Shown one piece after another: positions 1-32,716 of a stretch of DNA of 32,716 nucleotides. The notes below the pieces were generated by a model, which was not told where the DNA came from, ran no database searches, and worked only from the letters and a program-made list of their open reading frames with translations. Source of the DNA: Atribacterota bacterium (GTDB taxonomy: Bacteria; Atribacterota; Phoenicimicrobiia; Phoenicimicrobiales; Stramentimicrobiaceae); contig JAQUNC010000027.1 of the NCBI GenBank assembly GCA_028717805.1, positions 1 through 32,716 on the forward strand, written 5' to 3'. Both the position numbers and the translations under genes were made by a program. Positions within the stretch are counted from its first letter, which is position 1, and every line of letters begins with the position of its first letter.

Positions 1-566
1 GCTAATATTTTGGGGAATTGATTGTCCAGTTGATTTATCAGCTCATTTATCTTTTTTCAGAGGCATTTCTGTATCCTTTTATTAATTAAATTTAAACCAC
101 TATCCCTGTATTCCTCTTTCTGAAGATACTGATTTCTAGTTGGCCAGGGTATTCCTATGACCTGAATATTACCTTTTCCGGTTTGTAAACTAAGAAGGGT
201 TGGTTCTGTAACCACATTAATATTTGCAATATGTAAGGTATGAAAAATATCTAAAGAACTTGCCCTACCGAAAGTTAAAGGATTATCATGATTACCGTTA
301 ATCAAAACAGTTGGTATGCCAGCCTGGCTTAATCGAAAAATTTGTCTGGCAAATTCCCGCTGGTGAGTAGGGTTGGGATTATTATTTTTATAAGCATCAC
401 CACAAAAGAGAGCAAAATCAAGTTTTTCTTCCAGAGCAATATCAATAGCAACGGTTAACGTTCTGATAAAATCAACTAAGCGGGAATGTAATCCAGTATG
501 ACTATCAATGCGCCCGTAATTCTCTACACCAAGATGAATATCGGCAAAATGAAGAAATTTAAACAT
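1..566 (-). pseudogene. sbcD: SbcD-like exonuclease subunit, interrupted by in-frame TGA, 3' end off window
   Basis: SbcD is the Mn-dependent phosphoesterase subunit of the SbcCD (Mre11-Rad50) complex, which opens hairpins and processes DNA ends. The calcineurin-like motifs are all visible: FADIHLG (D9, H11), CGD (D57) and GNHD (N92, H93, D94). The open frame stops after 169 residues at a TGA (complement of 57-59), while SbcD proteins are usually about 400 residues. In the same frame beyond the TGA the sequence reads KKINELINQLDNQFPKILA to the window edge, which looks like the SbcD segment that normally follows (helix, then P-x-I-L). The break is therefore a single stop codon and not a frameshift. 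It could be a nonsense mutation, a sequencing or assembly error, or recoding. The ATG start overlaps the end of the exonuclease III gene by 8 bp, so the two are co-transcribed with deoC. Identity is secure; whether the product is functional is not. Confidence 0.82.
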
Positions 567-1347
567 CCTTTTCTTTGTTTACCTCAAAATCCAGGTCAAT
601 TCCAATAGGACAGTGGTCAGAACCCTTAACATCTGGTTGAATAAATGCTGATTTTAAATTACCCTTTAAATTATTGCTGATAAAGAAATAATCAATTCTC
701 CATCCGATATTACGTTCTCTGGCTCTGGTCTTATAATCCCACCAGCTGTATTGTCCCGGTTTAGAATGAAAATGACGAAATGTATCTACAAATCCAGCCT
801 GAAGTAAATGGTCAATCCATTCTCGCTCTATAGGAAGAAATCCAGAAACCTTTTCATTTTCCTTCGGTCTGGCTAAATCAATTTCCTTATGAGCTGTATT
901 AACATCACCACAAATGACAACTCTTTGCCCCTCTTTTAGTAAATCAACTGCTTTCTTTAAGATTGTTTCATAAAAATCTATTTTGTATTGTAATCTTTCC
1001 TGAGAGGCTTTACCATTAGGAAAATAGATATTAAACAATATAAATTTAGTAAAAGTTGCCTGAATAAACCGTCCCTCAGTGTCAAACCTAGGTATTCCTA
1101 ATTTATCAGAAATTTTTACCGGTTTTAGCTTAGTCCAGAGAGCAACTCCGCTATAACCTTTTTTCTCTGCCTGAGCAAAATAGCTATAGTAGTCCAATTT
1201 TTTAACAAGCTCTTCCGGTATTTGTTCTAGTTGGGATTTAGTCTCCTGAATACAATATATATCTGCCTGTTGTTGATCAAACCATGCTAAAAAATTCTTT
1301 TTATATGCTGCTCTTAAACCATTAACATTCCATAATAATAATCTCAT
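559..1347 (-). CDS. xth: Exodeoxyribonuclease III (AP endonuclease, ExoIII/APE1 family)
   Basis: A 262-residue enzyme of the EEP superfamily that cleaves the DNA backbone at abasic sites and removes 3' blocks in base excision repair. The full catalytic set is present: N7 in LLWNVNGLR, E35 in QETK, Y108 in NIYFPNG, D148 and N150 in CGDVN, the WRIDYFF segment near 216-222, and the terminal GSDHCP (D244, H245). Length and ends match the family. The ATG is preceded by AGAGG at about 7 nt. It lies 33 bp downstream of deoC and overlaps sbcD by 8 bp, giving a deoC-xth-sbcD operon that joins DNA repair with deoxyribose salvage. No unusual residues were seen. Confidence 0.95.
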   Translation of the reverse strand: MRLLLWNVNGLRAAYKKNFLAWFDQQQADIYCIQETKSQLEQIPEELVKKLDYYSYFAQAEKKGYSGVALWTKLKPVKISDKLGIPRFDTEGRFIQATFTKFILFNIYFPNGKASQERLQYKIDFYETILKKAVDLLKEGQRVVICGDVNTAHKEIDLARPKENEKVSGFLPIEREWIDHLLQAGFVDTFRHFHSKPGQYSWWDYKTRARERNIGWRIDYFFISNNLKGNLKSAFIQPDVKGSDHCPIGIDLDFEVNKEKDV

Positions 1348-1380
1348 TTCTTAACCTCTGTTATCCTGATTAATAAGCAA

Positions 1381-2076
1381 TTATAAGTGGCTTCCTTCCA
1401 CTATTTCTACACCCTTGCTTGCTCCAATACGAGTAGCACCTGCTTCTACCATCTGTAAGGCAGCTTTATAATCTCTAATACCTCCTGCGGCTTTGATACC
1501 CATATGGTTCCCCACAACATTTCTCATCAGTTTTATATCTTCCACAGTAGCGCCACCCTGCTCAAAACCAGTGGATGTTTTTACAAAACTGGCACCTGCT
1601 TCAGCAGCAATCTGGCAAGCAACTTCTTTTTCCTGATCAGTTAATAAACAATTTTCTAAAATAACTTTGCATATCAATCCTGACACAGCCTTCACCACTA
1701 ATTTAATGTCTTCCTGTACCTTTTGGTAATCTTTATCCTTCAAAGTAGAAACATTGATAACCATATCTATTTCCTCAGCTCCCTCTTTGGCCGCTTCTTC
1801 TGCTTCATAAGCTTTAACCCGAGATAGGGTTGCTCCCAGAGGGAAACCTACCACAGTACATATTTTAACTTCTGAGGTACTTAAAAAAGCTCTGGCTAAA
1901 GGTATAAAACTGGCATTTATACAGACGGAATAAAAATGGTACTGGAGGGCTTCTTTACATAGTTTTTCAATTTGCATACCAGTAACATCAGGACGTAAAG
2001 CGGTGTGATCAATCAATCTGGCAATATTATTTTTAGCTAATATTTTTGCACTCTCCATAGAAATTATTTCTGGCAT
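1381..2076 (-). CDS. deoC: Deoxyribose-phosphate aldolase
   Basis: A 231-residue class I aldolase that reversibly splits 2-deoxyribose 5-phosphate into glyceraldehyde 3-phosphate and acetaldehyde, in the cytoplasm, as the last step of deoxynucleoside catabolism. Family hallmarks are LIDHTALRPD near the N-terminus, D104 in EEIDMVINV, the Schiff-base lysine K166 in FVKTSTGF, and the helper lysine K195 in GIKAAGGI. The phosphate-binding end GATRIGASKG is intact. The ATG has a GGAG ribosome site 8 nt upstream. It is the first gene of the deoC-xth-sbcD unit. No other nucleoside-catabolism gene or microcompartment shell gene is visible nearby, so its metabolic setting cannot be fixed from this window. 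Confidence 0.95.
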   Translation of the reverse strand: MPEIISMESAKILAKNNIARLIDHTALRPDVTGMQIEKLCKEALQYHFYSVCINASFIPLARAFLSTSEVKICTVVGFPLGATLSRVKAYEAEEAAKEGAEEIDMVINVSTLKDKDYQKVQEDIKLVVKAVSGLICKVILENCLLTDQEKEVACQIAAEAGASFVKTSTGFEQGGATVEDIKLMRNVVGNHMGIKAAGGIRDYKAALQMVEAGATRIGASKGVEIVEGSHL

Positions 2077-2126
2077 GATATTTTCTCCTGTTTATTGAAA
2101 CATTATAGTTTTAACTTAGTAGCTAA

Positions 2127-2771
2127 TCATTTTAGCCTAATCTCAGCAGCTCGTGGTTTATATGATTTTCGGTCAATATGTAACCTTATATTGTAGCCAT
2201 TATATACAAAATTCTTCTTACTAATTTCTTTACTATTTTTAGTTACAATCTTATCTATTTTACATTTTCCCTTACAGTTACATTTGATTCGTTTTCCATC
2301 TCTGGAAAATACTGATATGTGAAGAGATTGAGGAGGAATATAGTTAATTTTCCTGGAAATCATGGGAATACTCTGAGCTACTAAACGATGCATAATTTTA
2401 TGAAATAAATCAGAACCAATTCTTTTTCTAAAAGCTGAAAAGGTAGAATGAGCCGGTGTCTTTAAAAAATGGTGAAAACCACAAATTACACAATACTTAG
2501 TATTGTAGCGTAAGGCTTCGGCTAACTGACGATTTGACTTTACCTCTCCAAGATAGACAAGTAATTGGGCTTTAAATAGAGAAATAGGACTATAAATAAG
2601 CTCTTTATCATTGGAGTAACGGTCTTTAATTAAAGGATTAATAAAAGACCAATCTATTGACTCAAGGATCATCTTCAACGGATCATTCTTTTTTATCTTT
2701 CTGTAGGCTTCATAAGTAGAAAATGAAAATTGTTGTTGTTCGTTTTTTTCCATCAAGTCTGATTTCCACAA
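2127..2771 (-). pseudogene. Truncated transposase remnant (DUF772/InsH-N-type N-terminal region)
   Basis: The 214-residue frame has the N-terminal region of IS5/IS1182-like transposases: the segment LFKAQLLVYLGEVKSNRQLA, then CGFHHFLKTPAHSTFSAFRKR, then SRDGKRIKC where the first catalytic Asp would lie, and a GYNIRLHID segment. It ends at TGA right after RAAEIRLK. The remaining DDE catalytic core (second Asp and Glu) is missing, and reading on past the stop gives no transposase-like residues. Full-length relatives are roughly 350-500 residues. It therefore looks like a decayed insertion sequence stranded between ftsZ and deoC. The furthest-upstream start is TTG at 2771; an ATG at 2753 is more natural. 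No clear terminal inverted repeats or target duplication were found. A domesticated DNA-binding fragment is possible but less likely. Confidence 0.7.
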
Positions 2772-2844
2772 AATTTTACCTATATAATAATATTACTCTC
2801 AGGAATAATATCAAGTATCAAGAACAAAAACACTTTGTAGAGAA

Positions 2845-4215
2845 TTAAAACCTTTTGTACTTTCTTCTTAAAAAAGTAGGTATATCCAGATCTTCTTTAT
2901 CCGGCAACTTTTTGGTAAGGTCTGGGTCATCTTCCGTTAATGGCTTATTGTTATCAAAACTTAAGTCTTTTTCTTTGGAAACTGGGCTTTCGGTTAAATT
3001 TTCAGAAGAGTAAGGGAAAATTCTTTCCTTCTTTTTTTCTTCTTGCTCTAGTTTCTCTCGAACTGAAATTGTTTCTGTCCTTTCTTGATATAACGGCATA
3101 GGCATAGCTTTTTCGCACTTGGTAGCTATTACTGTAACCCTTACTTCATCCTGCATATTTTCTGAAATTATAGCACCAAAAACAATATTAGCTTCTCTAC
3201 CAGCTGCTTTGGAAACTAAATCTACGATCTCATTGATCTCATAAAGACTCATATCTAATCCACCGGTTACATTTACCAGTAATGAATTGGACCCTTTAAT
3301 AGATACTTCCAGTAAGGGGCTGGAAATGGCTGCTTCCGCAGCTGTTGAAGCTTTATTATTTCCACGCCCTATTCCAATACCCACTAAGGCAAATCCAGCA
3401 TCTTTAATTACAGCTTTTACATCTGCTAAGTCAAGATTGATTAATCCGGGAGTAGTAATCAGGTCTGCAATAGCCTGTACTGATTGTCTTAATACACGAT
3501 CGGTAATTTCGAAAGCCTCTTTAACTGAGGTATCCTTGCTAATCATAGTAAGTAAACGATCATTGGAAATAGTAATAATTGCATCAACCTGTTTTTTGAG
3601 TTCTTCTATCCCCTGTTCCGCCTGTACAATTCTTTTTTTGCCTTCAAAGCTAAAGGGACGTGTTACGACTCCAATAGTAAGAGCTCCCTCTCTTTTAGCT
3701 ATTTCAGCAATAACAGGTGCTGCACCGCTACCCGTTCCTCCACCCATACCAGCAGTAATAAATACAATATCAGCATCTTCCAGAACTTTAGCAATAGCAT
3801 TTCTATCTTCTTCAGCAGCCTTCTTACCAATTTCAGGATCACCACCAGCACCTAAACCTTTAGTAGTTAATTTTCCAATTTGCACTTTCTGATTTGCTTG
3901 AGATAAGGAAAGTGCCTGTAAATCTGTATTAACTGCTATTAGTTCTAACCCATTAATACGATGGTTAGCCATCTCTTCAATAGCATTATTTCCACTTCCC
4001 CCAACGCCAATTACCTTAATATTAACAAAATTATCTACCTTTTGTTCTTCCACAGGAACCCTTTCTCTAACATTGCGATAAACCAAATCACCGTCTCCAT
4101 TGACGGAATTCGGTATGACTGGCTTTTTATCTAGATCATGAGAAGTATCCCTGATTAATTCTTGTTTATAATCCAGGATTTTAGTAAAGCCGCGTGCTAA
4201 TTTTTTCTTTTTCAA
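2845..4215 (-). CDS. ftsZ: Cell division protein FtsZ
   Basis: The tubulin-like GTPase that polymerises into the cytokinetic Z ring. The nucleotide-binding start [14 protein letters not shown] is at 66-79, the tubulin signature GGGTGSG is at 158-164, and the T7 catalytic loop NLDLAD is at 260-265. A charged, variable linker (about 375-443) leads to the C-terminal partner-binding peptide [10 protein letters not shown]. At 456 residues it is longer than usual because about 64 basic and polar residues precede the GTPase core. The start is TTG (complement of 4213-4215) with AGGTGA 6 nt upstream, which supports both the TTG start and the extension. The first 35 nt overlap the end of parA, implying translational coupling. 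No ftsA or ftsQ is present nearby. Confidence 0.96.
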
Positions 4216-4987
4216 AGGAAATCACCTCTTGAGCAAGTTCCGAATAATCTTCTGCTCCATGAGATTTTGGATCATAGTATATAATAGGAATTCCCTGACT
4301 GGAAGACTCCACCAGAGAAATATTTTTTCTGATAATTGTTTTAAAAACTCTTTCTTTAAAAAAATCTCTTGTTTCCTCAATAACTTCTTTGGCAATATTA
4401 CTTCTCGTGTCAGCAATGGTGATCAGGACATATATCTCTAAAAAATGATGTAAATTTTGATGAACAATCTTAATTGTTTCCATAAATTCTTCGATACCAC
4501 GGAGAGCAAAATAATGAGGCTGTATAGGAATAACCACTTCATTTGAAGCTTTTAATGCATTAATAGTTAATATGCCCAGCGAGGGTGGGCAATCAACAAT
4601 GATATAATCAAATTTTATTTTACAATTTTGAATGCCAATATTTAAAAAATCCTCTCTGCCAATCTGATCAATCAATTTGTACTCAGCACTGGCAAAGTCA
4701 ATGTTACTGGGTGCTAAGTATAGATTTCCATCAGAGAATTTTTTCATTTGAATTACAATATCTTCCATTTCAAGCTTATTGGGAGAACGATTTGGCTCTA
4801 GAACATTGAGCATCGTTTTTTCTAACTCGTTGGGTTCAATTCCCAAACCAATGGTGGTATGTGCCTGGGGATCCATATCAATAAGCAGTACTTTTTTCCC
4901 AAACTCAGTTAAGCAAGTCCCTAAATTAATAGAAGTGGTGGTTTTGGCAACTCCGCCTTTTTGATTAGCAACTGAAATAATTCGCAA
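4181..4987 (-). CDS. parA: ParA/Soj-family partition ATPase
   Basis: A 268-residue P-loop ATPase of the ParA/MinD superfamily, whose members form ATP-dependent dimers on DNA or membrane to position cargo. The deviant Walker A is KGGVAKTT at 10-17, followed by the switch region [10 protein letters not shown] and the Walker B-like [12 protein letters not shown]. The sequence fits ParA/Soj better than MinD; I see no C-terminal amphipathic membrane helix typical of MinD. The start is TTG (complement of 4985-4987) with AGGAGG 8 nt upstream. It overlaps ftsZ downstream by 35 nt. No parB lies beside it, which is unusual for a chromosomal segregation ParA. A role tied to division-site placement is an inference from context only. 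Confidence 0.9.
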
Positions 4988-5131
4988 CTGGCTTACCTCC
5001 TGTATAGGACAGACCAGGTATTCCAGAAAATAATTTCCTGGAAAACCTTTAATTATCCTTCCTTAAAAGAATATTTATTATTATTCTAAAAATTCATTTA
5101 TGAAATATGAAATCAATGTTTTCTCAAATAC

Positions 5132-5159
5132 CTTATATTATCAAATCATATTAATTCAA
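5132..5159 (-). promoter_or_regulatory. Possible sigma-70 promoter for parA-ftsZ
   Basis: On the minus strand TTGAAT (complement of 5154-5159) and TATAAG (complement of 5132-5137) are separated by 16 bp, roughly 145 bp upstream of the parA start. Such matches are easy to find by chance in DNA this AT-rich, so this is a weak call. Confidence 0.3.
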
Positions 5160-5352
5160 TTTTTTAAAGTGCATAGCATACAAGTATGTGAATTAAAGTG
5201 CTTACAAGAGAGATTGGGATTCGCTTTTTATTAGCCACTTTTACTCTATTCTTTTTTCACTTTGCCTATTTTAGCTTATCCTTGCTGGTAACTCTATCTC
5301 TTGTTTTATACATCAGGTAAAAAATAATTAACTTAAGTACATTTTATCTGTA

Positions 5353-5380
5353 TGGTTAAATTTATATTATCATTTAACCA
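5353..5380. repeat. Perfect 9-bp inverted repeat with 10-bp spacer
   Basis: TGGTTAAAT (5353-5361) and ATTTAACCA (5372-5380) are exact reverse complements. The arm spacing puts them about two helical turns apart, as for a dimeric repressor operator. There is no T-tract to suggest a terminator. It lies in the middle of the parA/fadD spacer, far from both start codons, so its target is unclear. Confidence 0.4.
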
Positions 5381-5838
5381 TTACTACCTTCTGATAAGAC
5401 AATTTTTAGTGTTTGAATAAAAGATATTGTGAAAAATATTTCTTTTTGAAAGATAATATTTATAGTATTTGTTCAGGAGTTTATAAGGTAATCATTACAA
5501 TTATTTATGATTATATCACAATCATATATTGTCATGCTATAAACAATAAGTAAATTTCAAAAATATTTAAGTTTATTTACCAGACAAAATATGGCTAACA
5601 TATTAATACAATTTTTTTATATTTTACCCTCTTTTCATCAACTTGACAAATATATTCTTAAGTAAAAATTTATACAGCATGTGTTAATCTTAGTTTTAAA
5701 AAATGAAGTTAGCGTCAATTCCTAATATTTTTTTGATATTTCTCCTCATAATCTAATTCATCAATACTTACGATACAGCTAACTACTTTGAAGAAATTGA
5801 TTTGGTATATTTTCAAACATTACTTACGATAATTATAT

Positions 5839-5867
5839 TTGACTTTTTATCCCTTTAAATATATACT
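5839..5867 (+). promoter_or_regulatory. Probable sigma-70 promoter for the acyl-CoA synthetase gene
   Basis: TTGACT (5839-5844) and TATACT (5862-5867) with an ideal 17-bp spacer, about 70 bp upstream of the ATG at 5939. The start codon is preceded by a clear GGGAGGA ribosome site. It is one of the best -35/-10 pairs in the window. Confidence 0.65.
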
Positions 5868-5938
5868 TGCTATTAATAGTTAGTACTAAAAATAAGAAAG
5901 ATATCTAAAACTTCTAAAAACCCGGGAGGATAGTAAAG

Positions 5939-8113
5939 ATGATTCTAAAAACCCTTAATGAGATGCTGGTTAATAGCAAGAACAAGTTCAAAGATAGACC
6001 TGCCTTTAAAGTAAAAAGAGACAATTCTTTTCAAGCAATTAATTTTGGAGAATTTTATAAACGGGTACAACAGTTTGGTACCGGTTTGTTGGAATTGGGT
6101 TTTAAAAAAGGTGACCATATCGGTTTAATCTCAGAAAATCGTCTGGAATGGATTATCAGTGATCTGGCTATTATTGGCATTGGGGCAGTAGACGTCCCGG
6201 CCAGCGGCAATAGTTATGCCCGGGATATTGCCTTTAAGTTAAAACACTCTGATTCTATAGCTACTATCTTAGAAGGAGAAAAGGCATTAACAGAATTCCT
6301 TAAAGTCTTTTCAGAACTTCCCGCTATTAAAAAAATTATTCTTTTTGAACCAGTTAAAGTATTTTCAGAACCTGATGAAATCCCGGAATGGGCTAAGTCA
6401 ATCCCTTTCCAGGCTAATGGAAAAATTAACAAATCATTCCACCAAAAAATATCTTCTATTCTTACCGAGAATAACCTTAGCTTGTTAATCTCAGAAAAAA
6501 CAAAATTATTTTTAGAAAAATACCTATCAGAACACAGTAAAGAATTATTTACCAGTTTAAAATTATCCGGAGTAAAGGAATTAGAAGAAACTTTATGGAA
6601 GAAGATTCATATAGTTAAGAAAGATAATATTGAGAACTTACCTCCTATTATTTCCTTCTCTCAAGTAGAAGATATAGGGGAAAAATTAGTGAACGAAGGT
6701 GACCAGCGTTTTGCTAATATGGCTCAAAAAGCTCTTCCTGATGACTTGATAACTATAATTTATACCTCAGGTACTACCTCAGATCCTAAGGGTGTTATGT
6801 TAACTCATCGTAATATCATTCATAATGTTAATAATTTGCCTCCCGCAATAGGAGATTTGCATGAAAGAGACCGTTTTCTTTCTGTCCTACCATCATGGCA
6901 TATCTATGAAAGAACGGTTGAATACTGTGCTATAAGTTTTGGAGCCTCCACTGCTTACAGCAAACCATTTAAACAAATCTTGTTACCAGACCTCCTATTG
7001 GAAAAACCGACAGTAATGTGCACTGTTCCTCGCATATGGCATAGTCTTTATAAAGGAATCTTGCATAAGATCAAAAATGGAGGTAAATTGCAGCAATTAC
7101 TGTTTTTCAAGGGATTGGATACTGCTAAAAGATATAAAAATGCTAAAAGAATGCTGGAAAATACTTTACCTCTCTTTGATCGTGCCCAATTCTCTTCTCA
7201 AGAAATGGAAAACGCTAAAAAAATTGTCCAAAGCTTATCTTTGTTATATAAAATAACCAATAAACTAATTTTTAAAAAAATTCGGGACATGCTAGGTGGT
7301 GAGATTAAATTTGCCATTAGCGGAGGAGGGGCTTTGCCGGAAGATATTGATATTTTTCTGGATGCGATAGGCGTGCTTGTCTTAGAAGGATATGGCCTTA
7401 CCGAAACCTCTCCGGTCATAGCAGGAAGAAAACAGCATAATCCTATCATCTTCACAGTAGGTGAACCTATTCCCGAGACATACGTAAAAATAGTAGAGAA
7501 AGAAAATATTGATATCGAAGTGCCTCATGGTCAGCCAGGTGTAGTTATGGTTAAAGGTGATTTGGTCATGAAGGGTTATTATAAAAATGAAAAGAAGACC
7601 GCTGAGGTACTGAAAGATAGTTGGTTTAATACTGGTGACTTGGGTAAAAAGACCTATAATGGCAAATACCTGAAAATAATTGGCAGAATAAAAGATACCA
7701 TCGTGTTAAGAGGAGGAGAAAATGTAGAACCTCAGCCTCTGGAAGACAAATTAAAAGAAAGTCCTTATGTTAATATGGTAATTGTGGTAGGACAGGATAA
7801 ACCCAGATTGGGTGCTCTAATTGTGCCTGATTTTGAAGCTCTTAAAGAATACGCTCGTGAAAAACAACTCAACTTTAAGGATGAACAAGACTTAATTAAA
7901 AAGAAAGAGGTTTTTTCTCTCTTTCAAAATGAACAAAGGCGATTGGTATCTAAAGAGCATGGCTTCCAACCATTCGAAACAGTAATGGGAATCGCCTTGT
8001 TGCCAGATGAATTCTCCCAGGAAAAAGGAGAGATGACAGAAAGCCTTAAACTAAGAAGATTTATTATCCATGAAAAATATCATAAAGAGATTGACCAGAT
8101 ATGTGAAAAGTAA
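5939..8113 (+). CDS. fadD: Long-chain acyl-CoA synthetase (AMP-forming, FadD-like)
   Basis: A member of the adenylate-forming ANL superfamily, COG1022-like, activating a fatty acid to acyl-AMP and then acyl-CoA at the inner face of the membrane. Core motifs are the phosphate loop IIYTSGTTSDPKG (273-285), GYGLTETSPV, SWFNTGDLG with the ribose-binding Asp, the hinge GRIKDTIVLRGGENVEP (about 582-598), and the near-terminal catalytic lysine in GEMTESLKLRR. At 724 residues it is some 80-100 longer than typical relatives. The excess maps mainly to about 140-235, where a charged helical segment precedes the phosphate loop. It stands alone on the plus strand with its own promoter and converges on the LysM gene. 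Exact chain-length preference cannot be read from sequence. Confidence 0.9.
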   Translation: MILKTLNEMLVNSKNKFKDRPAFKVKRDNSFQAINFGEFYKRVQQFGTGLLELGFKKGDHIGLISENRLEWIISDLAIIGIGAVDVPASGNSYARDIAFKLKHSDSIATILEGEKALTEFLKVFSELPAIKKIILFEPVKVFSEPDEIPEWAKSIPFQANGKINKSFHQKISSILTENNLSLLISEKTKLFLEKYLSEHSKELFTSLKLSGVKELEETLWKKIHIVKKDNIENLPPIISFSQVEDIGEKLVNEGDQRFANMAQKALPDDLITIIYTSGTTSDPKGVMLTHRNIIHNVNNLPPAIGDLHERDRFLSVLPSWHIYERTVEYCAISFGASTAYSKPFKQILLPDLLLEKPTVMCTVPRIWHSLYKGILHKIKNGGKLQQLLFFKGLDTAKRYKNAKRMLENTLPLFDRAQFSSQEMENAKKIVQSLSLLYKITNKLIFKKIRDMLGGEIKFAISGGGALPEDIDIFLDAIGVLVLEGYGLTETSPVIAGRKQHNPIIFTVGEPIPETYVKIVEKENIDIEVPHGQPGVVMVKGDLVMKGYYKNEKKTAEVLKDSWFNTGDLGKKTYNGKYLKIIGRIKDTIVLRGGENVEPQPLEDKLKESPYVNMVIVVGQDKPRLGALIVPDFEALKEYAREKQLNFKDEQDLIKKKEVFSLFQNEQRRLVSKEHGFQPFETVMGIALLPDEFSQEKGEMTESLKLRRFIIHEKYHKEIDQICEK

Positions 8114-8119
8114 ATAACA

Positions 8120-8136
8120 CACTCATATAATGAGTG
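8120..8136. terminator. Weak hairpin between convergent genes
   Basis: CACTCAT (8120-8126) and ATGAGTG (8130-8136) form a perfect 7-bp stem with a 3-nt loop, just after the fadD-like stop and 34 bp before the end of the convergent LysM gene. The position suits transcription termination, but no T-tract follows directly on either strand. Confidence 0.35.
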
Positions 8137-8170
8137 ATCTTAAGAAACTAAAAAGTAAACTTCAATTTTT

Positions 8171-9895
8171 TTAGTCGGGCAGAATAAATTGCTGATAGGG
8201 ATAAATTAAATCAGGATTCTCAATCTGGTCCTGATTAGCCTTAAATATCTTAATCCAAGCAACACCCTCATTATATTTATTTCTGGCGATTGTCCAGAGG
8301 CAGTCTCCGCTTTTCACTTCGTAATACTTAGGTTCTTGTTCTTTTTCTAAAAGTCCAATTTTATACTTCAATTCAGCAATCTCTAATTGCAATCTGCTAA
8401 CTTGGGTATGACACTGATTAATATTATTTTGATATTTATCTCTTTCTTTAACTAGAGAACGAATGGTTTCCATTAAATTCTGCTGTTCCTGATAACTAAT
8501 ATCTTCCTGTTGTTGTAATTTTATGCTTATTTCTGCTACAGTTTTTTCATAATCCTCTATTTTGTGCATATATTGTTCAATCTGAGACGTTAATAGTGAA
8601 ATCTGTTCTCCTCTCTCTCTGATCTGGGATAAGTTTTGCTGCTGAAATTCTAATTGGGTTGCAATTTCTTCTTTAAAAAGGTCACTATCGAGCTTGATTA
8701 AATCAATCTCTTCTTTATACTTTTCCAATTGTTCCTTTAAGTAAGAAATTAACCCTCTATTTTCCTCATTTTGTTTTTTCCACTCCTCTTGCTTTTCTAC
8801 CAGTATCTTTTCCAGTGCTTCTCTCTCCTTCTGTATAGGTTCCTGTAATGACTTTTCTTTAATTAAATCTTCCTGTAGGACAAGTATTTCCTTGCCTATC
8901 TCTTTTATATTTGACTCATACTTCATAATTTCTTCCTGAAGAATAGCAATAGTATCCTTATGTATCTGTTCCCCTTCAAGCCATTGGGTTTCTTTCTCCT
9001 GTAATATCTTTTCCAGCTTGCTCTTTTCCATTTCCATTTGTGCCAGGTTATCTTTTATCTCAGATAACATTTCTTTTTGTTCTAGGGCTTGAACAATTTC
9101 TTCCTGAAGTTTTTCCATTTGTTGTTCATATTCAGTTAATTGATTTTGTAATTCCTGATATTCCTGTTGAAATTGAAGTAGATTAGAGTCTTTTTGAGCA
9201 ATCTCTTCCTCTAATTGTTTTTTATTCAATTCTAATTGGCTTATCTGTTGTGCATAAGATTCATCATCCTGTTTAACAGTAAGCTGTCTTCGCAAATTAC
9301 CAATGGTTTCTTCATGCTTCACCATATCTTGTTCCAGTTCTTTTCTTTTCAGCTTCTCCGACTCTAAGTTTTGTCCTATATTAGATACTTTATTACCTAT
9401 TAACTCAATTTCTGCCTCATATTGCTTAATTTCCTGCTGCAAAGAATTAATAATCCTTCTGCTTTCCTCTTCTTTTTCCAGCCATTGAACTTCCCTTTCA
9501 GTCAGTAAAGCTTCTAATTTAGATTTTTCTTCTCTTAAAAGAGAAAGGTCTTTGGTATCAGATTTGCTTTCTTGTAACACTCCCTCCATTTTAGTTTGCA
9601 GTGCCAACAATTCCTCCTGGTATTTATCCAACTGTTTTAATAGTTCATCTTCTTTCTCTACTGTCATATATTCTTCTGGGAGAAGCTCTTCTTTTTCTAA
9701 TACTTCCTTTACTTTCTCTTCCAGCTGAACTAATGTACTTTCCTGTTCTTTAATCAATTTATCTGACTCTTTTAATAAAGCTTCCTTTTGTAACAAATCA
9801 CTTTGAATTTGATTCAGACGATTATAATTGAGATAGGCAAAACCAGCAATAATAATTATCAATATAATAAAAATAGTAGCAATACTCTTTGACAT
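8171..9895 (-). CDS. Membrane-anchored coiled-coil protein with C-terminal LysM domain
   Basis: A 574-residue protein in three parts. Residues 5-21 form one strongly hydrophobic segment (IATIFIILIIIIAGFAY) acting as a membrane anchor or uncleaved signal. Residues 25-515 are almost continuous, Glu/Gln/Lys/Leu-rich coiled coil. Residues 523-573 form a LysM domain (YYEVKSGDCLWTIARNKY ... NPDLIYPYQQFILP) that binds peptidoglycan glycan strands. The rod would therefore span from membrane to cell wall. Three copies of a roughly 45-residue unit start at L127, L294 and L361, each with an LEx(I/L)Lxxxxxx(E/Q)W-like opening, so the rod has grown by internal duplication. It has a strong GGGGGG ribosome site, its own upstream region, and no functional neighbour. 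The family is not recognised beyond these domains; a cell-envelope scaffold role is inferred. Confidence 0.85.
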   Translation of the reverse strand: MSKSIATIFIILIIIIAGFAYLNYNRLNQIQSDLLQKEALLKESDKLIKEQESTLVQLEEKVKEVLEKEELLPEEYMTVEKEDELLKQLDKYQEELLALQTKMEGVLQESKSDTKDLSLLREEKSKLEALLTEREVQWLEKEEESRRIINSLQQEIKQYEAEIELIGNKVSNIGQNLESEKLKRKELEQDMVKHEETIGNLRRQLTVKQDDESYAQQISQLELNKKQLEEEIAQKDSNLLQFQQEYQELQNQLTEYEQQMEKLQEEIVQALEQKEMLSEIKDNLAQMEMEKSKLEKILQEKETQWLEGEQIHKDTIAILQEEIMKYESNIKEIGKEILVLQEDLIKEKSLQEPIQKEREALEKILVEKQEEWKKQNEENRGLISYLKEQLEKYKEEIDLIKLDSDLFKEEIATQLEFQQQNLSQIRERGEQISLLTSQIEQYMHKIEDYEKTVAEISIKLQQQEDISYQEQQNLMETIRSLVKERDKYQNNINQCHTQVSRLQLEIAELKYKIGLLEKEQEPKYYEVKSGDCLWTIARNKYNEGVAWIKIFKANQDQIENPDLIYPYQQFILPD

Positions 9896-10040
9896 TATAT
9901 TCCCCCCTGCTGATTTGATTACTTTTTATTATATCTTAAAAAGGCAAATGATTCACCATTAAAGTTAAAAATTATTCTTATTTATCAGGTCTAATCTTTT
10001 TACTAAACTAAATAAAATTTTTTCTTATTCAGATAGTTTC

Positions 10041-10069
10041 TTAACAAATATAAAATATACTGTTATAAT
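10041..10069 (+). promoter_or_regulatory. Probable sigma-70 promoter for the Lon-like protease gene
   Basis: TTAACA (10041-10046) and TATAAT (10064-10069) with a 17-bp spacer, about 85 bp before the ATG at 10156. The start has a good AAGGAG ribosome site. No heat-shock CIRCE element is visible nearby. Confidence 0.65.
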
Positions 10070-10155
10070 AGAGAAAATATTTTTAACAAATATAATAAAG
10101 AAAACTGAAGACAAAAGAATAAAGACAAAAAATAGGGCTATTTTAAGGAGTAATT

Positions 10156-12597
10156 ATGGGTGTCAAGAAAGTTAATTTTCCTGAAATACCTATCGAACAA
10201 ATACGATGGTACTGCAGTTTAGGAAAAGCAGGTTTTTCTTCCACTGACGATCTAGAAGCTTGTGATAAGATTCTGGGACAGGAAAGAGCATTAAAGGCTT
10301 TAGAACTTGGATTGGATATGGAATATTTGGGTTATAACCTTTTTATAACCGGAAAATCTGGAACAGGTCGTAGTACAACCATTAAAGGATTATTACAGAA
10401 TAGAAAAAGAGAAAATGTTATTTTTGATGATAAATGCTATGTTCATAATTTTAAAGACCCTGATATGCCCCGAGCAATTAGTTTGCCCGCCGGACAGGGC
10501 AATCAATTTAAAAAAGATATGGAAAATCTGGTAAATACATTAAGAAAACATATTCCTTTACTTCTGGAAAGTGAAAAATACCAGAAAAGCAGAGATGCTC
10601 TTACCGAGAATTTTAAAAGGAAACAACATACTTTGGTTAAGGAATTTGAGGAAAAAGTAAAAGCAGAAAACTTTACCATTGTTCAGATTCAAATAGGTCC
10701 TTATACCAGGCCTGATATCTTCCCAGTTATAGATGAAAAACCTACGAACTTAGAAAATTTAGAAAAATTAGTAGAAGAAGGTAAATTCCCTAAAGAAGAA
10801 TTAGATACAATTAAAAAGAAACACCAAGAATTTACTCAAGAAATTACTTTAATTTCCAAGAAGATCAATATTCTTCAGAAAGATCTAAGTAAGAAATTAA
10901 CAGAATTAGAAATAAAAATAATTACACCACTGGTGGAAGAAGAGACTACGGAAATAAAGAAAAAATATAATAATATTGCCATTAATTCTTACCTAAATGA
11001 GGTTAAAAAAAATGTTCTGGAAAATATAAGTCGTTTTCAGGAAAAAGAAGACCAAACGGCAGCTATTCCGGGACTTAAATTAACTCAATTAACAAAAGAT
11101 GCCTTTCTGGAATATTCAGTGAATGTAATTGTTGATAATTCTGATACGAGCACTTCTCCTGTCATTATTGAAACTCATCCTTCCTATAAGAATCTATTCG
11201 GTATTATTGAAAGAAGAATGGATCGAACCGGGCATTGGATTACGGACTTTACTAAAATAAAAGCAGGATCCCTTTTAAGAGCAAATGGAGGTTTTTTAGT
11301 ACTAAACGCTCTCGATATGCTGCTTGAACCAAGCGTCTGGCCATCCCTAAAAAGAACCTTATTGAATCGAATGATTGAACCGGAAACCTATGATCCTTTC
11401 CCCATGTTTAGCACCTCTGCCTTAAAACCAGAACCTATCGAATGTAATGTTAAAGTAATTATGATTGGTGATCCCTTCCTCTATCAACTTCTATATTACC
11501 GCGATCCAGATTTCGAAAAAATTTTTAAAATAAAAGCAGATTTTGATACAGTTACTGAGAATAATAACCAGAATATTTATCAATATTCCTGTTTTATCAA
11601 GCAATTATGCGAAAGAGAGAATCTACTTCCCTTTGACCAAAGTGGTATTGAAGGTGTAATAGAATATGCGGTCAGGTTAGCTGGAAGAAAAAATAAATTA
11701 TCCACCCATTTTAATAAGCTTGTAGATTTACTAAGGGAATCAGATTACTGGGCTAAAAGGGACCGGCAAAAAATTATTCAGAAAAAACATGTTAATACAG
11801 CCATTAAAGAAAAAATTGAAAGATTGAATCTCATTGAAAATAAAATACAGGAATTGATTGTACAGGAAACTTTAATTATTGATACAGAAGGAGCAGTGGT
11901 AGGGCAAGTAAACGGGCTTTCGGTGTATGACCTGGGAGAATATTCCTTTGGTAAACCAACAAGAATAACAGCTAAGACTTCTATGGGTAGAGCAGGGATT
12001 ATTAACATTGAAAGAGAGGCTGACCTGAGTGGTAAAACTCACAACAAAGGAGTTCTTATTCTCAGTGGTTATTTTCGTTCTAAATATGCTCAGGACAAAC
12101 CTCTAACCATAAGTGCCAGTATTTGTTTTGAGCAATCCTATTCTGGAGTTGAGGGAGATAGTGCTTCTTCTACTGAAGCTTATGCACTTATCTCCAGCAT
12201 TGCTAATATTCCCATCAGACAAGACATTGCGGTAACCGGTTCTATAAACCAAAAAGGAGAGATTCAACCAATTGGTGGAGTAAATCAAAAAATTGAAGGA
12301 TTTTATGATGTATGCAAAGCAAAAGGTTTAACTGGAACTCAGGGAGTGATAATTCCAGAATTAAATATCCCGGACCTTATGTTAAGAGAAGATGTAGTTG
12401 AAGCCATCAAAAATGGTCAATTTCACCTTTATTCTGTAAAGGCTATTGACCAGGGAATAGAAATATTAACCGGTAGAAAAGCTGGTGACAGACAGAAAGA
12501 CGGAAAATTTGAGAAAAACTCTGTTAATTATCTGGTCGATCAGAAACTGTTAGAATTCGCCGTGAAACTAAAAGAATTTAGTGAAGAAAAAGAATAA
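10156..12597 (+). CDS. Lon-like ATP-dependent serine protease (AAA_32 / Lon_C type)
   Basis: An 813-residue protein with an N-terminal ATPase region and a C-terminal S16 protease domain. The peptidase dyad is intact: S669 in GVEGDSASSTE and K712 in GGVNQKIEG, with the usual PIRQDIAVTGSINQKGEIQPIGG between them. The P-loop reads TGKSGTGRST (65-74), with Arg where the classical Walker A Lys should be. A GTGR loop is, as I recall, a feature of this Lon-like subgroup and not a private mutation. A long helical insertion (about 140-300) separates the P-loop from the rest of the ATPase, and the N-terminal substrate domain of classical LonA is absent. It probably degrades damaged or specific proteins in the cytoplasm. 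It begins a run of three plus-strand genes, but the 121-bp gap to the next gene leaves an operon uncertain. Confidence 0.88.
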   Translation: MGVKKVNFPEIPIEQIRWYCSLGKAGFSSTDDLEACDKILGQERALKALELGLDMEYLGYNLFITGKSGTGRSTTIKGLLQNRKRENVIFDDKCYVHNFKDPDMPRAISLPAGQGNQFKKDMENLVNTLRKHIPLLLESEKYQKSRDALTENFKRKQHTLVKEFEEKVKAENFTIVQIQIGPYTRPDIFPVIDEKPTNLENLEKLVEEGKFPKEELDTIKKKHQEFTQEITLISKKINILQKDLSKKLTELEIKIITPLVEEETTEIKKKYNNIAINSYLNEVKKNVLENISRFQEKEDQTAAIPGLKLTQLTKDAFLEYSVNVIVDNSDTSTSPVIIETHPSYKNLFGIIERRMDRTGHWITDFTKIKAGSLLRANGGFLVLNALDMLLEPSVWPSLKRTLLNRMIEPETYDPFPMFSTSALKPEPIECNVKVIMIGDPFLYQLLYYRDPDFEKIFKIKADFDTVTENNNQNIYQYSCFIKQLCERENLLPFDQSGIEGVIEYAVRLAGRKNKLSTHFNKLVDLLRESDYWAKRDRQKIIQKKHVNTAIKEKIERLNLIENKIQELIVQETLIIDTEGAVVGQVNGLSVYDLGEYSFGKPTRITAKTSMGRAGIINIEREADLSGKTHNKGVLILSGYFRSKYAQDKPLTISASICFEQSYSGVEGDSASSTEAYALISSIANIPIRQDIAVTGSINQKGEIQPIGGVNQKIEGFYDVCKAKGLTGTQGVIIPELNIPDLMLREDVVEAIKNGQFHLYSVKAIDQGIEILTGRKAGDRQKDGKFEKNSVNYLVDQKLLEFAVKLKEFSEEKE

Positions 12598-12718
12598 AAA
12601 TAATATCATTAAATAGTAATAATAAGAATATTTTTTACTAAATCTTAATAGATAATATTTTTTAGTGTTATTATATATTTCAGGAGTTTTATTTTAAAAT
12701 ATTCAGGGGGAATTTATA

Positions 12719-13825
12719 ATGAAAAGAAAAATAAGAATGGGATTAAAAACTGCTTGCGTTCTCCTTTTTTTTCTTATTTTGTTCCATTTTTCCATTTCTG
12801 CTGACAATAATATACGGTTGGAAGAACTTCTCCAGTCAATTATTGAGGAAAAAACAGTGATACCAGATGTTTACACAGTAATCAACTTAGGAAACTTCTT
12901 TTTTGCACAGCAGTTATATCCGCCAGCTCATGATGAATACGTCAAAGCTTTACAAATAGATCCTTCTAACAAAATAGCCTTAATTAATCTTGGTTATACC
13001 TTTTTTAAAATAGGTGATTTTGAAGAAGCTTTAACACAATTAACTCCGTTAACAGAGGATGATATAGCCTATGCTTATTATATTAGAGGAATGATTTACA
13101 GGGAACAGCGAGAATTAGATAAAGCGATTGAGCAATACGAAAAGGTAGTAGAACTTATTCCCAATCATCCTCAATTAAATGCTGAATTAGGGCAGCTCTA
13201 TCTTGATAATCACCAGCTCGTTAAAGCAAATGAAAGATTTATGGAAATGGGATATTATAAGAATCGCCCACCCATAATGGAAAAACTTATCTCCTATCAA
13301 CCAAATGCCTATTGTTACCTTCATTTAGGAAATTATTACCGAAGCAATGGGGAACTGGAACAAGCTCGAGAAGCTTATCAAAAAGCAACTCAATTTGAAA
13401 GCGATGAACGATCTATTGCCTTAGCTTATTTTTATCAGGGAGAAATTAACCTTAAAGACCATAATTATGATCGGGCTATAATTGAAAAAGAGCTTGCCCA
13501 GAAAGTTTATCCGTTAGGTCAACACCAATTTACTTTTAACAGTTTTGCCGAAGCATTGATTGAAATTGGTGATCAGTATTACCACAATGGCAATTTACCT
13601 GAAGCACTTAACCATTACCAATTAGCTACTAACCTGGCTAACGCTCCAGATATTTTAGCTGAAGCTCATTATAAAAAAGGTTTGACTTATTATCGCAGTC
13701 AGGATTATGAAAATGCATTAAGAGAAGCTGAAACTGCCTTATCCCTTAATCCTGATTACCTATCTGACAGACAAAGATTAATTGATTTACTAATTGCCAA
13801 TAGTTGGTCAAAAATTACTCAATAA
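12719..13825 (+). CDS. Exported tetratricopeptide-repeat protein
   Basis: A 368-residue protein with a clear signal sequence: basic start MKRKIRMGLK, then a hydrophobic core to about residue 26 (ACVLLFFLILFHFSISA). The remainder is a tandem TPR array. Several 34-residue units are visible, for example around QLYPPAHDEYVKALQIDPSN, DKAIEQYEKVVELIPNHPQL, EQAREAYQKATQFESDERS, and the last ENALREAETALSLNPDYL. TPR solenoids bind protein partners, so this is likely a scaffold or assembly factor outside the cytoplasmic membrane. The ribosome site is AGGGGG. It sits between the Lon-like protease and the LiaF-like protein, hinting at an envelope-stress theme, which is inference. The specific partner is unknown. 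Confidence 0.83.
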   Translation: MKRKIRMGLKTACVLLFFLILFHFSISADNNIRLEELLQSIIEEKTVIPDVYTVINLGNFFFAQQLYPPAHDEYVKALQIDPSNKIALINLGYTFFKIGDFEEALTQLTPLTEDDIAYAYYIRGMIYREQRELDKAIEQYEKVVELIPNHPQLNAELGQLYLDNHQLVKANERFMEMGYYKNRPPIMEKLISYQPNAYCYLHLGNYYRSNGELEQAREAYQKATQFESDERSIALAYFYQGEINLKDHNYDRAIIEKELAQKVYPLGQHQFTFNSFAEALIEIGDQYYHNGNLPEALNHYQLATNLANAPDILAEAHYKKGLTYYRSQDYENALREAETALSLNPDYLSDRQRLIDLLIANSWSKITQ

Positions 13826-13932
13826 ATAATAGTAAAATTGAGACTAATACATATAATTAACCATAGATTAATTGGTGCGATTTATAATATGAGTTTATGA
13901 ATATCTCCAAATTTTAGAGAGGAGCTCTAAAA

Positions 13933-15000
13933 ATGAATTTAACACAGTTTTTAAAAGGTTTAGTTATTATACTGATTGGCGCTATCCTGTTATTAAATAA
14001 TCTCAATATTCTGGAGTGGTCTGTTTGGCCTAACATTTTAAAGCTTTGGCCTCTGTTATTAATAAGCCTTGGTATTAGTTTAATCTTCAGGAGAAGACTC
14101 TCCTGGTTAGGTCCCCTGGTCATATTACTGGGAATTATTTTTGGTGTTGGTGCCAGTTATATGGGATTGGATTTAGATCTGCATTTAGAGGGGAATATTC
14201 CCCCTGAAATAGAAACTATTCAGAGAGAGATGGAATTGGTTCCTGTTGTAACCAGTGAGTTAGAACAAGAAGTAACTATAGAAGAACTTCCTGAGGAAGA
14301 AATCCTAGAAACCAAAACTGAAGCTGAGGGTGAGGAAGTTGAGGAATTAAAAATACCTGAAACACCTGAAGCAGTGAGTGAAGAGAGTGAAGATATTGCA
14401 TTAGTTCCTCTGGTTCAGAAAGCTAATCTTCATTTAAATTATGCCATTGGTGCCTTTACCCTTAAATCTCCCACTCCTCTGGTTTATCAATGCCAGGTCA
14501 GCTATCGCAATCCTGAATTTAAGCCTATTGAGGATTTCTCTATCCTGGATCATGTGGCAAAAGTCCTGATTACTCACCAGCCAATCTCAGACAAAATGTC
14601 ACGAAATCCTAAAAATAACATTGACTTAAAATTAAATACCGATGTAGTATATGATATTCTCCTTGAAACTGGTGCCACATCTATAGATTATGATTTATCT
14701 AAATTTAAAATAGAAAATTTATCTATAGAGAGTGGTGCCTCTAAAATAAATATTATAGCACCTCAGTATAATGGAAAAATTAACATAGACTCAGGAGTAT
14801 CTATAATCGATATTGCCATTCCTAATAACGTTGGGACAATGATTTATCTTGATACCGGACTCAGTATAAAAGATTTTGATGAGTATTTCCAAAAACAGGA
14901 AGATAATGTTTATATCTCAAAAAATTATAATAATGCTGAATTTCATGTTGATATAAGAATAGATGCCGGTATTTCCCAGATCAATATTTACTATCTATAA
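13933..15000 (+). CDS. LiaF/LiaI-like membrane protein with C-terminal beta-repeat domain
   Basis: A 355-residue protein. Residues 8-75 hold three hydrophobic segments (LVIILIGAILLL, LWPLLLISLGISLIF, LVILLGIIFGVGASY) arranged as in LiaI/LiaF-type membrane domains. Residues 94-157 are a strongly acidic, Pro- and Glu-rich linker. From about 160 a beta-rich domain begins (LHLNYAIGAFTLKS), with recurring units such as LSIESGASKINI, KINIDSGVSIIDI and IRIDAGISQINI. This resembles the LiaF C-terminal (DUF2154) or toast-rack fold. LiaF-type proteins in Firmicutes regulate cell-envelope stress sensing; no LiaRS two-component pair is present here. The start ATG follows a GAGGAG ribosome site. The domain call is moderate and the function open. 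Confidence 0.7.
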   Translation: MNLTQFLKGLVIILIGAILLLNNLNILEWSVWPNILKLWPLLLISLGISLIFRRRLSWLGPLVILLGIIFGVGASYMGLDLDLHLEGNIPPEIETIQREMELVPVVTSELEQEVTIEELPEEEILETKTEAEGEEVEELKIPETPEAVSEESEDIALVPLVQKANLHLNYAIGAFTLKSPTPLVYQCQVSYRNPEFKPIEDFSILDHVAKVLITHQPISDKMSRNPKNNIDLKLNTDVVYDILLETGATSIDYDLSKFKIENLSIESGASKINIIAPQYNGKINIDSGVSIIDIAIPNNVGTMIYLDTGLSIKDFDEYFQKQEDNVYISKNYNNAEFHVDIRIDAGISQINIYYL

Positions 15001-15076
15001 AACAATATTTATTGGTCGTCTAAATTATATAAATAGCGCTTAATTTGTAAAATATTCTCACAATATTATAAAAAAT

Positions 15077-15118
15077 AGTAAAAAGCGTTTTAAATAAAAA
15101 AACTTTTTACTGTTTTTT
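15077..15118. terminator. Bidirectional Rho-independent terminator between convergent genes
   Basis: AGTAAAAAG (15077-15085) pairs perfectly with CTTTTTACT (15103-15111). On the plus strand the stem is followed by GTTTTTT (15112-15118). On the minus strand it is followed by a T-rich run (complement of about 15070-15076). It lies between the ends of the convergent LiaF-like gene and clpB, where a shared terminator is expected. The stem is AT-rich and the loop is 17 nt, so strength is uncertain. Confidence 0.6.
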
Positions 15119-15246
15119 ATTTCTCTAGCAAATGATTTAAAATTAATTAAATATGCTCTATCAATTACAATTAGCAACATTATTATCATTAACAATAGAA
15201 TACAAAGCTCCCGCACAGCCGGAGCAGGATTTAAGATACCTCAACA

Positions 15247-17844
15247 TTAACTCTTTACCTGAAATACTATTTCTTTGTTCTTCTCCTCAAATTCAACCTG
15301 AATCTTATCTTTTTCTTTAATCTTTCCTTCCAGAATTTTTAAAGCCAGTGGGTCCTGAAGTTGTCTTTGTATAGTTCTTTTTAAAGGTCTGGCACCAAAC
15401 TGGGCATCGAATCCTCGTTCTGCCAGCATTTCTTTTACCCTGGTACTTACTATTAATTTAATCTCCTTCTCCTGTAAGCGCTTTCTTAGAATATCCAGCT
15501 GAATATCAACAATCTGTATAATATGCTCTTTTTCCAGGCGGTTAAAAGTTATAATTTCATCTACTCTGTTTAAAAATTCCGGTTTGAAATGATCCCTTAA
15601 TTCCTGGTCAATCTGTCTAGTCATCTCCTCTCTATTGGTTGTGTTAAGTTGATAAATATAATGACTACCGATATTGGAAGTCATAATTAGGATTGAGTTT
15701 TTAAAATTAACCACTCTACCCTGACCATCAGTCAATCTTCCATCATCCATTATCTGTAATAATATATTAAATACATCATGATGAGCTTTCTCAATTTCAT
15801 CAAAAAGCATTACTGAATAGGGTCTACGTCTTACAATTTCAGTTAATTGACCACCTTCTTCATAACCGACATAACCAGGGGGAGCTCCAATTAACCTGGC
15901 TACACTATGCTTTTCCATGTATTCAGACATATCTATTCTTACTAAAGCGTTTTCATCATTGAATAAAAAAACGGCTAAACTGCGAGCCAATTCAGTCTTA
16001 CCAACACCGGTAGGACCCATAAATATAAAAGAACCTATAGGTCTATTGGGATCTGAAATACCGACCCTGGAACGTCGGATAGCATTGGCAACCAGACTTA
16101 CTGCTTCATCCTGTCCTACCACTCTTTTCTTTAATTCCTGCTCCATGCGAATTAACTTTTCAGTCTCACCTTCTATCAAACGTCCCACAGGAATATTAGT
16201 CCATTTAGCCACAATCTGGGTAATATCTTCTTCTGTTATTTCCTCTTTTAACATTCGGGAACTCTTTTGTAAGGATGCAATTTTTTTATTATTTTCTTCC
16301 AGTTGCTTCTCTAACTCTGGCATTTTCCCGTATTTTATTTCCGCCAGTCGACTGAGATCGCCATTTCTTTCTGCCTGTTCAGCTTCTGTTCTAACTTTTT
16401 CAATCTCACCTTTAGTTTGATTAATCTTCTGAATTATCTCTTTTTCATGACTCCATCTTAACATTAAATTATTTTTTGCCTCTTCCAGATTGCTTAGAGT
16501 ATGATCGATATTTTTTATTTTTTCTCGGGCAATAGCATCATTATCCTTTTTTAAAGCTTGCTTTTCAATCTGGAGCTGCATTATCTTTCTCTGAATCTCA
16601 TCTATCTCAACCGGCATACTGTCAATTTCCATCCGCAGCCCTGAAGCCGCTTCATCAATCAAATCAATTGCCTTATCCGGTAAAAAACGATCAGTAATAT
16701 AACGATGAGAAAGTGTAGCAGCAGCAATCAAGGCAGAATCCATAATCTTTACTCCATGATGTATTTCATAACGTTCTTTCAAGCCTCTTAAAATGGCAAT
16801 AGTATCCTCAACAGTTGGCTCTTTTACCAGCACCATCTGAAATCTTCTCTCTAAAGCTGCATCCTTCTCAATATATTTTCTATACTCTTTTAAAGTTGTG
16901 GCACCAATACAATGCAATTCTCCTCTGGCCAGAGCTGGTTTTAACATATTTGAAGCATCTACTGCCCCTTCCGCAGCACCTGCCCCAACTAAGGTGTGTA
17001 TCTCATCAATAAATAGAATAATAGAGCCAGCAGCTTGTTCTATCTCTTTCAATACTGCCTTTAATCGATCTTCAAACTCTCCTCTGAATTTTGCTCCTGC
17101 TATCATTGCGCTTATATCCAAAGCAATAACCCTCTTTTCTTTAATTCCCTCAGGAACATCACCACTTATTATTCTACGTGCCAGTCCTTCTACAATGGCT
17201 GTTTTTCCAACTCCCGGCTCGCCAATTAACGCTGGATTATTCTTTGTTCTGCGTGATAAGATCTGCATGACTCGTCTGATTTCATCATCTCTACCTATTA
17301 CCGGGTCCAGTTTGCCTTCCCTGGCTAATTGCATCAAATCTCGAGAATATTTTTCTAAAGCCTGATATTTTTCTTCTGGATTCTGATCAGTTATTCTTTG
17401 ATTGCCTCTTATATTCATCAGTGCTCGATAAACATTATCCCGATTTATTCCCCTTTCTCTAAAATATCTAGCAAAAGAGCTATCCTCTAACTCAATTAAT
17501 GATAGCAGAAGATGTTCAGTGCTGATATACTCATCCTTCAATTTAGCGGCTTCCTGAGTGGCTTTATTAAAAACTGTATTTAACTCATTTCCAATATATT
17601 GCCCACTTGCTCCTCCCTGTACGTTGGGAAGCTGTTCCAATCTTTTTTCTAAAAATGCTTCTAAATCAGTTATGTCCATTTCTAATTTAGCCAAGACTGA
17701 AGGAATGATACCGTCTCTCTGTCTGATTAATGATAGCAGTAGGTGTTCACTTTTTATTTCTTGATGGTTATACTGTAAAGCTAATTGCTGCGCCTGACCA
17801 ATTGACTCCTGAGCTTTAATGGTAAATCTGTCAAATTGCATCAC
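15247..17844 (-). CDS. clpB: ATP-dependent chaperone ClpB
   Basis: A hexameric AAA+ disaggregase that works with DnaK to rescue aggregated proteins. At 865 residues it is of normal length. Domains in order: two Clp_N repeats (about 5-145); first ATPase domain with GEPGVGKT at 208-215 and Walker [16 protein letters not shown]; coiled-coil M domain (about 400-530), which separates ClpB from ClpA/ClpC; second ATPase domain with [20 protein letters not shown] and sensor FLNRVDEI; then the C-terminal small domain with GARPLKR. The start is GTG at 17844 with AAGGAG 7 nt upstream; an ATG immediately follows and gives the more familiar MQFDRFT start. No CIRCE inverted repeat is seen upstream. Confidence 0.97.
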
Positions 17845-18405
17845 GGTTTCTCTCCTTTCTATGTTTTATTTCCCACATCATAATTATACTGCTACTGTCA
17901 AATATCCAATTATCGTACTAATAATGAATGCTGGTTTATTTAAAAAGTTATTGTTTTCAGATTATTCAAAGTGAATTCTTCCCCTGAAGAACTCTGATAT
18001 TCGTATAGTACAAGTATCTGGTATTCAATGTACCATTAATTTAGTCGTTAGTTTATGTTTCTTAGAGAGCATTATATTATAGGGTATGAACTAATTATTA
18101 ATAACAATAACCTATTTCCCGTTTTCCCGTTCTTGTCACCATGAACTTTTTCAGAAGAAATAGGTATATGATTTAAAAATTTATGGTAAAAGAATACAAT
18201 ATGGATTTTCTTGGAAAAGTATCCTCTTTGAAAGTTTCAGAGGATTTGCTCCCCTGATAATTATGAAGCAATGGTAACTTTTTAATTCTTATATTACTAA
18301 ATAATTTGAAACGAAGAACAAAGATGAAAGGATATTATAAAAAATAGGTAGTAAATAGTAAAGTAACATCATATCAACATAGCAGGCGACTATAGTAAAA
18401 CCATT
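17845..18405. other. 560-bp intergenic region upstream of clpB
   Basis: No supported gene. Close to clpB there is a minus-strand TATAAT-like -10 about 60 bp upstream without a convincing -35 at the right distance. A plus-strand frame of about 24 codons (starting near 18183) has no ribosome site and is not called. One 7-bp inverted repeat at 18221-18245 is listed separately. The region also serves as the 3' flank of the B3/4-domain gene, and no terminator with a T-tract was recognised for that gene. Confidence 0.5.
18221..18245. repeat. Inverted repeat ATCCTCT/AGAGGAT enclosing a second palindrome
   Basis: ATCCTCT (18221-18227) and AGAGGAT (18239-18245) are exact reverse complements. The interior contains the odd palindrome TGAAAGTTTCA, so two alternative pairings overlap. 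There is no T-tract. It may be a small operator or a structured leader or trailer element; function unknown. Confidence 0.35.
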
Positions 18406-19116
18406 TTATTCTGCCAGACTTATTTGCTGATTCTGGCTAGTCAATAAATCAGTCGTTAATCTGGCAGCACAATGTTCTTGTAACAGATCTGATAGTTCAT
18501 CTTGCGCCTCGATTACCACCGAAGATGGGATACCATCAATTCCATCAATATTGATAACCATCTCCTTTGTATCATTGGTTATTTTAGAGAATTCTGCATT
18601 TCTCCAATTCCATCTTCTACACATAACCTGCTTGATTTTATCATCATAATAAATTACTTCTCCTCTAGTTGGATGCTCCAATTCCATACTACCTAAACCA
18701 GTAAAGAGCTCCTCTCCTGTAGCAAAATCCAGGCAAAGATTACCGCTAATTTTTTTTATATCATCTCCACCACAGGGAACAAGATACTTAATAGAAATGT
18801 AATTAAAGAGAGTGACTACAGAATTGATAAAAGGTAAACCACCGCCTGCCATTATTCTGGTCAATAAAGATTTAATGGAGGGTGGATATTGCTCAGGATC
18901 TGAGCCAAATCTGATATGAGCCTCATCCCATGCTTTGAGATAAGGATGATTAACGAAATTATTACCTTCAACTTTTCGCTGTTCAATGATCTTATTTAAT
19001 GGCTTTTTTATTCTTTTATTTTTTTCAACAACCTGTATATCTTTGACTAAGATAATACCACGTACAAATCGGGGAAACCTGTTAAAAATAGCCGGGCTTA
19101 TAATAACCTTCTTCAT
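18406..19116 (-). CDS. B3/4 domain protein (PheT B3/B4-like)
   Basis: A 236-residue protein resembling the stand-alone B3/4 domain found in the beta subunit of phenylalanyl-tRNA synthetase. The diagnostic stretch is visible: HPYLKAWDEAHIRFGSDP, then PPSIKSLLTRIMAGGGLPFI and NSVVTLFNYISIKYLVPCGGDD. In PheT this fold contributes to editing; stand-alone versions are proposed to act on aminoacyl-tRNA or free amino acids, without a settled function. The ATG has a GGAGG site about 15 nt upstream, rather distant. It follows the terminator of the BFN gene, so it is probably expressed separately. Confidence 0.8.
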   Translation of the reverse strand: MKKVIISPAIFNRFPRFVRGIILVKDIQVVEKNKRIKKPLNKIIEQRKVEGNNFVNHPYLKAWDEAHIRFGSDPEQYPPSIKSLLTRIMAGGGLPFINSVVTLFNYISIKYLVPCGGDDIKKISGNLCLDFATGEELFTGLGSMELEHPTRGEVIYYDDKIKQVMCRRWNWRNAEFSKITNDTKEMVINIDGIDGIPSSVVIEAQDELSDLLQEHCAARLTTDLLTSQNQQISLAE

Positions 19117-19167
19117 TATAATATTTAGCCTACCTCCAAAATCCTAATATAATTTACCAATTATTAT

Positions 19168-19198
19168 AAAAATCTTCCTGTTATCAAACAGGAAGATT
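19168..19198 (-). terminator. Rho-independent terminator after the BFN/UVR gene
   Basis: AATCTTCCTG (19171-19180) and CAGGAAGATT (19189-19198) form a perfect 10-bp stem with an 8-nt loop. On the minus strand the stem runs into a T-rich tail (complement of 19161-19172, with five consecutive T). It lies about 70 bp beyond the stop of the BFN gene, in the right orientation. This is the best terminator in the window. Confidence 0.82.
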
Positions 19199-19265
19199 AC
19201 AAATCACCTGATAATTTTTTACTACAAACAACATCATTTTTAATTAAAATAGTTTTTGCCAATAA

Positions 19266-19820
19266 TTAATTAGGTTTCAATGGTGGAATATTGCTTATCT
19301 TTTCCAAACGTTTAATTTCATCTCTTATCTGAGCAGCTTTCTCATAATTTTCTCTGTCTACTTCAATTTGTAGTTCATTTTTTAGTTGGGCTAAACGAAC
19401 AGCATTCTCTTCTTCTTTGGAAGAATGAACAACAGAAGCCTTTTTCATAACTTCATCGGCAATAAATATTGGCGATTCTAACCTTAACGCTATTGCAATA
19501 GCATCACTTGGCCGAGCGTCAATTAACAACTGCTTTTCTCCCTTTCTTAGCCATATGGTGGCATAGTAAGTATTATCTCTTATATCAGAAATAACAATTT
19601 TCTCTATAAATAATTCAGCAGATTCAATAATGTTTTTAATTAAATCGGGAGAAAAGGGTCTATTAGGTTTTGTTTTTTCCAAGGCCATAGAAATCATTTT
19701 GGCTTCATAAGGTCCAATCCATATAGGTAACCACTTCTTTTCGTCTTGGTCTTTTAAAATAACAACAAATCCCTTAGTTACCGGATCAATAGCTACTCCA
19801 AAAACTTTCACCTGAATCAT
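19266..19820 (-). CDS. Bifunctional nuclease (BFN/DUF151) domain protein with UVR motif
   Basis: A 184-residue protein. Residues 1-130 match the BFN (DUF151) family, with LPIWIGPYEA (31-40) and the signature DARPSDAIAIALR (101-113). Residues 143-175 form a UvrB/UvrC-type helical hairpin motif (LAQLKNELQIEVDRENYEKA followed by AQIRDEIKRLE). BFN-UVR fusions are common in bacteria. Plant and some bacterial members are reported as nucleases, while others have no proven activity, so the biochemical role is unsettled. The start ATG has a very strong AAGGAGGAG site. It is 222 bp downstream of dapF and followed by a strong terminator. Confidence 0.9.
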   Translation of the reverse strand: MIQVKVFGVAIDPVTKGFVVILKDQDEKKWLPIWIGPYEAKMISMALEKTKPNRPFSPDLIKNIIESAELFIEKIVISDIRDNTYYATIWLRKGEKQLLIDARPSDAIAIALRLESPIFIADEVMKKASVVHSSKEEENAVRLAQLKNELQIEVDRENYEKAAQIRDEIKRLEKISNIPPLKPN

Positions 19821-20042
19821 GCCCTTCTCCTCCTTTCTTCATAAGTAACTTGCATAAAGATATTAAAATTTGTTGTCATAATTATTATAACATATTATCT
19901 TTGGAATAAAAAAACGATATTTCCAATATAAAGTATTTCCCAATTATAAATAATGCAATATATTATATAGATTTCACCTATGGAATATTTTAATGTTCAA
20001 CATAAACTAACTCGAATATATTTATTATTAACAAAGTTTATT

Positions 20043-20885
20043 TTAATTTACTGAATCATCATTGTAAGATTGAGGCAATAACTCTCCTTGAGCAATCATT
20101 TTTACTTCGCCAGTCAATGAAATATTTTTAATTACATTTTTATCTCTAATAAAATAAACTCCCAAACAACCACCTTTTGTTCTAACAATAAAAGGTGGTT
20201 GTCTATCCTTATCCAATGAGTATACAAGGGCACTGGATAAGGACCCAGTTCCGCACGATAAAGTAATTTCTTCTACTCCTCTTTCATATGTTCTCACAAA
20301 TAAGTTTCTTTCGTTCTCAATCTGAACAAAATTCACATTTACACCTTCAGGAAAATGTTCTTTATCAAATCTGATTTTTCTACCCAGGCTAAAAAGATAT
20401 TCATCCGATAAGTCTTCTCCAAAAAAAATCACACAATGGGGCACTCCTAAAAAAAGATAAGTATAAATAAAATCTTTACCATCAATGGTAATGGGTTTAT
20501 TCCTTATTATTTTCTCAACATTAACATCAGGCAATGTAACCTCAACATATTGATCTCTAACGTTTGCACATATTTTACCGGCAAGCGTTTCAAAAACAAT
20601 TTCCTTATTTGCTATTCCTTCTAAAAAAGCATATTTGGCAATACATCTCGCGCCATTTCCACACATTTCACCTTCTGTGCCATCAGAATTGAACAATCTC
20701 ATTTTAAAATCATATTGCAAAGAATTTTCCAATAATAGAAGGCCATCAGCACCTAAGGATTCCTTTCTTTTGCATATTTTATTTGCCAAGTCACTAATAT
20801 CTTTTTCAGGTATTATTTTCTTACGATTATCAATAACTATAAAGTCGTTTCCACAACCATTCATTTTTATAAAATGTATTCCCAT
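20043..20885 (-). CDS. dapF: Diaminopimelate epimerase
   Basis: A PLP-independent epimerase that interconverts LL- and meso-diaminopimelate for peptidoglycan and lysine synthesis. At 280 residues it is standard length. Both catalytic cysteines are present: C75 in EMCGNGARC and C211 in LSCGTGS. The N-terminal KMNGCGNDF and the internal FEMPEG-like segment (here HFPEGVNVNF) also fit. The ATG has AAGGGG close upstream. It lies 131 bp downstream of the diaminopimelate-dehydrogenase-like gene. The pair could cooperate around meso-DAP, or DapF could be acting on another diamino acid in the neighbouring gene set. The first reading is the conservative one. Confidence 0.95.
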   Translation of the reverse strand: MGIHFIKMNGCGNDFIVIDNRKKIIPEKDISDLANKICKRKESLGADGLLLLENSLQYDFKMRLFNSDGTEGEMCGNGARCIAKYAFLEGIANKEIVFETLAGKICANVRDQYVEVTLPDVNVEKIIRNKPITIDGKDFIYTYLFLGVPHCVIFFGEDLSDEYLFSLGRKIRFDKEHFPEGVNVNFVQIENERNLFVRTYERGVEEITLSCGTGSLSSALVYSLDKDRQPPFIVRTKGGCLGVYFIRDKNVIKNISLTGEVKMIAQGELLPQSYNDDSVN

Positions 20886-21016
20886 TTTCCCCTTAGGTTA
20901 AGCTTATTACTTGACCTTTACCATAAATATTTTACTTAATCCTTAAAATAATAAACAGATGATTTCTGGGCATAATAACAATTAAAGAACAATAAAATAA
21001 ATTTAGTTTTTATTCC

Positions 21017-21925
21017 CTATATTAGTCGTGACAATATCTCTTCTTTTTTTCCATAAAGAAAGTCTAGAAGTGGAATTTCCAATATACTATAACAGCCGGG
21101 TTTTTGCTTCAGACTTGCTCTTGCTGCTGAAACCATTACTTGCCCTGTTACCGCTGGATTATTGACTGATACGGTGTATTGCATTCTTTGATTATGAGTT
21201 TTACCTGAAACTCCTTTTCTTTCTATCTTAACTGAATGACCCATATCGATTAGATCTCTTATATTATCTGATTTAAAAACATACACTTCATCATGAATGA
21301 AATATGGATCATTCTTTATCTTATTTGAAATACTTTCCAAATCATATCCTTTTTTCGGCTTAACATATACCAGCCGCTGATGCATACCTACATTCTTGGG
21401 AATAGTTAACGAGATGGCATCATCTACTCCCTCAATAGCTTTAACAGCAACTGTATGCCCCATACTCATGCCAGGACCATAATTTATATAGGTAATACCC
21501 TTAGGAGTATTAATTTCTAAAACAGCCCTTATAATAGAATCGCTTCCGGGATCCCAACCTGCTGAAATAATGGAGACGGCACTATATTTTCTTGCCACTT
21601 TGCCTAAGTCTTCTCGTAGTTGCATAAGGGATTCTCCATGAATATCAAAAGCATCTACCGTATTGATACCTTGTTGTAGGTATATGGGAGCAATTTCAGG
21701 TACTTTTCTACTATCAATTGATAGAATTGCCACATCTACTTTACCTAATTCTGTAATATCATTATCTATAATTGGTATATTTTTAATCTCTTCTTTGATT
21801 GTTTTAATAATATGCGGCAATTCAATTATTCCGACTACTTCCATATCTGGACTCTCTTGTAGAGCATCCAGAACTCCTCTTCCTACATGACCAAATCCTA
21901 CTATGATTACTTTGAATTTATACAA
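21017..21925 (-). CDS. ddh: meso-Diaminopimelate D-dehydrogenase-like oxidoreductase
   Basis: An NADP-type Rossmann enzyme. The nucleotide loop is VIIVGFGHVGRG near the N-terminus. Substrate-domain signatures of DAP dehydrogenase follow: SAGWDPGSDSIIR and NYGPGMSMGHTVA. These enzymes reversibly deaminate the D-centre of meso-DAP; some (type II) accept other D-amino acids. An upstream GTG at 21982 would add 19 hydrophobic residues, but AGGAGG lies 7 nt before TTG at 21923-21925, so I choose that start. It gives about 302 residues, normal for the family. It follows the desulfhydrase-like gene directly, in the liv-linked operon. It may provide meso-DAP or serve amino-acid catabolism. Relatives such as 2,4-diaminopentanoate dehydrogenase cannot be fully excluded. 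Confidence 0.82.
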   Translation of the reverse strand: MYKFKVIIVGFGHVGRGVLDALQESPDMEVVGIIELPHIIKTIKEEIKNIPIIDNDITELGKVDVAILSIDSRKVPEIAPIYLQQGINTVDAFDIHGESLMQLREDLGKVARKYSAVSIISAGWDPGSDSIIRAVLEINTPKGITYINYGPGMSMGHTVAVKAIEGVDDAISLTIPKNVGMHQRLVYVKPKKGYDLESISNKIKNDPYFIHDEVYVFKSDNIRDLIDMGHSVKIERKGVSGKTHNQRMQYTVSVNNPAVTGQVMVSAARASLKQKPGCYSILEIPLLDFLYGKKEEILSRLI

Positions 21926-21981
21926 TTTAATTCCTCCTGCTACATAATTTAGAATTATAATCAATAGAATTTTTATTCTCA

Positions 21982-23001
21982 CTATGAAAATATTTTATTA
22001 TATGCAAAATTTGCAATTTCTCCACCAGTATGAAGAAACACTATATTTTCATTTTTCTTAAATTTACCTTTTTTAATTAAATCAATCAATCCGGCCATTG
22101 CTTTTCCGGTATAAACAGGATCAAGTATTACCCCTTCAGCTTGAGCTACAGTATGTATTGCCTGGATGCCCTCTTTTGTTGGAATAGCATAACCTTCTCC
22201 AATATAATCATCATTCACTTCTATTTCATCAGGATAAAATTGTCTGCATGCTAATCCTGGTGCAAAATCTTGTATAGTTTTGTTGCATAACTCAGCAATT
22301 TCTTGAGATTTTGGTTTTATATGTCGACTGATACTAATCCCAAAACATCTGGTATGCATTCTATATAGTCTTAATCCTAATTCTATTCCCACCTGAGTAC
22401 CACCAGTTCCGACTGCTGTAATAATATAATCGATATGAATACCACCTTCTTCAGTTTGTTGCTTTAATTCTTTGACCGCATTGATATAGCCCAGGTTCCC
22501 CATTGGATTACAACCACCTAAAGGTATAATATATGGAATTTTGCCATTCCTTCTTACCTCTTCTGCTATTTCACCCGTAATTGGTGTCTCTCCTGTTTCT
22601 TCTTTCTGTTCATCCTCATCAGAATAAGGTTTAAATCTTATATCACAACCTAAGATGGAATCTAAAAGTAAGTTACCTTGATATTCTCCCGGTTCATTTC
22701 CATTAAGCACCAAAATAACCCCCAATCCCAGTTTTTTAGCAGCCGCAGCAGTTTGCCTTGCCCAATTAGATTGAAGTCCTCCAATGGTGACAATGGTGTC
22801 TGCTTTTTTTTCTAACATATCAGCAATAATATATTCAAGCTTTCTTGCCTTGTTACCTCCAAAGGCAAGCCCAGTACAATTATCTCTTTTAATATATATA
22901 TTAGGTCCTTTGAGCATTTCAGTAAGATTTTTAGCAAGTTCTAATGGAGTTGGCAGGATAGCTAATGGAATTCTTTTATATTTTTTTATGAAATCCATCA
23001 T
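21982..23001 (-). CDS. dcyD: D-cysteine desulfhydrase / ACC deaminase family PLP enzyme
   Basis: A 339-residue fold-type II PLP enzyme. The Schiff-base lysine is K51 in FGGNKARKLEY, and GGLQSNWARQTAAAA (74-88) carries the phosphate and substrate loop with S78. GTGGTQ at 199-204 cups the cofactor phosphate. In true ACC deaminases two active-site positions are Glu and Leu; here the matching positions are T298 (DPVYTGK) and T325 (FLHTGG). That favours a D-cysteine-desulfhydrase-like activity over ACC deaminase. A related beta-elimination of another D-amino acid is also possible. The start has GGAGGAG upstream. It sits 29 bp after livF and directly before the DAP-dehydrogenase-like gene, so it is probably co-transcribed with the importer. 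Substrate is inferred, not proven. Confidence 0.83.
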   Translation of the reverse strand: MMDFIKKYKRIPLAILPTPLELAKNLTEMLKGPNIYIKRDNCTGLAFGGNKARKLEYIIADMLEKKADTIVTIGGLQSNWARQTAAAAKKLGLGVILVLNGNEPGEYQGNLLLDSILGCDIRFKPYSDEDEQKEETGETPITGEIAEEVRRNGKIPYIIPLGGCNPMGNLGYINAVKELKQQTEEGGIHIDYIITAVGTGGTQVGIELGLRLYRMHTRCFGISISRHIKPKSQEIAELCNKTIQDFAPGLACRQFYPDEIEVNDDYIGEGYAIPTKEGIQAIHTVAQAEGVILDPVYTGKAMAGLIDLIKKGKFKKNENIVFLHTGGEIANFAYNKIFS

Positions 23002-23030
23002 ATTCTCCTCCGATTTATCTATGAGGTAAA

Positions 23031-23732
23031 TTAAACCCCCAGGTATGCTTGTTTTACGGTAGGGTCTTCCATCATTTCTTTTCCAGCTCCATAAGATTTT
23101 ATACGCCCGCTTTCCAGAATATAAGCATTATCAGCAATCTCAAGAGCCTTAAAAGCATTCTGTTCCACTAATAAAATTGTGACTCCTTTTTGATTAATTT
23201 CTTTTATTTTAAAAAAAACTTCTTCGGTAAGATTTGGTGCTAATCCCAGAGATGGTTCATCTAACATGAGAAATCTTGGTTTAGTCATTAAGCCTCGAGC
23301 AATAGCTAACATTTGTTGCTCTCCTCCAGATAATGTTCCTCCGTATTGTTTTGTCCGCTGTTTTAATATTGGAAATAAGCTATAAACACCTTCTAAATCT
23401 TTCTTAATTTCTTCCTTATCATTGCGCAAATAAGCACCCATGATCAAATTTTCATTTACGGTTAAGCCAGGAAATATTCTTCTTCTTTCCGGAACTAATA
23501 CTATACCGAATTTAATAATTTCATAACTACGCGATGGCAATGGAGTTTTTCTAAAAATAATTTCACCGGATGTTCGTTTTATGATACCAGCAATACTTCC
23601 TAATAATGTAGACTTCCCTGCACCATTACTCCCGATGATTGACACTATTTCATTTTCTTTGACATGAATGGATACATCCTGTATTGCATGAATATTTCCA
23701 TAAAATACGTTAATATCTTTAATTGTTAACAT
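23031..23732 (-). CDS. livF: Branched-chain-type amino-acid ABC transporter, ATPase LivF
   Basis: A 233-residue ATPase. Walker A is GSNGAGKST, the signature is LSGGEQQMLAIARGL, and Walker B is FLMLDEPSLGLAPNL, with IVLVPERRRIFPGLTV typical of LivF. It powers import of hydrophobic or polar amino acids together with LivG, LivH, LivM and a binding protein. It overlaps livG by 14 bp. Five adjacent genes form one complete HAAT-type importer. The ligand is not deducible from the ATPase. Confidence 0.93.
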   Translation of the reverse strand: MLTIKDINVFYGNIHAIQDVSIHVKENEIVSIIGSNGAGKSTLLGSIAGIIKRTSGEIIFRKTPLPSRSYEIIKFGIVLVPERRRIFPGLTVNENLIMGAYLRNDKEEIKKDLEGVYSLFPILKQRTKQYGGTLSGGEQQMLAIARGLMTKPRFLMLDEPSLGLAPNLTEEVFFKIKEINQKGVTILLVEQNAFKALEIADNAYILESGRIKSYGAGKEMMEDPTVKQAYLGV

Positions 23733-24528
23733 TTTTAGAATCTCTTCTTTCTTGATTACTGGCTAAATTTGAATGCCCCAAATAAGCTTCTATCACAGTG
23801 GGATTTTTTTGAATTTCTTGAGGTATCCCCTCAGCAATTTTTTTACCAAAATTTAAAACAACAATATTCTTGCTAAGACTGGTAATTACATTCATATGGT
23901 GTTCAATGATAATCATGGTTAAATTATATTTTGAATAAATTCTTTGAATTAAACCAATAATATCCATCACTTCTTTCGGATTCATTCCTGCAGCTGGTTC
24001 ATCTAAAAGTAATAATTTCGGTTCTAAAGCTAACGCTCTGGTAATCTCTAGTTTTCTCTGAAATCCATAGGGTAAATTACTCGATCTGGTTTCAATATAT
24101 TTACCTAAGTCCATTTTTTTTAATAATTCTCTTGCATCATGATCTATTCTTTGCTCAATCTTTCTATAGTTACTTGTTCTAAATAAAGTATCAATAAGGT
24201 TGTATCTCGTTTTGTGATACAAGGAAGCCTTCACATTATCAAGGGCTGTTAAATTTTTAAAAAGTCGTATATTTTGAAATGTCCTTGCTATACCAAGACT
24301 AATAATTTGATCTGGTCTCATTTTGCTTATAGATTTACCATCAAAACGTATTGAACCAGAATCAAAGGTATAACCTCCCGTAATTAAATTAAATACGGTA
24401 GTTTTTCCAGCTCCATTTGGTCCAATTAAACCAAGAATATCATTCTTTTTCAGCGTAAAAGAAATATCATTTAAGGCACATATGCCACCGAAACTCTTTT
24501 TAACCTCTTTCAATTCCAATAAAGGCAT
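23719..24528 (-). CDS. livG: Branched-chain-type amino-acid ABC transporter, ATPase LivG
   Basis: A 269-residue ATPase. Walker A is GPNGAGKTT, Walker B is LLLLDEPAAGMNP, and the signature is LPYGFQRKLEITRAL, a LivG hallmark replacing LSGGQ. The ARTFQNIRLF segment is the usual Q-loop surroundings. The C-terminal extension (GIPQEIQKNPTVIEAYLG) is also LivG-like. It pairs with LivF. The start lies 8 bp from the livM stop and the end overlaps livF, so translation is likely coupled. Confidence 0.93.
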   Translation of the reverse strand: MPLLELKEVKKSFGGICALNDISFTLKKNDILGLIGPNGAGKTTVFNLITGGYTFDSGSIRFDGKSISKMRPDQIISLGIARTFQNIRLFKNLTALDNVKASLYHKTRYNLIDTLFRTSNYRKIEQRIDHDARELLKKMDLGKYIETRSSNLPYGFQRKLEITRALALEPKLLLLDEPAAGMNPKEVMDIIGLIQRIYSKYNLTMIIIEHHMNVITSLSKNIVVLNFGKKIAEGIPQEIQKNPTVIEAYLGHSNLASNQERRDSKNVNN

Positions 24529-24536
24529 TTTTATAT

Positions 24537-25424
24537 CTATCTCCTTGAATTTCGATTATCTTTTATCCATTTAATTAATTGTTTGTATTTAGTTGAAAAT
24601 GTATTAAAAGTAATTTCTTGATATCCCATTAAGCCGCTCGGTCTAAATATCATCGTTAATACTAAAACAGTACCATAAAAAACTAAACGCCACAATTTTG
24701 CAAATCTAAAGATTTCAGGTATGGCAACAAATATATATGTTGCTATAATTGGCCCTGTTATGCTACCAATTCCACCGCATACTACTGAGGCTAAAATTTG
24801 GGTTGACTGCTCTAATGTAAACATCACAGGTTGTATGAAACCATAGAAGTGAGCAAATAGACCTCCTGATAGCCCACAAAATAATGCACTTGTAAAAAAT
24901 GAAAAATATTTTGTTTTAAATAAAGGAACGCCGAGCATTTCAGCAGCAATAGCATCTTCTCTAACTACAACCATTCTTCTACCGTATTTGGAGTGAATAA
25001 TATTTCTAGCAACGATTATGCATATTATTATCGTGATGATAACGACTGGTATATTGCAACAAATCCTAATCCCGGGTAAGCCACGAGCTCCTTGTGTAAT
25101 TTTGAGATTTTCTAATATAACTCTGACTGCTTCCCCAAAACCTAAAAGAGCAACAGCTAAATAGTCACTTCCCAGGTTTCCTCTAATGGTTGGATAACCT
25201 ATTATTAAACTTACCAACCCGGCAAGCATGCTTCCAATTATAACAGCTAGAATAAAGGGGAAATGATAAAAATAAGTCAAGATCCCAGCCCCATAAGCTC
25301 CTATTGCGACAAATGCAGCATGTCCAAAAGAAAATAAACCCGTAAATCCAGTAAATATTGTTACACCGATTACAGCTACTACATTTATCGAACCTACGAT
25401 AAAAATTGTTTTAAAATACTCCAC
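24537..25424 (-). CDS. livM: Branched-chain-type amino-acid ABC transporter, permease LivM
   Basis: A 295-residue integral membrane permease with about eight to nine hydrophobic segments. The family stretches FSFGHAAFVAIGAYGAGILT, LGSDYLAVALLGFGEAVRVI and VVCGGIGSITGPIIATYIF are visible, as is the cytoplasmic coupling loop VVREDAIAAEMLGVPLFKTK. It forms the channel with LivH. The start is GTG (complement of 25422-25424) with GGGAGGGAG upstream. Length is slightly below LivM proteins that carry an N-terminal extension. Confidence 0.92.
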   Translation of the reverse strand: MEYFKTIFIVGSINVVAVIGVTIFTGFTGLFSFGHAAFVAIGAYGAGILTYFYHFPFILAVIIGSMLAGLVSLIIGYPTIRGNLGSDYLAVALLGFGEAVRVILENLKITQGARGLPGIRICCNIPVVIITIIICIIVARNIIHSKYGRRMVVVREDAIAAEMLGVPLFKTKYFSFFTSALFCGLSGGLFAHFYGFIQPVMFTLEQSTQILASVVCGGIGSITGPIIATYIFVAIPEIFRFAKLWRLVFYGTVLVLTMIFRPSGLMGYQEITFNTFSTKYKQLIKWIKDNRNSRR

Positions 25425-25465
25425 AGATATCTCCCTCCCACCAATTTCTTATCTGTATTTATTTT

Positions 25466-26338
25466 TTACATCTTATCTTCAAGTTTTTTTCCAAAAAGGC
25501 CTAAGGGCTTGAATAAAAGTATGAGAATCAACAATGAAAATGAAAAAACATCTCTTACAACTGATGAAATATAAACAGATACAACGGTTTCTATAATGCC
25601 AAGTATAAGACCTCCTATAACTGCACCCGGTAAACTGCCAAGACCACCAATAACAGCCGCAATATAAGCTTTATTGGTAATCCATCCCATTTGTGGATAT
25701 ACCATATATCTCATACCCATAAATACTCCTGCAAGACCAGCAAAAATACCTGATAAAAAGAATACATTCCTAATTAAAACATTAAAATTTGCTCCCATTA
25801 ATGATACTGCTATTTGATCTGAGACCCCTGCTCTAATTGCTATTCCACTCTTTGAATGGTTTAAATAGAGATGTAATAGAATGATGCAAATTACGGATAC
25901 GAAAAAGGAATAAACATCGATGACTCCAATTGTGCTTGAAAATACCTCATAATAATTTTTTGAAAAAAACTTTGGGTATGAGTAAAAATTGGAACCAATA
26001 GTAGAATAGACCAGATTTTCAAGCATAATTGATACACCCATAGCTGTAATGATTAAATACAGCGAGGGAGCATTTCTTTCTCTTAAGGTCCTATAAGCTA
26101 ATCTTTCATTAATAATTGATAATATGCCTGTAATGATTGCAGTAATGATTAATGATACTACAAATGGTAAACCTATCACTGAAGAAAAGAGAAAGCCCAC
26201 ATATGCACCCAACATGATTACTGCTCCATGGGCAAAGTTACTAAAATTTAAAATGCTAAACACAAGACAATAGCCCATAGCCATCAAAGCGTATATGCTA
26301 CCAATCCCAATACCAGTAACTATTGTTTGCAAAAACAA
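25466..26338 (-). CDS. livH: Branched-chain-type amino-acid ABC transporter, permease LivH
   Basis: A 290-residue permease. Its start GIGIGSIYALMAMGYCLVF and NFAHGAVIMLGAYVGFLF are classic LivH. The coupling loop near IRAGVSDQIAVSLMGAN and the terminal AVIGGLGSLPGAVIGGLILG also match. About eight membrane spans are evident. The start is TTG at 26336-26338 with AGGAGG 8 nt upstream. It is separated from livK by a 167-bp gap that contains a long inverted repeat. Confidence 0.92.
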   Translation of the reverse strand: MFLQTIVTGIGIGSIYALMAMGYCLVFSILNFSNFAHGAVIMLGAYVGFLFSSVIGLPFVVSLIITAIITGILSIINERLAYRTLRERNAPSLYLIITAMGVSIMLENLVYSTIGSNFYSYPKFFSKNYYEVFSSTIGVIDVYSFFVSVICIILLHLYLNHSKSGIAIRAGVSDQIAVSLMGANFNVLIRNVFFLSGIFAGLAGVFMGMRYMVYPQMGWITNKAYIAAVIGGLGSLPGAVIGGLILGIIETVVSVYISSVVRDVFSFSLLILILLFKPLGLFGKKLEDKM

Positions 26339-26384
26339 AATATTATCCTCCTATTTCATCTTTTTCATAGTTTAATCATTTTAG

Positions 26385-26457
26385 ATTTATAGCTATCGGA
26401 AATATATCACTTATTGGTTTATTTCTTTTTTGTGCTTATAATCCGATAGCTATAAAT
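26385..26457. repeat. Perfect 16-bp inverted repeat between livK and livH
   Basis: ATTTATAGCTATCGGA (26385-26400) and TCCGATAGCTATAAAT (26442-26457) are exact reverse complements around a 41-nt AT-rich centre. In the transcript this forms a strong stem but has no trailing T-tract. Such stems between a binding-protein gene and its permease genes often stabilise the upstream message or reduce downstream expression, which would give excess binding protein. Its 73-bp overall size with long terminal repeats would also fit a minimal mobile element, though no target duplication is seen. Confidence 0.65.
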
Positions 26458-26505
26458 TAATTTTTGTTACTAATAAAAGATCAGCTACTTAAAGAAGCAT
26501 TCGAA

Positions 26506-27660
26506 TTAATTTTCTCCTCCAGAATAGCTCATCACATATTCAAATTGACCATCCTTTACAACATTTATTACTGCCGGTTTGTCCAAAGGATTATGAGTTA
26601 AAGGATCCATAGTAAAATTATCTGTTGTTAATACTTTTAAGTTCTTGGTATTTTCAATCGCTTTAGCTAATGTTTCCCCATCAGTAGTACCTGCTCGCTT
26701 CATTGCATCTACTACCAATAATAATGCATCAACAGCCATTACAGGGTTGGGAAGAACTGGATCTGTACCATAAAGTGCCCTATATTCTTCTAACCATTCA
26801 CTTAAGGCTGGGTCTGCTAAATCTGCTAAATTAGTAAAATAAAATCCTTCTGTTGCTTCTCCACCTATCGTTACCAAATCAGGACTACCTACACCATCTC
26901 CTCCCATAAATGGTGCTGTAATTCCTAAGTCACGAGCCTGTTTTGCAATTAAACCAGCTTCTTTCTGCATTGTTGGTACATAAAGAATATCTACAGGAGA
27001 TGCTTTAATTTTACCTAAAATAGCCCTAAAATCTAACTCTCCACTACGAAAAGCTTCTTTATTGACAATTGCGCCACCTAAAGCGGTAAAATTGTCTATA
27101 AAGTAATCAGCAAGCCATGAAGAATAATCTGAACCAACATCATAAACGATGGAAGCTTTTTTTGCTCCTAACTCATTATAGGCAAAATTAGCGGCAATTT
27201 TCCCCTGGAAAGGATCAATAAAACAAACTCTAAAGGCATACTTAAAAGGAGTACCATCTTCTGCAACGGTTGCCATTGGATTTGTAGCTGTAGTTCCGAT
27301 TTGCGGAGTCTTGCCTTCCTCTGCAACAGTTCGTGCAGCAATAAAGGTACCGCTTTGAGCTAAACCAATGATAGCAGCTACATTATCCCTATCTATCAGT
27401 CTCTGGTTAACAATGACTGCTTCTGGAGGATTAGCTCTATTATCGTACTCGATTATCTCAAGGTTCTTTCCTAAAACTCCTCCCTCCTGATTAATCTTTT
27501 CAACAGCCATTTTAAGAGCATTCAATTCGGATAATCCCCACATGGAGGATGGCCCGGTCAATGAAACATTCGCTCCGATCTTAATTGTATCGCCTTGAGC
27601 AAGAGTAAAAGAACAAAATAGGATTAAAAACAAAATAGTAATTATGCTTTTTTTAAACAT
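26506..27660 (-). CDS. livK: Branched-chain-type amino-acid ABC transporter, substrate-binding protein
   Basis: A 384-residue type I periplasmic binding protein (Leu/Ile/Val/amide family). Residues 1-21 are a signal peptide (MFKKSIITILFLILFCSFTL) ending near AQG. A cysteine lies inside the signal but does not form a proper lipobox, so secretion as a soluble protein is likely, which would imply a periplasm. The mature start IKIGANVSLTGPSS and the motif AAIIGLAQSG are typical. The ligand cannot be told from sequence, and these proteins bind varied amino acids, amides and urea. The ribosome site is GAGGAG. It heads the liv-dcyD-ddh transcription unit, and its position points to the imported amino acid feeding those enzymes. 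Confidence 0.92.
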   Translation of the reverse strand: MFKKSIITILFLILFCSFTLAQGDTIKIGANVSLTGPSSMWGLSELNALKMAVEKINQEGGVLGKNLEIIEYDNRANPPEAVIVNQRLIDRDNVAAIIGLAQSGTFIAARTVAEEGKTPQIGTTATNPMATVAEDGTPFKYAFRVCFIDPFQGKIAANFAYNELGAKKASIVYDVGSDYSSWLADYFIDNFTALGGAIVNKEAFRSGELDFRAILGKIKASPVDILYVPTMQKEAGLIAKQARDLGITAPFMGGDGVGSPDLVTIGGEATEGFYFTNLADLADPALSEWLEEYRALYGTDPVLPNPVMAVDALLLVVDAMKRAGTTDGETLAKAIENTKNLKVLTTDNFTMDPLTHNPLDKPAVINVVKDGQFEYVMSYSGGEN

Positions 27661-28165
27661 CTTTTTCTCCTCTCCCTCTTTCTTTTTTAAATAAAAATCA
27701 TACTAAAACCACTCTATTTTCTCAGTTCCTTTATTTATCACTCCTTTCTTTTTTAATACCATTCTCTATCAGCACTTATACCTTGACTTAAATTAATTTA
27801 AATTGAATTGGTTATTCGTGTTGTCTTTACTATAATATAGATACAATCCAAATACCACTATGAGAAAGAATAAGGTTCACATGAGTTAAGGATTATTTCG
27901 CTGCAAGCTTTAAAAATATTATACTAGTACCTATATATAAACACAACAACTTTACTTATACTTACAGAATCTCATATCTTTCTAGAATGATCTCAAAAGT
28001 AGCTAAAATTTAGTTATCCAATTTGTCAACAGATAAAAAATGCCTAATTAGATCAAGGCAGATAATGAGTCACAAATCATATTATTGTAATGGGAATGGA
28101 AAAGAAGAAAATGTGTAAATGCTAATATCTCGAATTCAACACATCTTATTGGTACTTTAAATTAT
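27661..28165. other. 505-bp intergenic region upstream of livK
   Basis: This gap separates the importer operon from the aminomutase operon; both run on the minus strand. It contains a probable terminator for the upstream unit (28035-28060, listed separately) and the livK ribosome site. I could not identify a convincing minus-strand -35/-10 pair for livK, and a plus-strand TTGGTT/TATAAT-like match leads to no gene. No riboswitch fold was recognised. Confidence 0.5.
28035..28060 (-). terminator. Probable Rho-independent terminator after the EamA gene
   Basis: TGCCT (28041-28045) and AGGCA (28056-28060) can pair around a 10-nt loop. In the minus-strand direction the stem runs straight into six T (complement of 28035-28040). 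It lies about 105 bp beyond the EamA stop. The stem is short, so the call is moderate. Confidence 0.5.
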
Positions 28166-29002
28166 TTAATTTTTAATATTGTTTGTATTACTGCAAGTAA
28201 AATATAATATGCCACTTACTATAATTATTATCGAACCTATGATTGATAACAAATCTGACATAACTCCAAGACAGGCAAATTCTAACATTGCAGCAAAGAC
28301 AATCTGGGTATAAAGGTATGGTGCTACCATATTTGCTGGCGCAAATCGATAGGCCAGTGTTAAACCAATTTGGGAACCAATAGCAGCAAAACCTAAAATT
28401 AATAGGAGAATTAAATCCCAAAGACCAGGTATTACAAAATTACCCTGCCACAACAGTAAAATAATTGCCATTATTCCAGTAATATAAGCATAATAATTAA
28501 TAATAACCCAATAGTCATCACTCAGACGAAGATACCTTATTATTATATGAGCAGTACCCATTAATATTGCCGAAATTATAGCAAGAACTGCTGGAAATAT
28601 ATCGGTTCTAAAACCAGGCTTAATAACAAATAAAGCACCAATAAAAGCCAGTAAAATAAGAGGAATTTGTTTAAGATTATACTTTTCTTTAAGAAAAATA
28701 ATTGACATAATTATAATAAAAAATGGGCTTAGACGTTGAATAGTAATTGAATCCGTTATTGGCATTTTGGTATAAGTATAAAACATTGCAGTCACACCTA
28801 ATGCTCCAAGAAATCCTCTTAAAAATAGTAATGGTTTATTTCTACCCAATATTGGTGTTTCTTTTTTCATTAATATAATTATTGGAATAATTATCATGGA
28901 TGGGATATTTCTAAATAAAACTATCTCCATCAAAGGAATATTTTTTAATAATTTAATAATAAATGCAATAAGAGCAAAAAAGAAAGCAGCTATAATCATC
29001 AA
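28166..29002 (-). CDS. EamA/DMT-family membrane transporter
   Basis: A 278-residue polytopic membrane protein with about ten hydrophobic segments in two EamA repeats. The first repeat begins IIAAFFFALIAFIIKLLK and contains LFRNIPSMIIIPII and PITDSITIQRLSPFFIIIMSI with FLKEKYNLKQ. The second contains LRLSDDYWVIINYY and LTLAYRFAPANMVAPYLYTQ. Members export amino acids, nucleosides or other metabolites. The start is uncertain: TTG at 29002 or the next ATG, with an in-frame hydrophobic lead (NYKLGILL) upstream lacking a standard start. A G-run that could be a ribosome site lies about 30 nt further up. It follows the P-loop gene by 106 bp and may export or exchange a product of the aminomutase pathway, which is inference. 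Confidence 0.83.
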   Translation of the reverse strand: MMIIAAFFFALIAFIIKLLKNIPLMEIVLFRNIPSMIIIPIIILMKKETPILGRNKPLLFLRGFLGALGVTAMFYTYTKMPITDSITIQRLSPFFIIIMSIIFLKEKYNLKQIPLILLAFIGALFVIKPGFRTDIFPAVLAIISAILMGTAHIIIRYLRLSDDYWVIINYYAYITGIMAIILLLWQGNFVIPGLWDLILLLILGFAAIGSQIGLTLAYRFAPANMVAPYLYTQIVFAAMLEFACLGVMSDLLSIIGSIIIIVSGILYFTCSNTNNIKN

Positions 29003-29108
29003 TAAAATACCCAGTTTGTAATTTTTTGTATTTTTCCCCCCATCTATTTAGTAATTATTCATAACAATCCCTTCTTCATGTGTTGGAATTGATTTTCTTT
29101 ACTATTTT

Positions 29109-30221
29109 TCATTTATTAATATTTAAAAATTTTTTTATAACGATTACCAATTCGGGGCTTTCTTCTCCCATAATATTTATTATGGGAAGAGCTAATCTAT
29201 TTCTCATTTTCTGATATAACTGGTATCCATCTATCCAAGCCATTTCATAACTGTCTTTTCCAAATCTGCTATATTTTGGATAAAAGGGATTAATGGTAAC
29301 TGCTAAAATTGGTAAATTATAAAGTGTCTTGATTTTGATTCCCTTGTTTAATATATCCTCAATTATATCCATAAGATGGTTAATATCTCGGGTACCGACT
29401 AACAGAAAAGTAGGATTATTAACAAGGATTGTCTTTCCTTTAAACAATTCAGAGTATTGCTCAGATATTTTTTTTAATATATTATCCTGAAAAATACCTG
29501 GAATATATATTTCTTCTGTTTCTTTTTCATCAATACTATCAATTAAATTGCTAAGCGTTTTTTGACTAATCAAAGAATGGCTTTTCAGCTGTCTTTTATA
29601 TCCATTTTTCTGGAAAATGACAATATTATTATGATGCTGTATTATTTCTTGATTAGAAATCTTTTGTTTCTCCCTCAGTGGTATATTAAATGCTCTTATT
29701 ATACTTTCTGTTTCATCTACAAGTAAATCAATATCAGTTTGACGAGAGGCTCCGGTTGCTAAGATTAATGCATCACAATTAATCAATGGTATCATTCGGT
29801 TTAATGCCCCGTCAACCAGAATAAGTTGGCTTTTTTCTTTCTTCAATTTTTGCAGGATGCAAAGAAGATCTTTACCTTTATTTGGACCTGCTAATATAAC
29901 TAATCCTCCTTGTAATACTTTCCCTATTAGCACTTGTCCCAGGGATGTTTTAACTGATGTTTTTTCAACTATTTCAATTTTCGCCTCAGAAACAGAAAAG
30001 CATTGTTTAGCAGTTCCTACCAGGTCCCCTTGTTTAACATAAATACGGGGTTTGGGTAATCCGGTAATATTATCTATATCCTCTCCATCATAACCAATAC
30101 TGGTTAAACCTACTTTAATTCCTTCTTTATTTGACCATTCTAATAAATAGCTCGCAGTTGTAGTTTTTCCAGTATTTTTAGCAGTGCCCAGTATTCCAAT
30201 TACTTTACTATTAATCTCCAT
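29109..30221 (-). CDS. P-loop NTPase, possible aminomutase reactivating factor (KamB-like)
   Basis: A 370-residue protein. The P-loop GTAKNTGKTT (12-21) has the same spacing as in dethiobiotin-synthetase-like SIMIBI ATPases, and a Walker B-like LILVDGALNR lies at 133-142. A motif SIGYDGEDID (41-50) could hold the metal-binding acidic residues. The rest, from about 185, is not recognised. It starts 11 bp after the aminomutase stop, so the two are made together. Cobalamin aminomutases and mutases commonly travel with ATP- or GTP-dependent reactivases. From memory, KamB of the lysine 5,6-aminomutase cluster has a similar GxAKNxGKT loop, which I cannot verify here. Its usual MutS-like partner KamC is not in the window. 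The NTPase call is firm, the role tentative. Confidence 0.6.
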   Translation of the reverse strand: MEINSKVIGILGTAKNTGKTTTASYLLEWSNKEGIKVGLTSIGYDGEDIDNITGLPKPRIYVKQGDLVGTAKQCFSVSEAKIEIVEKTSVKTSLGQVLIGKVLQGGLVILAGPNKGKDLLCILQKLKKEKSQLILVDGALNRMIPLINCDALILATGASRQTDIDLLVDETESIIRAFNIPLREKQKISNQEIIQHHNNIVIFQKNGYKRQLKSHSLISQKTLSNLIDSIDEKETEEIYIPGIFQDNILKKISEQYSELFKGKTILVNNPTFLLVGTRDINHLMDIIEDILNKGIKIKTLYNLPILAVTINPFYPKYSRFGKDSYEMAWIDGYQLYQKMRNRLALPIINIMGEESPELVIVIKKFLNINK

Positions 30222-30232
30222 ATACTATTTCT

Positions 30233-32083
30233 CTATCTCTCAATTAAGGTATTTCTTCCAGCACGACCAGGGTAAGCTCCATCCTGAGGGCTACCCAACA
30301 ATCCTTCATAAAGAGCATTAATAAAACTGCCTCTTTTAGCAACTTTTTCTAGAGTTGCTTGTATTCCTTTTGTAATCTCCTTCTCATATTCTTTTGCTTT
30401 ACTGGTCGGCTTCATTTCTGCTTTTCCTAAGAAACGAAATACTTCCTGTACAGCTCTTAAAGTATCGATCCTGGAAGAGAGAGAAATTGGCCCTCTAGAA
30501 TAGGCTTCATCCGCAGAAGCTATGGTAATAGCATTCACCTTGAGAGAAATAGCGAGAGCAGCATGCAAAGCAGTAGTTAAAGAGGATTGGATTCTGTCTT
30601 CAGAATGAGTCATAAAACCAATTGGCTCCCCAGGCCAAATTGGGGCATCAATAATGGAACGTAAGCTGTTAATCTTGGCCACATTATAGTCAATATAATT
30701 ATCATCCATTTTACCAGTAATCATAACATCAGGTGAATAACAAAAGAGGGGTTTTAATATTGGCTGAGCCTTTAATTTCAAAGCTAAATCAGCAATAATT
30801 AATAAACCAGCAAATGATTTATATGCTGGAACACCCCCTAACTCTTCATTGGTCGGCTCATCAAAAGGCATCTTATATTTTGCCGCATATTTTATTGCTT
30901 CAAGACCATCAATAGTCAATCTTGCGGGATCAGTGCCACCATTTAATGAACCATATACTATATGAATTTTGGTTAAATCTGCACCTAATTTGCCAGCTAT
31001 GACAGCTGTTTCTGGTGTATTTAATCCACGATGAGCCCTAACTGTCCAGATTGTTTCTTTATGAAGTGAAGATTTTATTTTTGCTAAATTTTCCCAGGTA
31101 ATAATGGAACCATCCTCTTCGTGAGATAGTACTCCTTCCAATAGTCCTTCGGTACGCGCACCCCATGAAGGATCAAAATGAAATACTCCATCTGCTCCCC
31201 AGGCTTCACTAGTTTTAATATGAGCAATATCCATAATAGGACAACCTGTTCCATACTGTACAAATACAAGAGGTAAAGACTGCGTATGCCTCATTTTTTT
31301 AAAATTAGTGTTTTCTTTTTGTTTTTGTATATAAATATCAAGCTTGTTTATTTCTTCTGGAGATAATAATCGAACTTTATCAGGCAATAATCCCTGTTGA
31401 TAGAATCGACTAATTTTATCATCACAATAGGAGAGATAATTTTCTTTTAAAACTTTAATTTTCCGCGCTTTATCCTCATCAGTAAGGACATCGTCTTTAT
31501 AAACATTGATCATTTTTCCCCTTAATTTTGCTCTTTCAATTCCAGGGCTGCTTTTCCTCTGACTCCATTGAATAATTTCATCTGTTATTTCATTTAATAG
31601 GCCTCTGATTCTATTATTCTTATATTGATAAGTATGACTGGCAGGAATGGATATCTTTTTTCTGAATAACTTTTCCTTTTCTCTTTGAAACTCTCTATCC
31701 TCAATATAAGCTATTATCTCTTCAAAATCTGTTCCTGCCCCAAATCCTTTATCAAAACCTAATTCAGAAGCTAATTGTGGAGTGATTGCCTTTCCTCCTA
31801 ACACTACTTTGGCTTTATCTCTGATCTTAGCCGCTTCTGCCATATCAATAAATTTACCTAATAATTCTGCTACTCCATAACCCAGTGTTCTGCTTACCAA
31901 AACATAATTTGCATCAACATCACTTGCCCGATCAATAATTTCTTCTAAGGGTAAATCAGGGGGCAATAAAACAGTATAGTGGCCTCTTTCTTTTAATTTT
32001 CTATTTAAAATCTTTAAAGCAACATCATGAACTGGGTCCAGTGGAATTAGTAATATTTTTCTTTTATTAATACTATTATTCAT
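30233..32083 (-). CDS. Cobalamin/PLP-dependent aminomutase, permuted OraE/KamDE type
   Basis: A 616-residue protein. Residues 7-130 are a B12-binding Rossmann domain of the KamE/OraE type: DPVHDVA (16-22) in place of DxHxxG, then YVLVSRTLG, VVLGGKAI and GFGAGTDFEEI. The PLP lysine, which in KamE lies 13 residues after the motif Asp, corresponds to K29. Residues 140-260 are a helical linker. Residues 265-555 look like the TIM barrel of KamD/OraE: VFVQYGTGCPIMDI, FHFDPSWGARTEG with GA(T/R)TEG conserved, and TALHAALAISLKVNAITIAS. Known OraE has the barrel first and the Rossmann domain last; lysine 5,6-aminomutase has them on two chains. The order here is reversed. Enzymes of this class move a terminal amino group of lysine or ornithine. 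The substrate is unknown. Confidence 0.82.
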   Translation of the reverse strand: MNNSINKRKILLIPLDPVHDVALKILNRKLKERGHYTVLLPPDLPLEEIIDRASDVDANYVLVSRTLGYGVAELLGKFIDMAEAAKIRDKAKVVLGGKAITPQLASELGFDKGFGAGTDFEEIIAYIEDREFQREKEKLFRKKISIPASHTYQYKNNRIRGLLNEITDEIIQWSQRKSSPGIERAKLRGKMINVYKDDVLTDEDKARKIKVLKENYLSYCDDKISRFYQQGLLPDKVRLLSPEEINKLDIYIQKQKENTNFKKMRHTQSLPLVFVQYGTGCPIMDIAHIKTSEAWGADGVFHFDPSWGARTEGLLEGVLSHEEDGSIITWENLAKIKSSLHKETIWTVRAHRGLNTPETAVIAGKLGADLTKIHIVYGSLNGGTDPARLTIDGLEAIKYAAKYKMPFDEPTNEELGGVPAYKSFAGLLIIADLALKLKAQPILKPLFCYSPDVMITGKMDDNYIDYNVAKINSLRSIIDAPIWPGEPIGFMTHSEDRIQSSLTTALHAALAISLKVNAITIASADEAYSRGPISLSSRIDTLRAVQEVFRFLGKAEMKPTSKAKEYEKEITKGIQATLEKVAKRGSFINALYEGLLGSPQDGAYPGRAGRNTLIER

Positions 32084-32110
32084 TTCTAATATATGCTCTT
32101 ATACTCTCAT

Positions 32111-32359
32111 TTATTTATACAAATTTAACCACCCGTAAGCATCTCCGGGTTTATATATATTAGCTCTTATTCTGATACGAACTCCGGAACCTAAAAATTC
32201 AATAAACACTATATCTTTATCTCTGAATCCCAATTTCTCCATTATTGCCAGTCCTATCCTTTTTCCTTCTTCTTCGCTTTGGCAAGCAATAAAAGTTTCA
32301 ATATCCAGGGAATCTACAATCCTATTTAAAGTTTCAGACTCCTCTTTCATATGCTTCAC
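32111..32359 (-). CDS. Small protein, possible stand-alone aminomutase dimerisation domain
   Basis: A protein of 79-82 residues. The upstream GTG at 32359 overlaps the ribosome site, so the ATG at 32350, with AAGGTG 8 nt before it, is the likelier start. The sequence is alpha/beta: a helix EEGKRIGLAIMEKLGF, then strands DIVFIEFLG and VRIRIRANI. This pattern of AAKQIALKMG-like helix, acidic turn and two strands resembles the N-terminal dimerisation segment of KamE (OAM_dimer) that normally comes just before the Rossmann domain. It lies 27 bp before the aminomutase gene. It does not look like OraS. A separate small subunit completing the split enzyme is the best reading, but the similarity is weak and judged by eye. 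Confidence 0.5.
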   Translation of the reverse strand: MKHMKEESETLNRIVDSLDIETFIACQSEEEGKRIGLAIMEKLGFRDKDIVFIEFLGSGVRIRIRANIYKPGDAYGWLNLYK

Positions 32360-32365
32360 ACCTTC

Positions 32366-32388
32366 TTTTCTCGATTATCCCGAGAAAA
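32366..32388 (-). promoter_or_regulatory. Hairpin just before the aminomutase small gene
   Basis: TTTTCTCG (32366-32373) and CGAGAAAA (32381-32388) form a perfect 8-bp stem with a 7-nt loop, ending a few bases before the AAGGTG ribosome site. There is no T-tract in the minus-strand direction, so it is not a plain terminator. It could modulate translation start or mark an RNA-processing site. No cobalamin or lysine riboswitch core was recognised around it. Confidence 0.4.
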
Positions 32389-32581
32389 TTATTAAATAAT
32401 TTTCTTCTATAAAATACTTCTTAATTCTTTCTCTTTTTCTTTGTGCTTAATCTTTTTCTCAATATTTTTTTATAATTTAAAAATTTCATTCCAATCAGCC
32501 ATATTAAAATAACAGTCATGTATTTTATTATTTATTTTCCTGGGAAACGGAAACGGTTCTTTAAAACAAGTAGTCTACCTA

Positions 32582-32716
32582 TTACTTTCCATCCTGACCT
32601 CCTGCCAGTATCCCCAGGGGAACAGGCTTGGTAGGGGGTCGGAAGGTGGAAAGGGGTATCTCCTCTACTTTTTTGTTCAGATATCGGGCTATAGCCTGGA
32701 GAAGTACTCTCCGGCA
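32582..32716 (-). CDS. C-terminal end of a [2Fe-2S]-type amino-acid oxidoreductase subunit (partial)
   Basis: An open frame enters from the right edge and ends in TAA (complement of 32582-32584), giving 44 residues. It begins CRRVLLQAIARYLNK and contains PLSTFRPPTKPVPLGILAGG. The FRPPxKPVPLGxLA tail with a preceding Cys-Arg helix is, to my recollection, the C-terminal end of BFD-like [2Fe-2S] subunits of sarcosine, opine or D-amino-acid FAD oxidoreductases. Base composition here is clearly richer in G and C than elsewhere in the window, partly because of the Pro, Gly and Arg content. It is upstream of, and on the same strand as, the aminomutase genes, with a 223-bp gap. The catalytic part lies outside the window. 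Confidence 0.6.
   Translation of the reverse strand, partial: CRRVLLQAIARYLNKKVEEIPLSTFRPPTKPVPLGILAGGQDGK

Follow-up and report, generated by a model that had tools for sequence, protein, structure and literature searches.

A KamB-family P-loop NTPase encoded directly after a B12 enzyme of the lysine-aminomutase fold: a candidate reactivase without KamC

What does a P-loop protein do for the B12 enzyme whose gene lies immediately before its own, and might it act without a partner? To our knowledge, the repair of B12 radical enzymes is poorly understood beyond a few systems, such as those of diol dehydratase and methylmalonyl-CoA mutase, and the locus analyzed here raises this question in a member of the Atribacterota. 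The window, i.e., the whole stretch of DNA that was analyzed (32,716 bases), is one entire contig (G000:C27), and the minus strand of its right end encodes, one after another, a small ORF, the B12 enzyme and the KamB-family P-loop protein (Table 1). The first-pass annotation, which gave no strand, had described the last of these genes as an ORF starting 11 bp after the enzyme gene and carrying the loop GTAKNTGKTT. All of this was confirmed: the gap is 11 bp, the loop occupies residues 12-21, with the Walker A motif GTAKNTGKT at residues 12-20, and the plus-strand reading of the interval is full of stops. Full-length homologs with 66-68% identity lie directly 3' of the same enzyme in three more genomes of the same family, and the gene is therefore not a product of chance. 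A scan of one genome for each of 84,980 named species yielded 117 confirmed relatives of the enzyme, the best 80 of which were kept with their loci; within these best 80 of 117 loci, G[T/I]AKNTGKT is found in 59 of 61 KamB matches, and the two others are fragments of a single gene lying at the end of a locus. Following KamB in the 3' direction on the same strand are the genes of an EamA transporter, a branched-chain amino acid ABC transporter, a PLP enzyme resembling D-cysteate lyase/D-cysteine desulfhydrase, diaminopimelate dehydrogenase and diaminopimelate epimerase. What is probably the same EamA protein starts at the equivalent place in one relative (L010:6592-6849).

Table 1. Coordinates of the window features considered in this study.
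Feature	Position	Strand	Basis or remark
Predicted reactivase or chaperone of the B12 enzyme (KamB-family P-loop NTPase, 370 aa)	29109..30221	(-)	ATG at 30221, stop at 29109; KamB profile, predicted fold, invariant residues
B12 enzyme (client mutase), 616 aa	30233..32083	(-)	Pfam B12-binding domain, structure match, profile alignment
Small subunit, 82 aa	32111..32359	(-)	With the mutase in 77/80 loci (best 80 of 117); weak likeness to KamE OAM_dimer
EamA-type transporter	28166..29002	(-)	Directly 3' of the KamB gene; TTG start as listed
Diaminopimelate epimerase family (DapF)	20043..20885	(-)	Adjoins the mutase in 5/80 loci (best 80 of 117)
Diaminopimelate dehydrogenase family (DAP-DH)	21017..21982	(-)	Adjoins the mutase in 5/80 loci (best 80 of 117)

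The earlier guess that the protein might be related to KamB is borne out by its score of 252.5 bits against the NCBIfam equivalog model NF052386 (KamB; cut-off 210), with residues 8-323 aligned on profile positions 1-308 of 326, and the protein is the only KamB match in its own genome. The same model places some KamB proteins of this group under its cut-off (201.8 and 150.9 bits). Pfam returned only sub-threshold P-loop matches, and a sequence search of the PDB gave nothing better than E 0.38. The AlphaFold2 model, which was made from 44 aligned sequences, reached a pLDDT of 92.7; Foldseek detected no match to it in the PDB at E 0.001 or better, while VIA-align listed dethiobiotin synthetase (Z 13.8 over 182 residues, 3.3 Å), HypB (12.9), MobB (12.8) and MeaB/MMAA (12.0-12.4) near the top, with scores that hardly differ and alignments that extend over about half of the protein. 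The KamB-family protein is thereby predicted to be a SIMIBI P-loop NTPase with these four as its nearest folds, which agrees with the likeness to dethiobiotin synthetase remarked in the first-pass annotation. It would share the nucleotide-binding core fold with dethiobiotin synthetase and MobB, and its GTxxxxGKT-type loop is one that we take to be common to dethiobiotin synthetase as well. A match to MobB or to a biotin-pathway enzyme, which would have pointed to an unrelated function, was looked for and was not found: the Pfam MobB model gives 14.7 bits (cut-off 26.6), the scores for biotin-pathway enzymes and Met_asp_mut_E are under their cut-offs, and no biotin or molybdopterin gene occurs among the window genes scanned. 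The profile comparison proposed earlier likewise left KamB as the family over its cut-off, since neither a MeaB nor a G3E Pfam model matched at E up to 1 and no model of the DdrA-type diol-dehydratase reactivases was among the Pfam and NCBIfam matches at E up to 1, the predicted fold of the KamB protein being instead that of P-loop SIMIBI proteins.

The invariant columns of the family comprise Walker A, T40, I42, G43, D45, G46, E47, D137-G138 (placed after a beta strand), R142, G157-A158 and N311-P312. In the KamB-family tree, a single change parts this group from 14 other KamB-family rows (support 57/95, a rough value from a bootstrap that had not settled), and the rows come from Bacillota, Atribacterota, Thermotogota, Chloroflexota, Spirochaetota, Thermodesulfobacteriota and Delongiibacteriota, plus one unassigned bacterium. 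Like KamB of lysine-fermentation clusters (NF052386), with which it is homologous over nearly its whole length and shares the KN[T/A]GKT-type loop, the protein adjoins a B12 enzyme of aminomutase fold, but that enzyme is a different one, and the operon is without KamC, KamD and KamE. Since the score is reached outside the setting of KamC, KamD and KamE, we regard the protein as a KamB homolog and not as KamB of lysine 5,6-aminomutase, and the name “lysine 5,6-aminomutase reactivase KamB” should be used with caution because it fits, by score, proteins of another system. Other KamB-family proteins with no adjoining KamC were also observed (L149:8257-9252, L150:7464-8504 and L155:8329-9171), two of them directly 3' of a KamA-like gene and one with no recognized kam gene nearby, as named by eye. 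A KamB at L011:5833-6666 (genome G011) is devoid of the first ~90 residues and of the P-loop; it adjoins genes resembling 2-oxoacid:ferredoxin oxidoreductase, in a genome with no full-length mutase match.

The linkage of KamB to the B12 enzyme, whose absence would have counted against the annotation, proved to be strongly conserved. Among the best 80 of 117 loci, KamB is encoded directly after the enzyme in 52 and elsewhere in the locus in 7, and is thus present in 59; in all 52 directly adjoining cases its P-loop codon lies 13-92 nt past the mutase stop. Fourteen of the 21 loci that lack KamB, again among the best 80, belong to genomes with KamB elsewhere and 7 to genomes without it, so that 73 of the 80 loci are in genomes with a KamB. 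The full-length enzyme was found in 4 of 50 genomes of the phylum, with KamB directly 3' in all four. The gene-neighborhood statistics called for earlier point the same way: across 386 genomes, KamB is present in 6/8 with the mutase (four of these eight being from one family) versus 11/378 without it (one-sided Fisher p 7e-8), and outside the phylum in 2/4 versus 10/332 (p 0.007). The seven loci of the best 80 in whose genomes no KamB match was found at 1e-10 (L109, L118, L119, L121, L122, L124 and L126) come from two Paenibacillus, four Verrucomicrobia/Limisphaerales and one UBP4, and such KamB-less mutases fall into two or more distinct places on a quick mutase tree; because G315 and the genome of L119 are apparently one record, the nine KamB-less rows probably stand for eight genomes. 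These seven loci indicate that KamB is not always needed by homologous mutases. The EamA and branched-chain transporter genes were considered as a defining neighborhood and rejected, as they do not belong to the gene clusters that recur in the best 80 of 117 loci, and no EamA relative was detected in these loci at E 1e-15. A search of plasmids with the enzyme gave no match.

The client enzyme had been labeled an aminomutase, and this label is supported for its fold but not in the sense of an ordinary PLP aminomutase. Its model (pLDDT 91.4) best matches the alpha subunit of lysine 5,6-aminomutase (8t0v_A; Z 32.7, 384 residues, 3.1 Å), followed by glutamate mutase (Z 26.7) and ornithine aminomutase (Z 26.4), and hhalign to KamD plus OraE covers residues 139 to 616 (global, 97.2%, E 8.5e-11). 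Its B12 domain and TIM barrel are both homologous to those of lysine 5,6-aminomutase (KamDE) and ornithine 4,5-aminomutase (OraSE), but here the B12 domain (Pfam, 39.1 bits, cut-off 32.1; motif DPxHDx[G/A]) is fused at the N terminus of the barrel, and the dimerization domain of KamE seems to survive as the separate 82-aa protein. The likeness on which the latter view rests is weak: 70% and E 4e-5 in local hhalign, a poor 7.6% in global alignment, and E 0.022, under the cut-off, for one member with Pfam OAM_dimer. The PLP site, in contrast, is not conserved. We mapped the PLP contacts of lysine 5,6-aminomutase that are given in PMC3958899. Residues R184, G187, Q188, S189, S238, R268 and N299 of that enzyme are invariant in five KamD and five OraE proteins, and aligned with them in the client are, respectively, D304, W307, G308, A309, R352, G/A382 and L415, nearly all of which show no variation across 48 members of the family. 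Three alignments give the same result for R184, S238, Y263 and R268, while one of them puts G187, Q188, S189 and N299 in a gap. The stacking tyrosine Y263, which corresponds to Y377, is the sole listed contact that is kept (48/48). The Schiff-base lysine at +11 from the axial histidine is present in 3/3 KamE and 5/5 OraE compared and is absent from the 616-aa protein and from the family rows examined, whose invariant lysines are K24 and K372. At the dAdo-binding glutamate E341, KamD and OraE themselves disagree in the alignment column. The replacement of most PLP contacts and the absence of the Schiff-base lysine favor a PLP-independent enzyme, which, judged from sequence, is more likely than a PLP aminomutase. 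That the client still depends on PLP, with a site rebuilt elsewhere, for example around the invariant K372, R352 and Y377, would suit its fold, the end-to-end profile alignment and the conserved stacking tyrosine, but it seems rather unlikely given the seven substitutions and the missing lysine.

Because the contig breaks off 357 bp beyond the start of the small ORF, the presence nearby of KamC, the MutS-like partner whose apparent absence had been pointed out from the sequence, was tested on the genome and the related loci. In each of the three loci where KamB scores highest, the order is KamB-KamC-KamD-KamE. A profile built from seven KamC proteins found KamC in none of the operons of the best 80 of 117 loci. 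Its only match in these loci, at L083, is a 651-aa MutS2-like protein on the opposite strand with 148.7 bits, while control matches scored 346-650 bits in six cases, five of them the model's own sequences, and 163 bits in one case at a contig end. The cut-off was passed in 4 of 44 whole genomes, i.e., two controls and two of the 41 mutase genomes (G412 and G417), each of the latter having, apart from the mutase locus, a canonical cluster that carries a KamB, KamC, KamD and KamE of its own. KamC-sized matches under the cut-off occur in two Thermotogota genomes, G241 and G386 (283 and 264 bits between them), and the genome of the window has no KamC over the cut-off. That a KamC gene is hidden beyond the upstream contig end was rejected in view of the KamC-free operons of relatives. 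Of the 41 genomes with the enzyme, 28, that of the window included, gave no KamD/OraE match, and all of these stay below the KamC cut-off. Many mutase genomes are accordingly free of any other lysine or ornithine aminomutase, and KamB has no known client there except the 616-aa enzyme.

According to PMC3958899, both known aminomutases undergo suicide inactivation, and MeaB and HypB are described as metalloenzyme chaperones in a review (PMC9164220). The reading that we favor, with a confidence only a little on the positive side, is that KamB is a single-protein, KamC-free reactivase that exchanges damaged cobalamin in a PLP-independent B12 mutase. The NTPase would be translated right after, and would serve, a mutase composed of the 616-aa and 82-aa proteins. 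When adenosylcobalamin is lost during turnover or becomes oxidized to cob(II/III)alamin, which is inactive, KamB might use the binding and hydrolysis of nucleotide to open the mutase, drive out the damaged cobalamin and admit intact adenosylcobalamin. Nucleotide hydrolysis would thus drive cofactor exchange in an adenosylcobalamin mutase working without PLP, and no other partner would be required, not even KamC, the MutS-like protein found with KamB in lysine-fermentation clusters. A reactivation function is suggested by the NCBIfam family name and by synteny; searches of open-licence PMC papers brought up none in which KamB was put to an experimental test as a reactivase of B12 enzymes. The proposal of the first-pass annotation that the protein is a reactivase is in these respects largely supported, with reactivation itself as its inferred part.

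Other roles of the KamB protein have to be weighed against this reading. A loading or gatekeeping chaperone like MeaB/MMAA, the G3E GTPase chaperones of methylmalonyl-CoA mutase, would deliver adenosylcobalamin and protect the enzyme with no repair of inactivated enzyme. The SIMIBI-type P-loop fold is common to both, the Z scores of 12.0 and 12.4 lie within 1-2 units of that of dethiobiotin synthetase, and PMC9164220 presents MeaB as a single protein helping an adenosylcobalamin mutase, with the cofactor not bound by MeaB itself. The KamB protein, however, has no sequence-profile match to the MeaB/MMAA models, and its kinship is with KamB, whose own role here is known by name only; we regard such a chaperone as rather improbable. 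It is distinctly less probable that KamB is the ordinary member of a two-component system in which an unlinked or housekeeping MutS-family protein plays the part of KamC. The MutS2/MutS-like proteins of the mutase genomes might stand in for KamC, given that MutS-family matches to its profile are present in 44/44 genomes searched, and the two Thermotogota matches are of KamC size, but KamC is encoded in none of the operons of the best 80 of 117 loci, and where its cut-off is reached in mutase genomes it stands in a lysine cluster elsewhere, which has a KamB of its own. A ligase or kinase that uses ATP in a metabolic pathway, comparable with dethiobiotin synthetase, would account for the best solved fold and the type of the loop, but the alignment takes in no more than about half of the protein, and the related KamB directly precedes KamC, KamD and KamE in the three best-scoring loci, which ties KamB to a B12 enzyme and not to one pathway; this is very unlikely.

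The operon around the reactivase candidate and its client spans at least seven phyla. In the best 80 of 117 loci, the small subunit is encoded in 77, a SelA/DgaE-like PLP enzyme in 65, KamB in 59, DUF6917 in 53, a GidA-like flavoprotein in 51, an FCD-type regulator in 44, RidA in 36, an unnamed transporter in 25, and DapF and diaminopimelate dehydrogenase in 5 each; the figure of 77 takes account of five loci that failed the “directly upstream” rule for the small subunit, in two of which (L086 and L092) the small ORF overlaps an over-long enzyme ORF. Among the recurrent genes of L048-L127, the SelA/DgaE-like enzyme is 488 aa in length and the FCD regulator has HTH_12. In a set of 15 genomes, the SelA/DgaE-like enzyme occurs in 8/8 with the mutase versus 0/7 without it, and DUF6917 in 8/8 versus 1/7. 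The genome of the window has both on another contig (C17), next to DapA-like, RidA-like and TRAP-like genes (the last two named by eye), and because the gene order of C17 is like that of relative G008, the two contigs may each hold half of a single cluster. The operon appears to be a catabolic one that acts on an imine-yielding amino acid. DapF and/or DAP-DH adjoin the mutase at window:20043-21982, L050, L052, L063, L069, L076, L114 and L117, which belong to Atribacterota, Thermotogota, Chloroflexota and one unassigned bacterium. Their recurrence is a hint of a diamino-dicarboxylic substrate; together with a weak Met_asp_mut_E match (E 0.12), it points to an amino dicarboxylic acid but proves nothing. 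Open-licence PMC papers searched for DUF6917 and for the mutase operon contained nothing on the operon.

If the pieces are put together, they might describe a widespread new class of adenosylcobalamin enzymes, with the lysine-aminomutase fold, rearranged domains and no PLP, as the core of an uncharacterized amino-acid catabolic operon (SelA/DgaE-like PLP enzyme, DUF6917, RidA, GidA-like flavoprotein and, in some cases, diaminopimelate epimerase and dehydrogenase) and maintained by a KamB reactivase that acts as one protein and without KamC, a broader picture that we offer tentatively and hold to be possible rather than probable. In a review, MutS-like proteins next to adenosylcobalamin enzymes figure as a proposal only (PMC9164220). 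The genetic separation of KamB from KamC, KamD and KamE in many genomes allows the role of KamB itself to be asked, with the KamB-less mutase genomes of Paenibacillus and Verrucomicrobia as natural controls, and if the client is PLP-free, the family bears on how rearrangement chemistry is split between B12 and PLP. Two minor observations concern the contig itself. Its end (window:32560-32716) is apparently richer in G+C, by eye, than the AT-rich surroundings and is possibly a repeat that stopped the assembly, and an ORF at window:2127-2771 has a DUF772 transposase domain.

Follow-up and report, generated by a model that had tools for sequence, protein, structure and literature searches.

The adenosylcobalamin radical enzymes known so far are of few kinds, and for the aminomutases the vitamin B6 cofactor (PLP) is regarded as essential to moving the amino group. 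The systems closest to the locus described here are lysine 5,6-aminomutase (KamDE) and D-ornithine 4,5-aminomutase (OraSE). KamE and OraE hold PLP through a lysine that follows the cobalt-ligating histidine by eleven residues (His+11: Lys144 and Lys629, respectively; PMC3958899). In KamD, Tyr236 and Ser238 of the motif NYCSG contact PLP, and the KamD contacts considered below are those listed in the same paper (PMC3958899). Glu338 of OraE aids cleavage of the Co-C bond (PMC4413051).

The window, i.e. the whole stretch of DNA that was analysed (32,716 nucleotides from an Atribacterota bacterium), carries a fused mutase gene between a small upstream gene and a reactivase gene, as follows:

30233-32083, minus strand: 616-aa fused mutase open reading frame (B12 Rossmann domain, OraS/KamD-N-like helical segment, KamD-type barrel)
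31679-32083, minus strand: residues 1-135, cobalamin-binding Rossmann domain, KamE type (Pfam PF02310, E 7.9e-10; hhalign KamE 99.5%)
31289-31678, minus strand: residues 136-265, helical segment like OraS or the KamD N-terminus, with the motif SSPGIERAKLR (hhalign OraS 93.4%)
30236-31288, minus strand: residues 266-616, TIM-barrel domain, KamD type (Foldseek KamD E 1e-16, OraE 1e-10; hhalign KamD 82.8%, MutE 0.2%)
32111-32359, minus strand: 82-aa small subunit, corresponding to the KamE N-terminal / OraE dimerisation domain but encoded as a chain of its own
29109-30221, minus strand: KamB, lysine 5,6-aminomutase reactivase family (NF052386, 252.5 bits, cut-off 210)

Simple searches with Pfam, NCBIfam and PDB sequences recognised only the B12 domain. 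The Pfam match covered residues 18-122, above the cut-off, and the scan of the 616-aa protein gave no other domain. The best NCBIfam match (residues 44-131) was KamE NF052385 (E 6e-14, well under the equivalog cut-off), and PDB searches with a single sequence or a small profile linked the Rossmann part to KamE and OraE, with no significant match outside it. The barrel had no significant match in these searches, and profiles and structure were therefore needed for any claim about it.

Comparison profiles were prepared from KamD, KamE, OraE, OraS and MutE sequences gathered from genomes and were aligned with hhalign. The Rossmann part scored 98.2% with OraE, next to the value for KamE, and 0.4% with MutE; the middle helical segment matched OraS; and residues 136-616 (the C-terminal 475 columns) matched KamD over 396 columns, with 11% for OraE. 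A structure was predicted with AlphaFold2 from 39 sequences without cofactors (pLDDT 86, pTM 0.80) and compared with the PDB using Foldseek. KamD chains ranked top (E 1e-16 to 2e-15), followed by OraE, IcmF (5e-10) and glutamate mutase MutE (6.5e-9).

These rankings weigh on the reading in which the barrel is of MutE type and the protein a standard carbon-skeleton mutase whose subunits have been rearranged, which is highly improbable. The active site of glutamate mutase is arginine-rich, as the strand-3 motif described below recalls, the barrel fold is common to both (hence MutE in the Foldseek list), and Pfam Met_asp_mut_E matched the window protein with E 0.12, below the cut-off. Yet the profile values for MutE were 0.2-0.4% against 82.8% for KamD, both KamD and OraE outrank MutE in structure, and OraS/KamE-type parts make up the helical segment and the small subunit. 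MutE family membership is already disfavoured; a carbon-skeleton shift could nonetheless be the reaction. The first-pass annotation had assigned the barrel to KamD/OraE, with another barrel family, for example a glutamate-mutase or pyruvate-carboxylase type, as the alternative; its assignment is upheld by profile and structure, although the barrel signatures it cited gave no KamD/OraE match in simple sequence searches.

Homologs of the mutase were found in Atribacteria (84-85% identity) and in one Clostridiaceae genome (57%). Of 299 relatives of the latter genome, 36 carry a homolog, about one in eight of the Clostridia relatives sampled, and homologs also occur in four additional families belonging to unrelated groups (the distant lineages). 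The family is conserved: Clostridia and Atribacteria account for 43 loci, and the four distant lineages come on top of these. Viral contigs and plasmids contained no relative. In the tree, the Atribacteria copies formed one clade nested among the other copies, which suggests horizontal transfer; two long branches leave the exact placement unsure. Two mutase loci each were present in five genomes (G061, G099, G106, G144 and G185), the paired copies often belonging to different clades and operons, and such duplicates may act on different substrates.

The profile matches and the Foldseek ranking support both a KamE/KamD origin and the following chain order: KamE core, OraS/KamD-N helices and KamD barrel, with the KamE N-terminal domain as a separate chain. 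The Rossmann-first order is no accident of assembly, since it is kept in 43/43 aligned homologous loci, and mis-assembly or chance fusion was ruled out on this ground. The single chain with Rossmann domain first and barrel last, as annotated at first pass, was thus confirmed. The accompanying proposal of a fused KamE-KamD, E then D, gained support from profiles and structure and is refined in two respects: OraS/KamD-N-like helices lie between the domains, and the KamE N-terminal domain is the 82-aa upstream protein. The other wording offered, a circular permutation of OraE, fits less well: permuting OraE would yield neither the helical segment nor the split small chain. The layout had been put forward as one without a known description, and none was found for the family among the open-licence papers searched.

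The 82-aa open reading frame is located 27 bp upstream of the mutase, and its product matched the KamE N-terminal domain (hhalign 81%). When the model of this protein (pLDDT 87) was compared using Foldseek, the four best of 350,542 PDB chains were OraE and the beta subunit of lysine 5,6-aminomutase (LAM) also ranked high; the shortness of the domain kept E-values modest (0.006-0.2), and the compact alignments with OraE and LAM beta gave 1.1-1.6 Å over 51-54 residues. Clustering placed a homolog ahead of the mutase in 32 loci and translation in 7 more; one also precedes the mutase in each of the four distant lineages.

The KamB gene adjoins the mutase on the other side, 11 bp downstream. KamB was present in 18/18 mutase genomes tested, and 17 of these 18 lack genes for both KamD and OraE; in those 17, KamB is therefore not for lysine or ornithine aminomutase and must serve the mutase or another unknown enzyme. 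A mutual exclusion of the mutase and KamD/OraE, seen in a smaller sample (0/17), was dropped: among the 299 genomes, 12 of the 36 with the mutase also have KamD or OraE.

The residues and motifs bearing on the two cofactors are the following:

32027-32029, minus strand: His19, predicted cobalt ligand in LDPVHD, invariant in 39/39 aligned members
30506-30508, minus strand: Glu526, invariant and aligned with OraE Glu338 (alignment; PMC4413051)
32012-32014, minus strand: Lys24 (His+5); no other lysine is invariant in the helix that follows His19 (alignment)
31145-31174, minus strand: residues 304-313, DPSWGARTEG, in place of the KamD/OraE PLP-phosphate loop RxxGQS
31025-31039, minus strand: residues 349-353, RAHRG, in the position of KamD NYCSG where barrel strand 3 ends

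In the cobalt-ligand motif LDPVHD (window 32027-32038), Asp lies three, not two, residues ahead of His. This D-x-x-H spacing is invariant in the family, against the usual D-x-H-x-x-G, and is an unusual oddity among B12-binding domains. The B12-binding signatures cited earlier for this protein accordingly hold for a KamE-type Rossmann domain but not for the usual cobalt motif. Judged from the alignment, with His19 and Glu526 both invariant, the radical machinery is retained in the family.

It is very unlikely that the protein is no mutase and instead a B12 sensor or corrinoid methyltransferase in which corrinoid-binding domain and TIM barrel happen to be combined. The Rossmann domain does also resemble methyltransferase corrinoid proteins, and the Foldseek list includes dihydropteroate-synthase barrels at low ranks. 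The best matches of the two halves, however, are KamE and KamD; a KamE-type dimerisation subunit and KamB belong to adenosylcobalamin radical enzymes; and the invariant glutamate aligned to OraE Glu338 likewise argues against it.

Lysine at His+11 was found in 8/8 KamE and 5/5 OraE sequences and in 0/39 aligned family members, each of which has Leu, Met or Ile there; the helix after His19 is shorter, of canonical B12-domain length. RxxGQS is missing at the barrel site, and the family's two GQS strings are at other positions. The barrel residues were equated by a remote profile alignment (about 22% identity, hhalign 83%) in which the phosphate-loop and strand-3 equivalences may be off by a few residues: Tyr236 and Ser238 of KamD align to Ala350 and Arg352, Arg268 is lost, and Tyr263, which stacks on PLP, is kept as Tyr377. 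Among 9 KamD sequences, Arg184, Gln188, Ser189, Tyr236, Ser238 and Arg268 are invariant and Gly187 occurs in 7/9; in the same profile alignment, all seven residues are replaced or deleted in the family. As far as the aligned residues tell, the PLP site is lost throughout the family. The name 'aminomutase' used at first pass is doubtful, the PLP lysine and most PLP contacts of KamDE/OraSE being absent throughout, and it was withheld because the two PLP features that define these enzymes were tested and not found.

A true PLP- and adenosylcobalamin-dependent aminomutase, with PLP on Lys24 of the Rossmann domain or on Lys372 or Lys422 of the barrel and its phosphate held by other residues, is unlikely. 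Kinship with KamD/OraE and the kept Tyr263 equivalent would fit it, as would the invariance of Lys24, Lys372 and Lys422 in the family and the diaminopimelate/diaminopentanoate-type dehydrogenase encoded beside the mutase in the distant operon L156, as in the ornithine pathway. Against it, the family lacks the PLP-phosphate loop and has other residues in place of Lys144/629, Ser238, Tyr236 and Arg268; a lysine at His+5, the position of Lys24, also occurs in PLP-free mutases, e.g. methylmalonyl-CoA and glutamate mutase. The protein is read here as an adenosylcobalamin radical mutase that is PLP-independent or anchors PLP differently; we infer both the PLP independence and the radical chemistry.

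The commonest neighbours over the 43 loci were a PLP fold-type-I enzyme of ~487 aa (35 loci) and an FCD-type regulator (31), followed by DUF6917 (23), a GidA-like flavoprotein (23), RidA (14) and a transporter (14). The PLP fold-type-I enzyme was found in 36/36 mutase genomes, which make up 36 of its 37 genomes in the 299 examined (P 9e-46 if genomes were independent, which the 299 sampled genomes are not), and, within 61 Atribacteria and relatives, in exactly the four mutase genomes. Possible partners in the window's own genome are:

G000:C17:5439-6902: PLP fold-type-I enzyme (locus L131)
20043-20885, minus strand: second DapF-type epimerase of the genome, possible pathway partner (TIGR00652, 229 bits)
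21017-21982, minus strand: diaminopimelate-dehydrogenase family protein, possible pathway partner (TIGR01921, 262 bits, cut-off 180.6)

The family of the PLP fold-type-I enzyme is uncharacterised: no close Pfam or NCBIfam family was found, and its best matches, all weak, were sulfhydrylases, selenocysteine-synthase-like proteins and cysteine desulfurases. DUF6917 recurs in the mutase/PLP-enzyme operons (L004:3373-3813, L131:8128-8613, L157 and L159), and no mention of it was found among the open-licence papers searched. The conserved operon transporter family (~463 aa; L004:976-2367 and homologs) has almost no Pfam match, with one weak citrate-transporter match and otherwise no informative family. 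A second DapA-type aldolase gene (L131:7218-8174) adjoins that of the PLP enzyme, and another DapA is encoded in a lysine-biosynthesis run of the same contig. No Rfam element, cobalamin riboswitches included, reached threshold within the window.

The second DapF and the diaminopimelate-dehydrogenase-family protein are encoded in one run (window 20043-23001) with a D-cysteine desulfhydrase/D-cysteate sulfo-lyase-like protein, and this run adjoins a branched-chain amino acid ABC transporter. Genes like these two occur in the window, in the same-genus relative L003 and beside the mutase in the distant L156; at other loci, Asp/Glu-racemase-like and FAD dehydrogenase genes are nearby. The proximity of racemase, epimerase and dehydrogenase genes suggests an acidic or diamino-dicarboxylic amino acid, and our guess for the substrate is an acidic amino acid, possibly diaminopimelate-like. 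A diaminopimelate pathway is a hint only, the link between mutase and dehydrogenase being loose, because the diaminopimelate-type dehydrogenase is present in close relatives without the mutase and absent from two mutase genomes.

We consider it rather probable that the locus encodes a two-chain, PLP-independent adenosylcobalamin radical enzyme of lysine 5,6-/ornithine 4,5-aminomutase stock whose domains have been re-sorted, with a predicted chemistry as follows. The 82-aa chain would provide the dimerisation domain and the 616-aa chain the B12 domain, helical segment and TIM barrel, while KamB would exchange damaged cobalamin. Base-off/His-on adenosylcobalamin, bound via His19, would be brought over the barrel, and Glu526-assisted Co-C cleavage would yield a 5'-deoxyadenosyl radical that takes hydrogen from the substrate. 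The substrate would be held directly, not as a PLP imine, by an Arg/His/Lys/Glu-rich pocket, whose residues (Arg310, Arg349, His351, Arg352, Lys372, Arg388, Glu414 and others) are invariant and lie around the barrel strand ends in the model. The substrate radical may then rearrange, either by elimination (ammonia) or by a 1,2-shift in which a carbon or an amino group moves, and the product would pass to the co-occurring PLP fold-type-I enzyme.

A substrate or reaction different from those of KamDE/OraSE is likely, the chemistry in these anaerobic bacteria probably differing because the PLP site is apparently absent. We lean slightly towards a PLP-independent lineage inside the KamD/OraE stock, i.e. 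a widespread two-chain adenosylcobalamin enzyme with a new acidic-amino-acid reaction, in an undescribed anaerobic pathway where the PLP fold-type-I protein is obligatory. If true, a relative that keeps the radical machinery without the PLP site would show how the fold works PLP-free, and it would point to a degradation pathway not yet known, in Clostridia relatives and Atribacteria. The family is conserved and its partners are fixed.

Compared with known systems, glutamate mutase (MutE/MutS) is likewise a TIM-barrel adenosylcobalamin mutase, PLP-independent and acting on an acidic amino acid, whereas its barrel has no profile similarity to the mutase, its two chains are separate and it is reactivated by GlmL, not KamB. 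The B12-domain-first order is already known among adenosylcobalamin mutases from IcmF (isobutyryl-CoA mutase fused), in which the B12 domain likewise precedes the catalytic barrel on a single chain; IcmF, however, has a G-protein domain between the two, acts on CoA esters and belongs to another mutase lineage. In the window protein, no G-protein domain lies between B12 domain and barrel, only the about 130 residues of OraS-like helices. OraSE (PDB 3kow, 3kp1) has the same domain set, with OraS-like helices and the Glu338 equivalent kept, but OraE is one chain of barrel, dimerisation domain and Rossmann domain, with OraS separate, and it keeps PLP lysine 629 and RTAGQS. KamDE (PDB 1xrs, 8t0v, 9q1a) with KamB resembles the mutase in the barrel and helical N-terminus (KamD), the B12 domain (KamE), the dimerisation domain and the KamB reactivase. 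The mutase differs from KamDE in being one chain, KamE core then KamD, with the KamE N-domain as a separate 82-aa protein, in lacking the PLP lysine, the phosphate loop and most PLP contacts, and in carrying D-x-x-H in place of D-x-H.
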